Below are positions 1 to 64,000 of a stretch of 64,000 bases of DNA, in pieces; positions within the stretch are counted from its first letter, which is position 1; the number at the start of each line of letters is the position of its first letter. Origin of the DNA: an uncultured Prevotellaceae bacterium. Its GTDB lineage: Bacteria; Bacteroidota; Bacteroidia; Bacteroidales; Bacteroidaceae. The position numbers and the translations under genes were made by a program. The notes below the pieces were generated by a model. That model made no database searches. It had not been told where the DNA came from and saw only the letters and a list, made by a program, of their open reading frames with translations. The stretch is taken from the NCBI GenBank assembly GCA_902799765.1, contig CADCBZ010000013.1:1-64000 (forward strand). Reading direction: 5' to 3'.

Positions 1-1
1 C

Positions 2-511
2 GTAGGTCAGATCGACGTGCCTGATACCCTGTCATGGGTCGATGAGGAGCGTGATGTCAGTTGCTGGTTGGGTAACGCTATGCAGCGTGAGGCTTTCAAT
101 AAGCTCTATAGTGTGGCAGACCGTCTGCGCATCGCCAATGATCCGCGTATTAACCAGGACTGGGACTATCTCCAGGCTTCCAACAACTTCCGCTTCATGA
201 CTACCAAACCCTCAAACGTAGGTCTGGATCGTGGTATCTACAGCGGACCATTTGATGCCTTCACCAACTACATGAATATTCTTGGTGACTTTATCAACAG
301 AGTGAATGCCCTCTATCCGCTCGATATCGACAACGATGAGCTGGAGGGCCTGTTGACAACCATCAAGAATCAAGGTGATGAGATCGAGATGAAGGACAAG
401 GAGATTACCCGTCTGAAGTCTCGTCTTGAGAAACTGGAGCCCGCAGAGAAGAAGCCTGCGGCTAAGAAAAAGGCTGCTCCGAAGAAGAAGGAAGCTGCAG
501 AGAAGAAATAA
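2..511 (+). CDS. GH57 alpha-amylase-type glycosidase, C-terminal part only
   Basis: The reading frame is open from the window edge, so the gene starts upstream. The visible 170 residues resemble the C-terminal end of Bacteroidota GH57 glycosidases: a WLGNAMQREAF-type helix, then a YMNILGDF segment, then a charged coiled coil. The catalytic region is outside the window. The protein ends in an unusual Lys/Ala/Glu-rich tail of about 25 residues (KKPAAKKKAAPKKKEAAEKK). GH57 enzymes act on alpha-glucans and this family is normally cytoplasmic. Assignment is by recognition of the tail region only. A strong hairpin terminator follows. Confidence 0.75.
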   Translation, partial: VGQIDVPDTLSWVDEERDVSCWLGNAMQREAFNKLYSVADRLRIANDPRINQDWDYLQASNNFRFMTTKPSNVGLDRGIYSGPFDAFTNYMNILGDFINRVNALYPLDIDNDELEGLLTTIKNQGDEIEMKDKEITRLKSRLEKLEPAEKKPAAKKKAAPKKKEAAEKK

Positions 512-537
512 GTTGAGATAAACTCATAAACTGGAAG

Positions 538-572
538 AAACAGGGCGTCATAAGATGATGACGCCCTGTTTT
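538..572 (+). terminator. Intrinsic terminator after the GH57 gene
   Basis: Perfect 11-bp stem (541-551 with 558-568), 6-nt loop, A-run before and T-run after, so it could work in both directions. It lies 27 nt after the GH57 stop codon. Confidence 0.9.
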
Positions 573-600
573 AAGACCAACTGAAGACTACTTAAAAACA

Positions 601-2730
601 ATGAAGAAAAAACTACAAACAAACAGATGGTTGGTGACAGCCCTTCTTCTGTTGCTGCTGATGGCGTGGATGCCTGTCGCAGCACAGAACCCTTTCAAAC
701 AATTGATGCACGAAACCGATCCTGCGTACTTCAAGACCGATGAGGCCCGTCAGGTGGGTGATCAGTTATTGCTCTATCAGCGTGTGACTGGCGGTTGGCC
801 CAAGAATATCGATATGGCACGCCCCCTTACCAGCGATGAACAGGCACAACTGTTGATTGACAAAGAGAAACCCGACGACTCCACTACTGATAATGATGCC
901 ACGAATATTCAGATGATGTTCCTGGCGCGGCTCTATCAATATACAAAGGATTCCCGTTATCGGGAGGCTTTCCGCAAAGGTGTGGAGTATCTGTTGAGCG
1001 GACAATATGAGAATGGTGGATGGCCGCAGTTCTGGCCTGAGATGCACGGTTATCAGATTCATATCACCTATAATGATAATGCGATGGCAAACACGCTCAT
1101 CTTGTTACGTGACATAGTGGCACAGAAAGAGCCTTATCAGGGAGACCTGACGGATCAGGCGTTGCGGAAACGGATGGCAAAAGCCTTCGACAAAGGTATC
1201 GATTGTATCTTGGCGACGCAGATAGTGAGGGATGGTGAACCGACGGTCTGGTGCCAGCAGCACGATCGCGAAACACTGAAACCAGCTCCTGCCCGTGCCT
1301 TTGAACTGCCTTCCTACTGTTCGTCAGAGAGTGCTTTACTCACACGCATATTGTTGGAATTGCCTAATCCTGATGATCGAGTGAAGAAGGCTGTTCATGC
1401 TGCTATGCGTTGGTTTGATAAGTATAAGCTTACGGGTTATAAGGTGGTCCGTACAGGTTATAGGGGAAGCCCTGATCAAGATACCCGTCTGGAGAAAGAT
1501 CCCCAAGCGGAGCCGATATGGGCTCGTTTCTACGACTTGAAGTATTGTGAGCCTTTCGTCTGCGACCGTGATGGGTTACCGCGTCGCCATCTCTATCAGA
1601 TAGGGTCGGAGCGTCGTAATGGTTATGCCTGGTATAGTACCAGTCCGGCAAGCCTCTATCCACTTTACGAACAGTGGGCCTCGAAATATGATCCAGCCAA
1701 CAAGGTTCCCATCAGTCTTCAGACCAAAGGAGCCAATGAGAACGGCACCATTGACTGGTTCCGCAAGCCTGTTCCCAACGCCGCCGACTTTAACGCTGTG
1801 GTAAATCCTGGCGACAGCATTCAACTGGCTATTGAAAAGGCCCCTGTACAACCCACAGAGCCCTATAAGATCCTGATCCGCAAGGGCACCTACCATCAGA
1901 AGGTGATTATCGACCGCCCAAACATCGTGTTGGTAGGGGAGGAGCGTGACAGTACGGTGCTGATACTGGCAGAGACCGCCAAGACACAGGCCATTACTGA
2001 GTATCATGGCAAACCGGTGGGTAATGGTGTCATCGTGTTACAGGATGGTGCCGACGATTGTGTTATCAGTGGACTGACTGTCTATAATAACTATGGAACG
2101 GTGGTAGAGCCAGGTAACACTACGCACCAGATGGCGATATTCGGCAAGGCTACCCGTACCATTGTCATCAACTGCAATGTTTGGGCTGATGGTAATGATG
2201 CCCTTTCGCTCTGGGCACCGGAGGAGCGCAACGGTATGTATTACCATGCAGACCTCAATCTGCGATGCCCTGGTGTCGATTTCCTCTGTCCACGCGGCTG
2301 GTGTTATGCCGTGCGTTGTCATTTCGTGGGTGACAGTCGTGCCATCATCTGGCATGACGGACGGGGTGACAAAGATAGGAAACTGGTGATCAAGGATTCT
2401 TATTTCGATGCCAAGTCGCCTACCTTGCTTGGTCGTTACCATCATGATTCGCAGTTCTTCCTTTTGAACTGTCGTCTGTCGAAGCAAATCCTTGACACGA
2501 ATATCAGCTATGCCTATAGTGACAAAGTGCTTGATCCCTGTCCGTGGGGGCTCCGTACCTATTATTATAATTGTAGCCGTGAGGGAGGCCATAGTGGATG
2601 GCTGCGAAATAATCTGGAAACTTCAGAAGAGGCTCCGGAGTTCCATGCCGTCACCGCCCAATGGACCTTCAAAGGTATATGGGATCCCGAGCAACGGATT
2701 CGTGATCTTTGGTCAGTCTTGGCATATTAA
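601..2730 (+). CDS. Secreted PL10 pectate lyase fused to a CE8-type pectin methylesterase
   Basis: A 709-aa protein with a signal peptide (about residues 1-29, ending AAQ). Residues about 30-365 match PL10 pectate lyases (GGWPKN, YNDNAMAN, APARAFELPSY with the likely catalytic Arg232). Residues about 390-705 form a CE8-like beta-helix. There the two catalytic Asp (D533 in GNDAL, D560 in GVDFL) and Arg (R612 in LLGRY) are kept, while the usual QDTL motif reads NDAL, so the oxyanion-hole Gln is replaced by Asn. Together the domains would demethylate and cleave homogalacturonan. It lies next to a pectin locus with GH28/GH105. No consensus promoter was seen in the 28 nt between the preceding terminator and the start. 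Domain calls are firm; CE8 activity is inferred. Confidence 0.88.
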   Translation: MKKKLQTNRWLVTALLLLLLMAWMPVAAQNPFKQLMHETDPAYFKTDEARQVGDQLLLYQRVTGGWPKNIDMARPLTSDEQAQLLIDKEKPDDSTTDNDATNIQMMFLARLYQYTKDSRYREAFRKGVEYLLSGQYENGGWPQFWPEMHGYQIHITYNDNAMANTLILLRDIVAQKEPYQGDLTDQALRKRMAKAFDKGIDCILATQIVRDGEPTVWCQQHDRETLKPAPARAFELPSYCSSESALLTRILLELPNPDDRVKKAVHAAMRWFDKYKLTGYKVVRTGYRGSPDQDTRLEKDPQAEPIWARFYDLKYCEPFVCDRDGLPRRHLYQIGSERRNGYAWYSTSPASLYPLYEQWASKYDPANKVPISLQTKGANENGTIDWFRKPVPNAADFNAVVNPGDSIQLAIEKAPVQPTEPYKILIRKGTYHQKVIIDRPNIVLVGEERDSTVLILAETAKTQAITEYHGKPVGNGVIVLQDGADDCVISGLTVYNNYGTVVEPGNTTHQMAIFGKATRTIVINCNVWADGNDALSLWAPEERNGMYYHADLNLRCPGVDFLCPRGWCYAVRCHFVGDSRAIIWHDGRGDKDRKLVIKDSYFDAKSPTLLGRYHHDSQFFLLNCRLSKQILDTNISYAYSDKVLDPCPWGLRTYYYNCSREGGHSGWLRNNLETSEEAPEFHAVTAQWTFKGIWDPEQRIRDLWSVLAY

Positions 2731-2735
2731 AATGT

Positions 2736-2838
2736 AAATTCACTGAATTTACTCATCAAATTCACTGAATTTGGTCAGTAAATACACTGAATTTGGTTTG
2801 CAAATACACTGAATTTGGTTTGCAAATACACTGTATTT
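2736..2838. repeat. Five palindromic 15-mers at exact 22-bp spacing
   Basis: Units start at 2736, 2758, 2780, 2802 and 2824. Units 1 and 2 read AAATTCACTGAATTT (perfect dyad around C), units 3 and 4 AAATACACTGAATTT (one mismatch), and unit 5 AAATACACTGTATTT (perfect again through a compensating change). The 22-bp period equals about two helical turns, so all dyads face the same side of the DNA. It lies between convergent genes, just before a terminator. Confidence 0.9.
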
Positions 2839-2860
2839 ATTTATTGGCTCATTGGTAAAA

Positions 2861-2894
2861 AAGAATGCACATGGGGAATCCCATGTGTATTCTT
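2861..2894. terminator. Bidirectional terminator between PL10-CE8 and GH3
   Basis: A 15-bp hairpin with one G-T pair (2861-2875 with 2880-2894) and GAAT loop. It ends exactly at the GH3 stop codon and has an A-run before it and TTCT after it, which suits two convergent genes. Confidence 0.85.
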
Positions 2895-5477
2895 CTAATT
2901 AAGATTGATTGTGATCTTGTTTAGATCTTTGTCGGCGCTGCTGTTGCCGACCATGATTTCGTACTTGTCTGGTACTACACGCATGGTGTTTGTCTGGGCA
3001 TCCCAGCCTTCGAAACTGCTGCGGGGCAGGTCGATGGTGATGGTCTTGGCCTCGCCAGGAGCCAACTGTACCTGCTGGTAGGCGCGAAGCGTCTTCTGTG
3101 GACCTTCCACATCTGCCGTGTTGCGGATATACACCTGAACAGTTTCAAGACCTGCCGTAGTACCTGTGTTCTTAATGCTTACCTGTACTTTTCCGTCTTT
3201 ATATTCGGGCTTTCCAATCTCAAAGTTCGTGTAGCTGAGACCGTAGCCGAAGGGGAACAGAGGCTCGCCTGTGAAGTAACGGTAGGTGCGGTTTTTCATC
3301 TTGTAGTCAAGGAAGTCGGGTAGGTCGTTGGTGCTCTTGTAGAAGGTCACGGGCAACTTACCACTGGGGTTGTAGTCGCCGAAGAGAACTTCTGCCAATG
3401 CCTGACCACCTAACTCACCACCATACCAAGCTTGGATGATGGCATCGCAGGATTCACGTTCTGGTAGTAAGCCCATAGCCGAGCCTGAGCAGTTGACGAA
3501 GATGACTTTTCTGCCTGCCTGATGGAGCATGGCCAATGTCTCACGCTGTGCCTTAGGTAGTTCGATGCTGGTGCGGTCGCCACCCTTGAAACCTTCCTCA
3601 TTCACGCGCATCTCTTCGCCTTCCAGTTTGGGAGAGATACCACCCACGAAGATCACGGTTTCTGCATCACCGATCTGTGCCAGCAGTTCCTGGTAAGTGG
3701 GGGCTACTTTGTGCTGGATGTCGAAGCCTAAGAATGCAAAGCCATTCTCCTGTACATAATCAATCTGGATGCGATATTGCTGCCCTGCCTTGACAGCCAT
3801 CTCTTTCTGGGCTCCCTGGATGCGCTGACGTACGCGCCAGATGTCAACGATGGTATCACCGTTCACCAGCAGACGGACCTTGTCGTCGCCGTTGATGTTG
3901 AAGATCACAGTCTCGTCACGTGTGGGGGTGAAGGTGGCATCAAGTCTTGCGGAGAAGTTCTCAAGGTTCACGCCTGGTGCAAACACTGTGTTACCGCCGT
4001 TGCTTAGCATGATCGGTGCAGTGAAATTGGCTGTGGCAGCAGGTGTACCCTTCATCTCCGTATTATTATAATAGGTGGCCCGCATACCCTTGTTGCCAAG
4101 TGGCGTCTTCAATTTATCGAAACGACTCTCAAACGCTTCGTTACGTGTCAGTCCGCAACCGCTGATGAACTTTGCCTGAGGTGCAAATTGCTGGATGCCC
4201 TCCATGACTGTGATGGTACGGGTGGCAAAGCCACTGTAGTTTCCCCACATCATCACAGAATCGATAGCGTTGGCACCAAGTACGGCAATCTTCAGACTCT
4301 TCTTGAGCGGCAGCAGCTGTTGCTTGTTCTGCAACAATACGATGCTCTTACGGGCCATGTCGAGTGCTAGCTTCTTATGGGCGTCACAAGCCACGACGCT
4401 CTCAGGGATTTTGGTCCAGGGATTCAAATCGTCGCTATCGAAGTCGCCCAATTCGAAACGTGCTATCAGCAGGCGACGCAAGCTCTTGTCAAGGTCTGCC
4501 TCCTTGATGTCGCCACGACGTACGGCCTCGGGCAAGTTTTTGTATTCAGAACCGCATTCCACATCGGTGCCTGCCAGAATGGCTTTAGCCGATGCCTCTG
4601 CAGCATCCTTCGCTGTGTTGTGCCACTTGGGTAGGAAGTCGGTAATGGCGCCGCAGTCGCTGGTGATTAAGCCATCGAATCCCCATTCGTCGCGTAGGAT
4701 TTGCTGTTCATAACGTGTCTGAGAACAACAGGGTTGCCCATCGATACGCTGATAGGCGCACATGATCTCTGCCACCTTTCCCTCCTGCACCAATGCTTTG
4801 AAAGCTGGCAGATAGGTTTCCCAAAGGTCACGCTCAGGCAGATTCTCAACGTTGAATTCATGACGGTTCCACTCTGGGCCGCTGTGTACGGCAAAGTGCT
4901 TGGCACAGGCCAGCAGTTTACGATACTTACTAATGCCCAGATCTTCACCGTTATAGCCCACGCCTTGCAGACCACGTACCACTGCCAGTCCCATCTTTGC
5001 GGTGAGATAGGGGTCTTCTCCATAAGTCTCCTGTCCGCGTCCCCAACGAGGGTCACGGAAGATATTGATGTTCGGTGTCCAGAACGAGAGGCTCTGGTAG
5101 CGCTGGATGTCACCACTGCGCTTGGCCTGACGGGCCTTGACACGGGCCTCGTCACTCACGGCGGTGAATACGCGGTGGAGCAGGGCGTCATCCCATGAGG
5201 CTGCCATGCCCATGGTGATGGGAAAGACGGTGGCAAAACCATTGCGCCCGATGCCATGCAGGGCTTCGTTCCACCATTGAAACTGGGGGATGCCTAATCG
5301 TTCAATGGCAGGTGACGTGTCCATCATCAGACTCACTTTCTCTTCGAGTGTCAGTCTGCCGAGCAAATCATCAGCTCGTTCGCCAGCGCTCAGACTGGCA
5401 TTCTGATAGGGGAGGGATTGAGCCGTAGCCATCATGGCGCAGATGCTCAAAACGGTTGTTAATAGATGTTTTCTCAT
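2895..5477 (-). CDS. GH3 beta-glycosidase with PA14 insert
   Basis: An 860-aa secreted GH3 enzyme. Signal peptide about 1-19; GH3 N-terminal barrel about 40-340 with RDPRWGRGQETYGED, KHF (193-195) and the nucleophile Asp274 in ITSDCGA; a PA14 domain (about 463-600) inserted in the C-terminal GH3 domain; FnIII-like tail (about 755-858). This architecture occurs in beta-glucosidases and beta-xylosidases; the sugar specificity cannot be read from the sequence. It is near the pectin genes but has its own promoter (5511-5542) and is separated from susD by a terminator, so it may be regulated apart from the SusCD unit. Confidence 0.92.
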   Translation of the reverse strand: MRKHLLTTVLSICAMMATAQSLPYQNASLSAGERADDLLGRLTLEEKVSLMMDTSPAIERLGIPQFQWWNEALHGIGRNGFATVFPITMGMAASWDDALLHRVFTAVSDEARVKARQAKRSGDIQRYQSLSFWTPNINIFRDPRWGRGQETYGEDPYLTAKMGLAVVRGLQGVGYNGEDLGISKYRKLLACAKHFAVHSGPEWNRHEFNVENLPERDLWETYLPAFKALVQEGKVAEIMCAYQRIDGQPCCSQTRYEQQILRDEWGFDGLITSDCGAITDFLPKWHNTAKDAAEASAKAILAGTDVECGSEYKNLPEAVRRGDIKEADLDKSLRRLLIARFELGDFDSDDLNPWTKIPESVVACDAHKKLALDMARKSIVLLQNKQQLLPLKKSLKIAVLGANAIDSVMMWGNYSGFATRTITVMEGIQQFAPQAKFISGCGLTRNEAFESRFDKLKTPLGNKGMRATYYNNTEMKGTPAATANFTAPIMLSNGGNTVFAPGVNLENFSARLDATFTPTRDETVIFNINGDDKVRLLVNGDTIVDIWRVRQRIQGAQKEMAVKAGQQYRIQIDYVQENGFAFLGFDIQHKVAPTYQELLAQIGDAETVIFVGGISPKLEGEEMRVNEEGFKGGDRTSIELPKAQRETLAMLHQAGRKVIFVNCSGSAMGLLPERESCDAIIQAWYGGELGGQALAEVLFGDYNPSGKLPVTFYKSTNDLPDFLDYKMKNRTYRYFTGEPLFPFGYGLSYTNFEIGKPEYKDGKVQVSIKNTGTTAGLETVQVYIRNTADVEGPQKTLRAYQQVQLAPGEAKTITIDLPRSSFEGWDAQTNTMRVVPDKYEIMVGNSSADKDLNKITINLN

Positions 5478-5510
5478 ATGCTAAATAATTATCAGTTTTT
5501 GTTGTGATTA

Positions 5511-5542
5511 CAAAGATATGAACTTTTTGCGAATCAACCAAA
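5511..5542 (-). promoter_or_regulatory. GH3 promoter
   Basis: Read on the minus strand: TTTG (5542-5539), 20 bp, TATCTTTG (5518-5511). Full match to the Bacteroidota -33/-7 consensus, giving a leader of about 28 nt. Confidence 0.8.
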
Positions 5543-5549
5543 TAATTAG

Positions 5550-5588
5550 AAAGAAAATAGCGGAAAGCCGTATCAGGTTTTCCGCTAT
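5550..5588 (-). terminator. Terminator downstream of susD
   Basis: 10-bp stem ATAGCGGAAA/TTTCCGCTAT (5557-5566 with 5579-5588), followed on the minus strand by a T-rich stretch. It lies directly before the GH3 promoter. Confidence 0.8.
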
Positions 5589-5609
5589 GATTAAGTTAGA
5601 GGTGTAGGA

Positions 5610-7736
5610 TTAAAATTCGCTTGTAAATCCGTAACCGTTGGTAAGACCTCCGATCAGACCGTTCTGTGAGATGGGAACGAGATAGATAGGAGCAGACTTG
5701 CAGTCCCAACCCTTAAACAGGTCCTCGTAGTAGAAGCCGTTAGTCTCTTCCTGCTTCACGATAGCCTTACCCCATTCCTTCTGGTAGTAGCCTTCAGGTG
5801 TAGCAGTGATATTGGTGAAGAGACCCTTGATGGCAATGTTACTATTGGGGAACTTACCATTCTGATAGGTCTTGTATTCATCCCAGTCGTGCTGACCGCG
5901 CCAGCCGGGGAACTGTGTTGCCTCCAGATCGGTAGTGGGCTCGTAGCCACCCTTCAGCATAGCCTCTGGTGTGGGATCGGTAATGCGAGAGGTCATACCC
6001 ATCTTGGTGGGATCCACACCCTTATAATAGATGTAGTTACCGATGGTGTTACCATTCTCGAAGGTATAGTAGCCATTGGCTTTCAGACCATCGATCATCT
6101 TCTTGGTCAACTCCTTGATAGCCTTTACCTTCTTGCCAATGAAACCAGTACGGATCAGGGTCCAGCGACGGTCACCCTCACCAGCGAACTCGAAGCCACG
6201 CTCGTCAACAACATCCTCCAGTGTAACGCCACTCTTCGTGCCAAGACCTGCACGTTTGTGAATCAGGTTGTAGAAGCCGTCGGCTGTGGCCTGGTCGGGA
6301 GATGTCTTCAGGAGTGCTGCTTCTGCAATACCCAGGTAGATCTCGGAGAGACGCATATAGGGGGCGTTGATACCTGACATACGCTGCTTGGTGATATAGG
6401 GGCTAACCTGACGGTTCTCATCCCACTTACCGCAGGAGATACCACCACCGTCGCCTGAGGTCTTCATGTTGAAGCCCAGGATTACCTCATAGCAGCAACC
6501 CTTACCGTCGTAACCTGCTTCCTTCAGGTCGTCACGAATGCCAGCGGTACCGGCCTTCAGATAAGAACCTGTAACGGTGCAAGAGATGTCGCGACGTACG
6601 TCTTTGGGATCAAACATGCCATAGTAGAAGGCGGGGTTGATACGAGCCTGACCATAAGACTTACATACACCGAACTTGTTTGAACTGGTAGCGGGACGGC
6701 CGATAGCATAGGGGCGCTCGCAGTTACCAGTGGTTGATGAACCCTGCACATTCTCGTCCTCAAAGATCGACTCATCGGCTACAGTACCATCAGGACCGTG
6801 CATCTGAGTGAAGAAAGTTGAGTAGTCATTGTCATCAAACTTAGCAGCACCAGGATTCTCTGCCACATACTTGAGTGCCTGGAAAGCGATATCATAATAT
6901 GACTTATAATCCGTGGGGCGAGCGTATGTTGCATCATTTACATCGGTATAATCAGGATGCTTCTCCAAGCGTGAAGCAGGGGTTACATCCAGACGATAGG
7001 TCTGATAACTTCCTGCCTCCATGGCAATTCGACCCAGGAGGGCATAAGCATACTGCTTCGTGAACCTGGTCTTGTTGCCGGCAGTGAGTTCCGGGCACAG
7101 ATCCTTTGCAACATTCAGGTCTTCGATCAACTTGTCGTAGATGTCAAGACGTGAGGTGAAGTTTTGGGGCTCATCGTCGAGCGTGAAGACGTACATGACA
7201 TCGCCATAGTACTTAATCAGTTCGCGATAGCAGGTGGCCTTCATGCAGAGGGCCTGTCCGTAGATCTCTGCAAATCTTTTGCCGTACTTCTCATCCTGCA
7301 TCATCTCATCTGTAATACCATCTGTCAGGACGTTCATCGTCGGGATGATAGCATAGAGCTGGGCAAAAGCTGTATTGTTGTCGGCAGTTCCAAGGTCCTG
7401 CAGAACGGTGAATGTAGAGATGACACTAGGATCTCCACCATTATAGAAAGTCTCGGCTTTCAGACGACCAGTGTTCTGTTCACCACCATGACGCTCGATA
7501 TCAGATCCTGCGGCATCCAATGTGTAGAACAAACCGTTGCCAAAAATCTGGTCTCTGAGTGCCTTGTGAAAGCTCTCGTATGCACCGTCCATCGTTGTCT
7601 GACAGCCATCAATAGATGACGTTGCCAACTGGGCTGTAACAGTTGAAGGAGAATTTGTTTCGAGATAATCGCCGCATGAGTTCAGAGAGAGAACTGCTGT
7701 TGTGCATAAGGCGATACCTAATATTTTATTTCTCAT
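5610..7736 (-). CDS. SusD/RagB-family outer-membrane glycan-binding lipoprotein
   Basis: A 708-aa protein with a lipoprotein signal (LNSC, Cys21) and the TPR-rich helical body typical of SusD proteins. SusD-like proteins cap the partner SusC channel and bind oligosaccharides at the cell surface. It follows susC by 24 bp on the same strand and lies in a pectin locus, so pectin-derived oligogalacturonides or rhamnogalacturonan fragments are the likely ligands (inference). It is longer than most SusD proteins (usually 500-600 aa). Confidence 0.92.
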   Translation of the reverse strand: MRNKILGIALCTTAVLSLNSCGDYLETNSPSTVTAQLATSSIDGCQTTMDGAYESFHKALRDQIFGNGLFYTLDAAGSDIERHGGEQNTGRLKAETFYNGGDPSVISTFTVLQDLGTADNNTAFAQLYAIIPTMNVLTDGITDEMMQDEKYGKRFAEIYGQALCMKATCYRELIKYYGDVMYVFTLDDEPQNFTSRLDIYDKLIEDLNVAKDLCPELTAGNKTRFTKQYAYALLGRIAMEAGSYQTYRLDVTPASRLEKHPDYTDVNDATYARPTDYKSYYDIAFQALKYVAENPGAAKFDDNDYSTFFTQMHGPDGTVADESIFEDENVQGSSTTGNCERPYAIGRPATSSNKFGVCKSYGQARINPAFYYGMFDPKDVRRDISCTVTGSYLKAGTAGIRDDLKEAGYDGKGCCYEVILGFNMKTSGDGGGISCGKWDENRQVSPYITKQRMSGINAPYMRLSEIYLGIAEAALLKTSPDQATADGFYNLIHKRAGLGTKSGVTLEDVVDERGFEFAGEGDRRWTLIRTGFIGKKVKAIKELTKKMIDGLKANGYYTFENGNTIGNYIYYKGVDPTKMGMTSRITDPTPEAMLKGGYEPTTDLEATQFPGWRGQHDWDEYKTYQNGKFPNSNIAIKGLFTNITATPEGYYQKEWGKAIVKQEETNGFYYEDLFKGWDCKSAPIYLVPISQNGLIGGLTNGYGFTSEF

Positions 7737-7760
7737 TTTTCTTATTTTTTAGATGTTGTT

Positions 7761-10700
7761 TTAGAATGCTACATTAAGGCCGAATGTGAAGGTACGGCTA
7801 CGTGGGTATGAGTTATAGTCGAAGCCCGGCGTTGGGAAACCTGAGTAGTTAGGATCCATTGCAGAGTTGGTGTTTACGTCTGGGTCAAGACCTTTATAGC
7901 CACTGATGCAGAAGAGGTTACCACCTGTGAAGTAAACGCGAGCGTTGCTGAGACCGATCTTACTGATCAGCGTCTTGGGGAATGTATAACCAATGGTCAG
8001 TGACTGGAGGCGCAGATAAGCAGCACTCTCAATGTAGTTGTCGCTGACAACAGGTGCATCGTTTGAAACGTAGCCTAACAGTCCGTACTCGGCACCAGCA
8101 TTAAGTGCTGCGAGTTCTGCAGGATCAGTAACGGCGTAGAGGTTGCCATTTGCGTCGATATCATACATTCTCCAATGGTTGTCGAACTTAGACTCCAGAC
8201 GGTTCATTGCAGCCCACTTCGTGTTGTTTCCGCTGTGTACCGAACGTGCGAAGTTGGCATTGAATACCTTACCGTCGAGCTGATATGCGAAGTTGGCGTT
8301 GAAATCAATGGCCTTATAGCGACCTGCGAAGTTGAAACCGCCAGTGTGCTTAGGAGCCATGCGACCAATGATGGTTACATCGTTCTGATCGATCTTGCCG
8401 TCTTCGTTGGTGTCCTTGTACTTAGGCATACCGGGGAATGCTTTCTGACCATCAGCCAGTTTGTAGTTCGTGCTGCCGTGATAGGTTGTTACATCGCAGT
8501 CCTTGACACCGTCTTTCAGAGTCCAAACACCATCCACTACGTTGAAGTCTTCAACCTTGTAGAATCCATCTGCCTGATAACCGATAATCAGACCTACAGG
8601 CTCGCCTTCTCTGATAATGTAAGGCTTTGACGGGTTCATGGCTGTAGAGGCAAATCTCATCTCGCCATCCATGTTTGCATCGGCAGGAACTTCCTCAACC
8701 TTGTTCACATTGTAGTTATAGGTAATGCCGAAACTGAGGTTGAAGTCGGCTTTATCGATGATGTTGTAGTTGAATGCGAACTCGATACCCTTGTTAGAGG
8801 TCTTGGCAGCATTCATGAACTTGTAAGAGAAACCTGAGGTAGAGTTAATGGGCACGAGCATCAGACAGTCCTTCGTGGTGTTCCAGTAGAAATCGATAGC
8901 ACCGTTGAACTTTCCATTCAGGAAACTGTAGTCGATACCGATGTTGCGAGAAATGGTCTTCTCCCATGTCAGGTCGGGATTACCCTTCAGGTTGCCAGTG
9001 GTATAGTTGAAGCTACCATCGCTCTGCTGTTTAGATACCCACTGATCGATGAAAGCACTTGCATCGATACCATCGTTACCAGATGTACCGAATGATACAC
9101 GAAGTTTCAAGTTGTCGAGCCACTTCTGTGCGCTTGCCATAAACGGCTCGTCAGAGATACGCCATGCAAAAGCACCTGCGGGGAAGTAGCCCCAGCGATT
9201 ACCTTCTGCAAACTTGGAAGAACCGTCAGCACGCATGGTGAAAGTAAGCATGTATCTGCCTAAGAGGTTGTAGTTGGCGCGGCCGAACCAAGAGATGGTG
9301 TGTGAAGCAACACCGATATTGTTCGTGAAATAGCTCTGGTTACGGTCCTGAGCCATCTGGATCTGTCCAAATGCAGTCTCCTTGCCCCAACTGGTGGGAT
9401 ATTGATAACCAAGAATTGTAGATGTGTTAGAACGGCTACCGAGGACTTCATTACCAATCAACAGGTTCAAAGAGTGAGCATCACTCTTAAAAAGATCAGC
9501 AAAGTCGTAATTCAGAGTGGTTGTCCATGCGGTGCTATAGCCATCGCCCTGAGCCAACTTGGCTTGTGAAGTGAGATCACGACCAGTATTTGGACCTGTC
9601 CATGTCTCTGTCTTACTCCAGTTGCGTGCCAAGGCGAGTTCTGTCTTGGCAGTCAGGTTCTTGACAATCTCCCAGGTCAGAGCGGTGTTCAAACCAACGC
9701 GCTGCTTCTTGGTTAAATAATCATTGTCGTTGATGACTGCAATAGGATTGTACTGCGGCTCAGCAAAGATGTTACCTTCACCGAACTCTGTTGTAGCAGC
9801 ATTTCCAAGAGGACCGTCAATCGGGTTGAACATCCAAGGATATACCAGGGTGTTGTTGATGTTGGCTGAAGTTCCGTTGAAGAATCTGTTCTGTCTGGTA
9901 GACGTCTCATTGTAGCGAGCCTCGACATCCAACTTCAGACTCTTGTTGATCTTCTGCTGTAACTTCAGGCTGATGTTCCATCGGCTGTAATCAGAATTCT
10001 TCATCGTTGAGGCATCATCGGTATAGTTGGCAGAAGCAAAGTATTTGGTCTTGTCTGTACCGCCGCTTACCGACAGGTCGTGGTTCCACATATGACCACC
10101 CTGGAAGACATCATCCATGTAGTTGTGGGAAGAAACATTTTTGTAGTCGTTCAGGTGGTTGCCATTCTCAGACCCCAGTCCGTAGTATCTTGCCATGTTG
10201 TCGCCATAGCCGACAGCCTGCATGTACTCCCATCTGTCGCGAACATAATAATAGGCGTCCTGCGACTTCAAGAGCGTAGGCTTGGCCTTGATCTGATAGT
10301 ACATGTTGTACTTCACAACAGCCTTACCTTCCTTTGCACCCTTGGTGGTGATCAGGATAACACCATTCGCACCACGGGCACCGTAGATTGCCGTTGATGA
10401 GGCATCCTTCAGCACGTCGATGCTCTCGATATTGTCGGCAGGGATGTCGTCGATAGAGCTAACGGCAACACCATCAACAATGTAGAGCGGGTCATTGCTC
10501 TGGGTGATAGAACCACCACCACGAACACGGATCGTCATGGCTGCGCCTGGACGACCGTCCTGTGCGGTGACGTTCACACCTGACAACTTACCCTGCAGCG
10601 CCTCTGTAACAGTGGATACAGGAACGGCAGCCAACTTGTCACCAGTAACAGATGATACGGAACCAGTCAGGTCCTTACGCTTCATCGTACCATAACCGAT

Positions 10701-11018
10701 CACTACCACGTCCTCGAGGGTTGTATTGTCCTCCAGGAGAGTGATGTTGAAATTAGTAGTGTTGCCTACATTGACTGCCTGTGTCTGGAAGCCGATGTAA
10801 GAGAACTGCAATTGTGCGGATGAAGGTACCGACTTCAGAGTGAAGTTACCATCGAAGTCAGTTACTGTTCCAGTAGTGGAACCCTTAATCATCACGCTTA
10901 CACCAATCAGAGGTTCACCGGTTCCGTCTTTTACGACACCAGTGACGTCGTTCTGGGCAAAGCCCGTTAGCCACAGCATACATAATAGCATGGCTAAGAA
11001 GATTCTTCTTTTTTGCAT
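7761..11018 (-). CDS. SusC/RagA-family TonB-dependent oligosaccharide transporter
   Basis: A 1085-aa outer-membrane protein: signal peptide (1-21), carboxypeptidase-D-like regulatory domain (about 24-98), a TonB-box-like EDVVVIGYG (102-110), plug (about 118-225, with IYGARGANGVI), then a 22-strand-type barrel to the aromatic C-terminus (LNVAF). It imports large oligosaccharides with its SusD partner using TonB energy. There is no N-terminal STN domain, so it is not expected to signal to an anti-sigma factor. Only 43 bp separate it from the upstream GH28-GH105 gene, so the three genes probably share one transcript. Confidence 0.95.
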   Translation of the reverse strand: MQKRRIFLAMLLCMLWLTGFAQNDVTGVVKDGTGEPLIGVSVMIKGSTTGTVTDFDGNFTLKSVPSSAQLQFSYIGFQTQAVNVGNTTNFNITLLEDNTTLEDVVVIGYGTMKRKDLTGSVSSVTGDKLAAVPVSTVTEALQGKLSGVNVTAQDGRPGAAMTIRVRGGGSITQSNDPLYIVDGVAVSSIDDIPADNIESIDVLKDASSTAIYGARGANGVILITTKGAKEGKAVVKYNMYYQIKAKPTLLKSQDAYYYVRDRWEYMQAVGYGDNMARYYGLGSENGNHLNDYKNVSSHNYMDDVFQGGHMWNHDLSVSGGTDKTKYFASANYTDDASTMKNSDYSRWNISLKLQQKINKSLKLDVEARYNETSTRQNRFFNGTSANINNTLVYPWMFNPIDGPLGNAATTEFGEGNIFAEPQYNPIAVINDNDYLTKKQRVGLNTALTWEIVKNLTAKTELALARNWSKTETWTGPNTGRDLTSQAKLAQGDGYSTAWTTTLNYDFADLFKSDAHSLNLLIGNEVLGSRSNTSTILGYQYPTSWGKETAFGQIQMAQDRNQSYFTNNIGVASHTISWFGRANYNLLGRYMLTFTMRADGSSKFAEGNRWGYFPAGAFAWRISDEPFMASAQKWLDNLKLRVSFGTSGNDGIDASAFIDQWVSKQQSDGSFNYTTGNLKGNPDLTWEKTISRNIGIDYSFLNGKFNGAIDFYWNTTKDCLMLVPINSTSGFSYKFMNAAKTSNKGIEFAFNYNIIDKADFNLSFGITYNYNVNKVEEVPADANMDGEMRFASTAMNPSKPYIIREGEPVGLIIGYQADGFYKVEDFNVVDGVWTLKDGVKDCDVTTYHGSTNYKLADGQKAFPGMPKYKDTNEDGKIDQNDVTIIGRMAPKHTGGFNFAGRYKAIDFNANFAYQLDGKVFNANFARSVHSGNNTKWAAMNRLESKFDNHWRMYDIDANGNLYAVTDPAELAALNAGAEYGLLGYVSNDAPVVSDNYIESAAYLRLQSLTIGYTFPKTLISKIGLSNARVYFTGGNLFCISGYKGLDPDVNTNSAMDPNYSGFPTPGFDYNSYPRSRTFTFGLNVAF

Positions 11019-11061
11019 ATCTTTTAATTAGGTTAAAAATATATATTAAATATTGTTTGTT

Positions 11062-13683
11062 TTAGTCTGACACTTTCTCATATTCGAGCGACGCCCAGAT
11101 GAACGGACCGACGCCTTTGGCATCGTTGTCGCGGATGGGCTCCGAGAGATAGTATTCATAACTGCCGTCGCGACGCTTGTTCTCCTTTACGCTACCCTTG
11201 GGATTGATTTTCTTCATGGCAGCGATCACCTGTGGCGTGGCTGCAGGACCGAGACCTGCCACTTCGCAGCACTGGGTCAGGGAGATGGTTTTGTCAGCAT
11301 TCACACGGATGAAGTTCTTGAGAATACCCTGATAGGCCTTGATACCTGCATTGCGGTATTTCTCGCCAAGATAGCCCTTGTTGTAAGCTTTCATTAGTAC
11401 GTAGGCAAACATAGAAGTGCAGGTTGACTCCAGGTAGTTTCCTTCGCGACCAGGTTCATCCATCACCTGATACCAAGCGCCTGAAGCTTGGTCTTGCCAT
11501 TTGATCACTGCGTCCAGATCTTCCTGCAACAGGTCAAGTACCTCACCACGACGGCTGTAGTCTTCGGGCAGGGCATCCAGTACCTCGATGAGTGCCATGG
11601 AGTACCAACCTTGGGCACGGCCCCAGCAATGCTGTGAGAGTCCTGTCTCCTTATCGCTCCAGAAGGCATCACGTGTCTCGTCATAGGCATGACGGTTCAG
11701 ACCTGTCTGGGGATCCAAAGTGCGCTCGTAGGTGATCTTCAGTTGATTCACAGCATCATCGTAAATCTTGATAGCATCCTTCGGCTTTAACTGAGTAGAA
11801 GCAGTGAGACAACGGAAGGGGAGCCCCATGAAGATGCCGTCGAGCCAGACCTGATAGGCATAGATGGCCTTGTGCCAGAATACTTTGTCAGTGATGGTGC
11901 GAGGCTGATTCTGCAACTGCTTCATCATCGTGTTGATAGCCAGTTTGTTTTTAGCCTCTGGATAGAGATTGTACATGCGTGTCACGAAATGACCTGTACG
12001 GATGTTGTCAAGGTTATAATCCAGGATGTTATAACCGCGGATGTCACCTTTCTCATTAATCATGGTGTCAGTATATTCCTGACAGTATTTGCGGATATCT
12101 TCACCACCATAGGCAAGATAAGTATCCAGCATGCCTTCGAGCTCGATACCCATTACATAACTCCATTTGGGACTCTCTGAGAAGTCGAGCAGAAAACTCT
12201 TCGGCACGCGTTTCATCTCTGAATAAGTGAGCCACTCTGAGTAATGCTCATAAGGTGCCTTCAGCAGTGAGAGACTACCATTAATGAATAGATTCTCAAA
12301 GTTTATGTTGCGGGTCTTGCCAGACATGAAGTTACCGTCCTTGACACCATTGAACTTACAATCCTTGACGGTGATATCATAGACGTAGGTGTCTTCATCA
12401 AGACCGATAATCTGCACACCATATTGTGAAGACTCACTGGTTACATTCTCCATATAGACGTTGCGGACTGTCGGATAATAGCCGCGGCAGCAGATCTCTT
12501 TGGGTTCGTAATCGAGATTGATCTTCAATACAGATTCCTTGCAGACACCAACCTTTACATTACGCATGTTGATATTCTCGATGATACCACCACGACAGGA
12601 ATTGGTCTTGATGCGGAGCACACGCTCCAATTCTGGAGAATCCATCACGCAGTCGTGGGCAAACACATTCTGACAACCACCGGAGATCTCAGAACCGATC
12701 ACCACACCGCCATGTCCGTTCTTCATCTCACAGTTGCGGATAATGATGTTCTTAGAAGGCATATTACGCTCTCGACCATCACGGTTTCTACCGCTCTTAA
12801 TGGCGATACAGTCATCGCCAGTGTTGAAGTAGCAGTCTTCGATCAGTACGCGGTCGCAACACTCGGGGTCGCATCCATCACCGTTAGGACCGTCGTTGAT
12901 CATTTTGACACGACGCACGGTAATGTCTGTGGAGTGGAGGGGATGAATCACCCAGAAAGGCGAACGGAGTAAGGTCACATCTTCTAACAGAATGCCTTCG
13001 CATTTGTTGAAGCTGACCAGCTGCGGACGCAAACCATCCTGTGGACCGAATACGCGCTCGGGCGTGCGTTCCCCTTTTTCATTATACATAGGGATGCCAT
13101 CCTCACCATTTTTCAGCAGACGGGGACGTGACTCGATGCGCTGGCTGATCATACCTTCTTTCCAACCAAAACGGGGATTACCATTCCAAGGCCACCAGGT
13201 ATCATTGGAACCGCCACCGTCAATGGTGCCTTTACCGGTGATGGCGATATCCTTTGCCTTGAAGGCATAGATGCAGGGGGAGAGGTTGAAACACTCCAAT
13301 CCTTCCCATGAGGTCTCCACGATGGGGTAGAGCTCAGGCTGAAACACAAACTCAAGTGTTGCACCCTCCTCAACAACAAGGTTCACACCGTCCTTCAGTG
13401 TGATGGCTCCAGTAAGGAACTTCTCACCAGCAGGGATAATCACCTTGCCGCCACCTTTCTTAGAACAGGCATCGATAGCTTTTTGGATAGCTTTCTGATT
13501 TTGGGCAGCAGGGTTAGTTGTTTTTGCGCCGAACTTAGTGATTGGAAAGGGCTTTTCCGCAAACTGCGGCACACGGATGCTTTGCTCTATTTGCTGATAC
13601 ATCCCCTCATCCCAGTCTTGTGCAACTGTGATGATGGGTGCCAGCAGAGAACACATCCACAATACTAATAGTTTTTTCTTCAT
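11062..13683 (-). CDS. Secreted GH28 polygalacturonase fused to GH105 unsaturated-galacturonyl hydrolase
   Basis: 873 aa from the start chosen here. A longer frame reaches 13713, but that codon lies inside the -7 promoter element (13711-13718), and Met at 13683 begins a clean signal peptide (MKKKLLVLWMCSLL). GH28 part (about 45-470): NDGPNGDGCD (263-272), TGDDCIAIKSG with D290/D291, GHGGVVIGSE (323-332), the classic catalytic set. GH105 part (about 500-873): WLDGIFMG, WGRAQGW and ESTCTSMFAY, typical of enzymes that remove the 4,5-unsaturated uronic acid left by lyases. The fusion would cut polygalacturonan or rhamnogalacturonan and trim the lyase products of the neighbouring PL10. First gene of the SusCD transcript. 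Confidence 0.9.
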   Translation of the reverse strand: MKKKLLVLWMCSLLAPIITVAQDWDEGMYQQIEQSIRVPQFAEKPFPITKFGAKTTNPAAQNQKAIQKAIDACSKKGGGKVIIPAGEKFLTGAITLKDGVNLVVEEGATLEFVFQPELYPIVETSWEGLECFNLSPCIYAFKAKDIAITGKGTIDGGGSNDTWWPWNGNPRFGWKEGMISQRIESRPRLLKNGEDGIPMYNEKGERTPERVFGPQDGLRPQLVSFNKCEGILLEDVTLLRSPFWVIHPLHSTDITVRRVKMINDGPNGDGCDPECCDRVLIEDCYFNTGDDCIAIKSGRNRDGRERNMPSKNIIIRNCEMKNGHGGVVIGSEISGGCQNVFAHDCVMDSPELERVLRIKTNSCRGGIIENINMRNVKVGVCKESVLKINLDYEPKEICCRGYYPTVRNVYMENVTSESSQYGVQIIGLDEDTYVYDITVKDCKFNGVKDGNFMSGKTRNINFENLFINGSLSLLKAPYEHYSEWLTYSEMKRVPKSFLLDFSESPKWSYVMGIELEGMLDTYLAYGGEDIRKYCQEYTDTMINEKGDIRGYNILDYNLDNIRTGHFVTRMYNLYPEAKNKLAINTMMKQLQNQPRTITDKVFWHKAIYAYQVWLDGIFMGLPFRCLTASTQLKPKDAIKIYDDAVNQLKITYERTLDPQTGLNRHAYDETRDAFWSDKETGLSQHCWGRAQGWYSMALIEVLDALPEDYSRRGEVLDLLQEDLDAVIKWQDQASGAWYQVMDEPGREGNYLESTCTSMFAYVLMKAYNKGYLGEKYRNAGIKAYQGILKNFIRVNADKTISLTQCCEVAGLGPAATPQVIAAMKKINPKGSVKENKRRDGSYEYYLSEPIRDNDAKGVGPFIWASLEYEKVSD

Positions 13684-13710
13684 ATTTAGTTCGTAGTTCA
13701 TTTCTGAGCA

Positions 13711-13718
13711 CAAAGGTA
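13711..13718 (-). promoter_or_regulatory. -7 element of the GH28-GH105/susC/susD unit
   Basis: TACCTTTG on the minus strand matches TAnnTTTG. No clear -33 TTTG at the usual distance. The predicted start of transcription (about 13705) lies after the longer-frame start codon and so fixes translation at 13683. Confidence 0.65.
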
Positions 13719-13772
13719 AGCATAAAAAATGAAACTACGAACTAAAATATGCAAAAAATGTCACGCAAACGT

Positions 13773-14549
13773 TTACCTAGAAAGAGCCTCGAAGAGTTTG
13801 TCAAGTGCCTCGTCAGCATCTTTGCTCTCATTTAATAGGGTAACGAACTTTGAACCGATGATGGCGCCGGCGGCATTCTGCTGGGCGGCCTGAAGGGTTT
13901 GCTGATTACTGATTCCGAAACCGATCATCCGCGGATTCCGCAGCTGCATGGCATTGATACGACGGAAATAGGCCTGTTTGGCGTCATCGAAGGATTTTTG
14001 AGCGCCTGTAATAGCAGCTGATGATACCATATAAATGAAACCGTCGGTATGTTCATCGATAAAACGGACACGTTCCTCACTGGTCTCTGGCGTGATGAGC
14101 ATGATGATACGCAGGTCGTAACGGTCTGCTACAGGTTTCACGATGTCGAGATAGTCCTTGAAGGGCAGGTCGGGAATGATGGCTCCGCTCACACCGCTTT
14201 CGGCGCAACTCTGACAGAAAGCCTCGATGCCGTAGTGTAGGATCGGATTCAGATAGCCCATAAGTACCAAGGGCATCTTGACTTCGTCTTTGATGCTCTT
14301 CAGCTGCTCGAAGAGTTTTTTCAGACTCATGCCGTTTCGTAAGGCCTGGGTAGCTGCACTCTGGATGACAGGACCGTCAGCTAACGGGTCACTGAAAGGG
14401 ATGCCTACTTCTACCATGTCGATACCTCGACGCTGGGTTGCCAAGATAATATCTGTTGTACTCTCAAAAGTCGGACAGCCGGCACAGAAGTAAAGCGAAA
14501 GCAGCTTGCGGTCCTGGGTATTTGCGAAGAGTTGATTGATTTTATTCAT
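13773..14549 (-). CDS. trpA: Tryptophan synthase alpha subunit
   Basis: 258 aa, normal family length. Cleaves indole-3-glycerol phosphate to indole and glyceraldehyde 3-phosphate in complex with TrpB. Catalytic Glu47 and Asp58 lie in the MVEVGIPFSDPLADGPVIQ segment (equivalent to E49/D60 of E. coli). Last gene of the trp operon; its start overlaps the trpF end by 8 nt. It is unusual that trpA and trpB lie at opposite ends of the operon. Confidence 0.97.
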   Translation of the reverse strand: MNKINQLFANTQDRKLLSLYFCAGCPTFESTTDIILATQRRGIDMVEVGIPFSDPLADGPVIQSAATQALRNGMSLKKLFEQLKSIKDEVKMPLVLMGYLNPILHYGIEAFCQSCAESGVSGAIIPDLPFKDYLDIVKPVADRYDLRIIMLITPETSEERVRFIDEHTDGFIYMVSSAAITGAQKSFDDAKQAYFRRINAMQLRNPRMIGFGISNQQTLQAAQQNAAGAIIGSKFVTLLNESKDADEALDKLFEALSR

Positions 14550-15147
14550 GATGCAGTTGTTTTAAGAAATTACTAAGTTTTGTGATGTCTTTAAGAGCAG
14601 GTGCCTGTTCGAAGCGTGAGTTCAGGTCGATACCGATGCATTTGGAATGATGGAAACTGTTGACAGCTTCTACATCATCAGGACCGATGCCTCCACTGAG
14701 CAGGAATGGTGTCTCCCCGTGGTAGGATGAAAGCACGGACCAGTCGAACTTCTCCCCATTGCCGCCAACAACCTTTCCTTTTGTGTCGAAGAGGAAATAG
14801 TCAACGATGCCTTCATACGCCTTCGTCTGATTGAGATCTTTTACATCGGCGATATTGAAAGCTTTGATCACAGACAATGGCTTCAGTGCTTCGGCAAAGG
14901 CAGGCGTTTCATGTCCATGCAGTTGGATAAGATCGAGCTGATAGTCACTGACATGCTGACGTATATACTCCAGGCTTGCATCGACGAACACCCCTACACG
15001 GCGTATTTGCTTAGGCTGATAGGTTGGCACATCGGCTACATAACGGCTCGATTTAGGCCAGAAGATCATACCCATCCAGTCGATACCAAGCTGTTCCACT
15101 GCTTGGATGTTGACGGCATCCCGCATGCCACAGACTTTGATTATCAT
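14542..15147 (-). CDS. trpF: Phosphoribosylanthranilate isomerase
   Basis: 201 aa TIM-barrel enzyme with the KVCGMRD start and a GIDLNSRFE phosphate-binding end. Converts phosphoribosylanthranilate to CdRP. Separate from trpC, unlike the enterobacterial TrpC-TrpF fusion. Its start overlaps the trpC stop by 4 nt (ATGA), so translation is probably coupled. Confidence 0.96.
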   Translation of the reverse strand: MIIKVCGMRDAVNIQAVEQLGIDWMGMIFWPKSSRYVADVPTYQPKQIRRVGVFVDASLEYIRQHVSDYQLDLIQLHGHETPAFAEALKPLSVIKAFNIADVKDLNQTKAYEGIVDYFLFDTKGKVVGGNGEKFDWSVLSSYHGETPFLLSGGIGPDDVEAVNSFHHSKCIGIDLNSRFEQAPALKDITKLSNFLKQLHHE

Positions 15148-15932
15148 AGTTGAGATAAGAATTGATGAAGTGCCAAACCAGGATCCGGCTCCTTCATGAA
15201 TGTCTCGCCAATGAGGAAACCCTGATAGCCAACGGCTTTAAGCTGACGGATGGTGTCGATGTCGCTGATGCCACTCTCACTCACCTTAACAGCATCTGCA
15301 GGCAGACGTTCAATCAGATTAAGCGAGTTATTCACATCGGTAATGAAAGTACCGAGGTTCCGGTTGTTGATGCCGCACATATCTGGTTCCAACTCTGCAT
15401 ACTCTGTTTCTTCTTCTGTATGCATCTCCAACAACACCTCAAGGTTTAGTTCGTGGGCTTTGTTGATAAGGTCTCTGCATTTCTCCTTGCTGAGACAGGC
15501 TGCGATGAGTAATACGGCAGAGGCACCACAGACTTTGGCCTGATAGAGCTGATATTCATCGATAATGAAATTCTTATAGAGTATAGGAATATATACCTTC
15601 TCCTGTCTGGCCATTCGGATGTGGGCATTGCTACCACCGAAGTATTCTGAATCTGTCAGGATACTCAGGGCTGTGGCACCGTTTTTCTGATAGCTGTAGG
15701 CAATCTTTTCTGGTGAGACATCGCGGGCGATCCAGCCTTTGGATGGTGACTTGCGCTTAACCTCTGCAATAATACCTGTGGTGGCGTTTGTCAAAGCCAA
15801 CTTCATGGAAACCACTTCTGATCTGTGGAGAATCTCCACGCGACTCTCCAGAAATACCTGCGAAAGCTCTTCCTTATATTTTGCTACTTCCTTCTGTTTG
15901 TGAGCAACAATCTCATCTAAAATATCTCCCAT
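15144..15932 (-). CDS. trpC: Indole-3-glycerol-phosphate synthase
   Basis: 262 aa. EVKRKSPSKG near residue 60 holds the catalytic Lys/Glu of the family, and later segments LLEMHTEEE, GINNRNL and VSESGI are all typical. Closes the indole ring from CdRP. 4 bp after trpD. Confidence 0.97.
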   Translation of the reverse strand: MGDILDEIVAHKQKEVAKYKEELSQVFLESRVEILHRSEVVSMKLALTNATTGIIAEVKRKSPSKGWIARDVSPEKIAYSYQKNGATALSILTDSEYFGGSNAHIRMARQEKVYIPILYKNFIIDEYQLYQAKVCGASAVLLIAACLSKEKCRDLINKAHELNLEVLLEMHTEEETEYAELEPDMCGINNRNLGTFITDVNNSLNLIERLPADAVKVSESGISDIDTIRQLKAVGYQGFLIGETFMKEPDPGLALHQFLSQL

Positions 15933-15936
15933 AACC

Positions 15937-16947
15937 TTAACTATTTAGTTCTACAAACTTCTTGAATGTGGCGAGTGCCTTACCGCTGTCAATACTCTCT
16001 CTGGCAATAGCGATGCACTCTTCAATACTCTTCTGCCCTTTTTCCAGTACCTGGATACCGAAGGCGGCATTTGCCAATACGATGTTCTTTTGTGCAGGCA
16101 GAGCCCGATTCTCCAGCACGCTATCGAAGATTTGGGCAGCTTCCTCCTCGGTTGCACCACCTACCAACTCCTCTGGTTTGGCAATATCGAAACCTAAATC
16201 GGCAGGGGTGAATACCCGCTCATATTGGTTGGTGGTCACCTTGAATGGACCTGTCAGTGAGATCTCGTCGTAGCCGTCGATGGAGTTTACAATACCATAG
16301 TCGATGCCGATCTTCTGATATACATTATTATATAAACGCATCTGGTCGAGGTTGGCGACACCAAGCAGCTGACATGGGGGCTGACTGGGATTCACCAGCG
16401 GACCTAAGAGGTTGAAGATAGTCGGAAACTGAAGTGCTTTGCGGATAGGACCGACAAACTTCATAGCCTTTGCGAAAAGTTGGGCGTGCAGATAGACGAT
16501 ACCTGCTTCGTCGAGCGAGCGGTTCAGACGATCGATATCATCAGTAAACTTGATACCATGATGCTGAATTACGTTGGAAGCACCACTCACGGAGGTGGCG
16601 GCATAGTTGCCATGTTTTGCCACCTTGTAACCTGCGCCTGCAATGACGAAACAGGATGTTGTGGAAATGTTGAAGGTGTTCTTCCTGTCACCGCCTGTGC
16701 CCACCACATCGATATAGCGGTCTGCTTTCAACAAGGCGGGAACACCTGTTTCCAGGATACCGTCACGGAAACCGAGCAGTTCATCTACGGTTACACCGCG
16801 CATCTGTAAAGCGGTAAGCAGTGCTGTGATCTGCTCTGTCGGATAATCCGAATGGGTGATACCGATCAGGATATTCTTCATCTCTTCACGGGAGAGCTCC
16901 TCGTGGTTCAACATTCTGTTGAGTATATCTTTCATTGTCTGTGCCAT
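15937..16947 (-). CDS. trpD: Anthranilate phosphoribosyltransferase
   Basis: 336 aa. Contains VVGTGGDRKNTFNIST and KHGNYAATSVSG, the PRPP- and anthranilate-binding motifs. Transfers phosphoribosyl to anthranilate. Stand-alone form, not fused to TrpG; trpG lies 33 bp upstream. Confidence 0.97.
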   Translation of the reverse strand: MAQTMKDILNRMLNHEELSREEMKNILIGITHSDYPTEQITALLTALQMRGVTVDELLGFRDGILETGVPALLKADRYIDVVGTGGDRKNTFNISTTSCFVIAGAGYKVAKHGNYAATSVSGASNVIQHHGIKFTDDIDRLNRSLDEAGIVYLHAQLFAKAMKFVGPIRKALQFPTIFNLLGPLVNPSQPPCQLLGVANLDQMRLYNNVYQKIGIDYGIVNSIDGYDEISLTGPFKVTTNQYERVFTPADLGFDIAKPEELVGGATEEEAAQIFDSVLENRALPAQKNIVLANAAFGIQVLEKGQKSIEECIAIARESIDSGKALATFKKFVELNS

Positions 16948-16980
16948 AACCTCATTATTTTAATGTATATTTTTTAATGT

Positions 16981-17544
16981 TTAAAGGAATAACCAGTTTT
17001 GCAGCATCTTCCTACCATCGGGTGTGAGTACGCTTTCAGGGTGGAACTGGATACCCCTGATGTTTAATGTCTTGTGGCGGAGTGCCATAATCTGACCTTC
17101 ATCACTCTCTGCGGTAATCTCCAGACAATCTGGAAATCCTTCTTTCGATACCACCCAGGAATGATAGCGTCCCATTGTGATACGTGTAGGCAGACCACTG
17201 AACAGGGGATCGTTGCCAAACTGCGTACCTTCTGTTGCTACACCATGGAACACGTCACTCAGATTCTCCAACTTTCCACCGAACACTTCGCCAATGGCCT
17301 GATGACCAAGACAGACACCGAGGATCGGCTTATGTCCTGCGTAAGTGCGGATGACATCACAGAGCAGACCTGCCTCCGAGGGAATACCAGGGCCTGGCGA
17401 AAGGATGATCTTCGAATAGGGCTCCAGCTCAGACAGTTCGAACTGGTCGTTACGCAACACAGTCACTTCTGCTCCCAGTTCCTTTACCAGATGACTCAGA
17501 TTATATGTAAACGAGTCGTAGTTGTCGATAATTGCTATTTTCAT
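16981..17544 (-). CDS. trpG: Anthranilate synthase glutamine amidotransferase subunit
   Basis: 187 aa class I amidotransferase with DNYDSFTYNL, the nucleophile Cys in GVCLGHQAIGE and the His-Glu pair in QFHPESV. Supplies ammonia to TrpE. In some bacteria this subunit also serves aminodeoxychorismate synthase; no pabB is in view here. 30 bp after trpE. Confidence 0.95.
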   Translation of the reverse strand: MKIAIIDNYDSFTYNLSHLVKELGAEVTVLRNDQFELSELEPYSKIILSPGPGIPSEAGLLCDVIRTYAGHKPILGVCLGHQAIGEVFGGKLENLSDVFHGVATEGTQFGNDPLFSGLPTRITMGRYHSWVVSKEGFPDCLEITAESDEGQIMALRHKTLNIRGIQFHPESVLTPDGRKMLQNWLFL

Positions 17545-17574
17545 CGTCTTTATAATTTGTCTGTTCTGTTATCA

Positions 17575-18966
17575 TTACATATCTTCTGCCATCAGGATGG
17601 CTCTGCGTAGGGCACCAAGTTTGTTGTTTACCTCCTGCAACTCGTATTCCACATCGCTCTTAGCCACGATGCCACCACCTGCTTGGAACCAGAGTTCTCC
17701 GTTTCTGGCCACAAACGTACGGATGGTGATGGCCTGGTTCAGTGAGCCGTCCAGTCCGATATAGCCGATACAGCCGCCATAGGCACCTCTGTTATGTGGC
17801 TCATATTCCGAAATGAGCTGCATAGCTCTTACCTTAGGTGCTCCACTGAGTGTTCCTGCAGGGAAGGTATCGATAAAGGCCTTGATGGGATCAGCACCTT
17901 CGTCAAGCGTTCCACTTACACGACTCACGAGATGGATCACGTGAGAGTAGTATTGAAGATCTTTATAGAAGTCCACCTTTACACCATGACAGTTACGCGA
18001 CAGGTCGTTACGGGCCAGATCTACCAACATCACGTGTTCGGCATTCTCCTTAGGATCGTTTCTCAGATAGTCGGCCCCCTGACGATCTGCTTCGGCATCA
18101 CCTGTCCTTTTAGTCGTTCCTGCAATCGGGTCGATATAAGCTTTGCGATCCTGAATGCGACAGTGGGTTTCTGGTGAAGAGCCGAAGATGCGGAAGCCGC
18201 CGAAGTCGAAATAGAAAAGGTAGGGTGAGGGGTTAATACTGCGCAATGCACGGTAGAGTTTGAAGTCGTCACCCTCATAACGCTGTTTGAAACGACGGGA
18301 GAGTACGATCTGGAACACGTCACCTCTTAGACAGTGCTGGATACCTTTGCGGATATTCGCCTTATGCTCCTCATCGGTGAGTGTGCTTGTGGTGTCACCC
18401 ACGGGATGGAAATCATAGGTCTGTATGTTGGTGCGGTTCATGGCTTTCTGTAACTGATCCAGTTCCTCTGCCTCACCTAATGTCACCAGCGTCAACAGGT
18501 TGTTGAAGTGGTCAAACACTATCACCTCTTTATAGAGAATATAGAGCATATCGGATGCATCGTTCTTGGCTTGGGTCTCATCCTTGACTGCGATGTTCTC
18601 GAAATAGCGAACGGCATTGAATGAGGTATAGCCGTATAGACCGCAGATCTTGGCTTGTTCTCCAGTCACCTCGATGCGGTCTATGAGTGCATGGATAGCC
18701 TTATCACAGCCGTATTCGTTGCTTACTGCATGGCGCTCCTTACTGCCGTCAGGGAAACTGATGGTTGCCTCACCATGTCCGATAGCGACAGAGGCGATGG
18801 GATTGATACCTATAAACGAACGGGAGTTATCCTTCTCGTGATAGTCGGAGCTCTCCATCAGGGCACTCTGTGGGTAGAGGTCTCTCAACCGCATATACAC
18901 GCCTACTGGTGTATAAAGGTCTGCCAGAATCGTCCGGCTGTGAGTCGTATATTTAAAAGTTTCCAT
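17575..18966 (-). CDS. trpE: Anthranilate synthase component I
   Basis: 463 aa chorismate-using enzyme with RNDLSRNCHGVKV, PAGTLSGAPKVRAMQLI and GGCIGYIGLDG. Makes anthranilate from chorismate with TrpG ammonia. Its start overlaps the end of trpB by 14 nt. The ESS-type segment (MESSDYHEKD, residues about 38-47) suggests tryptophan feedback binding, as known in the family. Confidence 0.96.
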   Translation of the reverse strand: METFKYTTHSRTILADLYTPVGVYMRLRDLYPQSALMESSDYHEKDNSRSFIGINPIASVAIGHGEATISFPDGSKERHAVSNEYGCDKAIHALIDRIEVTGEQAKICGLYGYTSFNAVRYFENIAVKDETQAKNDASDMLYILYKEVIVFDHFNNLLTLVTLGEAEELDQLQKAMNRTNIQTYDFHPVGDTTSTLTDEEHKANIRKGIQHCLRGDVFQIVLSRRFKQRYEGDDFKLYRALRSINPSPYLFYFDFGGFRIFGSSPETHCRIQDRKAYIDPIAGTTKRTGDAEADRQGADYLRNDPKENAEHVMLVDLARNDLSRNCHGVKVDFYKDLQYYSHVIHLVSRVSGTLDEGADPIKAFIDTFPAGTLSGAPKVRAMQLISEYEPHNRGAYGGCIGYIGLDGSLNQAITIRTFVARNGELWFQAGGGIVAKSDVEYELQEVNNKLGALRRAILMAEDM

Positions 18967-20161
18967 ATTCCTTTGCCATTAGTTTGTTATTCAGATAAGT
19001 CTCTACATCCTTGTCGCCACGTCCGCTAACAGTCAGCACCACCACGTCTGTGGGTTTGAAGGTGAGTTTCTTCAGTGCGGCGATGGCATGTGCCGACTCG
19101 ATGGCAGGGATGATACCCTCCATACGTGTCAGTTCGTAACCACCGTAGATAGCCTCGTCATCGTTGATGCTCAGCACTTCCGTACGCCCTTTCTTGGCCA
19201 TGTTGCAGTGCATTGGCCCAACACCAGGATAGTCCAGTCCTGCAGAGATGGTGAAGGCTTCCTCTATCTGTCCGTCTTCGTTCTGCATCACTAGCATCTT
19301 GGCACCATGTAGGATACCCGTTGTGCCTTTATGGATGGTGGCAGCAGTGTGGTTGGTCTCCCAACCATGTCCGCCAGCCTCTGCCAAAACAATCTTCACG
19401 CGCTCGTCGTTCACATAGTGGTAGATGGTACCTGCAGCATTAGAGCCACCACCGATACAGGCGATGAGGTAATCGGGATAATCGCGTCCGATCTTCTCCT
19501 CAAGCTGCCATTTGATCTCTTCAGAAATCACACTCTGCATCTTGGCCACCAGGTCGGGGTAGGGGTGTGGACCCATGGTAGAGCCTACGATGTAGAAAGT
19601 GTCGGCGGGATGACAGCACCAGTCACGGATGGCCTCAGAGCAGGCATCGCTCAGTGTCATGTTCCCTGTCCTTACAGGATGCACCTCTGCCCCCAGCATC
19701 TTCATACGTTCCACGTTGGTGTGCTGGCGCTCCACATCGGTGGCACCCATAAACACTTCGCACTTCATGTTCATTAGGGCGCAGACTGTTGCGGTGGCTA
19801 CACCATGCTGCCCTGCACCAGTCTCGGCGATGATACGGGTCTTACCCATCTGCTTGGCGAGCAGGATCTGTCCGATGGTGTTGTTAATCTTGTGTGCGCC
19901 TGTGTGGTTCAGGTCTTCACGTTTCAGATAGAGCTGACAGCCATAGTGCTCACTCATCCTTTTGGCAAAGTAGAGGGGAGAAGGACGACCTACATAGTCC
20001 TTCAGGAGTGCGTGATACGCTTCTTTAAACTCTGCCGACTCGATGATGGGCAGATAAGCCTCCTGCAGATCGTGTACGCACTTGTAGAGTATCTCAGGCA
20101 CGTAGGCACCTCCGAATTCTCCGTAAAAACCTCTTTCATCTACAAAATAGTTCTCTTTCAT
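18953..20161 (-). CDS. trpB: Tryptophan synthase beta chain
   Basis: 402 aa PLP enzyme with the cofactor Lys91 in LNHTGAHKINN and the phosphate loop GGGSNAAG. Joins indole and serine. First structural gene of the trp operon, about 115 nt after the leader peptide and 31 nt after the attenuator hairpin, so it is the first gene controlled by attenuation. Confidence 0.97.
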   Translation of the reverse strand: MKENYFVDERGFYGEFGGAYVPEILYKCVHDLQEAYLPIIESAEFKEAYHALLKDYVGRPSPLYFAKRMSEHYGCQLYLKREDLNHTGAHKINNTIGQILLAKQMGKTRIIAETGAGQHGVATATVCALMNMKCEVFMGATDVERQHTNVERMKMLGAEVHPVRTGNMTLSDACSEAIRDWCCHPADTFYIVGSTMGPHPYPDLVAKMQSVISEEIKWQLEEKIGRDYPDYLIACIGGGSNAAGTIYHYVNDERVKIVLAEAGGHGWETNHTAATIHKGTTGILHGAKMLVMQNEDGQIEEAFTISAGLDYPGVGPMHCNMAKKGRTEVLSINDDEAIYGGYELTRMEGIIPAIESAHAIAALKKLTFKPTDVVVLTVSGRGDKDVETYLNNKLMAKEYGNF

Positions 20162-20192
20162 TTTATGATATTGTTTTTGTGATTCCTTTATG

Positions 20193-20222
20193 AAAAAAGA
20201 CTCGCCGCTGTCGCGACGAGCC
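20193..20222 (-). terminator. trp attenuator (terminator hairpin of the leader RNA)
   Basis: On the minus strand: CTCGTCGC (20220-20213), GACA loop, GCGGCGAG (20208-20201), extended by two base pairs, then TCTTTTTT. The stem has a G-U pair. Its left arm shares TCGCGAC (20216-20210) with a competing partner, GTCGCGAG at 20272-20265, which is placed right after the leader peptide stop codon and can form an antiterminator. Confidence 0.88.
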
Positions 20223-20264
20223 TTCTTCTATCTTCTGTTTGAATGATAACAAATGGCTAAGTGC

Positions 20265-20272
20265 CTCGCGAC
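20265..20272 (-). promoter_or_regulatory. Antiterminator strand of the trp leader
   Basis: GTCGCGAG can pair with TCGCGAC in the terminator left arm (7 bp), or alternatively with CTCGAGA (20286-20280) inside the last leader codons (6 of 7 bases). This gives the 1:2, 2:3 and 3:4 arrangement of a classic amino-acid attenuator. Confidence 0.75.
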
Positions 20273-20276
20273 TATT

Positions 20277-20324
20277 TTAATCTCGAGTACGCCACCACCA
20301 AATGTTATACATACAATTGTTCAT
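20277..20324 (-). CDS. trpL: trp operon leader peptide
   Basis: 15 codons: MNNCMYNIWWWRTRD. Three consecutive Trp codons (TGG x3, residues 9-11) lie just before the RNA strand that would pair with the antiterminator strand. Starts about 20 nt after the predicted transcription start. A ribosome stalled on the Trp codons would cover strand 1 and let strands 2 and 3 pair, which prevents termination. Weinberg et al. described a Bacteroid-trp RNA motif in this position, and this element may be a member. Too short for usual gene callers. Confidence 0.88.
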   Translation of the reverse strand: MNNCMYNIWWWRTRD

Positions 20325-20349
20325 ATTGTCTTTTTTAAGTTTCTGGGTG

Positions 20350-20380
20350 CAAAGTTAAGCATTATTTTCTTACTACCAAA
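20350..20380 (-). promoter_or_regulatory. trp operon promoter
   Basis: Minus strand: TTTG (20380-20377), 19 bp, TAACTTTG (20357-20350). Full consensus. Predicted start near 20344, giving a leader RNA of about 180 nt before trpB. Confidence 0.88.
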
Positions 20381-20396
20381 TTTTTCGGCCTCTTTT

Positions 20397-20428
20397 TTTG
20401 ATAAAATGAAAGAAAAAGTGTAATTTTG
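20397..20428 (+). promoter_or_regulatory. Promoter of the hotdog thioesterase gene
   Basis: TTTG (20397-20400), 20 bp, TAATTTTG (20421-20428). Divergent from the trp promoter; the two -33 boxes are 16 bp apart. Confidence 0.8.
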
Positions 20429-20449
20429 CCGACGATTTATCGTAAAACT

Positions 20450-20863
20450 ATGACTTTAAAAGACTTTTTATCACAAAATGACCGTTTTGCCGCCAATAGC
20501 GGTTGTATATTAAAAGAGGTTCGCGAGGGCTATGCCCGTGCAGAAATGGTTGTCACGTCAGAACACCTGAATGCTGGTGGTGTCTGTCAGGGTGGAGCTT
20601 ATTTCACGCTGGCTGATATCGCCTTGGCTGCTGCCATGAACAGTCGGGGGACACTCACCTTCGGCATCGAGAACAATATCGTGTTCTTGCATAGTGCTAA
20701 GGCTGGCGATACTCTTATCGCAGAAGCCACCGAGGTGTTCAACCATCACAAGATTCCCTATGTTGATGTGCGAATTACCAATCAGCAGGGCGAACTCTGC
20801 TGTGTCGTAACAGGGATGGCATACAGAAAAGCCGCCGATCTTCCGATCGACGGCTTGGAATAA
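20450..20863 (+). CDS. PaaI-family hotdog-fold acyl-CoA thioesterase
   Basis: 137 aa. The start at 20450 was chosen because a possible TTG at 20426 lies inside the -7 box. The segment NAGGVCQGGAYFTLADIALAAAM holds the hotdog helix with the Asp used by PaaI-type thioesterases. It hydrolyses acyl-CoA esters; the substrate is unknown. In PaaI proteins it can be phenylacetyl-CoA, but nothing nearby supports that pathway. Single gene. Confidence 0.85.
   Translation: MTLKDFLSQNDRFAANSGCILKEVREGYARAEMVVTSEHLNAGGVCQGGAYFTLADIALAAAMNSRGTLTFGIENNIVFLHSAKAGDTLIAEATEVFNHHKIPYVDVRITNQQGELCCVVTGMAYRKAADLPIDGLE
20826..20856 (-). terminator. Terminator of the ROK gene inside the thioesterase 3' end
   Basis: 12-bp stem with one mismatch (20829-20840 with 20845-20856, TTCC loop), followed on the minus strand by TTTTC. 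It lies within the coding end of the opposite gene. Confidence 0.65.
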
Positions 20864-20879
20864 TCTGTGTGATGTCGGC

Positions 20880-21869
20880 TTACTGGATCTCCCAGCCGAT
20901 AGCTGAGGCACCCAGTACAGCTGCAGATGCACCGTCGAGACCACTCACCAGGAACTGAGCTTTGTTCTTGAAGATGTTCATCACGTGGTTGTTGTATGCC
21001 TCGCGGATGGGTTTCATGATCAGCTCACCGGCCTTTACCATACCTCCGAAGAAGATGAATGCCTCAGGTGAAGAGAAGGCTGCAAAGTCGGCACAAGCCT
21101 CACCCAGCATCTTGCCAGTGAACTCATAGATCTCCTTTGCCAACTCGTCGCCCTTACCTGCGGCAATCGATACGTCAAGTGAGGTGATCTTCTCTGGATC
21201 CAACTCGCGGAGCAGACTCGGACGGTCTGTCTTTGAAAGCATCTCACGTGCCGTACGAGCTACACCAGTAGCTGAGCAGTAACACTCCAGACAACCTGTG
21301 CGTCCACAACCACAAATACGACCTTCCTCACCGCGAACCATTGTTACGTGGCCCAGCTCACCAGCGAAACCATCATGTCCGTATAGCAGCTGACCGTTTA
21401 CCACGATACCAGAACCTACGCCTGTACCGAGGGTGATCACGATGAAGTTCTTCATACCACGAGCCACACCATAAACCATCTCACCGATGGCAGCCGCGTT
21501 GGCATCATTTGTCAGGGCTACAGGGATGTTGTTCAGGCGCTCGCTGAACAGTTTTGCCAAAGGCACTACGCCGTTTTTCGCCCAAGCCAAGTTGGGGGCA
21601 AACTCAATCGTTCCATTATAATAGTTACCATTGGGAGCACCGATACCCATTGCCTTGATCTTTTCGATACCACCTACCTGATCGATGATGACCTGCAGGG
21701 CCTCTACACAGGCATCTACATAGTCTTCCACCTTCTCATAGCCACCAGTCTTAATGGCTGTTGTGGCTTTGATCTCTCCACGGGCATCTACGATGCCGAA
21801 TACGGAATTTGTTCCTCCCAGGTCTAAGCCGATCACATACGGCTTGATTGCTGCGTTTTGCTCGTTCAT
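20880..21869 (-). CDS. ROK-family glucokinase-type sugar kinase
   Basis: 329 aa. N-terminal ATP-binding GLDLGGTNSVFG, then GELGHVTM followed by the ROK zinc motif CGCGRTGCLECYC. No N-terminal helix-turn-helix, so a kinase rather than a NagC-type repressor. Phosphorylates glucose or a related hexose in the cytoplasm. Full length for the family. Single gene with its own promoter and terminator. Confidence 0.92.
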   Translation of the reverse strand: MNEQNAAIKPYVIGLDLGGTNSVFGIVDARGEIKATTAIKTGGYEKVEDYVDACVEALQVIIDQVGGIEKIKAMGIGAPNGNYYNGTIEFAPNLAWAKNGVVPLAKLFSERLNNIPVALTNDANAAAIGEMVYGVARGMKNFIVITLGTGVGSGIVVNGQLLYGHDGFAGELGHVTMVRGEEGRICGCGRTGCLECYCSATGVARTAREMLSKTDRPSLLRELDPEKITSLDVSIAAGKGDELAKEIYEFTGKMLGEACADFAAFSSPEAFIFFGGMVKAGELIMKPIREAYNNHVMNIFKNKAQFLVSGLDGASAAVLGASAIGWEIQ

Positions 21870-21927
21870 ATTAATTTCGGATTTATTATTTTATAATTGG
21901 AATTTCGATTGGTTTATTTTTCCCGTG

Positions 21928-21935
21928 CAAAATTA
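21928..21935 (-). promoter_or_regulatory. -7 element of the ROK kinase gene
   Basis: TAATTTTG on the minus strand, 59 bp before the start codon. No good -33 box; a weak TTGC lies at about the right distance. Confidence 0.55.
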
Positions 21936-21976
21936 CTAAATATTTCTCAAACTCGCAACATTTTCACATTTTTTGT

Positions 21977-22038
21977 GGGATTTAATTCTAGAACTTGTTA
22001 CATTTAAATGTAGCAATTGCTAGATTTAAATCTAGGAA
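21977..22038. repeat. Tandem 22-bp palindromic units
   Basis: Two adjacent 22-bp units (21995-22016 and 22017-22038) of the form TTGyTAsATTTAAATsTAGsAA, each almost wholly self-complementary, with perfect cores TACATTTAAATGTA (21999-22012) and CTAGATTTAAATCTAG (22020-22035). A degenerate third core (11 of 14 bases) sits exactly 22 bp earlier, at 21977-21990. The array lies between the divergent ROK and 22142 promoters. Confidence 0.85.
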
Positions 22039-22105
22039 AGATTTCTATTTTCTTGCAAATTATAACTTTTCTGGCTTTCTTGGCTTGTGGATGGATTATT
22101 TTTTG

Positions 22106-22113
22106 TATCTTTG
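22106..22113 (+). promoter_or_regulatory. -7 element of the 22142-30433 gene run
   Basis: TATCTTTG, 28 bp before the start codon. A CTTG lies 18 bp upstream as a poor -33 box. The nine genes that follow are closely spaced and could share this promoter. Confidence 0.65.
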
Positions 22114-22141
22114 CAGGCAGAATAGTAAAACGAAATAGAAA

Positions 22142-22519
22142 ATGATGAGAAAATTATTGTTTTTGTTTTTGATGTTGTGTTGTTGCTATGAGGCAAACGC
22201 AGGCGATTTGGATGGCAAGTACCTGTCTCAGAGTGGAGAGTTATTGTTCATATTCTCTGGTGATAGCTTGTATATTGACATCGCTCAAAGCCAACGAAAA
22301 GTCTCTGCGTTCAAACTTGTGAAGAATAGCGAAAATAAGAGTACCACCACCTTTAACGCTTTTGAGGCTTATCTGAAAGACGGCCGTGAGACTTACAGGG
22401 AGGTATTGATCAAGGTCACCAAGTTGGAGAATAAGAATTTTCTGCTAGAGTACTTCGGCAAGGATAAGGACCGTGAGTATAATTCCAACGAAAGATATAA
22501 TATTAAGCTGATCGATTAA
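22142..22519 (+). CDS. Small secreted protein of unknown function
   Basis: 125 aa with a signal peptide (MMRKLLFLFLMLCCCYEANA, cleavage near residue 20) and a beta-rich mature part starting GDLDGKYLSQ, which resembles small lipocalin-like or 'new domain' secreted proteins of Bacteroidota only in general pattern. Not recognised. A second ATG directly follows the first. It heads a run of + genes with no functional link that I can see. Confidence 0.7.
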   Translation: MMRKLLFLFLMLCCCYEANAGDLDGKYLSQSGELLFIFSGDSLYIDIAQSQRKVSAFKLVKNSENKSTTTFNAFEAYLKDGRETYREVLIKVTKLENKNFLLEYFGKDKDREYNSNERYNIKLID

Positions 22520-22540
22520 GCTCGCGAGGCGAGATGTAAG

Positions 22541-23206
22541 ATGCCGTTTCACGTACCAATAAACATATTGGATTTCATCTTCAAGGGGATGATGATTGGG
22601 GTAATTGCCAGTGCTCCAATGGGGCCTGTGGGTATCCTTTGTGTGCAGCGCACGCTGAATAAAGGACGTTGGTATGGGCTCGCCACAGGCATCGGCGCCT
22701 CTTTCAGTGATATTATCTATGCGGGGTTTGCAGGTTTCGGTATGTCGTTTGTGATGGATTTTATCACCAACGATCAGAATCGTTTCTATCTGCAGATAGT
22801 CGGTAGCGTGATGCTGCTCTGTTTTGGTCTCTATACCTATCGCTCGGATCCTACGAAGAAGATGCACCAGTCAGGACAACAGAAGGGAACACTTTGGTAT
22901 AACACGTGGACGGCATTCCTTGTGACCTTCTCTAACCCGCTGATTATCTTCCTCTTCCTGGCAATGTATGCCCAGTTCGCCTTCGTGTTGCCTGACCATC
23001 CGTTCGAGATGTTGGTAGGCTTTGCCAGTATCGTGGGTGGTGCACTGCTCTGGTGGTGGGGACTGACGTGGTTGGTGGATAAGATCCGTACTAAGTTCGA
23101 TACCTATGGTATCAAGCTGATCAATCAGATCATCGGTGTGGCAGTGATTATCGGATCAGTCATCATGTTGTTGGGTACGACAACGAACCTGGTTAGATTC
23201 TTTTGA
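22541..23206 (+). CDS. LysE/RhtB-family amino-acid exporter
   Basis: 221 aa, about six membrane segments. The N-terminal APMGPVGILCVQRTL matches the conserved LysE motif. Such proteins export amino acids or related metabolites through the inner membrane; the substrate is unknown. 21 bp after the preceding gene; its stop lies 2 bp before the next start. Confidence 0.85.
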   Translation: MPFHVPINILDFIFKGMMIGVIASAPMGPVGILCVQRTLNKGRWYGLATGIGASFSDIIYAGFAGFGMSFVMDFITNDQNRFYLQIVGSVMLLCFGLYTYRSDPTKKMHQSGQQKGTLWYNTWTAFLVTFSNPLIIFLFLAMYAQFAFVLPDHPFEMLVGFASIVGGALLWWWGLTWLVDKIRTKFDTYGIKLINQIIGVAVIIGSVIMLLGTTTNLVRFF

Positions 23207-23208
23207 TT

Positions 23209-23754
23209 ATGTTTATAGCACAGGAGTTAAGAAAGAAGAATATTGCAGAGTATCTGCTGTATATGTGGCAGGTAGAGGATACGATACGGGCGTTTGACTG
23301 CTCGCTGACACGTATCAAACGTGAGTATGTAGAGCGGTTTGACTATACCGAAGAACAGAAGGAAGAGGAGATCGACTGGTTTGGTAACCTCATTCGCATG
23401 ATGAATCAGGAGGGATGTCGCGAAAAAGGGCATCTGCAGATCAACAAGGTGACGCTTCAGATGCTGATAGAGTTGAATGACCAGCTGCTGCAGTCGTCGA
23501 AGTTCCCTTTCTATAATACGGAATACTACAAGGTGCTACCATTCATCGTGGAATTGCGTAATCGTGGGGCCAATAAGGAGGAGAACGAAATTGAAACGTG
23601 CTTCAATTCACTCTATGGCATGATGCTACTGCGCTTGCAGAAGAAGGAGATCTCACCAGATACTGCCCATGCTGTGAAGGAGATTTCCACGTTTATCGGC
23701 ATGTTGAGCGATTATTACAAGAAGGACAAAGAAGAAGGATTGAAATTTGAATGA
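23209..23754 (+). CDS. DUF4924-family protein
   Basis: 181 aa, helical, acidic, no signal or membrane segment. Matches my recollection of the Bacteroidales DUF4924 family (FIAQELRKKNIAEYLLYMWQ start). Function unknown. ATG at 23209 is preferred over an upstream TTG at 23203 that overlaps the LysE stop. Followed 3 bp later by rfbD. Confidence 0.8.
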   Translation: MFIAQELRKKNIAEYLLYMWQVEDTIRAFDCSLTRIKREYVERFDYTEEQKEEEIDWFGNLIRMMNQEGCREKGHLQINKVTLQMLIELNDQLLQSSKFPFYNTEYYKVLPFIVELRNRGANKEENEIETCFNSLYGMMLLRLQKKEISPDTAHAVKEISTFIGMLSDYYKKDKEEGLKFE

Positions 23755-23757
23755 TAT

Positions 23758-24612
23758 ATGAAGATATTAGTGACGGGCTGTAATGGCCAATTGGGAAACG
23801 AGATGCAGTTGCTGGAGGCTGAGCACCCCCAGCATACCTATTTTAATACGGATGTAGCTGAGTTGGATATCACCGATCAGGCGGCTGTAGAGGCTTTCGT
23901 CAGTGACAATGAGATTGACGGCATCGTGAACTGCGCCGCCTACACCGCTGTGGATAAGGCGGAGGAGAATCAGGAATTCTGCACAACCTTGAATACGGTG
24001 GCACCTGGTTATTTGGCTGCTGCAGTCGAGAAACGTGGTGGTTGGATGATTCAGATTTCAACAGACTACGTGTTTGACGGTACTAACCATACCCCTTATG
24101 TGGAGACGGATCCAGTTTGTCCCAACAGTACTTATGGTCGTACCAAACTGGCTGGTGAAGAAGCGGCCCAGAAGGCTTGTGCAAAGACGATGATCATTCG
24201 TACAGCCTGGCTTTATTCTACCTTTGGCAATAACTTCGTGAAGACTATGATCCGTCTTGGTAAAGAGCGTCCGGAATTAGGTGTAATCTTTGACCAGATT
24301 GGCACACCGACGTATGCGCGCGACTTGGCGGTGGCCATTTTCGCAGCTATCGAACAGGGTGTAAAACCTGGTGCGTATCATTTTAGTAATGAGGGCGTTA
24401 TATCGTGGTATGACTTCACGAAAGCCATTCATCGTATTGCTGGTATCAAAGACTGTAAGGTGCGTCCGCTTCATACGGAGGAGTATCCCACACCCGCTAA
24501 CCGTCCGCACTACTCAGTGCTCGACAAGACAAAAATCAAGCAGACTTACGGTATCGAAGTACCTTATTGGGAAGAATCGCTTGCCGAGTGTATAAAGAAA
24601 TTGAAAGATTGA
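23758..24612 (+). CDS. rfbD: dTDP-4-dehydrorhamnose reductase
   Basis: 284 aa SDR enzyme: NAD(P)-binding GCNGQLGNEM, the STDYVFDG segment, and the YGRTKLAGE catalytic Tyr-Lys pair. Last step of dTDP-L-rhamnose synthesis. The first enzyme of the pathway, RfbA, is encoded 8 kb away on the other strand; rfbB and rfbC are not in the window. Confidence 0.95.
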   Translation: MKILVTGCNGQLGNEMQLLEAEHPQHTYFNTDVAELDITDQAAVEAFVSDNEIDGIVNCAAYTAVDKAEENQEFCTTLNTVAPGYLAAAVEKRGGWMIQISTDYVFDGTNHTPYVETDPVCPNSTYGRTKLAGEEAAQKACAKTMIIRTAWLYSTFGNNFVKTMIRLGKERPELGVIFDQIGTPTYARDLAVAIFAAIEQGVKPGAYHFSNEGVISWYDFTKAIHRIAGIKDCKVRPLHTEEYPTPANRPHYSVLDKTKIKQTYGIEVPYWEESLAECIKKLKD

Positions 24613-24627
24613 AAATAAGAAAGATTG

Positions 24628-26217
24628 ATGAATCAGGAAATTGACAGAAGAAGAACATTTGCGATTATATCGCACCCGGATGCGGGTAAGACGACACTGA
24701 CGGAGAAATTCCTGCTGTTCGGTGGACAGATACAGGTGGCTGGTGCCGTTAAGAACAATAAGATTAAGAAGACTGCCACATCCGACTGGATGGATATTGA
24801 GAAACAGCGCGGTATCTCGGTATCGACCTCTGTGATGGAGTTCGATTATACGCCTCAGGGTTCAGATATTGAATACAAGGTGAATATCCTTGATACCCCA
24901 GGTCACCAGGACTTTGCTGAGGATACCTTCCGTACGCTGACGGCTGTGGATTCGGCTATCATCGTGGTGGATGGCGCGAAAGGTGTGGAGACACAGACAA
25001 GAAAGCTGATGACGGTCTGCCGTATGCGTAAGACACCTGTGATCATCTTCATCAATAAGATGGATCGTGAGGGACGTGATCCCTTCGACCTGCTCGACGA
25101 ATTGGAACAGGAATTGGAGATCAAGGTGCGTCCGCTGTCTTGGCCTATTAATCAGGGCGCCAAGTTTAAGGGCGTGTATAACATCTACGAGCAGAAACTC
25201 GACCTTTTCACACCAGATAAGCAGCGTGTGACGGATAAGGTGGAAGTGGATATCGACAGTGAGGAACTCGACAAGCGGGTGGGCGAGGAGAATGCCGCCA
25301 AACTGCGTGAGGATCTGGAACTGGTGGATGGTGTCTATCCAGAGTTTGATGTGGAGACCTATCGTGCCGCTGAGGTGGCTCCTGTGTTCTTCGGTTCTGC
25401 CCTGAATAACTTCGGTGTGCAGGAGCTTTTGAACTGTTTTGTGGAGATTGCCCCCAGTCCTCGTCCTACGAAAGCTGAGGAGCGTGAGGTGGAACCTGAG
25501 GAGAAGAAGTTTACTGGCTTTATCTTCAAGATCACAGCCAATATCGATCCGAATCACCGCTCGTGTATCGCCTTCTGTAAGGTTTGTAGTGGTAAGTTCC
25601 AACGTAATCAGCCTTATCTGCATGTACGTCAGGGAAAGACGATGCGCTTCACCTCGCCTACACAGTTTATGGCACAGCGTAAGAGTACCATCGATGAGGC
25701 TTGGCCAGGCGATATCGTAGGCCTGCCGGATACAGGTGGTATTTTTAAGATTGGTGATACGCTGACAGAGGGTGAGCAGTTGCATTTTCGCGGTCTGCCC
25801 TCATTCTCACCAGAGCTGTTCAAGTATATCGAGAACGACGATCCGATGAAAGCAAAACAGCTTCAGAAAGGTATCGATCAGCTGATGGACGAAGGTGTGG
25901 CGCAGTTGTTTGTCAACCAGTTCAACAACCGTAAGATCATCGGTACTGTGGGTCAGTTGCAGTTTGAGGTGATCCAATATCGTCTGGAGAATGAGTACAA
26001 TGCCAAGTGTCGTTGGGAACCTGTGCATCTCTATAAGGCCTGTTGGATTGAGAGTGACGATGACGCTGAACTGGAGAACTTCAAGAAGCGCAAGTATCAG
26101 TATATGGCCAAGGATAAGGAGGGACGTGATGTGTTCCTCGCTGATTCGGGTTATGTGCTCTCTATGGCGCAGGAGGACTTCAAGCATATTAAGTTCCACT
26201 TCACAAGCGAATTCTGA
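24628..26217 (+). CDS. prfC: Peptide chain release factor 3
   Basis: 529 aa GTPase. P-loop [13 protein letters not shown], switch [22 protein letters not shown] motif, and an RF3 C-terminal domain. Recycles RF1/RF2 from the ribosome. ATG at 24628 preferred to a TTG 3 bp earlier. Its stop overlaps the next start by 1 nt. Confidence 0.96.
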
Positions 26218-26798
26218 TGACAAGAGAAGAAGATATCAAAAAGGCTGTTGAGACGATGCGCAAGGGTGGGGTGATACTCTATCCTACGGATACTGTATGG
26301 GGCATTGGCTGTGATGCGACGAATGCTGAGGCTGTGAAGCGTGTGTATGAGATTAAGCAGCGTGACGATTCGAAGGCTCTGATCTGTCTGGTGGATAGCG
26401 ATGCTCGAATGCAGCGCTATTTCAGAAATGTGCCTGATGTGGCTTGGCAGCTTGTGGATAGTCTGAAGGAAGGTGATGGTAAGCCGACGACGCTGATCCT
26501 TGATGGTGCCATCAACCTGGCTGATAACCTGATTGCCGAAGACGGCAGCGTGGGAATTCGTATCACGAACGAGCCTTTCTCTAAAGAACTCTGTTTCAGA
26601 TTCCAGAAGGCCATCGTCTCTACCTCTGCCAATATCAGTGGCGAGCCTGCCGCACAGAATTACTGCGATATTGATCCCAGAATTATTGAGGCTGTTGATT
26701 ATGTGTGTTGGAGTCGTCGTCAGGAGCATAAGCCTCATACACCTTCGAGCATCATCAAACTGAAAGAAAACGGCGAAGTAGAAATAATTAGGAAATAA
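26217..26798 (+). CDS. Sua5/YciO/YrdC-family threonylcarbamoyl-AMP synthase
   Basis: 193 aa. GGVILYPTDTVWGIGCDA and KPTTLIL with STSANISGEPA are the conserved YrdC features. In TsaC/Sua5 it makes threonylcarbamoyl-AMP for the t6A37 tRNA modification. YciO paralogues look alike, so the exact member is not certain. Overlaps prfC by 1 nt; the next gene starts directly after its stop. Confidence 0.88.
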   Translation: MTREEDIKKAVETMRKGGVILYPTDTVWGIGCDATNAEAVKRVYEIKQRDDSKALICLVDSDARMQRYFRNVPDVAWQLVDSLKEGDGKPTTLILDGAINLADNLIAEDGSVGIRITNEPFSKELCFRFQKAIVSTSANISGEPAAQNYCDIDPRIIEAVDYVCWSRRQEHKPHTPSSIIKLKENGEVEIIRK

Positions 26799-28604
26799 GT
26801 GGAGACGACAATAACAGATAGAAGACCTGAGTGGCTGAAACGCCTGCATGAATGGCGGGTGGCCCATGTGAGCGAGAAGATGTTTATGATCATTCTCGCC
26901 CTCCTCATTGGCTTCTTTGCTGCTGTGGCTGCCTTCTCACTCCACTGGATCATCAACCAGATTGTTTCGTTACTGACCAGCTCTTTCGACAGAACAGGTG
27001 CCAACTGGCTCTATCTGGTTTATCCCGTAGTGGGTATCTACCTGACATCGCTCTTTGTGCGCTACGTGGTAAAGGATAACATCTCACATGGTATCACCCG
27101 TATCCTCTATGCGATTTCTAGTAATAGATCGCGTCTGAAATCACATAATTGCTGGTCATCCGTCATAGCCTCTGCCATTACTATCGGTTTCGGAGGTTCG
27201 GTGGGTGCTGAGGCACCGATCGTGCTGACAGGTTCTGCCATTGGCTCTAATCTCGGACAGCTATTCCATCTCGACCGAAAAATGCTGATGACGCTGGTGG
27301 GCTGTGGCGCGGCTGGTGCTATCGCAGGTATCTTCAAAGCCCCGATAGCAGGATTGGTGTTCACGTTGGAGGTGCTGATGATTGATATGACGATGTCGGC
27401 CTTGTTGCCGATTCTCGTGTCGTGTGTGACGGCTACTTGTTTCACCTATATCTTCAGTGGTGATGCCTCGCTCTTTACTTTCCATCTCGATAGTGAGTGG
27501 TCTGTGCAGCGTATTCCTGCCTGTATCTTATTAGGTATCAGCTGTGGTCTGGTGTCGCTCTACTTCATCCGTATGATGGGCGTCTGCGAGGATGTGTTTG
27601 CACGCTTCAAGAATAAGCCTTATATCAAACTGGCCATTGGTGGAACCGTACTGAGTCTGCTCATCTTCCTTTTCCCTGCACTCTATGGTGAGGGCTATAT
27701 CAGCATCAATCTGTTACTGAACGGAAGGACGGAGGCAGACTGGAATCAGATTCTGAACAACTCCCTGTTCTCTGGACAGGGCTCGATGCTGATCCCCTAT
27801 ATCGCCTTGGTGCTGTTTACGAAGGTGATGGCCACCTCTGCAACTAATGGTGGTGGCGGTTGCGGTGGTACGTTTGCTCCCTCTTTGTTTATCGGATGCT
27901 TTACGGGCTTCTTGTTCTCCCGTCTCTGGAACATGAATGAGATAGGCATCTATATCCCAGAGAAGAATTTCTCGCTGTTGGGTATGGCTGGTGTGATGTC
28001 GGGTGTGATGCATGCGCCTCTGACAGGTATCTTCCTGATTGCCGAACTGACGGGTGGTTATAGTATGTTTATGCCGCTGATGATTGTTAGTGTGTGCGCC
28101 TATCTCACCATCATCATTTTCGAGCCTCATAGTATCTATGGCTCTCGTCTGGCCAAACAGGGTAAGTTGATTACGCACCATACCGACCATGCCGTTCTGA
28201 CACTGATGAATCTCGACTCGGTGATAGAGAAGGATTATCTGAGTGTAACACCGGATATGGAACTGGGACAGATCGTGCACAAAATCAGCCGAAGCCATTC
28301 TACGGTAATCCCTGTGTTGGATGCAGGTGGTATGCTGATCGGGGAGATCGACATTATGAAGATCCGTAATGTCATGTTCCGTATAGAGCTCTATCACCAT
28401 TTTATGGCTTCACAGCTGATGACGGATCCGAAGGCACGACTGAGTGATACCACACCGATGGTAGATGTGATGCGGGCATTCGACAGGACTGGTGCCAATT
28501 GGTTGCCTGTGCTCGATGTAGATAATCACCTGAAAGGATATATCTCCCGCCAACGTATCTATACGATGTATCGTAAGATGGTGGCTGATATGAGTGAGGA
28601 CTAA
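26799..28604 (+). CDS. CLC-family chloride transporter with C-terminal CBS domains
   Basis: 601 aa; GTG start directly after the tsaC stop. CLC membrane part about 20-440, with GSVGAEAPIV (gating Glu kept) and GGGGCGGTFAPSLFIG; two CBS domains about 450-600, probably ligand-binding regulators. At the place of the inner proton-transfer Glu of CLC-ec1 (FIIEEM) the sequence reads FTLEVL, so that residue is Val, as in animal CLC channels. Whether it is a channel or exchanger is therefore open. Confidence 0.9.
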   Translation: METTITDRRPEWLKRLHEWRVAHVSEKMFMIILALLIGFFAAVAAFSLHWIINQIVSLLTSSFDRTGANWLYLVYPVVGIYLTSLFVRYVVKDNISHGITRILYAISSNRSRLKSHNCWSSVIASAITIGFGGSVGAEAPIVLTGSAIGSNLGQLFHLDRKMLMTLVGCGAAGAIAGIFKAPIAGLVFTLEVLMIDMTMSALLPILVSCVTATCFTYIFSGDASLFTFHLDSEWSVQRIPACILLGISCGLVSLYFIRMMGVCEDVFARFKNKPYIKLAIGGTVLSLLIFLFPALYGEGYISINLLLNGRTEADWNQILNNSLFSGQGSMLIPYIALVLFTKVMATSATNGGGGCGGTFAPSLFIGCFTGFLFSRLWNMNEIGIYIPEKNFSLLGMAGVMSGVMHAPLTGIFLIAELTGGYSMFMPLMIVSVCAYLTIIIFEPHSIYGSRLAKQGKLITHHTDHAVLTLMNLDSVIEKDYLSVTPDMELGQIVHKISRSHSTVIPVLDAGGMLIGEIDIMKIRNVMFRIELYHHFMASQLMTDPKARLSDTTPMVDVMRAFDRTGANWLPVLDVDNHLKGYISRQRIYTMYRKMVADMSED

Positions 28605-28632
28605 GAAGTGAAAAATGAGAAGTGAAAAGTGA
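28605..28632. repeat. GAAGTGAAAA-type simple repeat
   Basis: Imperfect copies of GAAGTGAAAAATGA fill the gap between the CLC gene and fmt. Simple purine-rich repeats of this kind are familiar from Bacteroidales intergenic gaps. Confidence 0.6.
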
Positions 28633-28640
28633 ATAATTTT

Positions 28641-29618
28641 ATGGAGAAGAAGGATTTAAGAATCGTGTTTATGGGTACACCGGAGTTCGCAGTAGAGACA
28701 CTGAAGGCTCTGGTAGAGAACGGGTATAATGTAGTGGCGGTGGTGACACAGCCCGACAAACCCGTAGGTCGTCATCAGAATGAGGTACAGCCCTCAGAAG
28801 TGAAGAAATATGCACTCGAACACCAGTTGCCTGTGCTTCAGCCTGAGAAGATGAAAGATCCGGTCTTTGTGGAGCAGTTGCGTAGTTATAAGGCAAATCT
28901 TCAGGTGGTAGTCGCCTTCCGTATGTTGCCTGAGGTAGTTTGGGATATGCCTGCCTATGGCACTTTCAATGTGCATGCGGCCTTACTGCCCCAGTATCGT
29001 GGTGCAGCTCCTATCAACTGGGCGGTCATCAATGGCGAGACCCGTACAGGTGTTACGACCTTCTTCCTCGACAAGGATATCGACACAGGTCGCGTAATCC
29101 TGCAAAAGCCTTTCGACATTCCTGACACGGCTGATGTGGAGTATGTATATAACGGTCTGATGCATCTTGGTGCTGACATCTGTTTAGAGACTTTGGAGAA
29201 GATTATTGAGGCCGATGGACATCCAGAGAGTATCCCTCAGGAGGATCTCATGGGTAACGTGCGTCGTCTCTATGATGCGCCGAAGCTGTTTAAGGAGGTC
29301 TGTGAGATCAACTGGGATCGTCCTTGTAAGCGTATCTATGACTTCATCCGTGGACTGAGTCCGTATCCTGGTGCCTGGACAACATTGATGGGACCTGATG
29401 GCAAGTCGGTTGACCTGAAGATCTTTAAGACGACGAAGACAGAAAAGAATCCTGGTATGCGTCCAGGTATGATTGTGGTCTATAAGGGCGTGCTCTATAT
29501 CACCACTAGTGATTTCCTGCTTCAGATCGATGAATTGCAGTTGGCAGGTAAAACTCGTATGAAAGCCCGTGACTTCCTGAATGGTAATAAAAATATTGAG
29601 AACTATATAATAAAATAA
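28641..29618 (+). CDS. fmt: Methionyl-tRNA formyltransferase
   Basis: 325 aa from ATG 28641 (a GTG at 28629 lies in the repeat). IVFMGTPEFAV start; the formyl-transfer loop FNVHAALLPQYRGAAPINWA keeps the catalytic Asn and His, where most homologues have HASLLP. Formylates initiator Met-tRNA. Confidence 0.96.
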   Translation: MEKKDLRIVFMGTPEFAVETLKALVENGYNVVAVVTQPDKPVGRHQNEVQPSEVKKYALEHQLPVLQPEKMKDPVFVEQLRSYKANLQVVVAFRMLPEVVWDMPAYGTFNVHAALLPQYRGAAPINWAVINGETRTGVTTFFLDKDIDTGRVILQKPFDIPDTADVEYVYNGLMHLGADICLETLEKIIEADGHPESIPQEDLMGNVRRLYDAPKLFKEVCEINWDRPCKRIYDFIRGLSPYPGAWTTLMGPDGKSVDLKIFKTTKTEKNPGMRPGMIVVYKGVLYITTSDFLLQIDELQLAGKTRMKARDFLNGNKNIENYIIK

Positions 29619-29667
29619 AAGGTGTGTGCGTTTCTTAGGTATAAACAAAATTTTAATATGATTGCCT

Positions 29668-29772
29668 ATGAAGATTTCTACCCCACGACCCAAAGCGCGA
29701 ACGCTTGACATCATCAGGCAGATAGCTTACACCTATCAACCCAATGTAAACAAGGCCTATGGCCTAAACTAA
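29668..29772 (+). CDS. 34-aa small basic protein
   Basis: Starts MKISTPRPKARTLD and continues IIRQIAYTYQPN. I recall many 30-45-aa Bacteroidales proteins with a similar P-x(3)-RTL-x(2)-IRQIA-x-TY core, but cannot confirm the family here. It ends 4 bp before rpe and could be translated with it. Function unknown. Confidence 0.6.
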   Translation: MKISTPRPKARTLDIIRQIAYTYQPNVNKAYGLN

Positions 29773-29776
29773 AGTT

Positions 29777-30433
29777 ATGGCATTAGTATCACCTTCATTG
29801 CTCGCCGCCGATTTCCTGCATCTCGACCGCGACATCGACATGATCAACAGGAGTGAGGCCGACTGGCTTCATCTCGATGTGATGGACGGCTCGTTCGTCC
29901 CCAACATTTCTTTTGGATTCCCTGTGCTTGAGGCTGTAGCCAAGGCTTGTAAGAAACCGCTTGATGTACATTACATGATTGAGAAACCTGAGCGCTATAT
30001 CAAACAAACAGCCAAACTGGGTGCTATGATGATGAATGTGCATTTTGAGGCTTCAGTCCATCTGCACCGTACGGTTCAGGAGATTCATAATGAGGGTATG
30101 AAAGCCGGTGTGACGCTGAATCCCTCAACACCTGTCTCTATGCTCGAAGATATTCTTGGCGATATTGACATGGTGTTGCTGATGAGTGTGAACCCGGGCT
30201 TTGGCGGGCAGAAGTTTATCGAGAACACTATCGACAAGGTAAAGCGCTTACGCCGAATGATTGACGAGAAAGGCCTGAAGACTTTGATTGAGGTGGATGG
30301 TGGCGTACAGGGTGAAACCGCTCCACGTCTGGTAGCTGCTGGCGTCGATGTACTTGTCAGCGGTAGCTACGTGTTTAATGCTCCTCAGCCTGAGGAAGTG
30401 GTTCGTCAGCTCAGGAGTCTATCGCGAGGTTGA
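29777..30433 (+). CDS. rpe: Ribulose-phosphate 3-epimerase
   Basis: 218 aa TIM barrel: SPSLLAADFLHL, HLDVMDGSFVPN with the metal-binding His and Asp, VNPGFGGQKF, and EVDGGVQ. Interconverts ribulose 5-phosphate and xylulose 5-phosphate. Its last 23 bases overlap the 3' end of the sigma factor gene on the opposite strand. Confidence 0.97.
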   Translation: MALVSPSLLAADFLHLDRDIDMINRSEADWLHLDVMDGSFVPNISFGFPVLEAVAKACKKPLDVHYMIEKPERYIKQTAKLGAMMMNVHFEASVHLHRTVQEIHNEGMKAGVTLNPSTPVSMLEDILGDIDMVLLMSVNPGFGGQKFIENTIDKVKRLRRMIDEKGLKTLIEVDGGVQGETAPRLVAAGVDVLVSGSYVFNAPQPEEVVRQLRSLSRG

Positions 30434-31010
30434 CGCCGTATTGTTTCGACAGTTTCCGCATGTTTATCAGGGCGTAGCGCATACGTCCTAATGACGTGTT
30501 GATGCTAACATTTGTCTGCTCTGCAATCTCTTTGAACGACAGATCCTGAAAGAAACGCATAAATACAACTTCCCGTTGAGCCTCAGGCAGATTGTCCATC
30601 AGTCGTCTCACGTCTCTCATCACCTGTGCATTTGACAATTCACTCTCGCGGTTGCTGTCAAGCAGGGTGTTGCCACGCAGGTTCGAGAGGTCATTATCTT
30701 CTCCCTGATCCACGATCTTACTGCTTTTCACAGCTCTATAGTGATCGATGATCACATTGTGCGCAATGCGTGTGGCCCACCAGATAAACTTACCCGAATT
30801 GGTATAGTGACCATCTCTCAGTTTGGTGATCAACTTGAGAAAGGTCTCCTGAAACAGGTCGTTGGCCAGGTCTTCATCCTTCACTATATAAATAATGTAG
30901 CCGAAGATCTTGTCCTGACTGCGAGAAAGTAACTCGTCGAATGCTCTGTTGTTGCCATCAATGTAAGCCAATGCCAACTCTTCGTCGGTCATTGATTTCA
31001 ATGTACTCAT
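30411..31010 (-). CDS. ECF-type sigma-70 factor
   Basis: 199 aa: region 2 (about 20-90: DLFQETFLKLI, FIWWATRIAHN) and region 4 (about 135-190: LPEAQREVVFMRFFQDLSFK and the following helix-turn-helix with IAEQTNVSINT). No anti-sigma gene is adjacent and no SusC-type FecR partner is nearby, so it may be a stand-alone stress or housekeeping ECF factor. Regulon unknown. Confidence 0.93.
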   Translation of the reverse strand: MSTLKSMTDEELALAYIDGNNRAFDELLSRSQDKIFGYIIYIVKDEDLANDLFQETFLKLITKLRDGHYTNSGKFIWWATRIAHNVIIDHYRAVKSSKIVDQGEDNDLSNLRGNTLLDSNRESELSNAQVMRDVRRLMDNLPEAQREVVFMRFFQDLSFKEIAEQTNVSINTSLGRMRYALINMRKLSKQYGVNLAIDS

Positions 31011-31086
31011 ACTTTAATCATTTAAAATTCTGAGTAAAGTCTGTTTCGATAGGCAATAACGTTTTAAATTGTTAATTATTCGTGTG

Positions 31087-31118
31087 CAAAAATAGGCTTT
31101 TTTATTGAAACTACCAAA
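31087..31118 (-). promoter_or_regulatory. Promoter of the ECF sigma gene
   Basis: Minus strand: TTTG (31118-31115), 20 bp, TATTTTTG (31094-31087). This is the consensus of the primary sigma factor, so expression need not be self-activated. Leader about 70 nt. Confidence 0.78.
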
Positions 31119-31129
31119 TAATTGGCAAA

Positions 31130-31166
31130 AAATGTGGCGAAGAGTACGTTATTTGGCGTACTCTTC
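31130..31166 (-). terminator. Hairpin terminator at the rfbA stop codon
   Basis: 10-bp perfect stem GAAGAGTACG/CGTACTCTTC (31139-31148 with 31157-31166) with the rfbA stop in the loop; a T-run follows about 6 nt later on the minus strand. Confidence 0.65.
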
Positions 31167-32033
31167 AGCGCGACGGAGCAAATATTTGCCGTAGTCATTC
31201 TTAGCCATTGGCTGTGCTAAGGCAATCAATTGTTCCTTGTTGATCCAGCCTCGTTTGTAGGCAATCTCCTCCAGACAAGCCACTTTCAGACCCTGACGTT
31301 TCTCAATAACCTCAATGAAAGTTGAAGCCTCAGAGAGTGAGTCGTGTGTTCCTGTATCGAGCCATGCAAAACCACGTTGTAAAGTCTGCACTAACAGGTT
31401 CTTTTGCTCCAGATAGGTCTGATTGACCGTTGTGATTTCCAGTTCACCACGTGCGCTGGGCTTGATATGTTTGGCAATCTCTACGACACTGTTTGGATAG
31501 AAGTAAAGTCCCACCACGGCGTAGTTTGACTTCGGATGTTCGGGTTTCTCCTCGATGCTCAGACAGTTTCCTTTTTCGTCAAACTCTGCCACACCGTAAC
31601 GCTCCGGGTCGTTCACATAGTAGCCGAAAACTGTGGCGTGATCCTTTTCTTCAGCATTTGCAACAGCTTGCTTCAGCATACCGGTAAAGCCACTGCCATA
31701 GAAGATATTATCACCTAATACCAGACATACGCTGTCTTTGCCCACAAACTCTTCGCCAATGATAAACGCCTGTGCCAAACCGTCGGGAGAGGGCTGCTCT
31801 GCATACTCGAAACGTACACCGAGTTCGCTGCCGTCGCCTAACAGACGTTTGAAACCTGGCAGATCATACGGTGTAGAGATGATCAGGATCTCACGGATGC
31901 CAGCCAGCATCAGCGTCGAGATAGGATAATAGATCATTGGCTTGTCAAAGATAGGTATCAGCTGCTTGCTGACGCCCTTGGTGATAGGGTAGAGGCGTGT
32001 GCCTGAACCACCTGCTAATACGATTCCCTTCAT
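31149..32033 (-). CDS. rfbA: Glucose-1-phosphate thymidylyltransferase
   Basis: 294 aa from ATG at 32033; a longer frame to 32066 starts inside the -7 box (32056-32063). [22 protein letters not shown] is the nucleotide-binding motif; [10 protein letters not shown] and [20 protein letters not shown] follow. Makes dTDP-glucose, the first step toward dTDP-rhamnose. Single gene. Confidence 0.96.
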
Positions 32034-32055
32034 AGAATAAATGATTTGTTGGGTG

Positions 32056-32063
32056 CAAAGATA
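32056..32063 (-). promoter_or_regulatory. -7 element of rfbA
   Basis: TATCTTTG on the minus strand, 22 bp before the chosen ATG. No clear -33 box; the upstream DNA is A/T-rich. Confidence 0.65.
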
Positions 32064-32105
32064 CAAATAATTCTCAATCTTAATTCTTAATTCTTAATTT
32101 TTTTG

Positions 32106-32113
32106 TACCTTTG
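32106..32113 (+). promoter_or_regulatory. -7 element of the 32144 gene
   Basis: TACCTTTG, in nearly the same context (TTTTGTAyCTTTGCAGGC) as the promoter at 22106. Divergent from rfbA. Confidence 0.65.
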
Positions 32114-32143
32114 CAGGCGAAATTGACTAAATAATTAGATTAT

Positions 32144-32764
32144 ATGGGATTTTGGAATAAAATTTTTGGAAAGAGCGACGCTCAGAAGGTGGGTGGAATG
32201 GAAGATTTCATGACCCTCATCCGTGTGTATTTCCAGGCTGCGATGGCAGCTGATCTGGGCATTACCAATCTGGCTGCTCTTCCTGACCTTCGTGTGTTCA
32301 AGGCTACATTGAAAGTGGCTACTGTTAATAATAAGTTGGGTGTGGGCGAACGTACTCGCTGTAAGAAAATGCTGAAGGAAATGTATGGGATGGACGATGA
32401 TTTCTTCAAGGAGATCGACCAGAGTCTGCGTCGTCGCTGTAAGAAGATTCAGGATGCCCAGACCTATCTGCTTCAGTTCCAGGGCTTCACCCAGGACATC
32501 ATGATGCTGACAGGCAACCTGATGAAGTTCAAGCTCCGTTTGCCTGGCTTTATGAAGAAAGCTATTTATTCCATGACGGAGAAAACTGTGAACGATATCT
32601 TCAACAAGAACGACTTCTCTGATGCTGGTGTGTTGAAGACGGTGGTGGCTGTACGTGAATACAACCGTCGTCTCGGCTTCTCTCAAAAGTGGGTGACCGA
32701 CTTTGTCTATAAGGTAGTCATGCTTGCCAAGAAGGAACCAAAACCAGCAGATGACGGCAAATGA
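32144..32764 (+). CDS. Conserved cytoplasmic protein of unknown function
   Basis: 206 aa, helical, basic, no signal peptide or membrane segment; starts MGFWNKIFGKSD. I do not recognise a domain. It lies 81 bp before the coiled-coil/zapA/rny group and is on the same strand. Confidence 0.75.
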   Translation: MGFWNKIFGKSDAQKVGGMEDFMTLIRVYFQAAMAADLGITNLAALPDLRVFKATLKVATVNNKLGVGERTRCKKMLKEMYGMDDDFFKEIDQSLRRRCKKIQDAQTYLLQFQGFTQDIMMLTGNLMKFKLRLPGFMKKAIYSMTEKTVNDIFNKNDFSDAGVLKTVVAVREYNRRLGFSQKWVTDFVYKVVMLAKKEPKPADDGK

Positions 32765-32818
32765 TATAAAAAAACTTAAAAGATAAGCTCTTTGTTTACC
32801 TTTAAAGCGAATTTTATA

Positions 32819-32826
32819 TAATTTTG
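32819..32826 (+). promoter_or_regulatory. Possible -7 element for the coiled-coil/zapA/rny genes
   Basis: TAATTTTG, 19 bp before the 32846 start; TTTG occurs upstream at 32791 but the spacing (24 bp) is long. Confidence 0.5.
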
Positions 32827-32845
32827 TACACCAAATAGTTATGCT

Positions 32846-33142
32846 ATGGATCCAAATGAGATGACGCTGACAACTTTCGAGACCCGCATTCGGCAGATGA
32901 TTCTCCGTTTTCAGGAGCTGAAAAAGGAGAATAACGCTTTGCATGTACAGTTGCAGAAAGATGAACAGGAGATTCAGAATCTCAAGTCAAAGTTGGCTCA
33001 GGCGGACAGCAACTACAATTCACTGAAGATGGCCAAGATGCTTGAAATCACCGATGGCGATCTCGAGGGCGCCAAGGCAAGGGTATCCAAGATGATTCGT
33101 GATGTGAACAAATGCATCTCCATTCTAAGTGACGGAAAATAA
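32846..33142 (+). CDS. Small coiled-coil protein upstream of zapA
   Basis: 98 aa, almost wholly coiled coil (heptads about 15-60: FQELKKENNALHVQLQKDEQ). Its place next to zapA in Bacteroidales suggests a role in cell division similar to ZapB, but this rests on context alone. 12 bp before zapA. Confidence 0.75.
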   Translation: MDPNEMTLTTFETRIRQMILRFQELKKENNALHVQLQKDEQEIQNLKSKLAQADSNYNSLKMAKMLEITDGDLEGAKARVSKMIRDVNKCISILSDGK

Positions 33143-33154
33143 AAGTGCTATTCA

Positions 33155-33454
33155 ATGGCAGAAGTAAACAACGACAGACTCCATATACGACTGCACGTCT
33201 ATGACGAAGAGGTTGAAGTGACGATTCGTCGCTCTGATGAAGAGCTTTATCGCCGTGCAGCCAAGCTCATTACCGACCGGTATAATGCCTATGCTCAGGC
33301 TTATAAGGGTCGTAAGGGCGAGCATACAATTGCGTTGATGACGCTGATTGATATTGCTCTGCTCCATGAGCGCGAGCGCAGTAAGAATGATACTGCTCCC
33401 TATGATGATGTTCTTGCGAAGTTGACTTCTGAGATTGAGGAAGCGCTGAAGTAA
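33155..33454 (+). CDS. zapA: Cell division protein ZapA
   Basis: 99 aa ZapA-type protein: beta-rich N-terminus (RLHIRLHVYDEEVEVTIRR) followed by one long helix (to EEALK). Bundles FtsZ filaments. Lies between the coiled-coil gene and rny. Confidence 0.88.
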   Translation: MAEVNNDRLHIRLHVYDEEVEVTIRRSDEELYRRAAKLITDRYNAYAQAYKGRKGEHTIALMTLIDIALLHERERSKNDTAPYDDVLAKLTSEIEEALK

Positions 33455-33484
33455 GAAATCATTTAATAACAATATAGATTTTAT

Positions 33485-35026
33485 ATGGATTTAATTTTTG
33501 TACTATTGATTGCTGCCGGTGCACTCGTTTTAGGAGGCGTCGGTGGATATCTTGTTTTCCGCTACGTATTGAAGGGGAAATACAGAGAGATGGTCGATAC
33601 AGCCGAAAAACAGGCTGAGGTCATCAAAGAAAAGAAACTGCTCGAGGTGAAAGAAAAGTTCCTCAACAAGAAGAGCGAACTTGAGAAGGAAGTGCAGCAG
33701 CGCAACCAGCACATCCAGCAGAGTGAGAACCGTTTGAAGCAGCGTGAGATCTCGCTGAATCAGCGTCAGGAGGAGCTTGGTCGTCGTAAGAATGACCTTG
33801 ATAATCTTCAGACGCGCATTGATAACGAGAAAAAACTGCTGGCTATCAAGAGTGATGAACTTGAAAAGATGCAGCTCAAGGAGCGCGAGAAACTCGAGGA
33901 GGTGTCAGGCCTGAGTGCTGAAGAGGCTAAGAATCGTCTGGTTGAGTCGATGAAGGATGAGGCAAAGACCGCTGCTGCCAGCTATATCAATGAGATTATG
34001 GACGAGGCAAAGCTTAATGCCAATGCCCAGGCCAAGAAGATTGTGATCCAGACCATCCAACGTGTGGCTACTGAGACTGCCATTGAGAACTCCGTCAGTG
34101 TCTTCCATATTGATAATGATGAGGTAAAGGGTCGTATCATTGGTCGTGAGGGTCGTAACATCCGTGCACTTGAGGCTGCAGCTGGTGTTGAGATCGTGGT
34201 TGATGACACACCTGAGGCTATTGTTATCTCAGGATTCGATCCCGTTCGTCGTGAGGTCTGCCGTCTGGCTCTTCATCAGCTTGTGAGCGATGGTCGTATC
34301 CACCCTGCCCGTATTGAGGAGGTGGTTGCTAAAGTGAAGAAGCAACTTGATAATGAGATCATCGAGACTGGTAAGCGTACTGCCATCGACCTGGGTATTC
34401 ACGGCCTGCATCCTGAACTGATCCGTATCATCGGTAAGATGAAATACCGTAGCTCTTATGGTCAGAACCTCTTGCAGCATGCCCGTGAGACTGCAAACCT
34501 CTGTGCTGTGATGGCTGCAGAGCTCGGTCTGAATCCTAAGAAAGCTAAGCGTGCCGGTCTGCTCCACGATATTGGTAAGGTGCCCGATGAGGACAGTGAG
34601 ATGCCTCACGCACTCTATGGTGCCAAGATTGCAGAGATGTTCAAGGAGAAGCCTGACATCTGCAATGCCATTGGTGCCCACCACGATGAGATGGAGATGC
34701 AGACGCTGCTGGCGCCGATCGTTCAGGTGTGTGATGCCATCTCTGGTGCCCGTCCTGGTGCCCGTCGTGAAATCGTTGAGGCTTACATCAAGCGTCTGAA
34801 TGATCTGGAAGCCATTGCCATGAGTTATCCTGGTGTTACCAAGACCTATGCTATTCAGGCAGGTCGTGAGCTTCGTGTCATTGTTGGTGCAGATAAGATG
34901 AATGATGCCGAGAGCGAGGCCCTCAGCACAGATATAGCTACGAAGATCCAGAATGAGATGACCTATCCGGGTCAGGTGAAGATTACTGTCATTCGTGAGA
35001 CACGTAGCGTTGCCTACGCCAAGTAA
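33485..35026 (+). CDS. rny: Ribonuclease Y
   Basis: 513 aa. N-terminal membrane anchor (about 3-27), coiled coil (about 30-160), KH domain (about 205-265, [15 protein letters not shown]) and HD domain (about 330-425, [11 protein letters not shown]). Membrane-bound endonuclease that starts mRNA decay. 30 bp after zapA. Confidence 0.96.
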
Positions 35027-35046
35027 CGAGCGTTAGAAGTACTTGG
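35019..35046. terminator. Possible shared hairpin at the rny/cobT stop codons
   Basis: Inverted repeat CCAAGTA/TACTTGG (35019-35025 and 35040-35046) with a small inner AACG/CGTT pair. No T-run, so weak evidence. Confidence 0.3.
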
Positions 35047-36103
35047 TGATCCGGGCGTTATCGAAGTTATTCATTTCGTTAATCATCCTAACGGCAGAGT
35101 CGATGAGGGGGTAGGTGCAAAGGGCGCCTGTCCCCTCACCGAGTCTTAGGCCTAAATGAAGTAGGGGGTTGGCTCCTATCATGTCAAGCATCCGCTTATG
35201 TCCGCTCTCGTCGCCACAATGGGTGAAAATCATATAGTCCTTTGCGTTAGGGTATAGTTGGATGGCGGCAGCAGCGCAGGCCGTCATGATAAATCCGTCT
35301 ATTAAGACAATCAGGTGTTGTTCTGCTGCACGCAGCATGGCACCGATGGCAGCTATCATCTCGAAACCTCCGAAATAGCGGAGTGGGGTGATGGGGGTTG
35401 GCTGTGGTTCAGAAGTCTGGTAATGAGTCAAGGCCTTTGAGAGCACTTCGAATTTATGTTGGATACCAGGTTTGTCGAGTCCGGCACCTGCACCAATACA
35501 ATCTGCTAAGGGGATATTCCCGAAGAGTGACATCCAGATGCTGGAGGGCGAGGTGTTGGCGATACCCATCTCACCAATGCACAAAATCCTGCATCCCTCG
35601 GCGATGCATTCGTCAACAAGCTCACAGCCCACTTGGATAGCCTGCTCAAACTCAGCCTCACTCATGGCTGGCTCGTAGAGGAAATTCTTCGTGCCATAGG
35701 CTATTTTCTTGTCGATAATTGGTATTCTCTCTCCACTCTCCTCTCTCCACTCTCCACTAAAATCATAATCCACACCGACATCGACGATGCGCAACTTAAA
35801 ACCATGCTGGCGACAGAACATATTCACGCCACCGCCACCATGCGTAAAGTTGATCATCTGCTGCCAGGTCACCTCTCGGGGAGACACACTGACACCCTCA
35901 CGCTCAATACCGTGATCGCCTCCGAGGAGCAGATGACAGGGGTGAGTAAGACTTGGCGTGAGTGTCTGTTGAATCAGGCACACCTGCATGGCTAACTCCT
36001 CCAAACGTCCCAAAGCGCCTTTGGGCTTGTTCAGATTGTCAATCTTTTCTTGAATGGCTGATTCAAGCGATCTGTTGATAGGTTGTATGACGAAATCCTT
36101 CAT
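35033..36103 (-). CDS. cobT: Nicotinate-nucleotide-dimethylbenzimidazole phosphoribosyltransferase
   Basis: 356 aa from ATG at 36103, which overlaps the cobU stop (ATGA). LNKPKGALGRLEELA start; catalytic Glu in LRLGEGTGALC near the C-terminus; GEMGIANTSPSS in the middle. Activates the lower base for cobalamin assembly. Residues about 114-126 (EWREESGERIP) are coded by a GAGAGTGG-type repeat (35725-35758) that looks inserted into a surface loop in frame. Confidence 0.94.
   Translation of the reverse strand: MKDFVIQPINRSLESAIQEKIDNLNKPKGALGRLEELAMQVCLIQQTLTPSLTHPCHLLLGGDHGIEREGVSVSPREVTWQQMINFTHGGGGVNMFCRQHGFKLRIVDVGVDYDFSGEWREESGERIPIIDKKIAYGTKNFLYEPAMSEAEFEQAIQVGCELVDECIAEGCRILCIGEMGIANTSPSSIWMSLFGNIPLADCIGAGAGLDKPGIQHKFEVLSKALTHYQTSEPQPTPITPLRYFGGFEMIAAIGAMLRAAEQHLIVLIDGFIMTACAAAAIQLYPNAKDYMIFTHCGDESGHKRMLDMIGANPLLHLGLRLGEGTGALCTYPLIDSAVRMINEMNNFDNARITKYF
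35725..35758. repeat. Short CTCTCCACT repeat inside cobT
   Basis: Several overlapping copies of CTCTCCACT within 34 bp, in frame in cobT. Base composition differs from the gene around it. Confidence 0.7.
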
Positions 36104-36609
36104 TTTATCTTTACGGGTATGCCACTGACCATCAGGATCACCTCGTCGGCTTTTGAGGCGATATACTGGTTCATCCAACCCTCAAGGTCAGTGAATTTGC
36201 GTTGGATGGCATTGTCGCTCACACCACCACTGCCAATCTCATTAGTGACAAAGATATAGGTGGCATCGGGGGCTGTAAATTGGTCGAATTCTGCCTTAGC
36301 CAGTTCGAGCGACTTGTCTGTATCAGATTCGTTGGCAAAGAAGAAGTTGGTGAGCCAGAGGGTCACGCAGTCGATCACCACCACACGCCCCGTCAGATCA
36401 TGGCGACTCAAAGCCATCTCCTCCTCGATATTTGTCCATTGCGGTCCGCGACGCGCCTGATGCCTGCGCACCCGTTCCTTAAACTCTTCGTCCCAGATGT
36501 GGGCTGTGGCTACATAGACAGGATTAGGCGAGAGACGTAATGCCATGGCCTCTGCCTCCTTGCTCTTGCCAGAACGCTGGCCACCTGTAATCAATATCAA
36601 CTTCTTCAT
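36100..36609 (-). CDS. cobU: Adenosylcobinamide kinase / guanylyltransferase
   Basis: 169 aa from ATG 36609, overlapping the cobS stop by 4 nt. P-loop LITGGQRSGKS, IDCVTLWLTN, EIGSGGVS. Phosphorylates cobinamide and attaches GMP. Confidence 0.95.
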   Translation of the reverse strand: MKKLILITGGQRSGKSKEAEAMALRLSPNPVYVATAHIWDEEFKERVRRHQARRGPQWTNIEEEMALSRHDLTGRVVVIDCVTLWLTNFFFANESDTDKSLELAKAEFDQFTAPDATYIFVTNEIGSGGVSDNAIQRKFTDLEGWMNQYIASKADEVILMVSGIPVKIK

Positions 36610-37403
36610 AAGCTTGCTAAATGAAATTGCAGACAAATTACCAGATAGACGGCTAATTCCACCAGTAGGAAAGTGGCACCGCAACAGTCACCGGTATAAC
36701 CGTGAATCTTGCGCCACATCAGCAGATAGAGGAAGTACATCACCAAGCAGGGCAGGAAGATCACCATTTCCCATGAAATGCCTGTCAGCCATAGGAATAG
36801 GCCCAAAGGCAACAGCCCCTGAACGGCCAGACTGATGCCAGTCACCACGTCAAACTTACGATACACCGTTTTGGCCTTAGCCTCCTCTTCCTTCCTGGCA
36901 TAGGGCATCATCAGGATCAACTGCGCTGCTACCATCTTGGCGTAGGGATCGGCAGCCAGGATGACTAAAGCCGCAGTCCTGGGTTCCAGCGAGAGTAGTG
37001 CTCCTGCTAATAACGCCAGATAGAGAATCAGTCCCAGCACGCCATAGGTACCGATGTGGGAATCCTTCATGATGTCGAGGATGCGCTGACGGTCATTACC
37101 CCCTCCTCCGAATCCGTCGAAGAAGTCTGCCAACCCGTCTTCATGCAGTGCCCCAGTAAGAAGCAGACGTGCTGCGATGGCCAGTAACACAGCAGCTGTA
37201 TAGGGCAGAACCATACTGCCGAAATACAGTGTGGCAGCCATCACTCCACCTGTCAGCCAACCTACCAAAGGCCAATGTTCAACCACCCGACTATAACACT
37301 CCTTCGGAGGCTGATGCAGTCGCCAGAAGGGTAGGCGGGTGAAGAAGATCAACGAGGCCCAGATGCGGTCATACCACTTCGTTTGGTCGATGCTAGTCTG
37401 CAT
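36606..37403 (-). CDS. cobS: Adenosylcobinamide-GDP ribazoletransferase
   Basis: 265 aa integral membrane protein with several hydrophobic helices and the conserved HEDGLADFFDGFGGG segment. Joins cobinamide-GDP and the activated lower base, the step that gives cobalamin (phosphate). Starts 6 bp after the TSCPD gene. Confidence 0.95.
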   Translation of the reverse strand: MQTSIDQTKWYDRIWASLIFFTRLPFWRLHQPPKECYSRVVEHWPLVGWLTGGVMAATLYFGSMVLPYTAAVLLAIAARLLLTGALHEDGLADFFDGFGGGGNDRQRILDIMKDSHIGTYGVLGLILYLALLAGALLSLEPRTAALVILAADPYAKMVAAQLILMMPYARKEEEAKAKTVYRKFDVVTGISLAVQGLLPLGLFLWLTGISWEMVIFLPCLVMYFLYLLMWRKIHGYTGDCCGATFLLVELAVYLVICLQFHLASL

Positions 37404-37409
37404 AGCTGC

Positions 37410-37682
37410 TTAGTCTTCCAACGGCGCGTTCTTCAACTGCTCCAGCGCTCTGCAGAGCTGGTCAGGACAGGATGTGCCCTTTGTGCCGCAGCGGATACCG
37501 TCGAGTTTCTTGATCACATCGTCGATCTGCTGTCCGCGCACCAGCTGACTCACCCCCTGCAGGTTACCATTACAGCCCCCCAGGAAGAACACCTGTTGGA
37601 TTACATTGTTCTCATCGGCAGTCACATCGATCATCTTCGAGCACGTGCCCTGCGTCTCATACTGTACATGTTTTGTTTTCAT
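37410..37682 (-). CDS. TSCPD-domain protein (TIGR03905-like)
   Basis: 90 aa with VFFLGGCNGNLQGV and the signature GTSCPDQL; two to four Cys could bind metal. Related domains are found at the C-terminus of some class II ribonucleotide reductases, which use adenosylcobalamin, and here it heads the cobSUT operon. Function unknown. Confidence 0.85.
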   Translation of the reverse strand: MKTKHVQYETQGTCSKMIDVTADENNVIQQVFFLGGCNGNLQGVSQLVRGQQIDDVIKKLDGIRCGTKGTSCPDQLCRALEQLKNAPLED

Positions 37683-37704
37683 ATCTTATATATAAATGAT
37701 TTGG

Positions 37705-37737
37705 CAAAGATACAAAAAAAACAGTTAAGTGAGCAAA
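37705..37737 (-). promoter_or_regulatory. Promoter of the TSCPD-cobS-cobU-cobT operon
   Basis: Minus strand: TTTG (37737-37734), 21 bp, TATCTTTG (37712-37705). Leader only about 20 nt, so no B12 riboswitch here. Confidence 0.78.
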
Positions 37738-37800
37738 AAAAAACGTATTTTTTGATTCTCTTTTTTATCTCGACTGGCTTATAATCTCAAAAATTTTATC

Positions 37801-37808
37801 TAAATTTG
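37801..37808 (+). promoter_or_regulatory. -7 element of the SUMF1-type lipoprotein gene
   Basis: TAAATTTG, 30 bp before the start codon; no clear -33. Confidence 0.55.
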
Positions 37809-37837
37809 CACCGATTTACTTATAATTTTAAATAGTA

Positions 37838-38626
37838 ATGGAAAAAAGGAATTTATTATCAGTGGTGATGACGCTGCTCATGGCAGCTTTCATGAGTATT
37901 TCATTTACTGCCTGTGGCAGTAACGATGACAACAATCCTGCCCCAACCGACCGCAACCTTGTTGTGAAGGTTAATAACGTTAAGCTCGCTTTTATTTATG
38001 TTCCTGGTGGTACATACGAATTCACAATCAGCCGTAAAGATTCTGAACGTAATGCTATTAATGTAAACTTGTCAGGTACTATGAACGACTTCTTCATGAG
38101 TCAGACAGAAGTTACCAATCAGTTGTGGAAAGCTGTAATGGGATCTATTCCACAGCAATCAGAACAGACCGGCGATAAATACCCTGTAATCTACAATAGC
38201 TATAACGACATCAGCAACGCCGGTGGTTTCATTGACAAACTGAACGAACTGGCTAAGGACCAACTGCCTGCTGGCAAGAAGATTGCTCTGCCAACAGAAG
38301 AAGAATGGCACTATGCAGCTAAGGGCGGACCACAATCAGGAGGCTACATATATGCCGGTTCGAACTCAATAGACGAAGTAGCATGGTATTATGACAACTC
38401 TGATGCATCAACACATCCTGTTGCTCAGAAGGAACCTAACGAACTGGGGCTTTATGATATGTCTGGTAACGTATGGGAATTTACATCAACTCTTGTTAAT
38501 GGAAAAGTTGCTAACTGTGGTGGCGGTTACACCAGCGAAAATGATTGGTGTGAGCTAAATCTCAGCTTCCCGGATAATGTAGATGAGCTTTTCGAAAACG
38601 TAGGTATCCGTCTTGTGATAAAGTAA
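37838..38626 (+). CDS. Lipoprotein with a formylglycine-generating-enzyme-like (SUMF1) domain
   Basis: 262 aa. Lipoprotein signal (SFTACGS, Cys26) and one SUMF1 fold (about 50-260): SQTEVTNQLWKAVMG, LPTEEEWHYAAKGG, GLYDMSGNVWEFT. In true FGE enzymes this fold modifies sulfatases; lipoproteins like this one in Bacteroidota (GldJ/GldK relatives) often lack the catalytic Cys pair, and none is evident here. Probably structural or binding. Confidence 0.85.
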   Translation: MEKRNLLSVVMTLLMAAFMSISFTACGSNDDNNPAPTDRNLVVKVNNVKLAFIYVPGGTYEFTISRKDSERNAINVNLSGTMNDFFMSQTEVTNQLWKAVMGSIPQQSEQTGDKYPVIYNSYNDISNAGGFIDKLNELAKDQLPAGKKIALPTEEEWHYAAKGGPQSGGYIYAGSNSIDEVAWYYDNSDASTHPVAQKEPNELGLYDMSGNVWEFTSTLVNGKVANCGGGYTSENDWCELNLSFPDNVDELFENVGIRLVIK

Positions 38627-38637
38627 AAAAGAGTGAC

Positions 38638-38880
38638 GTGGATCGGTCTTTAGTGGATTTAGTGCTTGATATCCAGTATCGGACTCAGCACTATTGGTAC
38701 TATGAATTGCACCGCCTCTACTACGACAACCAGTTGCGTGATGCAGCACAGCAGCGTCGCCGCACGAATAAGTTCCAGGAGTGTTTCAGGCTGTTCTTTC
38801 AGACCTACGACCAGCATGCGACCTATGGAGTAGAGGCCGTATCCAAAAATATAATGTTTTGTTACAATCCTGTTACGTAA
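38638..38880 (+). CDS. Hypothetical 80-aa protein
   Basis: GTG start 11 bp after the lipoprotein stop. Rich in Tyr, Gln and Arg; codon use looks coding for residues 10-70 (IQYRTQHYWYYELHRLYYDN). The last dozen codons run into a terminator hairpin, so the natural C-terminus may have been lost. No similarity recognised; could be a remnant. Confidence 0.45.
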   Translation: MDRSLVDLVLDIQYRTQHYWYYELHRLYYDNQLRDAAQQRRRTNKFQECFRLFFQTYDQHATYGVEAVSKNIMFCYNPVT

Positions 38881-38903
38881 CCGTATCGTAACAGGATTTT
38901 TTT
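38866..38903 (+). terminator. Intrinsic terminator before the Na/Pi symporter gene
   Basis: 11-bp stem ATCCTGTTACG/CGTAACAGGAT (38867-38877, 38887-38897), 9-nt loop, T-run to 38903. The T-run also provides the -33 box of the next promoter. Confidence 0.9.
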
Positions 38904-38932
38904 GGAACGAGCGTGGATTCGTTGTATCTTTG
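38901..38932 (+). promoter_or_regulatory. Promoter of the Na/Pi symporter gene
   Basis: TTTG (38901-38904), 20 bp, TATCTTTG (38925-38932). Start codon at 38945, giving a leader of only about 8 nt. Confidence 0.8.
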
Positions 38933-38944
38933 CGCAAAAAAGAA

Positions 38945-40636
38945 ATGATGGAAACAACACAGAATTATTTATTCGTAGCGCTGAAATTACTGGGCGCATT
39001 AGGTTTGCTGATTTACGGCATGAAGATGATGAGCGAGGCTCTGCAGAAGATAGCAGGTCCTCAGTTACGGTATATCCTATCGAAGATGACGACCAACCGG
39101 TTCACAGGGATGCTGACGGGTACGCTGGCGACCTGCGCCGTGCAGTCGTCATCGGCCACGACGGTGATGACGGTATCGTTTGTCTCGGCAGGACTGCTGA
39201 CGCTGGCACAGGCCATCAGTATCATCATGGGAGCGAACATCGGAACGACGCTGACGGCGTGGATCATGTCGCTGGGTTATAACGTCGATCTGACGAATGT
39301 GGTGTTCCCCGCGTTCTTCTTCGGTATGGTGCTTATCTACTACAAGCGTCACCGCTATGTGGGTGACTTCCTTTTCGGCATCGCCTTCATGTTCCTGTCG
39401 CTGGTGATGTTGAGTTCGGCTGGCAAAGAGATGGATCTGGCACACAACGAGTCGGTGGTCAACTTCTTCGCCTCGTTTGATACAAGTAGCCACCTCACGA
39501 TTCTCGTTTTTCTTCTCATCGGTACGTTGATCACCTGCATCGTGCAGTCGTCGGCTGCTGTGATGGCTATCACCATCCTGCTCTGTTCCACAGGCGTTCT
39601 ACCTATATATTTAGGAATCGCACTGGTGATGGGTGAGAACATCGGTACTACGGCAACGGCCAACCTCGCGGCACTTGGTGCAGGCATCCAGGCTCGTCGG
39701 GCGGCACTGGCCCATCTGCTGTTCAATGTCTTCGGCGTCATCTGGGTGCTCTGCGTGTTCTATCCCTTTGTCGATATGGTGTGCGGATTCGTGGGCTACG
39801 ACCCGATGGCAGGAGGTCAGGCAGAGCGACTGCCCATCGTGCTGGCGATGTTCCACACCTGCTTCAACATCACCAATACGGTGCTGCTCATCGGACTGAT
39901 CCCGCAGATGGAACGCATCGTCTGTTGGCTGTTGCCTGAGATGGAACAGGCTGGTCAACAGGAGTTGCACCTTCAATATATACAGTCTAATCTGGTGCAG
40001 ACGCCCGAAATAGCCGTGTTGCAGGCACAGAAGGAGACGGCTCACTTCGCAAAACGCATGCAGCAGATGTTTGCCCAGGTGAGACGTCTGGCCAAGGAGG
40101 ACGACGAGCAGCAGTTTGACAGCATCTTCAGGCAGATTGTGCAGGCGGAAGACCACTCCGACCAGACCGAACTGGCCATTGCCCGCTATCTGGAGCAGGT
40201 GGGCGAAGATCACCTGAGTGACGCGACGAAACAGAAAGTGCGTCAGATGATGCGCGAGGTGGGTGAGTTGGAGAGTATCGGCGACGCCTGCTACAACCTG
40301 GCCCGCACCTTCAAGCGCAAACAAGAATCTGGTCAGCACCTCACCACTCATCTGCAGGAGCGGCTTGACACTTTGATGACGCTCTGTGACGATGCCCTCA
40401 CGCAGATGAACACGATTATGTCGGGCCATCGCAACGAGCACGACATCCGTGTCACCTATAGGATAGAGAATGACATCAACCAGTTGCGTGACCGTCTGAA
40501 GGCAGGCAACATCCAAGCCGTTAATGATCATGAGTACGACTACGCCCTCGGCACCATCTTCGCCGACCTTATTAGCGAGTGTGAGAAGCTGGGCGACTAC
40601 GTGGTCAATGTCGTACAGGCGAGATTTGGGAAATAA
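38945..40636 (+). CDS. Na/Pi symporter (NptA/YjbB type) with PhoU-like C-terminal domain
   Basis: 563 aa; ATG 38945 (or the next ATG 38948) preferred to a TTG inside the -7 box. Two inverted membrane repeats carry the QSSSATTV and QSSAAVMA motifs of sodium-phosphate transporters; about 360-563 is a helical PhoU-like domain. Takes up phosphate, or exports it in some relatives. The two-component genes directly downstream suggest phosphate-linked control (inference). Confidence 0.92.
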   Translation: MMETTQNYLFVALKLLGALGLLIYGMKMMSEALQKIAGPQLRYILSKMTTNRFTGMLTGTLATCAVQSSSATTVMTVSFVSAGLLTLAQAISIIMGANIGTTLTAWIMSLGYNVDLTNVVFPAFFFGMVLIYYKRHRYVGDFLFGIAFMFLSLVMLSSAGKEMDLAHNESVVNFFASFDTSSHLTILVFLLIGTLITCIVQSSAAVMAITILLCSTGVLPIYLGIALVMGENIGTTATANLAALGAGIQARRAALAHLLFNVFGVIWVLCVFYPFVDMVCGFVGYDPMAGGQAERLPIVLAMFHTCFNITNTVLLIGLIPQMERIVCWLLPEMEQAGQQELHLQYIQSNLVQTPEIAVLQAQKETAHFAKRMQQMFAQVRRLAKEDDEQQFDSIFRQIVQAEDHSDQTELAIARYLEQVGEDHLSDATKQKVRQMMREVGELESIGDACYNLARTFKRKQESGQHLTTHLQERLDTLMTLCDDALTQMNTIMSGHRNEHDIRVTYRIENDINQLRDRLKAGNIQAVNDHEYDYALGTIFADLISECEKLGDYVVNVVQARFGK

Positions 40637-40663
40637 AAGCTTTTCTTTTTCGAAGTTTTTTAT

Positions 40664-40671
40664 TATATTTG
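40664..40671 (+). promoter_or_regulatory. -7 element of the response regulator gene
   Basis: TATATTTG, ending 8 nt before the ATG at 40680, so the transcript would have almost no leader. Confidence 0.6.
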
Positions 40672-40679
40672 CAGCCAGA

Positions 40680-41328
40680 ATGGAACAGAAGAGAATCCTT
40701 ATAGTTGACGACGAGCAGGATCTGTGTGAGATCCTGTGCTATAACCTGACGGCTGCGGGCTATCAGGAAAGGTGTGGCGCAATATGACCTGCTTTTGCTC
40801 GACGTGATGATGCCTGGGATGTCGGGCTTTGAACTGGCCCGGCAGTTGAAGGATGATGAGGCTACAGCCTCTATCCCCATCATCTTCCTGACGGCGAAGG
40901 ATACGGAGGAGGATATGCTCCACGGCTTCGGACTGGGGGCAGACGACTATGTGAAGAAACCGTTCTCCGTCCGCGAGGTGATGGCCAGGGTGAAGGCGGT
41001 GCTCTGTCGTTCGGAGAGTGTCGAGGCTGGCAAGCCCAAGATCCTGCAATATGAGGGGTTAGCGATAGATCTCAGCCATAAATCTGTCAAGGTGGATGGT
41101 GAGGCTGTGGCGCTGACCAAGACTGAGTTTGAATTGCTTGTCTTGTTGCTGAGTCATCGTGGGAAGGTGTTTTCTCGCCAACAGATTCTTGATAGCGTCT
41201 GGCCTCAGGATGTCATTGTGACGGATCGCACCGTTGATGTCAATGTGACCCGCATGCGCAAGAAGATTGGGCGATATGCCAGTCTCATTGTCAGTCGGCA
41301 GGGATTCGGATATGTGTTTGAGTTATGA
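40680..41328 (+). pseudogene. OmpR/PhoB-type response regulator, disrupted
   Basis: Residues 1-29 (MEQKRILIVDDEQDLCEIL..) read in one frame to about 40767 and stop at 40787. The rest (VAQYDLLLLDVMMPGMSGFE, TAK, KPFSVREV, then a winged-helix domain with RTVDVNVTRMRKKI) reads in the next frame to 41328. The part between strand 1 and the phosphoacceptor strand is about 15-20 residues too short, so a short deletion with frameshift is seen, not just an indel. Restored, this would be a PhoB-like regulator next to a phosphate transporter. Either a true pseudogene or an assembly error. Confidence 0.85.
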
Positions 41329-42196
41329 GGAAACTGACGGAAGGAACGAAGATGTGGATGAGCGTGATGGTGGTATTCGCCGTCTATGCCATCATCTCGA
41401 CTGGCATCTGTTGTTGTTCTCGCTCGCGGTGATGGTGGGGCTTGCCCTGCTACTGCATCGCTATGCCCGCAGGATGGATGAGCGCATTAGCCGTGAACAG
41501 GCGGAGAAGGAGAACCAGGTGCGGCGTGAACTGACTCAGAATATCTCCCACGAACTGAAAACCCCCGTAGCCAGCATCTTAGGCTATACCGAGACCATCC
41601 TCGATGATCCGCAGATGAACAGTGAGACACAGCGACAGTTTATCCAGCGCACGCATGCTCAGGCCCAGCGACTGACGGCCCTGTTGCAGGATATCTCGAC
41701 GCTGAACCGTATGGACTATGCTGCCCATCAGCTCAAGATGGAGCGCACAGACGTGTCGGAGATTGTGAGTGATATCGTGGAGGAGACAGCCATTGCCGTA
41801 GAGAAGCGCCACATGACGGTTCATAACGGCTTGCCAGAGGACATCATCATTCAGGGTAACCCCTCGCTGATTTACAGTATCTTCCGCAACCTGATTGACA
41901 ATGCCATCAACTATGCAGGCGAGGGCACCACGATTGATATCCAGGCAGAGCCGACATCTGATGGCTGGAGGTTCCGTCTGAGTGACAACGGTGTGGGTAT
42001 CGCCCCGGAACATCTGTCGCGTATCTTTGAACGCTTCTACCGCATCGACAAAGGCCGCAGTCGTTCACTTGGCGGCACAGGTCTTGGCCTTGCCATCGTG
42101 AAGAATGCGGTCTTGTTGCATGGTGGTTCCATCACCGTCCGCCCTGCCGACAAGGGTGGCTTGGCGTTTGAGTTTACGCTGAGGAAATCTATTTGA
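41325..42196 (+). pseudogene. Sensor histidine kinase, disrupted in the sensor region
   Basis: ATG 41325 overlaps the regulator stop by 4 nt. The first 24 residues (MRKLTEGTKMWMSVMVV.., first membrane helix) read in one frame and stop at 41432; from about 41396 another frame gives the second membrane helix (LLLFSLAVMVGLALLLHRY), HisKA (NISHELKTPVAS) and HATPase (NLIDNAINYAG, GGTGLGLAI) to 42196. Most of the periplasmic loop between the two helices is missing. The catalytic core is intact but has no start codon in frame apart from poor internal ones. Confidence 0.83.
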
Positions 42197-44300
42197 ACTT
42201 GACTTTCAAACCTACTACCAGCATCGTGCCCGGACTATAGAGGGCATATTTGCGCGTGGCGGAGTCGATACGGCGATCCACACGGTTGAAAATGTTGTCG
42301 ATACCGATGGATGGCTCTATGAGTGCCCATTTCGCGACATCGAATGAGTGGGTGGTATAGAGGTTCCAGATACCATAACCAGGCGCATCTTCGTAGGAGG
42401 GATAATAAGTCTTGCTCTGTAAACGTCCGTTCAGGTTGACATTCAAGCTATAACGTTTCCATGCGTGGTGATAGTCGGCTGCAATCGTGGCTGTATGACG
42501 GATGCTGCGCTCCAGGGGTGTCCATTCTTCCCCGCTCTTGGTGCGGGCATAGGTATAGGCATAGTTCGTGGAGAGGTTGAACCCAGGGAAGAGATTGGCA
42601 GAGACATTCAGCTGCACACCTTTGATATCTCCCTTGTCGCTGTTCTGATAAAGGGCATAGCTCACCAGTTTCGAGGCCTCCGCATCTGTCATCCCCGGGA
42701 ACTCCCGTTTCAGCATCACGAGTGATGCGTCATTCACGTCGATATTCTCTTTGACCACCATGTCGTTGATGCGGTTGATGAAGCCTGTGAGACTGACGGC
42801 GATCATCTGTGTGCGATATTCGGCATTCAGCGAGAAGTAGTGACTCTTCTCTGGCTTCAAGTCCCGATTGCCGAAGCTGATCTGGGGCTTGCCACGATTC
42901 ACGGAGTAATAGTGATAGTAGAGCTCGTCGAGACCAGGGGCACGGAAACCTGCAGAGTAGGTGGCACGGAAACGGAACTCACCAGGGGCATACATCAGGG
43001 CCACCTTAGGGGTGAGGTGATTATTGAACGTCTCGTGATGTGTCAGTCGCAGACCGAGGGTGGCGGTGAAGTCTTTCAGGAACTTCATTTCGTGCTGGGC
43101 ATAGGCTGCGAGGGTATAGACCTTCTCGTTGATGTTACCAGAGGTGGCTGTGAGATGATCCTGTCGCCAGTCGGCACCAAAGATGGTGGTGCTGTTGGTG
43201 GTGAGGCCGAGAATGGCTTTCAGCTCCCCATCCATCATACGCTGTTTCTTGGATTGTACATAGTCGCCTATCTGATAGGTCTTGGTTGCCACGTCGTACT
43301 CCTTGCCATAGCGATAGCGATCAACGACGAAGTTGGCTTGAAGAGAGTTGCGGCTGGTGAACTTATAGATGCCACCAACGTTCCAGCGCAGTCCTTTGTA
43401 GCGCATCTCGTAGTCAGTTCCACCTGTGATGTCCTCTCGTGTTTCAGGGCGCGAGGTGATCTTATAGGAATAGTCCAACCCTGCGTTGAGCGCCAGATGC
43501 TGGTTGGGCGCATAGGTGAACTTCTGTCCAACGATGTTCGAACGGTAACCTGTGAAGAGTGGGGCGATGGAGGATTGTGTCTCCGTGTCAGAGCCCTTCA
43601 CATATTCGAGGTCGTTATTACGATAGCTGTCAGCACGATCGTGTGTGAACGAGGTGTAGGATCCGAAGCCCTTGCTAAAGATGTCGAGACTGACGCTCTC
43701 CGTGAGTTGTCCATGTCCAGAGACGCGTGTATCGCTGGTGGCACAGATCAGATTCTGTGTGGGTTGATCGGTAATGATATTGATCACACCTGCGATGGCA
43801 TCAGAACCATACAGTGAGGAGGCTGCTCCGTCGAGCACCTCAATACGCTTCACACGAGCCATATTGATACGGTTGAGGTCGATATTGTTGGAGATGTCGC
43901 CAGAGAGTTTCTGACCATTGATCAATATCAGAATGTACTTATTGCCCAGACCGTTGAGGCGCAGGAAGGTACCCATCGAGTTGGGTGCCATCGATATCTG
44001 GGGCATCATACGGACAAGGGCACCGTCGAAGGTGCTGATGCCCTGTTCACGGATCTCCTGGGCAGAGAGTACATGCACAGGGGTGGCAGTGCTTTTCAGC
44101 CGCTGGTGATGACCTGAACCAGTTACGACAACGGGGTTCAGATTATAAGAACGGCTGATGTCGGTAGAGTCATTACGCGTCATCTGATGAATTTGCGCCT
44201 GACTGACCATACAGCACAAAAGTAAAAAGGGAAAAAGATGCTGTCTCCCGACAGCACCTCTTCCTAAAAACCTATATAATAATACACGCACTGTTTTCAT
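42189..44300 (-). CDS. TonB-dependent receptor, second receptor of the B12-riboswitch operon
   Basis: 703 aa: plug (about 60-170, with VVVTGSG TonB-box-like start and LYGSDAIAGVINIIT) and barrel ending in LKVKFK. Of the BtuB/CirA size class, without a SusC-type N-terminal domain. The signal peptide (about 1-36) is unusual: its codons include a hairpin with T-run (44232-44256). Lies 5 bp after the CbiK-like gene. Likely cargo is a corrinoid or other tetrapyrrole, by operon context. Its 3' end overlaps the kinase by 8 nt. Confidence 0.88.
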   Translation of the reverse strand: MKTVRVLLYRFLGRGAVGRQHLFPFLLLCCMVSQAQIHQMTRNDSTDISRSYNLNPVVVTGSGHHQRLKSTATPVHVLSAQEIREQGISTFDGALVRMMPQISMAPNSMGTFLRLNGLGNKYILILINGQKLSGDISNNIDLNRINMARVKRIEVLDGAASSLYGSDAIAGVINIITDQPTQNLICATSDTRVSGHGQLTESVSLDIFSKGFGSYTSFTHDRADSYRNNDLEYVKGSDTETQSSIAPLFTGYRSNIVGQKFTYAPNQHLALNAGLDYSYKITSRPETREDITGGTDYEMRYKGLRWNVGGIYKFTSRNSLQANFVVDRYRYGKEYDVATKTYQIGDYVQSKKQRMMDGELKAILGLTTNSTTIFGADWRQDHLTATSGNINEKVYTLAAYAQHEMKFLKDFTATLGLRLTHHETFNNHLTPKVALMYAPGEFRFRATYSAGFRAPGLDELYYHYYSVNRGKPQISFGNRDLKPEKSHYFSLNAEYRTQMIAVSLTGFINRINDMVVKENIDVNDASLVMLKREFPGMTDAEASKLVSYALYQNSDKGDIKGVQLNVSANLFPGFNLSTNYAYTYARTKSGEEWTPLERSIRHTATIAADYHHAWKRYSLNVNLNGRLQSKTYYPSYEDAPGYGIWNLYTTHSFDVAKWALIEPSIGIDNIFNRVDRRIDSATRKYALYSPGTMLVVGLKVKFK
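44232..44256 (-). terminator. Terminator-like hairpin in the 5' coding region of the 42189-44300 receptor
   Basis: Minus strand: TGCTGTC, GGGA loop, GACAGCA, then TCTTTTT. It lies about 45-70 nt after the start codon, so it could reduce expression of this last gene of the operon. Confidence 0.4.
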
Positions 44301-44305
44301 ATTTT

Positions 44306-45472
44306 TTATTCTGAAGCGGTCGTAGGCGTAGAGAGTGCCTCGTCAGTACCCAGTTTGGCAATAGCCTCCTTGGTGTGGTTCATCCACAGCTTACGAACGG
44401 CGCTGCGCTCAGCCAGACCAGGGATATACTCATCGCCACTCTTGTACTGCTTCCAGCAAGGCTCGGTGAAGTTGGTCTCATAGGCTTCTGTTTCGATACC
44501 AGCCTCATTGAACAGAGAGTACCAGCTCTCATCGTCATCGGGATCAGCCATATCGTTGTGGGCATGATCTCCGGCGATTGACATCAGCACGAAGAGCTGG
44601 GCTTTCTTGGCGTCGTTGGCAGCATAGGTAACGCTCTTGGTCACATCACCAATCTTGTAGTCGAATTTTCCGCCAGCAATGTGCTTCAGTACATCCTCAG
44701 CATAAGTCTCGTCCATATCTACTGTTCCTACATAGTATTTAGGATTGATGGCACGGAGGTATTCCTCCAGTTGTATATAGCGTACGTTACCGCCATAGTA
44801 GTCATACCCCTCAGGGTTACCATGACCCATGAAAGCTACGATACCATCAGCTACAGCTGCCTTCACGTCGGCTTCATTGTTAAGAGTTGTAGCCAGTGCC
44901 TTGGCGTCGCTCTCCTCTGCCATCAGCGGGGTGCCTACCACCACCTGACGATCGAGGCTCTTCATGTAGGTATCGGTGAAGTCACCGTTACGGTTGTTCA
45001 TGAAGTCCTTCACATAGCTGTCGCGAACACGGCGATACTCCTCACCAGGGATCACCTGCAGCGACTGTACCACGATCTGCTTGTAACCTGCCAGACCGAT
45101 GGCGGTGAGCCAGTGCTCTGGATCGTAGTAGTCCTTAGGCGCTACATTCTCACCAGCACGGGCATTGTTGATACAGATGGCTGAAGAGAAAGAGAGATAG
45201 ACATCCCAACCTGAGAATGCTGCCTTGTAGTCGTCAACCACCTTGTCGAAGGTGTCGTAAGCCTGCTCCCAAGTAGAACCGAAGGCTACAAGCAGGATTA
45301 CCTTATCGCTCTTCTTCTGTGAGTTAACAGTCTGATTTACAGCCTGCTGATAACGATCGTAATTTGACTGATTACCATTGTTCTTGTTGTCATCGTCACT
45401 GCTACAAGCGGTGAACGTTGCGCTGGCAACGAATGCCATCATAGCCAGCATGAAATACTTAATCTTGTTCAT
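44306..45472 (-). CDS. cbiK: CbiK-like sirohydrochlorin cobaltochelatase, lipoprotein form
   Basis: 388 aa. Lipoprotein signal (ATFTACSS, Cys23) places it outside the inner membrane. Body matches CbiK: LLVAFGSTWEQAY, the metal/substrate His in MGHGNPEG, and a second His cluster GDHAHNDM. CbiK inserts cobalt in sirohydrochlorin; periplasmic CbiK is known from Desulfovibrio. Placed between two TonB receptors behind a B12 riboswitch, it may insert, remove or sense metal in an imported tetrapyrrole rather than serve internal synthesis (inference). Overlaps the upstream receptor by 14 nt. Confidence 0.88.
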   Translation of the reverse strand: MNKIKYFMLAMMAFVASATFTACSSDDDNKNNGNQSNYDRYQQAVNQTVNSQKKSDKVILLVAFGSTWEQAYDTFDKVVDDYKAAFSGWDVYLSFSSAICINNARAGENVAPKDYYDPEHWLTAIGLAGYKQIVVQSLQVIPGEEYRRVRDSYVKDFMNNRNGDFTDTYMKSLDRQVVVGTPLMAEESDAKALATTLNNEADVKAAVADGIVAFMGHGNPEGYDYYGGNVRYIQLEEYLRAINPKYYVGTVDMDETYAEDVLKHIAGGKFDYKIGDVTKSVTYAANDAKKAQLFVLMSIAGDHAHNDMADPDDDESWYSLFNEAGIETEAYETNFTEPCWKQYKSGDEYIPGLAERSAVRKLWMNHTKEAIAKLGTDEALSTPTTASE

Positions 45473-47579
45473 TGTAGTTTGAATTTAAATTAGACCTATA
45501 TCTGTTTGTAAGTTTTTTACCTTCATTAAGCCGTACGGTCAACGAGGCATAGACGGTACGACCTGGGGTCGTGGTGCCCAGATGCAAGCCATGAGGCGTG
45601 CGATCCACATAGTCGAAGATATTGTCTATACCAGCATCTATGCGCAAGATCTTTCCAATCTGATGATTGGTAGAGAGTCGCCAGAGGTTGTAGCCCTTGC
45701 CATCGCCATCGATCTGATAATAGCGCTTGCTGGAGAGTCGGCCATAAATGCCGATGCCCAGTTTATAACTCTTAGAGAAATCATGGTTCCATGTGGCATA
45801 AAGATTGGCTTTATGATGGGCCATACCGTCGATGGTGACCTTAATCATCATATCCTTCTCAGAATCATACTGATTGGCCTCCGTATCGAGATAACTGTAA
45901 CTTCCGCCTGCCGTGAAGTGCTTGCCCTGATAGCGCACAGTGAAATCTACACCATAAGTCTTTGCCTCCTCCATATTCTGATACTGGCGCACCCTGATGG
46001 GATCGTATTTCGTAATCAGATCACCTGGTGCATCCTTGGTAGGAATGGTGACGAGGGTGATCATATCCTTTACCTTATTATAATAAGGGGCGAGGGTCAG
46101 GGTCAGATGTCCTATGGTGTATTCTGCACTTACGCCGAAATAGTTGGATGTCTGAGCCTTTAGGTTGGTATTACCCAGATAGAGATAGACACCATTCATA
46201 TTCTTCACATACTGATAGTGCAGTTCCTTGGGGGTAGGGGTCTTGTAACCCTGACTCCAGGTAGCCCTCAATCGCAGTTCACCTAACTTCAGCATCGCAG
46301 AGATCTTTGGGGTCAGTCGTGTGCCAAAGCCTTGGTTTCTGGTGAGTCGTAATCCTGCAGTCAGATAGAGCGGATTCAGTAGAGCGAACTCATCCTGCAC
46401 ATAGATAGCCTCCGTATTGTCTGTAGCCTTTCCACCTTCCACTCGCATGGGCGCTTTCAACCAGTCGTAACGATAGTCGAATCCTGCACTCAGTTGCTGT
46501 TCGTAGGGTAGGGTGAAGATGCCCTTCAACGAGATATTCGTGAGTCGTTGATCACTCTGTAACTCAACATCTCCAGGGAAATACGGATAGTAGTTGGTGA
46601 AGCGCCCATTCACATAACCATCTGTCAGGGTGGTGTCTGTATAGACATAGTTGTAGGCATGTCTCTTCCAATCGGCATCAAGGGTGATGATGTCCGTACT
46701 GTTCAGTTTCCACTTACCTCCAGCAGAAACTGAAGCATTGTCGTATTGCAGATCCCAGGTCTTGATATCCACACCAGGATGATGTCCGCAAGGACGATAA
46801 ATACGTTTCCAATAGATGCTACCATCGGCATAGAGTTCGATCTGAGGTGTCAACTGATAGGTCAGACGCTCTTCAACCTGCCAGTTGGTATGACGGTTCA
46901 CAGTCTGGTTTCGTGAGTCTGTGATATGATATTCCGTCTGCGAAATAGCTTCCTCAGAAGTGTTCTGCCAACCATCAGAGTGCTGCAGTTGGAAGTTGGT
47001 GTAACTGGAGAGTTTGCCATAATTCAGCGCGAGTCCGTTATGCTGACGGATGTCACCATACGAACCAATTCGCGAGGTATTCTCAAACATCAGACCTTGT
47101 TCGCGATGCTTTTTGGTGATGATGTTGATCACGCCAGCAATGGCATCACTACCATAGAGGGCACTCGATGCACCCTTCACAATTTCAATCTTCTCAATAT
47201 TGTTGGGATCGATGAGGGAAAGATCATTCTCTCCACCATTGTCACCATGCAGACGACGTCCGTCTATCAGAACCAGTATATACGAGTTGCCGAGTCCGTT
47301 CATTTGCATGCGTGAACTCATATCACTCTCGCCGAAGTCAAAGCTGGCAGAGAGACCTGATAGGATGTCTTCAATACTCCTACCTGCATATTGCCGTAAC
47401 TGCTGATGACTGATCACCTCCGTTTGTACGGGTGCGTCTTTCAGCAGGTGCTGCGTACCAGTACCTGTCACCACAACTTCCTGCAGACTGTCAGAACGCC
47501 AGACATCTGTCTGGGCACATACATTTACGCCAACAGTCAACAGCCAAAGGCCAAGGGCCAATTTCTGTTTTAGTTCCAT
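45459..47579 (-). CDS. btuB: TonB-dependent receptor (BtuB-like), first gene of the B12-riboswitch operon
   Basis: 706 aa from Met at 47579, which starts a proper signal peptide (MELKQKLALGLWLLTVG.., cleaved after CAQ). The frame stays open upstream to 47726 but that part lies in riboswitch RNA. Plug about 25-150 (VVVTGTGTQ, LYGSDAIAGVINIIT), barrel to LTVRLNEG with a short polar tail. Corrinoid uptake is inferred from the riboswitch, since BtuB itself is recognised mainly by such context. Confidence 0.88.
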   Translation of the reverse strand: MELKQKLALGLWLLTVGVNVCAQTDVWRSDSLQEVVVTGTGTQHLLKDAPVQTEVISHQQLRQYAGRSIEDILSGLSASFDFGESDMSSRMQMNGLGNSYILVLIDGRRLHGDNGGENDLSLIDPNNIEKIEIVKGASSALYGSDAIAGVINIITKKHREQGLMFENTSRIGSYGDIRQHNGLALNYGKLSSYTNFQLQHSDGWQNTSEEAISQTEYHITDSRNQTVNRHTNWQVEERLTYQLTPQIELYADGSIYWKRIYRPCGHHPGVDIKTWDLQYDNASVSAGGKWKLNSTDIITLDADWKRHAYNYVYTDTTLTDGYVNGRFTNYYPYFPGDVELQSDQRLTNISLKGIFTLPYEQQLSAGFDYRYDWLKAPMRVEGGKATDNTEAIYVQDEFALLNPLYLTAGLRLTRNQGFGTRLTPKISAMLKLGELRLRATWSQGYKTPTPKELHYQYVKNMNGVYLYLGNTNLKAQTSNYFGVSAEYTIGHLTLTLAPYYNKVKDMITLVTIPTKDAPGDLITKYDPIRVRQYQNMEEAKTYGVDFTVRYQGKHFTAGGSYSYLDTEANQYDSEKDMMIKVTIDGMAHHKANLYATWNHDFSKSYKLGIGIYGRLSSKRYYQIDGDGKGYNLWRLSTNHQIGKILRIDAGIDNIFDYVDRTPHGLHLGTTTPGRTVYASLTVRLNEGKKLTNRYRSNLNSNYNEQD

Positions 47580-47668
47580 CAATTTTTCATTTAATCCGAC
47601 TGCTAACTCCTGAACAGTCTTGTTCTTGAATGCAGAGAGCTCTTGCGTTTTCTGCTCTTGCTTCGGCA

Positions 47669-47731
47669 GGCTTGACGCTTTGCGTCGAGCCCTACCTCGG
47701 CTCGGCAGAATTGGAGCAAGCTCCATTCTGC
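47669..47731 (-). other. Two strong hairpins between riboswitch aptamer and btuB start
   Basis: Hairpin A: 47705-47717 with 47720-47731 (one bulge). Hairpin B: GGCTTGACGC/GCGTCGAGCC (47669-47678, 47682-47691). Neither has a T-run. They may be the expression platform of the riboswitch or inserted palindromic elements. Confidence 0.55.
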
Positions 47732-47737
47732 TCTCTC

Positions 47738-47905
47738 CTTCGGTAGGTCTTCTGACTTTCCCCAGTCTGCTTTACCTTCCCGACCCTGTGGTCAGTGGCG
47801 TTACACAAGCAAACCCTTCAAAGGGGGATTACAGCTGCAGGTACAGTTCCGGACTCTCACCGGATTCCCTTACATCAGGCGGCATCGGCCACCAGATTAC
47901 CATAA
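47738..47905 (-). ncRNA. Cobalamin riboswitch
   Basis: Minus strand contains the aptamer core GGGAATCCGGTGAGAGTCCG (about 47871-47852), then GAACTGTACCTGCAGCTGTAA, and the B12 box AGTCAGAAGACCTACC (47757-47742), all in normal order and spacing. Binds adenosyl- or methylcobalamin and lowers expression of the btuB-cbiK-receptor operon. No terminator follows, so control of translation is likely. Confidence 0.93.
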
Positions 47906-47914
47906 TTTCGTGGG

Positions 47915-47922
47915 CAAAGATA
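47915..47922 (-). promoter_or_regulatory. -7 element of the riboswitch operon
   Basis: TATCTTTG on the minus strand, directly upstream of the aptamer; no clear -33. Confidence 0.7.
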
Positions 47923-47996
47923 CAAAAAAAAGTGAAAAGAGAAAAGAATATAGTGAAAAATTTGCTGATTACCTGCAAAATAATGCAGAAAGTATG

Positions 47997-48004
47997 TATC
48001 TTTG
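47997..48004 (+). promoter_or_regulatory. -7 element of cobB
   Basis: TATCTTTG, ending 5 nt before the ATG at 48010, so the predicted transcript starts at or next to the start codon (leaderless or nearly so). Confidence 0.65.
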
Positions 48005-48660
48005 CAGAGATGAAAGCGAGTTTTCTGATAGCTGCCCCCACCAGTGGCTCTGGCAAAACAACGATTGCCAGAGGGTTGATGGCGCTTCTTACATTGAAGG
48101 GCCTGAAGGTGCAACCTTTCAAGTGCGGCCCAGATTATATCGATACCAAGTTCCATGAGGCTGTGTGTGGTCGTCCCAGCATTAATCTCGATACGTTTAT
48201 GGCTTCTCCTGAGCACGTTAGAGAGCTTTTCTGGCACTATGGCGAGGATGCCGATGTGTGTATCGTGGAGGGGATGATGGGTTTGTTTGATGGCTACGAT
48301 CGTGAGAAAGGGTCTGCCTACGAGATTGCGAAGACGCTCGATATCCCTATCGTGTTAGTGGTGGATGCCAAGTCGGCAGCTTATTCGATGGCGGCTTTGC
48401 TCTCTGGGTTTATCCATTTCCGTCAGGATGTTCGCTTTGCAGGCGTTATATATAATAAGGTAGGATCAGAAAAGCATTTCCAGATGCTCCAACAGGTGTG
48501 TGATGATTTGGAGATCAAATGTCTGGGCTATCTGCCTAAGGATGCTTCACTCGAACAAGGCTCGCGCTATCTGGGTTTGGATTTCTCTGAACAACCCGAG
48601 ACTCAGAAGCTGATCAATCTTTTAGAGACTCATGTCGATTGGCGGTACTTGATGGAGCTT

Positions 48661-48730
48661 TTAGTCCGAAGTGAGCGAACTCCTAGTCCGACGCGTGCGG
48701 ACTCTTTGTCCGTAACGTCGTACGGACTAA
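48661..48730. repeat. REP-like palindromic element inside cobB
   Basis: Outer arms TTAGTCCG (48661-48668) and CGGACTAA (48723-48730); inside are AGTCCG/CGGACT (48685-48690, 48698-48703) and GTCCGTA/TACGGAC (48709-48715, 48722-48728). It is in frame and adds about 23 residues to the linker between the two CobB domains. Confidence 0.75.
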
Positions 48731-49117
48731 ATGTTCTTATGGCAAAGAATGCTGAGAGTTTTAGCTTTGTCTATCAGGAAACCATAGACCGCTTTTCTTC
48801 TGTGCGCTTTTTCGATCCAGAGACAGAGGTGCCTGATTTCTCAGGTATCGATTTGCTCTATCTGCCTGGTGGTTATCCAGAGAAACATTTAGAGGCACTT
48901 GTGAAGAACGAGGCTTGCCGCAAAGCCATTAAGGATTTTGCTGAACAGGGTGGAAAAGTGGTGGCAGAATGTGGTGGTATGATGTATCTCTGCAAGAGCA
49001 TCGTGGCGGATGAGGAGACAGGAAATTGTCGTTAGGTTATCGCCAGTTCGAACTCGATGGGAAATCCTATCGCGGACATGAGTTCCATTATACGCAGTTC
49101 TTTTCGGAGAAAAGCGG

Positions 49118-49138
49118 CCGCTCGACCTTAGGTCGCTT
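49118..49138. repeat. Palindromic element copy 1 (in cobB)
   Basis: CCGCTCGACC-TTA-GGTCGCTT. The same element, with CTAA at the centre, is at 57517-57538. CGACC/GGTCG form a hairpin. Confidence 0.65.
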
Positions 49139-49276
49139 GCAAGGCAAGAAAGCCGAGTGCTTTGGTGAGGTGCCTCCATCTGCGACTCAGGTCTATGATG
49201 CAAAAGGCCATCCTGTAGCGACGCCAGTTTTCAAGTATAAGAACGTTTTAGCCAGCTATACGCATCTTTATCAGAT

Positions 49277-50755
49277 ATGAGACAGCTTCATCCCATTATG
49301 TTTGCAGGAACAGGCAGCGATGTCGGCAAGAGCATTGTTGCTGCAGCCTTCTGTCGTATCTTCAAGCAGGATGGCTACCAACCAGCTCCCTTTAAGGCGC
49401 AGAATATGGCGCTGAACAGCTATGCGACACCAGAGGGATTGGAGATCGGAAGGGCTCAGGCTGTTCAGGCTGAGGCTGCAGGCATCGCCTGTCATACGGA
49501 TATGAACCCGTTGTTGCTGAAGCCTCAGAGCGATCATACTTCCCAAGTGATACTGAATGGCAAACCTGTGGGCAACAAACATGCGTATGATTATTGGCGC
49601 AAACAAGGCGCTGGAGATATTGACTTCAGGAAAGAGGTCTGTGCTGCCTTCGATCGTTTGGCAGCACGTTATAACCCCATCGTGATGGAAGGGGCAGGCA
49701 GTATTTCTGAGATCAATCTGCGAGATACTGACTTGGTGAATCTGCCAATGGCGCGTCATGCGAAGGCTGATGTGATCTTAGTGGGCGACATCGATAGAGG
49801 AGGTGTGTTTGCTTCTGTCTATGGTAGCATCACCCTACAGACGTCAGAAGACAGAGCACTCATCAAAGGCATCATCATCAATAAGTTCCGTGGGGATATG
49901 CGCTTGTTTGAGGAAGGGCGCAAGATGTTGGAGGAGATTTGTGGCGTGCCTGTCTTGGGTGTGATTCCTTATTTCAAGGATATCCATATTGAGGAAGAGG
50001 ATTCTGTGGCGTTGGCGCAGAAATCCTTCCAATTGCAACAGGATAAGGTGAACATTGCTGTTATCATGTTACAGCATCTCTCAAACTATACCGACTTCGA
50101 TGCTTTGGAACAAGACGCACGCGTACATCTTTTCTATACGAATAATGTGGATGATATCCTGAAGGCTGACATCATTATCCTGCCTGGTACCAAATCGACC
50201 TTGCATGATCTTTATGAACTACGTCGAAACGGTTGTGCGCAGGCCATCGTCAAGGCGTATCGTGAAGGGGCTTCCGTATTGGGTATCTGTGGTGGTTATC
50301 AGCTGATGGGTGTCGAGGTGTGTGATCCAGACCATGTGGAAGGAGATATCGAAAGACTGCCTGGGCTTGGGCTCCTGCCTGTCACTACGACGATGAGTGG
50401 TGAGAAACTCACCCGTCAGGTGAAGTGCGAATATGGTGAGGGTTATGAGATCCACATGGGAGAGACTCGCCCCTTTGGTGATGCTGAGGCTTCCCCCATG
50501 CTGCATCTCAATGATGGGCGTGCAGACGGCTATCGCGTGAATGAAAGATGTATGGGAACGTATGTGCATGGTATTCTCGACAATGCCGCCTTTGTGAATG
50601 AACTCTTGAAGCCTTTTGCTGAGAAGTTCAGTGGCGATGCCCCTTCATTCGACTATCAGAGTTATAAGGAAGAACAATATAACAAACTCGCTGACCATGT
50701 GCGCCAATATGTGGATATGGAGCGGATTTATCAAATACTGACAGACCATGATTGA
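49277..50755 (+). CDS. cobQ: Cobyric acid synthase
   Basis: 492 aa amidotransferase: N-terminal synthetase (MFAGTGSDVGKS P-loop, FKAQNMALNSY), C-terminal GATase with nucleophile Cys in LGICGGYQLMG and GYEIHMGET. Amidates positions b, d, e and g of the corrin ring. Overlaps cobB (4 nt) and the next gene (8 nt). Confidence 0.96.
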   Translation: MRQLHPIMFAGTGSDVGKSIVAAAFCRIFKQDGYQPAPFKAQNMALNSYATPEGLEIGRAQAVQAEAAGIACHTDMNPLLLKPQSDHTSQVILNGKPVGNKHAYDYWRKQGAGDIDFRKEVCAAFDRLAARYNPIVMEGAGSISEINLRDTDLVNLPMARHAKADVILVGDIDRGGVFASVYGSITLQTSEDRALIKGIIINKFRGDMRLFEEGRKMLEEICGVPVLGVIPYFKDIHIEEEDSVALAQKSFQLQQDKVNIAVIMLQHLSNYTDFDALEQDARVHLFYTNNVDDILKADIIILPGTKSTLHDLYELRRNGCAQAIVKAYREGASVLGICGGYQLMGVEVCDPDHVEGDIERLPGLGLLPVTTTMSGEKLTRQVKCEYGEGYEIHMGETRPFGDAEASPMLHLNDGRADGYRVNERCMGTYVHGILDNAAFVNELLKPFAEKFSGDAPSFDYQSYKEEQYNKLADHVRQYVDMERIYQILTDHD

Positions 50756-51743
50756 AGGACACGGTGACGACATTTATCGTTATGGCGCAATACGTTGCAA
50801 TTTCAGTAGCAACATCTCGCCATTTATTGATATCAGCGAGTTACGCAAGCACTTGGCTGGGCGTCTTGAGGTCATCAATCATTATCCAGAACCTTCAGCT
50901 CATGCTTTGGAACTTCTTCTTGCAAAGGTGTATGATATCAGTCCTGACGAGGTACTCGTTACCAGTGGTGCCACAGATGCCATCTATCTGATAGCCCAGA
51001 CGCTGCGTGAAGAAGGAACTTTCGCTGTAAAGCGTCCTACATTCAGTGAATATGCGGATGCTTGTCGAATGTTTGGATATCAGGAAGCTCCTAAGGGTGG
51101 GGCAGTTCGCTGGCTTTGTAATCCCAATAATCCTACGGGTGAGTTACGTACTATCGATACGATCAAAGTCCTTTCTCGTCGCCATCACTGGTTGATTATT
51201 GATCAATCGTATGAGAATTATCTTTGGAGAAAAACGCTCTCGCCACATGATGCAAGAGAAATGCAGAATGTGATACAGATTCATTCTATGACAAAACGTT
51301 TTGCCATCCCAGGTTTGCGCTTAGGATTCATTACGGCGCCAGCATCCATTATCAAACGTCTGCGTGCCAACCATCGTCCATGGGCTGTCAATGCATTAGC
51401 AATTGAGGCAGGTCAGTGGCTCATCACCCATCAGGATCCCAATGAGCAGTATCTGATAGAAGAGCTGCTGTCAGAATCTAGAATCCTTGCTAATAGATTA
51501 CGAAGGATTTTTGGCATCCACGTCTATCCTTCAATGACCAATTTCATGCTTTGCTCCATCCGGCAGGGCTCTGCTGCAGAACTGAAAGAATATCTGCTGA
51601 AGAATCATCAGTTCCTGATTCGTGATGCCTCCAATTTCGAAGGTCTGAAAGATTGTCACTTCCGTATTGCAGCCCAACAGCCAGAATATAATGATGAACT
51701 GGTAAAGGCGATTTACACTTTTACAAGGCTGAAGAATGGATAG
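50748..51743 (+). CDS. cobD: PLP-dependent threonine-phosphate decarboxylase / aminotransferase (CobD/CobC type)
   Basis: 331 aa class I aminotransferase fold: EGHGDDIYRYG and NFSSN start, HYPEPSA, RWLCNPNNPTGE, PLP Lys in HSMTKRFAIPGLRLG. Supplies aminopropanol phosphate for CbiB. Slightly shorter than homologues I know (about 335-345). Overlaps cobQ and cbiB by 8 nt each. Confidence 0.9.
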   Translation: MIEGHGDDIYRYGAIRCNFSSNISPFIDISELRKHLAGRLEVINHYPEPSAHALELLLAKVYDISPDEVLVTSGATDAIYLIAQTLREEGTFAVKRPTFSEYADACRMFGYQEAPKGGAVRWLCNPNNPTGELRTIDTIKVLSRRHHWLIIDQSYENYLWRKTLSPHDAREMQNVIQIHSMTKRFAIPGLRLGFITAPASIIKRLRANHRPWAVNALAIEAGQWLITHQDPNEQYLIEELLSESRILANRLRRIFGIHVYPSMTNFMLCSIRQGSAAELKEYLLKNHQFLIRDASNFEGLKDCHFRIAAQQPEYNDELVKAIYTFTRLKNG

Positions 51744-52614
51744 TTGGATGCTTGCCATATTGCCCTTGTTGGCAGGTTGGATCTTAGACCTCCTGCTTGG
51801 TGACCCACAGTGGTTGCCTCATCCAGTCGTATAGCACAAACTGAATCGTGGTCATCATCGAAATGCGAAAGGTGCTGTTGTCGCGATTTGTCTGATAGCC
51901 CTCGTCTTTGCGCTGACGTGGTTGGTTCGCTATTGGCTCTTATCGCTTTCATCTTATCTTTTGCTTCTTTTTGATGCTGTTATTATCTTCTATTGTCTGG
52001 CTGGTACAACATTGATACGAGAGGTTCACGAAGTGTTCTACGCCTTGGATCGCAGTCTGGAAGAAGGTCGTCAGCAGGTGGCTCGCATCGTAGGACGTGA
52101 TACTTCAGAACTCTCTGCTCAGGAAGTGCGAACTGCAGCATTAGAGACGTTGGCAGAGAATCTGAGTGATGGGGTGATTGCTCCATTGTTCTGGTTCGCT
52201 TTGTTGGGCACACCAGGTATGTTGGCTTATAAGATGGTGAATACACTCGACTCGATGATTGGTTATAAGACGGAACGCTATAAAGACTTTGGTTGTTGGG
52301 CTGCACATATCGACGATGTGGCAAATTATCTCCCTGCCCGTTTGACGGCCTTGCTGATGATACTGGCATCTGGCAAACTGAATCTTCTTGCTTTCGTTTG
52401 GAAAAACGGTCCTCGTCATGCCAGTCCGAATAGTGGCTATCCAGAGGCTGCTTTGGCTGGCATCCTGAACTGTCGCTTTGGGGGACCGCATTATTATTTC
52501 GGCCAGCTCTTCGATAAACCCTATATTGGAGAGAACGAACGCCCATTGACAACTGCTGATATGAAAAAGGCAGTCCGAGTGAATCGTGTGGCAGAGATAT
52601 GGATGATGATATGA
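51736..52614 (+). pseudogene. cbiB: Adenosylcobinamide-phosphate synthase, with in-frame stop
   Basis: Starts MDSWMLAILPLLAGWILDLL, with GDPQWLPHPVV, then TAG at 51832-51834; the same frame goes on with HKLNRGHHRNAKGAVVAI and the rest of the protein to 52614 (ENLSDGVIAP, YKTERYKDFG, PNSGYPEAALAG). Homologues have about ten more residues (a FGK..E segment) exactly at the stop, so an in-frame deletion that fused T with AG may have created it. Downstream sequence shows no other damage, which suggests a recent event or an assembly error. Confidence 0.88.
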
Positions 52615-52616
52615 TG

Positions 52617-52624
52617 TATTTTTG
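52617..52624 (+). promoter_or_regulatory. -7 element of the BtuF-like gene
   Basis: TATTTTTG immediately after the cbiB stop, 28 bp before the chosen ATG at 52653. Confidence 0.6.
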
Positions 52625-52652
52625 CACCCAGAAACTTAAAAAGATAAAAGAA

Positions 52653-53762
52653 ATGAGAAATCTGACTTGGGCTATTGCTGTTGTCGTTATGCTGTGTTCT
52701 TGCTCAGGCAAGAATACCAAGAAACAGGGTGCTGATGCAACTTCTGATGCTGCCCTTGTGGAAGTGACTGTGAAATATGCCACAGGCTTTAGTGTACGCG
52801 ACTCTGCCGATATCCGTTTGGTGGATGTGGGTAAGCATGACCATTTCGCTTTGGTAAGAACTGATGATATGGAAGTGCCTGATGGTTATACGAAGGTTCG
52901 CGTACCCATCCAGCGTACCATCTGTATGACAGCCCTTCAGCTCTCCAACTTTACCGTTCTCAATGCCCATGATGTGGTGAAAGGACTGACTGGCACCAAA
53001 AACCTTTTTAACAAGGATATTCTTGAGAGAGTGAAAGACGGACGCATCGTGAAGATCGGTATGGAAGGCAATTTCGATACAGAGATGGTACTCGCCGCCA
53101 ATCCTGATGTGATCTTTATCTCGCCCTCTAAGCGTGGTGGTTATGAGGCCATCAAGGAGACTGGCATCCTGTTAGTGCCCCATCTGGGTTATCAGGAACT
53201 CGATCCTTTAGGACAGGCTGAGTGGATCAAATTCATAGGCATGTTTATTGGTAAGGAGAAAGAAGCCAATGAGGTGTTTGCTGGCATCGAACAGCGCTAC
53301 AATGATCTGAAAGTCAAGGCGTCAGCAGCTACGACTCGTCCTACGGTCTTTTCTGGTGAGATGCACTATGGTAACTGGCATGCCGTTGGTGGTAAGAACT
53401 ATCTGGCTCAGATCTTCCGTGATGCAGGTGCTGATTATGTCATTCAGGATGAAGAGACAGCGGGTGAGAACTTGGAGTTTGAGAAGATGTATGCCTTGGC
53501 GGCTAATGCCGACTACTGGCGCATCCTGAACAGTTTCCCTGATGACTTCAGCTATGAGGCCCTGAAGTCCTCTGAGCCTCGCAATGAACTCTTCAAGGCC
53601 TATAAGGATCGGAAGGTCATCTACTGCAATATGAAGCAACAGCCTTATTATGAGATTACACCTGTGCAACCAGATGTGCTGTTGAAGGACTTTGTGGCAA
53701 TCTTCCATCCAGAACTAGTAGAACCTGATTACCAACCTACCTATTACAGACTCTTGAAATGA
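52653..53762 (+). CDS. ABC-transporter substrate-binding lipoprotein (BtuF/FepB type)
   Basis: 369 aa from ATG 52653; an upstream frame extension overlaps the promoter. Lipoprotein signal (MLCSCSG). Two-lobed binding protein with KVRVPIQRTICMTALQ and FISPSKRGGYEAI. The family carries cobalamin, haem or siderophores; corrinoid is favoured by context. Overlaps the permease gene by 4 nt. Confidence 0.88.
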   Translation: MRNLTWAIAVVVMLCSCSGKNTKKQGADATSDAALVEVTVKYATGFSVRDSADIRLVDVGKHDHFALVRTDDMEVPDGYTKVRVPIQRTICMTALQLSNFTVLNAHDVVKGLTGTKNLFNKDILERVKDGRIVKIGMEGNFDTEMVLAANPDVIFISPSKRGGYEAIKETGILLVPHLGYQELDPLGQAEWIKFIGMFIGKEKEANEVFAGIEQRYNDLKVKASAATTRPTVFSGEMHYGNWHAVGGKNYLAQIFRDAGADYVIQDEETAGENLEFEKMYALAANADYWRILNSFPDDFSYEALKSSEPRNELFKAYKDRKVIYCNMKQQPYYEITPVQPDVLLKDFVAIFHPELVEPDYQPTYYRLLK

Positions 53763-54784
53763 AGCGAACCCTACCACTGATATGTACCCTCATCGTGGGT
53801 ATTCTTGCACTGCTGATCGTTAATCTGCTGATTGGCTCAGTGAGGATCCCTGTGTCAGAGGTATGTCGTATCCTCTTGGGGGCTGAAAGCAACGAGATCT
53901 GGACAAACATTGTATTCAGCAGTCGTTTGCCTCAGGCGTTGACGGCTATCATGGCAGGGGCTGGTTTGGCTGTCAGTGGACTTCAGATGCAGACGGTATT
54001 CCGTAATCCCTTGGCTGGTCCTTCTGTGTTGGGTATCAGCAACGGTTCTGCCTTAGGAGTCGCCTTCGTAGTGCTGCTCTCTGGACGAATCGGTGGAGTG
54101 GCACTTTCTCGTCTGGGCTATCTGGGCGATGCAGCGATGAGTGTTGCTGCCATCGTGGGTGCGCTGGCTGTGATGTCACTGATCCTGTGGGTGTCGCAAA
54201 AGGTGAGGGACAATGTCACTTTGTTGATTATCGGTGTGATGATTGGTTATCTCGCTACTGCGATTATTGGTGTCCTGAAGTTCCTGTCGCCAGAAGAAGA
54301 TGTGAAGGCTTTTGTAGTATGGGGATTGGGCTCGTTCTCACGTGTCTCTGGTGATGAAATGGTCCTCTTTGTCGTACTGATGTGTGTGTTGTTGCCATTG
54401 GCCTGTCTGTTGGTGAAAACGATGAACCTCCTCTTGTTGGGTGAACGATATGCTGCAAACTTAGGTCTGAACATCCGTCGCAGTCGTATGCTGGTGATTA
54501 TCTCCTCTGGTGTGTTGGTGGCAATTGTGACAGCCTATTGTGGACCTATCATGTTTATTGGTCTGGCAGTCCCTCATCTGGCTCGAGCCATCTTCCGCAC
54601 TTCCGATCATCGTGTCCTCATGCCTGCCACAGCCCTCTGTGGCGCAGTATTAGCCTTGTTCTGTAATCTGATTGCCCGTATGCCAGGTTTCGAAGGTGCC
54701 TTGCCTGTCAACTCCGTTACAGCCCTGATAGGAGCCCCAGTCATTGCTGCTGTCCTGTTCCGTAAATCTGCCCTTCGTCACTGA
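53759..54784 (+). CDS. ABC-transporter permease (BtuC/FecCD type)
   Basis: 341 aa, about ten membrane helices; LPQALTAIMAGAGLAVSGLQMQTVFRNPLAGPSVLGIS and CGPIMFIGLAVPHLAR are family signatures. Forms the inner-membrane channel for the binding protein upstream. No ATPase (BtuD/FecE) gene follows; the next gene converges and overlaps by 44 nt, so the ATPase must be encoded elsewhere. Confidence 0.93.
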   Translation: MKRTLPLICTLIVGILALLIVNLLIGSVRIPVSEVCRILLGAESNEIWTNIVFSSRLPQALTAIMAGAGLAVSGLQMQTVFRNPLAGPSVLGISNGSALGVAFVVLLSGRIGGVALSRLGYLGDAAMSVAAIVGALAVMSLILWVSQKVRDNVTLLIIGVMIGYLATAIIGVLKFLSPEEDVKAFVVWGLGSFSRVSGDEMVLFVVLMCVLLPLACLLVKTMNLLLLGERYAANLGLNIRRSRMLVIISSGVLVAIVTAYCGPIMFIGLAVPHLARAIFRTSDHRVLMPATALCGAVLALFCNLIARMPGFEGALPVNSVTALIGAPVIAAVLFRKSALRH

Positions 54785-56483
54785 TCAGTAGGATGGTCAG
54801 CGTACCATTGAGTAGTAGCGGTTTGCAGTACCTTTCGCAATGACGGATGATGGTGCTTGCGAAATCCTGTATCTGTTGTTCAGGTATTTTCTCCCATAGT
54901 TCTCTTGCTAAGGTGAGGTCGCTGATGTCGATGGGAATACCTGCTTCTTCGAGCATCTCACTGAGAAACGCCTTATCCATCGTGGTCTTCCGACTATGCG
55001 TGTCCAGATGACCTGCAGCGAGTTTCACAGCTTTGCCTAACATCACACCAAGGGTTACTTCTTTGATGTTCAGTTCGTGGGCGATTTTCAAGGTCTCGCC
55101 GATATAGTTGCCGTATTCCACAAACGCCTGTTGGGGTAGGTCAGGGTAGAGGGCTTTTACGAAGCGTTCACTCTTGCCGCCACTGTTGATGACTACACGA
55201 TTGGTGCCACTGGCTTTGGCCACATTCATGCACTTGCGGATGCTGTCGATGAAGGCTTCTTCGCTGAATGGCTTGACGATGCCAGAGACACCAATAATGC
55301 TTATGCCACCCTCGATACCCAGACGAGGATTAAAGGTCCTTTTCGCAATAGCCTCACCTTCTGGTACGGAGATGGTGATACTGAGTAAATCGTTTGTTAC
55401 TGCTGCAAGATTCTGACGAATCATCTCACAAGGTGCTTTGTTGATGGCTGGTGAGCCTGGGGGATAGTCGAAACCAGGAAGCGTGAAAGTGCCAACCCCT
55501 TCGCCACCTAAAATCTCGAAGGTGACAGATGGTTTGACACTCGCCCGTATCTCCAACCCATTCGTCACATCAGGATCGTCGCCAGCATCCTTGATGCAAT
55601 AGGCATAGCCCTCACCATAGCCAACAGCAACATGGATGGTCTCCCCATCAGGCAACAAAACAGGCACCTCTTCTGGTGTCTCATTCTTCAAGAGCCGTAT
55701 CGTTGCAGCGATAGCCGCAGCAGTCGCACAAGTGCCTGTGGTGAGTCCGCTATGCAAGGGATAGAACTCTGGCAACAGCTTCTCCACAGCTCGCCGCAGT
55801 CCGTAAGGTCCGTTGATAATCTTGAAAACAGCAGGTGCCTCAGGGCGTTTCAGTACCAGAATCCGCATCCCTTTAGCTTTGGCAGCATCCACTTTCTCCT
55901 GAAAGCCGCCAGAGAGTCCACTCTCCTTCAATAGGATGGCATCAGCCTCTACAGGCACATCCTTTGGATCTTCGAAATAGCAGAGCTGTTCCATCCTTGC
56001 CCCCTGTTTTTGGGCTAAGGCGATGGATGATTCCCTGTTGAGAATGCGGTAATAGACCTTAACGCCTTTTGCCTCTAATGGTTTCAGTTTGCTGATACTC
56101 TGTACACCAGTCGTTGCCAACAGCGATTTGATATCACGGGGAACCTGTTCATAGCTGTCGAACCATTCCAGACTGGCATCTCTCTCAGGAAAGATGCGCT
56201 CATAACGGATGGCAGGAATCTTTAGGGCATCAGAGACTTCAGCAATCGTCTGGTGAAGTTGGGAAGCAAAGGGGTGGGCTGCATCCACCATCAGACGGAT
56301 ATTGTGCTCACGGCAGAAGGTAAGCATGGCATCAGTATCCAGCGCACCATCGATGCGCTGTCCGTGATGCAGGGTCAGGTCTTGCTCTCCCGTCTTCGTA
56401 CTATAATAGTAAGGTGAGCCACCTTCCTCCAGCACCTCTACAGCCTTACGGCCTTCTGTCGTTCCTCCGAATACCAGTATCAT
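54741..56483 (-). CDS. Fused CbiJ (precorrin-6A reductase) and CbiD (cobalt-precorrin-5B C1-methyltransferase)
   Basis: 580 aa. Residues about 1-238 match CbiJ/CobK (LVFGGTTEGRKAV, VDAAHPFASQLH, RYER). Residues about 240-580 match CbiD (SGLTTGTCATAAAIAA, GGEGVGTFT, GISIIGVSGIV, GNYIGETLK). Two steps of the anaerobic corrin route in one protein. Its 3' end overlaps the permease gene; its start overlaps the FetB-like gene stop by 4 nt. Confidence 0.93.
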   Translation of the reverse strand: MILVFGGTTEGRKAVEVLEEGGSPYYYSTKTGEQDLTLHHGQRIDGALDTDAMLTFCREHNIRLMVDAAHPFASQLHQTIAEVSDALKIPAIRYERIFPERDASLEWFDSYEQVPRDIKSLLATTGVQSISKLKPLEAKGVKVYYRILNRESSIALAQKQGARMEQLCYFEDPKDVPVEADAILLKESGLSGGFQEKVDAAKAKGMRILVLKRPEAPAVFKIINGPYGLRRAVEKLLPEFYPLHSGLTTGTCATAAAIAATIRLLKNETPEEVPVLLPDGETIHVAVGYGEGYAYCIKDAGDDPDVTNGLEIRASVKPSVTFEILGGEGVGTFTLPGFDYPPGSPAINKAPCEMIRQNLAAVTNDLLSITISVPEGEAIAKRTFNPRLGIEGGISIIGVSGIVKPFSEEAFIDSIRKCMNVAKASGTNRVVINSGGKSERFVKALYPDLPQQAFVEYGNYIGETLKIAHELNIKEVTLGVMLGKAVKLAAGHLDTHSRKTTMDKAFLSEMLEEAGIPIDISDLTLARELWEKIPEQQIQDFASTIIRHCERYCKPLLLNGTLTILLISDEGQIYGTGQQQ

Positions 56484-57175
56484 ACTTTTCGAACCTCTTT
56501 ATGAATCATCGACAGCGCAATCATACCTGCCAACACGTTGGCAACGAAAGAGGCTGCTATTAGCATCAAGATGACAATCAAACCAATATGGGCAGAGACA
56601 CCTCCTACCAGCATACCAGCATACAACATCGGCATGACCATCACCAAGGGTTGAGCCATAGATCTTATTTGAGGTAATGCGCTCTCACGCCATGAGAGTT
56701 CCAGCTTGGGTGCCTCTGGATTCATGGGTGAGGCGTGCTGACTGCGCAGGAAGTTCACCATGGTCTGGATCATCGATGCCGTCATACAGGCCATCAACAC
56801 TGAATATACTGTCAAAAAGACATTCATTGGCAGACATAGCATCGTACTGCCTCCCACCACGATACTACCTGCCAGCATCGCAGCACTTACGGGTATCATT
56901 GCCCTCTTCCACATAAAATTGATAGGATACAGAACCCAGCAGATCGACAGGAACAGGATCAGCAGATACCAGAGCAGATAGGCCCACCAGGCAAACGTCT
57001 TGAAGGCCAACAACACCACAGCCCCAACGACGATCATCTGCGCCACAGTTGCTCCGAATATCACCAGCATGCGTCGTAGCATCTTACTGTCAACGAAGGC
57101 CAGGGCTATCATTGCGATAACAACTATAATCGCTACCACTGCCGCACCCCATAAAGAAATCTCATTTACTATCAT
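56480..57175 (-). CDS. UPF0014/FetB-like ABC permease
   Basis: 231 aa, about six to seven membrane helices. The C-terminal ALPQIRSMAQPLVMVMPMLYAG and following segments resemble FetB/YbbM permeases, which are linked to iron export in E. coli. No FetA-type ATPase next to it. It precedes and overlaps the CbiJ-CbiD gene, so a cobalt or corrinoid-linked role is possible but unsupported. Confidence 0.7.
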   Translation of the reverse strand: MIVNEISLWGAAVVAIIVVIAMIALAFVDSKMLRRMLVIFGATVAQMIVVGAVVLLAFKTFAWWAYLLWYLLILFLSICWVLYPINFMWKRAMIPVSAAMLAGSIVVGGSTMLCLPMNVFLTVYSVLMACMTASMIQTMVNFLRSQHASPMNPEAPKLELSWRESALPQIRSMAQPLVMVMPMLYAGMLVGGVSAHIGLIVILMLIAASFVANVLAGMIALSMIHKEVRKV

Positions 57176-57189
57176 ATACTACATTCCTG

Positions 57190-57506
57190 TTAATAAGAAC
57201 TATTTAGAAGATTGTCCAATTGGGATTGCAACTCTTCTCGATTGGGCAGATAAAGCTGGTAGCGAGCGGCAAAGAGTTGATTGTCTCCTTTCTTGCTCCC
57301 AACACAATACCCACAGGCGGATTGTCATCTGGCTGGCAAATCTCATTCTTAAAATAATTAAGGTTGAGATTCAATTGTCCAGACGCTGTTTGGATTTTTG
57401 GGAATCTCATATAAAAGAGTCTCACATATTTAGAATCATTGTTCTGCATAATGCCTTTAGAGGTTGTTGCCATATCTTTCTTTATTTCTTTTTCGTCCAT
57501 ATTCAT
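57190..57506 (-). pseudogene. Remnant of a PDDEXK (DUF1016/YhcG) nuclease-family gene
   Basis: From 57506: about 45 residues of N-terminal character, then LNYFKNEICQPDDNPPVGIV, a C-terminal signature of DUF1016 proteins, then a frame change near 57290. The other frame continues LFAARYQLYLPNREELQSQL to a stop at 57190-57192. The central part of the family (catalytic PDDEXK core) is missing and a further short segment is lost at the frame change. Family members of this kind are common in accessory islands. Confidence 0.78.
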
Positions 57507-57516
57507 ATTTCGTTTA

Positions 57517-57538
57517 CCGCTCGACCCTAAGGTCGCTT
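57517..57538. repeat. Palindromic element copy 2
   Basis: CCGCTCGACC-CTAA-GGTCGCTT; nearly the same as 49118-49138 in cobB. Lies upstream of the DUF1016 remnant. Confidence 0.65.
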
Positions 57539-57549
57539 TGTTTACAAAG

Positions 57550-57601
57550 AATGTTACACCTTTTTATTTATATAGTATGCCAAAATCCGAAAATGTTACA
57601 C
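57550..57601. repeat. Direct repeat of AATGTTACAC, 42 bp apart
   Basis: Copies at 57550-57559 and 57592-57601 in AT-rich DNA upstream (minus strand) of the DUF1016 remnant. Four helical turns apart; could be an operator pair. Confidence 0.5.
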
Positions 57602-57625
57602 TTCTATTTCTACTTTTTTATCATT

Positions 57626-58417
57626 TCATTTAAGAGCCAGTCCTTCTGATTGATTTTCACTGATATGATATTTCTCGTATTTCTTAACCAATTCATTAAG
57701 GGCGTTTCTGGAATGCTTATACTCAAGCAAACATTTTTTCAATATTCCAAATCTTATGGTAATATCCTCTATTCCATAAGAAGTTTTCATATTACCACCG
57801 CATCTTCCTCTTATTTGGGATACGAGACTATCATGTTTGATTGTTGACAGAACTCTTAGGTCTTCAGGTGATAGCCATGAAGCCATAGCTTGAATCTCAA
57901 ATAGGGTCTCGTCTAACCATTGTAATGGAAGAGATAAGGCAAACAAGTATTCAGGTTTAAAATGTACATCAGAATCAAATTCTTCGACAGACAAAGTTTC
58001 TTCCTCACAATATTGCTTACAATCTTCTTTTATGACTCTTTCTACAAATGATTTTAAATCGAAATCTGTAGAATAATCCTGATTCGTACTACTTACTGCC
58101 ATAAAATCAAAAAATGCTTTCCTTAATTCAACAAGTTTATCAGAAATAAATGGAAGTATAGAAAGACGTCTACACAAATTGGGTATTACAACAGAGATAA
58201 CAAAGAAAATAGAACCTGCAATATAGCTTAATGATATCCCCTGAATAATTGTATTAGTAGCATAGTTATATTCTGAAGAAAAATTTGTTTGAATATACCA
58301 GCTTGGCAGTAAAGTCCATAATGATAGAAGCAAGGCAATTGCGGATGACAGCCCAACCCAGATATAGTCAATGGCGATTTCTTTCAGAATTGTTATATAA
58401 ACACGAACTTTTGTCAT
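57626..58417 (-). CDS. Membrane protein of unknown function (accessory island, third)
   Basis: 263 aa. Two membrane helices (about 17-40 and 62-85), then about 175 residues of cytoplasmic helical domain (DLKSFVERVIKEDCKQYCEE, PEDLRVLSTIKHDSLVSQIR). Not recognised. AT-rich and rich in AAA/ATA-type codons compared with the core genes. Same strand as the restriction-modification genes, so it may be co-transcribed with them. Confidence 0.75.
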   Translation of the reverse strand: MTKVRVYITILKEIAIDYIWVGLSSAIALLLSLWTLLPSWYIQTNFSSEYNYATNTIIQGISLSYIAGSIFFVISVVIPNLCRRLSILPFISDKLVELRKAFFDFMAVSSTNQDYSTDFDLKSFVERVIKEDCKQYCEEETLSVEEFDSDVHFKPEYLFALSLPLQWLDETLFEIQAMASWLSPEDLRVLSTIKHDSLVSQIRGRCGGNMKTSYGIEDITIRFGILKKCLLEYKHSRNALNELVKKYEKYHISENQSEGLALK

Positions 58418-58439
58418 ATCTTGTTTGCAGAACTTATGA

Positions 58440-58880
58440 TTATTCTTTATTCAATGTTGCAATACCTTTTATTATTCCTCGAATTTTCTTTGCAGGTTCT
58501 GAGTCATATTGAGAATCTGATTTTTCCGTCTCTAAATTAATTTGGTAAGCTCTGGTATAGGCATCATAATATCTATCTTTGTTTTCTTCTAAGAAAACAA
58601 GAGATTCTTGAATAAATTCGTAATTGTTAATGCTATATGGATTATAATGCTCATATATTGCATTAGCTTGTTTGTGGATGTTCTTAACTCTTTCTAATTC
58701 ACTGTTGTAATGTACAGCATATCCGCAAGCTAAAGTCATAATAAAAATGAAAATAGCGTAGAACCAACGATTTGACTTAAACTTATCTGAGATAAAAAGT
58801 CCTATAATACTACATATAGAAGAGAGTAATCCTATTAATACTGTAAAATTCATAATTATATATAATATTTGTTTTTGCAT
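58440..58880 (-). CDS. Small membrane protein of unknown function (accessory island, second)
   Basis: 146 aa (137 aa if it starts at the Met at 58853). Two membrane helices (about 10-32 and 39-58), then a charged helical tail. Not recognised. Ends 22 bp before the next gene on the same strand. Confidence 0.7.
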   Translation of the reverse strand: MQKQILYIIMNFTVLIGLLSSICSIIGLFISDKFKSNRWFYAIFIFIMTLACGYAVHYNSELERVKNIHKQANAIYEHYNPYSINNYEFIQESLVFLEENKDRYYDAYTRAYQINLETEKSDSQYDSEPAKKIRGIIKGIATLNKE

Positions 58881-58927
58881 ATACCTTTTAAAATCTTCAA
58901 TAGTAATTGAACACTTTATTGTGTTCT

Positions 58928-59668
58928 CTATTGATTCAACAATTGCTCAACAACTTTATTGTTCTGATTGATAACTTCAGACAGTTTATCTATCGGATAC
59001 TCCTCAATAGGAACATCAAGCATATACCTATACATAAACACAAGTTTATCATACGTCTCTATCATTGCACACAAACTATCTTCATTAAATACAGATATTG
59101 CAGCAAGCATGTTTTCTTTATGGCTTTTACGAGAATTGGTTCCCATTTCAATAGCCTTCTGACTCATGGATCCCACAAGCACAATATAAGATTTTAGTAT
59201 AACTTCTGCACTATATGAAAGTAAAGGCTTGATACTTGTAACATATTCCTCAAAAGAGCGGATGTCTTCATCCAATTTACGAACATATTCCCATACATGG
59301 AGAATGCAATTCTTGTCACATTTGTGACTGCATATTTCTTCATTGCTAAACGTCAAGTTGTTCCTACAATCATAAAGGTTAAATGAGCGTAGTCGATTAA
59401 CATCTTGGTTAAACTTGGCTATAGAGCGAAGAACTTCTTTCATAACTTTAATTCGCTCTTCCAATGTTGTGCTACTCCTCGAAATGTCTTTTGCCAATGT
59501 CGCTTTATGCGATTCTAAATCTTTATTGAATTTGTTAATTATTGATTGGCGTTTATAAAAGAACAGAGCGGTACATGTTGCAGTGACTATTGAGGCCACG
59601 ATACTTGCAATTGAAATCCAATCTTTTACTTCTAACTCTATCATAATTTGTTTTATCTCTTGAATCAT
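58928..59668 (-). CDS. Membrane-anchored coiled-coil protein of unknown function (accessory island, first)
   Basis: 246 aa. One N-terminal membrane helix (about 17-40), then a helical domain with coiled-coil character (KDLESHKATLAKDISRSSTT). A Cys/His cluster (CRNNLTFSNEEICSHKCDKN) near residues 105-125 could bind metal. Starts 7 bp after the hsdS stop, so probably in the same operon. Not recognised. Confidence 0.72.
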   Translation of the reverse strand: MIQEIKQIMIELEVKDWISIASIVASIVTATCTALFFYKRQSIINKFNKDLESHKATLAKDISRSSTTLEERIKVMKEVLRSIAKFNQDVNRLRSFNLYDCRNNLTFSNEEICSHKCDKNCILHVWEYVRKLDEDIRSFEEYVTSIKPLLSYSAEVILKSYIVLVGSMSQKAIEMGTNSRKSHKENMLAAISVFNEDSLCAMIETYDKLVFMYRYMLDVPIEEYPIDKLSEVINQNNKVVEQLLNQ

Positions 59669-59675
59669 AGAATTA

Positions 59676-61115
59676 CTATTGTAAAATCATTCGCTCCACT
59701 TCTTGTTTTGCTGATTCCAAAATACGTTTCCCTTCGTCCTGTAAGGACTTTGCTTTTTTGCGAATGTCTGCGATGTGGTCGGCTATTTCCTGTTGTTTGT
59801 CTAATGGAGGCAAAACCACCTTAATGGTGGATATTTCCTCTAAATTGATATTAGCTCTAGCAACAGGACGTTTCAGTCGATTAAGAGAAAGTTGGCCTAT
59901 ACTTGACTTTATCAATTCCTTTATGAATTGAACATTATATCCATCTTTTAATCTAACAAGTGCTATTGCCTGATTAATGTTGGCTCCACCATCATAAGGA
60001 TAGATTCCAACCTGGCCAATAGTAGCCCCAACAATGGCTATAAGAATATCATTCTTTTGCAACTGAGATGATCGCATCAATGTTTCATGGATTTCTGGCT
60101 TCAAATACAGCAAGTCATCAAAGTCCAATTCACCTTCAATCGAGATGTTACCGCTTCTTACAAAAGGAACGCCGATTTCCTTGTCTTCAGTATATGCGTC
60201 GCCACCTGATTTTGGAGTGATGCCACTCGTAATGAGTTTTGTTATGTTTTTGAGATTAACGATGGGATAATTACAATATTCCAATGATGTAAATGCATCT
60301 CTGAAATATTTTTGTGAATAATAGGGATCCCAACGATTATCAAAAGTCTTTCTATTTATAGTAAATATCCTATCTTTCAGGTCCGTTTGATATTCTGGTA
60401 GCGAAACATCGAGCTCATCAAGTATATATGTATCAATACTGTCAAGATATTGCTGAGCCTTGTATTCTTTTTCTTTCTTTTGTTTGATAGCATTGTCAAT
60501 AGGTGAGAAGTCTATACCCTCTATTATTGGAATACTTTTCAATGAAGGATAGTCTAAAGCGGGACGTGTTCCACCTGTAGAATGTCGAGACGCAATCTTT
60601 TCAATAATATCAAGGTTTAAATATCGAGCCAAGTATTTACTCAAAGAAGCATCACCTGTTTTGATGACGACCATGTGCTGATTTGTGTTCCCAACAAATC
60701 CATCAGGTGCAACTGATGCAATAGCCATTCGTCCAACACCAGTTATTTTCACTAACAAATCACCTTCTGAAACTTGGCTTCTAGCCAATAGGCCATTATG
60801 AGTTTCTTCATTAATATATATACATCCAGAAAGAGACAACTCTCCATTTGTTTGAAGATTCTGAACTCTAAGAAATGGTATTCCATTCTCTGAATCCGTA
60901 TAAAATGAGCCTGCCTCAGTCTTCTTAGGGGTCGCTCCGCCAGCAAATGAAATAGCATAATCTCTCAGTTTATGCGTTGCCAAAGAACGTATTCTTTTTT
61001 CAAGTGAGGAGAGGGGAGGTCTATAGAACTCAGGTTCTAACCTCCTTTCAATCTCCGATCGATTAACGATGAAGATTTTGTCTTTGCTGATATGTTGAGG
61101 AACTTGATAACTCAT
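59676..61115 (-). CDS. hsdS: Type I-like specificity subunit HsdS
   Basis: 479 aa with two target-recognition domains (about 45-205 and 275-435), each followed by a conserved helix; the C-terminal LPPLDKQQEIADHIADIRKK is typical. Sets the DNA sequence recognised by the partner. Start overlaps the methylase-gene stop by 4 nt. No nearby partial hsdS copies or clear inverted repeats that would allow shuffling. Confidence 0.93.
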   Translation of the reverse strand: MSYQVPQHISKDKIFIVNRSEIERRLEPEFYRPPLSSLEKRIRSLATHKLRDYAISFAGGATPKKTEAGSFYTDSENGIPFLRVQNLQTNGELSLSGCIYINEETHNGLLARSQVSEGDLLVKITGVGRMAIASVAPDGFVGNTNQHMVVIKTGDASLSKYLARYLNLDIIEKIASRHSTGGTRPALDYPSLKSIPIIEGIDFSPIDNAIKQKKEKEYKAQQYLDSIDTYILDELDVSLPEYQTDLKDRIFTINRKTFDNRWDPYYSQKYFRDAFTSLEYCNYPIVNLKNITKLITSGITPKSGGDAYTEDKEIGVPFVRSGNISIEGELDFDDLLYLKPEIHETLMRSSQLQKNDILIAIVGATIGQVGIYPYDGGANINQAIALVRLKDGYNVQFIKELIKSSIGQLSLNRLKRPVARANINLEEISTIKVVLPPLDKQQEIADHIADIRKKAKSLQDEGKRILESAKQEVERMILQ

Positions 61116-63274
61116 AGCGTAGCAATAAACTTCTTAAGTTCTTCACCAATGACATCCAACTCATTTGTAGCAGTTTTCTTGCCAGTAGCATCATAACCAA
61201 TCTCTTCGGCAATAGCCATGAAGATAGGATAATCAGGAAGATTACTCTGTTTTGCCTGCAGATACTGCTCTGTCAGATTGGTTTTCAATTCGTCAATCTT
61301 TGCAGCATACTCTTCAAGCATAGAGGCATTCCATGACTTGTATTCGTCTGTTTGCTTTGCAGCAGTAGCCGAAATTCGTTGCTTCCCTTTTATTTCTTCT
61401 GCTTTAAGCTTTTGCTTCTGTTTGATTTCTTTGTCCCATTGAGTTCGCTGAGCGAGGTAATTGCTGTCGCTTAGCAGTGTGTTTTCTATGTTCTTTTTAG
61501 TTTGAATGAGTTTCTCCGTTTCCACCTTCTTCCATTTTCGAAGAAACAAAACAGAACTCTTTACACCAGCACCATTAGCGGCAAATGCTGTTTGGGGCAT
61601 ACTCACCACAGCAACAATGCGGAACCAGTCTTCAATCTGAGTCCTGACGTATTGCATACTGCTATTTGTAAGAATGCCATCTGGAAGAACAATTGCCAAA
61701 TAGCCATCCTCTTTCAGGAACTTATAATCTTGTTCTATAAATAGTACTTCTGTGCTTTGTCCGTCACGTGTAATCTCTGGTTGGACTTTTACTGCCAGCC
61801 AATCTTCTTCTTTCTTACCTAGTTGATATGTTTTCAAATATGCCTGCTCGCTTTGGCGGATGGTACTTCCAAATGGTGGATTTGTGATGATGAAATCAAA
61901 CGTTCCATATGTAAACCCTTGGTTGCTAGTTTTTGCAAAAATCATTTCATCAGAAACAAGGCCATCGGAGGTGATGACGTTGGTATGGCCATCGTCGTGG
62001 ATAATCATATTCATCTTGGCTGCACGTGATATCTGCTCGCTGATTTCTATGCCATAGAGATTCTTCTCAGCAAAGTCATGCCAATATGGGAACCATTTAG
62101 CATATTGCTTGGTATCTGTCCTGTAGTTAGGATAATAGCTTGTTGCCTGATCACGAACCTTATTTAACGCATAAAGCAAGAAACCACCACTACCGCAAGA
62201 AGTATCCAAAACTTTGGAGTCATTCTTTATAGGCAAAACATCGACAATAAACTTCACAATTTCGCGAGGAGTAAAGTATTGACCAAAGTTACCTCTAAAG
62301 AATGATCCCATAAATGTTTCAAAAGCACGTCCCTTACTGTCAAGGTCCGTCTCACTAAGATTAACGCCTTCAAGATAACCGACAACTGTTCTTATCTTCT
62401 CAGGTGTCAAACGGATATTGTCACGAAATACCTCTTTATCTTTGGCCCTACCTTCCTCGTAAAGTGCCTTGATTCGGTTACATAGGTTTTCATTTTCTTT
62501 TGAACGCCTTTTTGCAGCATCTTTCTCTTCATCTCTTGTAACTGTTATGATTTGAAAATCGTAAGGTTCACCCATTCTTCTCGGTTTCCTTTCGTCCCAG
62601 ATTTTACAGAAGATGAGTTTGTCCAATTCATCAAAAGCCTCAGAAGGATTTAACTGTCCTCCTGCCCATAATGCTTCATGAGCCTGTTTGAAACGACGCG
62701 TCAAATCAGACTGGTCTATAACAGCCAAGTCAAAGAATCGCTGTTTTCCCGCTTCTTCAGGAAGATACTGCGCCTCATAAACGTATTTATAGGTAGCAAT
62801 GTTCTCAACGCCGTATTGAGGAATGTCAGGTAACTGGTTTCTTGCATTTTGGTTCTTATCAACTTCAAAGTAATCAGACTTAATGCCAGATGTTACCCAG
62901 ACGTATTTTACATCACAAGGCAAAGCAAACGCGTAACTATATGCTTGTTCTATGGCTTGCTGATACTCTGCCTCGCTGACCTCCTGACGTTTACACTCCA
63001 CCAAGATGTGTGGACTCATACACATCTCATCATCATAGACAACGATATCTGCTTCTTTGATTTCCCGACCCATAGTAACAGGAACAAACTGTCTTATTCG
63101 ACTCTCTGGATAATTATAATCCAGTATCAGCCTAAGAAACGTCTCAGCCTGTACTTTTTCTTCAGGATTGTTGTAATTACGTTCTTTCTTTTGATAGATA
63201 TATGTAATTCTGGACTTGTCTTCATTAAATGAGATAAGCCCTTTGTCAATTCCTAATTGTATATAATCTTTCAT
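61112..63274 (-). CDS. Restriction nuclease-N6-adenine methylase fusion (type IIB/BcgI-like)
   Basis: 720 aa. N-terminal HsdR_N-like PD-(D/E)xK nuclease (about 35-135: Asp76 in EADIVV, Glu93 and Lys95 in LVECKRQ). Methylase part about 300-620: GQYFTPREIV, motif I VLDTSCGSGGF (355-365), motif IV NPPF (465-468). C-terminal coiled coil. Nuclease plus methylase with separate HsdS and no helicase in view resembles BcgI-type systems, which cut on both sides of the site. A helicase gene could lie beyond the window. Confidence 0.88.
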   Translation of the reverse strand: MKDYIQLGIDKGLISFNEDKSRITYIYQKKERNYNNPEEKVQAETFLRLILDYNYPESRIRQFVPVTMGREIKEADIVVYDDEMCMSPHILVECKRQEVSEAEYQQAIEQAYSYAFALPCDVKYVWVTSGIKSDYFEVDKNQNARNQLPDIPQYGVENIATYKYVYEAQYLPEEAGKQRFFDLAVIDQSDLTRRFKQAHEALWAGGQLNPSEAFDELDKLIFCKIWDERKPRRMGEPYDFQIITVTRDEEKDAAKRRSKENENLCNRIKALYEEGRAKDKEVFRDNIRLTPEKIRTVVGYLEGVNLSETDLDSKGRAFETFMGSFFRGNFGQYFTPREIVKFIVDVLPIKNDSKVLDTSCGSGGFLLYALNKVRDQATSYYPNYRTDTKQYAKWFPYWHDFAEKNLYGIEISEQISRAAKMNMIIHDDGHTNVITSDGLVSDEMIFAKTSNQGFTYGTFDFIITNPPFGSTIRQSEQAYLKTYQLGKKEEDWLAVKVQPEITRDGQSTEVLFIEQDYKFLKEDGYLAIVLPDGILTNSSMQYVRTQIEDWFRIVAVVSMPQTAFAANGAGVKSSVLFLRKWKKVETEKLIQTKKNIENTLLSDSNYLAQRTQWDKEIKQKQKLKAEEIKGKQRISATAAKQTDEYKSWNASMLEEYAAKIDELKTNLTEQYLQAKQSNLPDYPIFMAIAEEIGYDATGKKTATNELDVIGEELKKFIATL

Positions 63275-63285
63275 GGATGGACGAA

Positions 63286-63897
63286 TTATTTAGTATCACA
63301 TTCTTTTTCTTTCCTAATATCATCAAGTACTTTCCCATTGTACGAGAAATATTTGGCACCTTGGTAGGCACCAGAAGTGTTGCGATGTTCCTCTGGCATA
63401 AAGGTACCAACGAATGGAGATAGTTTATAGATGCGGCCCTCGTATTCAATAGAATCGTCGGAAGCAACCTTTACTACTATTCCAGTAGGGTCGAAGGTGA
63501 TTTGTTCGCCAATTTTGATGCCACACATAGAGAACTTGAAACGGGGGCGTTTTACCTCTCGTTTCTGTGGTTCTTTGTGTTCGCTTTTCACAATAGGCCT
63601 GTTATCTTCGTAAAGTGTCACTTCGGCATCGTCTATTGTCATGGCAATATCACGGAAGATGTCGAGGGCCATCTGTGGGGCCACATTGAAGAACGTCTTA
63701 TGCACCAATTTCTCCACTTCATTGTATTTCGTAGTCTTCATCGTGGCGAAAATCTCGAAGGGCAAGGGAACAGCTGTATTATCCAGTTCTTTGCTTCTCA
63801 CATCCACAGGACGACTGCTCTTTCCGATCTTTACCCAATCCTCGCGAAAGCTGGGATTGGTCAGTATATAAACGTAACCTGGTTCTTTGTTGTTCAT
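63286..63897 (-). CDS. GIY-YIG/T5orf172-type protein
   Basis: 203 aa from ATG 63897. N-terminal GYVYILTNPSFREDWVKIGK and a later DVRSKELDNTAVPLPFEI match the T5orf172 branch of GIY-YIG proteins; the C-terminal half (about 110-203) is a basic then beta-rich domain that I do not recognise. Such genes are common in phage and defence islands. 11 bp before the methylase gene. Confidence 0.82.
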   Translation of the reverse strand: MNNKEPGYVYILTNPSFREDWVKIGKSSRPVDVRSKELDNTAVPLPFEIFATMKTTKYNEVEKLVHKTFFNVAPQMALDIFRDIAMTIDDAEVTLYEDNRPIVKSEHKEPQKREVKRPRFKFSMCGIKIGEQITFDPTGIVVKVASDDSIEYEGRIYKLSPFVGTFMPEEHRNTSGAYQGAKYFSYNGKVLDDIRKEKECDTK

Positions 63898-63910
63898 ATT
63901 GTAGTAATAT

Positions 63911-64000
63911 CTAATCAAATAACTTCCAAAAATCTATTGCATTCATGAAGCGGAACTGGGGCTTTCCTGCAAACAGGCGTTTTAGGCGGTTGTATTGGGT
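63911..64000 (-). CDS. 3' end of an unidentified gene
   Basis: The last 29 codons of a minus-strand gene that continues past the window (ending NAIDFWKLFD). Stop 13 bp before the GIY-YIG gene, so it belongs to the same gene row. Too little to identify. Confidence 0.6.
   Translation of the reverse strand, partial: TQYNRLKRLFAGKPQFRFMNAIDFWKLFD

Follow-up and report, generated by a model that had tools for sequence, protein, structure and literature searches.

A predicted ribosome-mediated tryptophan attenuator before the trpB-first operon of an uncultured Prevotellaceae bacterium and its recurrence among relatives

A stretch of 64,000 nucleotides from an uncultured Prevotellaceae bacterium (contig CADCBZ010000013.1, referred to here as the window) carries a full trp operon on its minus strand. 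According to Pfam annotation, the gene order downstream of the leader region is trpB-E-G-D-C-F-A, and the trpB-first arrangement proposed in a preliminary description of the sequence is borne out. Three of the four genes tested against NCBIfam (trpB, trpD, and trpG/pabA) scored above cut-off; trpE fell below its own (415 vs. 518 bits), so that its identity depends on Pfam and on context. The leader region sits between trpB (20161-18953, minus strand) and a divergent 4HBT thioesterase gene (20426-20863, plus strand). A 4HBT gene divergent to the trp operon occurs likewise in 7 of the 61 leader-bearing same-genus fragments (the window being counted among the 61), and in L037, L042, L051, L189 (3804), and L208 (3951) it lies on the trp strand immediately before trpB. 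Elsewhere in the window, a GH28 and GH88 fusion gene is located downstream of the trp operon (11062-13713, minus strand), with domains of pectin degradation, and a Cobalamin riboswitch is found at 47725-47919 of the minus strand (79.4 bits vs. a cut-off of 31.5).

The element before trpB is very probably an ordinary ribosome-mediated transcription attenuator for tryptophan. At the level of sequence, this reading is based on a promoter match, an ORF with three consecutive UGG codons, conserved 1:2 and 3:4 helices, an overlapping 2:3 pairing, a terminator with a T-run, and the complete trp operon that follows. The same switch recurs before the trp genes of many related bacteria, and it represents a known type of control, not a new one. 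The features of the element and of the operon are collected in Table 1.

Table 1. Coordinates of the attenuator features and trp genes in the window
Feature	Position	Strand	Basis and remarks
Promoter, -33 element TTTG	20377..20380	-	Sequence
Promoter, -7 element TAACTTTG	20350..20357	-	Sequence; spacing to -33 element 19 nt
Leader ORF MNNCMYNIWWWRTRD, 15 codons, stop UAA	20277..20324	-	Sequence
Control codons, three consecutive UGG	20292..20300	-	Sequence, alignment; third UGG also pairs in lower 1:2 helix
Strand 1	20279..20295	-	Alignment A1 and RNAalifold; lower helix 20295-20291, upper helix CUCGAGAUU 20287-20279
Strand 2	20253..20273	-	GUCGCGAG 20272-20265 and AGCC 20258-20255
Strand 3	20210..20228	-	Terminator 5' arm and part of loop
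Strand 4 and T-run of intrinsic terminator	20193..20208	-	T-run 20198-20193
trpB, first structural gene	18953..20161	-	Pfam PF00291; NCBIfam TIGR00263 above cut-off
trpE, trpG, trpD, trpC, trpF, trpA	13773..18966	-	Pfam

Promoters of Bacteroidota follow the consensus -33 TTTG / -7 TAnnTTTG. In the same-genus set, TAnnTTTG was found upstream of 60 of 61 leaders with a WW run (window included), and within 90 nt and together with a TTG in the -33 zone, which is a loose check of that element, in 59 of 61 (window again included). No Shine-Dalgarno-like GGAGG occurs before the leader ATG in the window sequence; leaders of Bacteroidota usually have no Shine-Dalgarno sites. Strand 2 has two possible partners, namely strand 1 in a pause hairpin and strand 3 in a candidate antiterminator, and it is GGCU (20222-20219) and UCGCGAC (20216-20210) of strand 3 that pair with it in the alternative fold. 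The terminator hairpin (20228-20193) comprises 16 bp in the computed fold and ends 31 nt before the trpB ATG (20161). The fold energy of the leader is -52 kcal/mol (z -6.25), and none of 200 shuffles was equally low. The interval given in the preliminary description (20193-20380) spans the whole element, to which the present analysis adds the strand. The promoter, the 15-codon leader, and the three UGG codons that it reported were all found at minus-strand coordinates within this interval, the pairing strand that it placed just after the leader stop was located at exactly the coordinates claimed, and the terminator with its T-run and its distance to trpB agree as well; that account was correct in every checked detail.

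The preliminary description had also suggested a comparison with relatives. A TrpB search in 120 same-genus genomes (E<=1e-100) revealed the protein in 94 genomes at 97 places, and after exclusion of three places with trpB at a contig start (G119:C48, G071:C184, and G096:C69), 93 upstream regions and that of the window, 94 altogether, were examined. The Trp codons are kept: a WW leader ORF lies just before trpB in 61 of these 94 regions (window included) and in 79 of 80 loci of a named set, the exception (L146) beginning inside the leader. The named set contains the best 80 of at least 575 loci and leans to close relatives; its titles are mostly Prevotella, Prevotellaceae, and Xylanibacter, with some Bacteroidaceae and Bacteroidales and one uncultured bacterium. 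The named and same-genus sets partly overlap: the 140 leaders represent 126 distinct 80-nt cores, and 11 named cores are identical to same-genus ones. A terminator-like hairpin (-12 kcal/mol or better, at least three T in the next 8 nt) is present in 139 of the 140 WW leaders.

That a third of the relatives have no leader, as the 33 remaining same-genus regions might suggest, was rejected, since a covariance model (R1), constructed from 93 of the leaders and run over the same 120 genomes, accounts for the leaders of all 33. For 26 of them, the genome has an R1 match that shares contig and strand with trpB and lies 0.9-4.6 kb upstream of it; for three (G011, G021, and G038; L201-L203), the match is on another contig, before trpD; two (L010 and L019) are contig ends with an adjacent match; and in two (L090 of G093 and L091 of G114), a W-R-W leader occupies the usual position and gives a weak match (37 and 43 bits). 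Just upstream of trpB, trpA and/or a same-strand 4HBT gene was observed in 24 of the 33 fragments, and trpF in one. In all six genomes opened among the 33 (G006, G011, G021, G024, G038, and G118; loci L183, L201, L202, L203, L208, and L209), trpD stands behind the leader, the place of the leader in the remaining genomes being deduced from R1 positions. Trp codons that are separated, not consecutive, were observed as W-R-W in L090, L091/L210, L212, and L220, and as C-W-C-W in L195.

Across the 94 trpB-bearing genomes, an R1 match at E<=2.8e-13 was detected in 91, the others being G093, G114, and G071, in which trpB begins at a contig end. None of the 26 genomes without trpB had an R1 match better than 1.3e-6. 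The presence of the attenuator follows the need for it, with strong R1 matches tracking the trpB-bearing genomes. Weak matches (35-38 bits) in G017 and G084 (both without trpB), G071, and G111 were set aside as terminator look-alikes, the corresponding loci (L204-L207) having no Trp-rich leader; R1 also matches the opposite strand of many such terminators (17-38 bits).

Helices 1:2 and 3:4 were analyzed in an alignment (A1) of 93 of 139 leaders retained after near-duplicate removal, with L149 excluded for its weak hairpin. RNAalifold placed helix 1:2 at columns 15-19/56-60 and 24-32/39-47 and helix 3:4 at columns 106-119/126-139. In these 93 leaders, 97.0% of the cells of both helices are paired and both-side changes occur in 15 of 27 pairs; neither the paired fraction nor the number of both-side changes was reached by any of 500 shuffles, and sliding the structure left only 38-52% paired. 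Ten of the 14 terminator pairs show both-side changes. The covariation of stems 1:2 and 3:4, which had been proposed as a check on relatives, was therefore found. It also bears on the possibility of a constitutive terminator beside a chance Trp-rich ORF, with no regulation at all: although the regulation is a prediction from sequence, the conservation and covariation of the leader and the confinement of strong R1 matches to genomes with trpB speak against this reading, and its probability is close to nil.

In helix 1:2, GCC of strand 2 pairs with the third UGG codon and the base after it, and the hairpin thus includes leader codons. At pair 27-44, 51 of the 93 leaders have A-U and 39 have G-C. 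In the named set together with the window (80 rows, of which L161 was excluded from the count), the two sides of this pair agree in all 79 rows scored, with at least five changes on the trpB tree; independent pairs on well-supported branches number only three, which does not suffice for a sign test.

Alternatively, the leader peptide itself could be the agent, either as a nascent peptide responding to free tryptophan within the ribosome, as TnaC does, or as a trans-acting product similar to the rhizobial peTrpL. Many relatives do appear to conserve the residues after the Trp run (WWWRNSRFKQS type). However, a natural experiment is provided by frame shifts. In L095, the closest named relative (TrpB 99% identical, trpB DNA 86%), the sequence after the Trp codons is CGTAACTCGAGATTAAAATAG, whereas the window has CGTACTCGAGATTAAAATAG, and owing to this one-base deficit the window reads RTRD-stop in place of RNSRLK-stop. 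Of 80 leaders, 14 (the window among them) have a shifted frame, and all 14 have CTCGAGAT intact, read in the other frame; the reading frame of CTCGAGAT changes at least six times on the trpB tree, the peptide differing (RTRD, RSRD) and the RNA remaining unchanged. Because CTCGAGAT stays intact across these changes, the segment that follows the Trp codons is, to judge from the sequences compared, conserved as an RNA strand. Moreover, strand 2 shows covariation with column 27, which in most leaders is a third codon position. Trans action of peTrpL has been described in Sinorhizobium meliloti (PMC7298713), but here the frame-shifted leaders keep the RNA and not the peptide, so that a peptide-level function was rejected as the main constraint and a sensing or trans-acting peptide appears unlikely; as the agent of control, the peptide has only a slim chance. 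The constraint on the RNA and that on the peptide can thus be told apart through naturally occurring frame shifts, with no need for mutagenesis.

The third pairing of the predicted attenuator is the candidate antiterminator 2:3. The 2:3 duplex of the window has an energy of -19.8 kcal/mol (z -4.6), which none of 200 shuffles attained. When the RNA was folded from the presumed edge of a ribosome halted at the final Trp codon through strand 3, at least five 2:3 pairs (median 12) were formed in 91 of 93 leaders, with fewer than five in L064 and L094. Before strand 4, 84 of the 93 leaders form 10 bp or more vs. 8.2% of mononucleotide shuffles, and 63 form 12 bp or more vs. 2.3% of shuffles. Strands from the same leader also fit each other better than exchanged ones, with a mean of -12.78 vs. 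-11.22 kcal/mol for swapped duplexes (the best of 2000 permutations reached -11.97) and with 66 of 93 own duplexes better than their swapped mean. On the other hand, column-wise covariation in one fixed register was not above shuffles for 2:3 (0.114 vs. 0.124), and a test of the 2:3 duplex energy of each sequence, applied to 55 of 61 leaders (those with no terminator or a weak one by a stricter detection being excluded), gave p<=0.05 in only 10 of the 55. For another 33 sites in 31 loci, folding of the RNA made before strand 4 gave no z below -1.6; at least eight pairs between strand 3 and the preceding stretch were present in 29 of them.

Three leader subtypes (A, B, and C) could be distinguished, and the window belongs to subtype A (24 of 93). 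Strand 2 of subtype A reaches -18.6 kcal/mol with strand 3 of its own type and -9.4 with that of type B, whereas strand 2 of B and C pairs better with the subtype A strand 3 (-12.7 and -15.4) than with its own (-11.1 and -9.9). Of the claim that three mutually exclusive pairings match the logic of Escherichia coli, the covarying 1:2 and 3:4 helices are upheld, as is 2:3 in its position and length, and single-register covariation of 2:3 is not significant. At equilibrium, 90 of 93 stalled fragments favor the terminator fold, and antitermination would therefore have to be kinetic, that is, dependent on the order of synthesis. In the E. coli paradigm, the attenuation switch is likewise decided by the order of synthesis.

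The predicted switch would operate as follows. When charged tRNA-Trp is scarce, the ribosome would stall on the UGG run and mask strand 1, leaving strand 2 free; 2:3 would then form before strand 4 is synthesized, and transcription would continue into trpB. When charged tRNA-Trp is plentiful, the ribosome would arrive at the stop codon (20279), and as the footprint of its front extends over about 15 nt, it would mask strand 2 to about 20267; 2:3 would be blocked, 3:4 could form, and transcription would end at the T-run. If no translation takes place, 1:2 would form and 3:4 would also terminate. A protein or tRNA that binds the leader RNA directly, in the manner of TRAP or a T-box and with the ORF being incidental, might be suspected from the highly structured leader. 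However, in-frame UGG runs occur in 140 leaders, and searches of the bacterium's own genome at E<=0.001 (positive in controls; assembly 94% complete) returned no match to TRAP (TrpBP, PF02081), T-box (RF00230), or TrpR (Trp_repressor, PF01371). Control by TRAP, a T-box, or TrpR was rejected on this ground, and direct binding in general appears highly improbable.

Comparison with known systems helps to place the attenuator. The trpL leader of E. coli has a short leader ORF, pairings 1:2, 2:3, and 3:4, and UGG codons in strand 1, a logic that the window leader shares, with 2:3 as a candidate pairing. Unlike trpL, the window has three consecutive UGG codons, not two, no GGAGG before the leader ATG, a trpB-first operon, and no TrpR match in the genome. 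Kinship is supported with the Bacteroid-trp RNA motif (RF01692), which was listed in 2010 as a likely cis-regulatory RNA of Bacteroidetes (Weinberg et al., PMC2864571). In 2019, Flavobacterium psychrophilum was noted to carry this motif before its trp operon, with a comparison to E. coli (PMC6414381), and a transcriptome of the same species offered clues in 2021 for leader-peptide attenuation of amino acid operons (PMC9723704). No experimental study of this attenuator in Prevotella was found in the freely accessible literature covered.

Like the window leader, Bacteroid-trp occurs in Bacteroidota before trp genes, carries UGG in its first hairpin, and has the same order of parts. Its model ends within strand 3 and has no terminator or antiterminator pairing. 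The peptide after the Trp run is RTRD or RNSRFKQS in the group of the window vs. RPLQLRQS and RPLQLLQS in the high-scoring L175 and L177. The preliminary description had suggested that the element may belong to this motif. The window scores 34.1 bits against RF01692, below the gathering cut-off of 49, and is absent from a gathering-level scan; it is therefore placed in the same lineage as a relative, and not ranked as an Rfam-grade member. Homology itself is indicated by R1, which matches all 22 RF01692 sites in 20 fetched loci (43-104 bits) and 33 of the 34 genomes above the RF01692 cut-off, missing G137 (compared by genome, not by place). RF01692 matches 82 of 201 family genomes at E<=0.1, 34 of these above cut-off, in a search whose stricter filters drop weak matches. 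R1 at E<=1e-8 matches 174 of 301 family genomes and 25 of 30 genera, a proportion that forms no strict ratio with the 34 of 201 for RF01692 because samples and thresholds differ. Since R1 was built from close relatives and matches above-cut-off members of RF01692, the sequence evidence supports a place for the window leader in the Bacteroid-trp lineage, as a diverged relative that goes undetected at the Rfam threshold.

In another phylum, trp attenuators of Actinobacteria have complementary triples (gGCC-rGCy-GGCC) common to antiterminator and terminator (PMC1262725), and the window leader resembles them in this respect, the likeness being one of description. Candidate attenuators lie before both trpB1EDGC and trpB2A of Corynebacterium diphtheriae (PMC1262725), so that there is precedent in principle for placing a second trpB under attenuation.

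The latter point is relevant to copies of the leader before other genes. Fifty-one leader sites were opened in a non-random selection (RF01692 matches, extra matches, and multi-match genomes; four more loci, L204-L207, had no leader), and the first gene behind them is trpB in 28, trpD in 11, a TrpB-like gene in 11, and a contig edge in one (L197). A split operon with one leader before trpB and another before trpD was found in G188, G206, and G320. In G206 and G320, leader copies within a genome are 89% identical, whereas copies at the same place in the two genomes are 91-92% identical, and this higher same-place identity hints that the duplication may be older than the split between G206 and G320.

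The TrpB-like gene (TIGR01415/NF009057) has its own leader in 10 genomes of genera g1, g10, g19, g21, and g24 (loci L192, L193, L195, L196, L198, L211, L213, L216, L219, L222, and L224); the proteins of L193 and L196 score above the NF009057 and TIGR01415 cut-offs, and the others were identified by tblastn to L196. In the genus of the window, the gene is present in 95 of 120 genomes, and only three of these (G047, G070, and G116) have a strong adjacent R1 match, so that it was rejected as a general target in this genus. Sixteen of the 26 same-genus genomes without trpB (at the threshold used) keep the TrpB-like gene, with an in-frame stop in two of the 16, and there it perhaps serves indole salvage in tryptophan auxotrophs.

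With copies before trpB, before trpD, at both halves of split operons, and before TrpB-like genes in 10 genomes of five genera, we lean toward regarding the attenuator as a portable cis-element from which a small tryptophan regulon is built and which may have put the TrpB-like enzyme under tryptophan-starvation control in some Bacteroidota. A motif listed in 2010 only as a likely cis-regulatory RNA gains a full, testable anatomy and a covariance model, R1. If the proposed mechanism is true, ribosome and polymerase would have to stay close to each other at this locus in a Bacteroidota bacterium.
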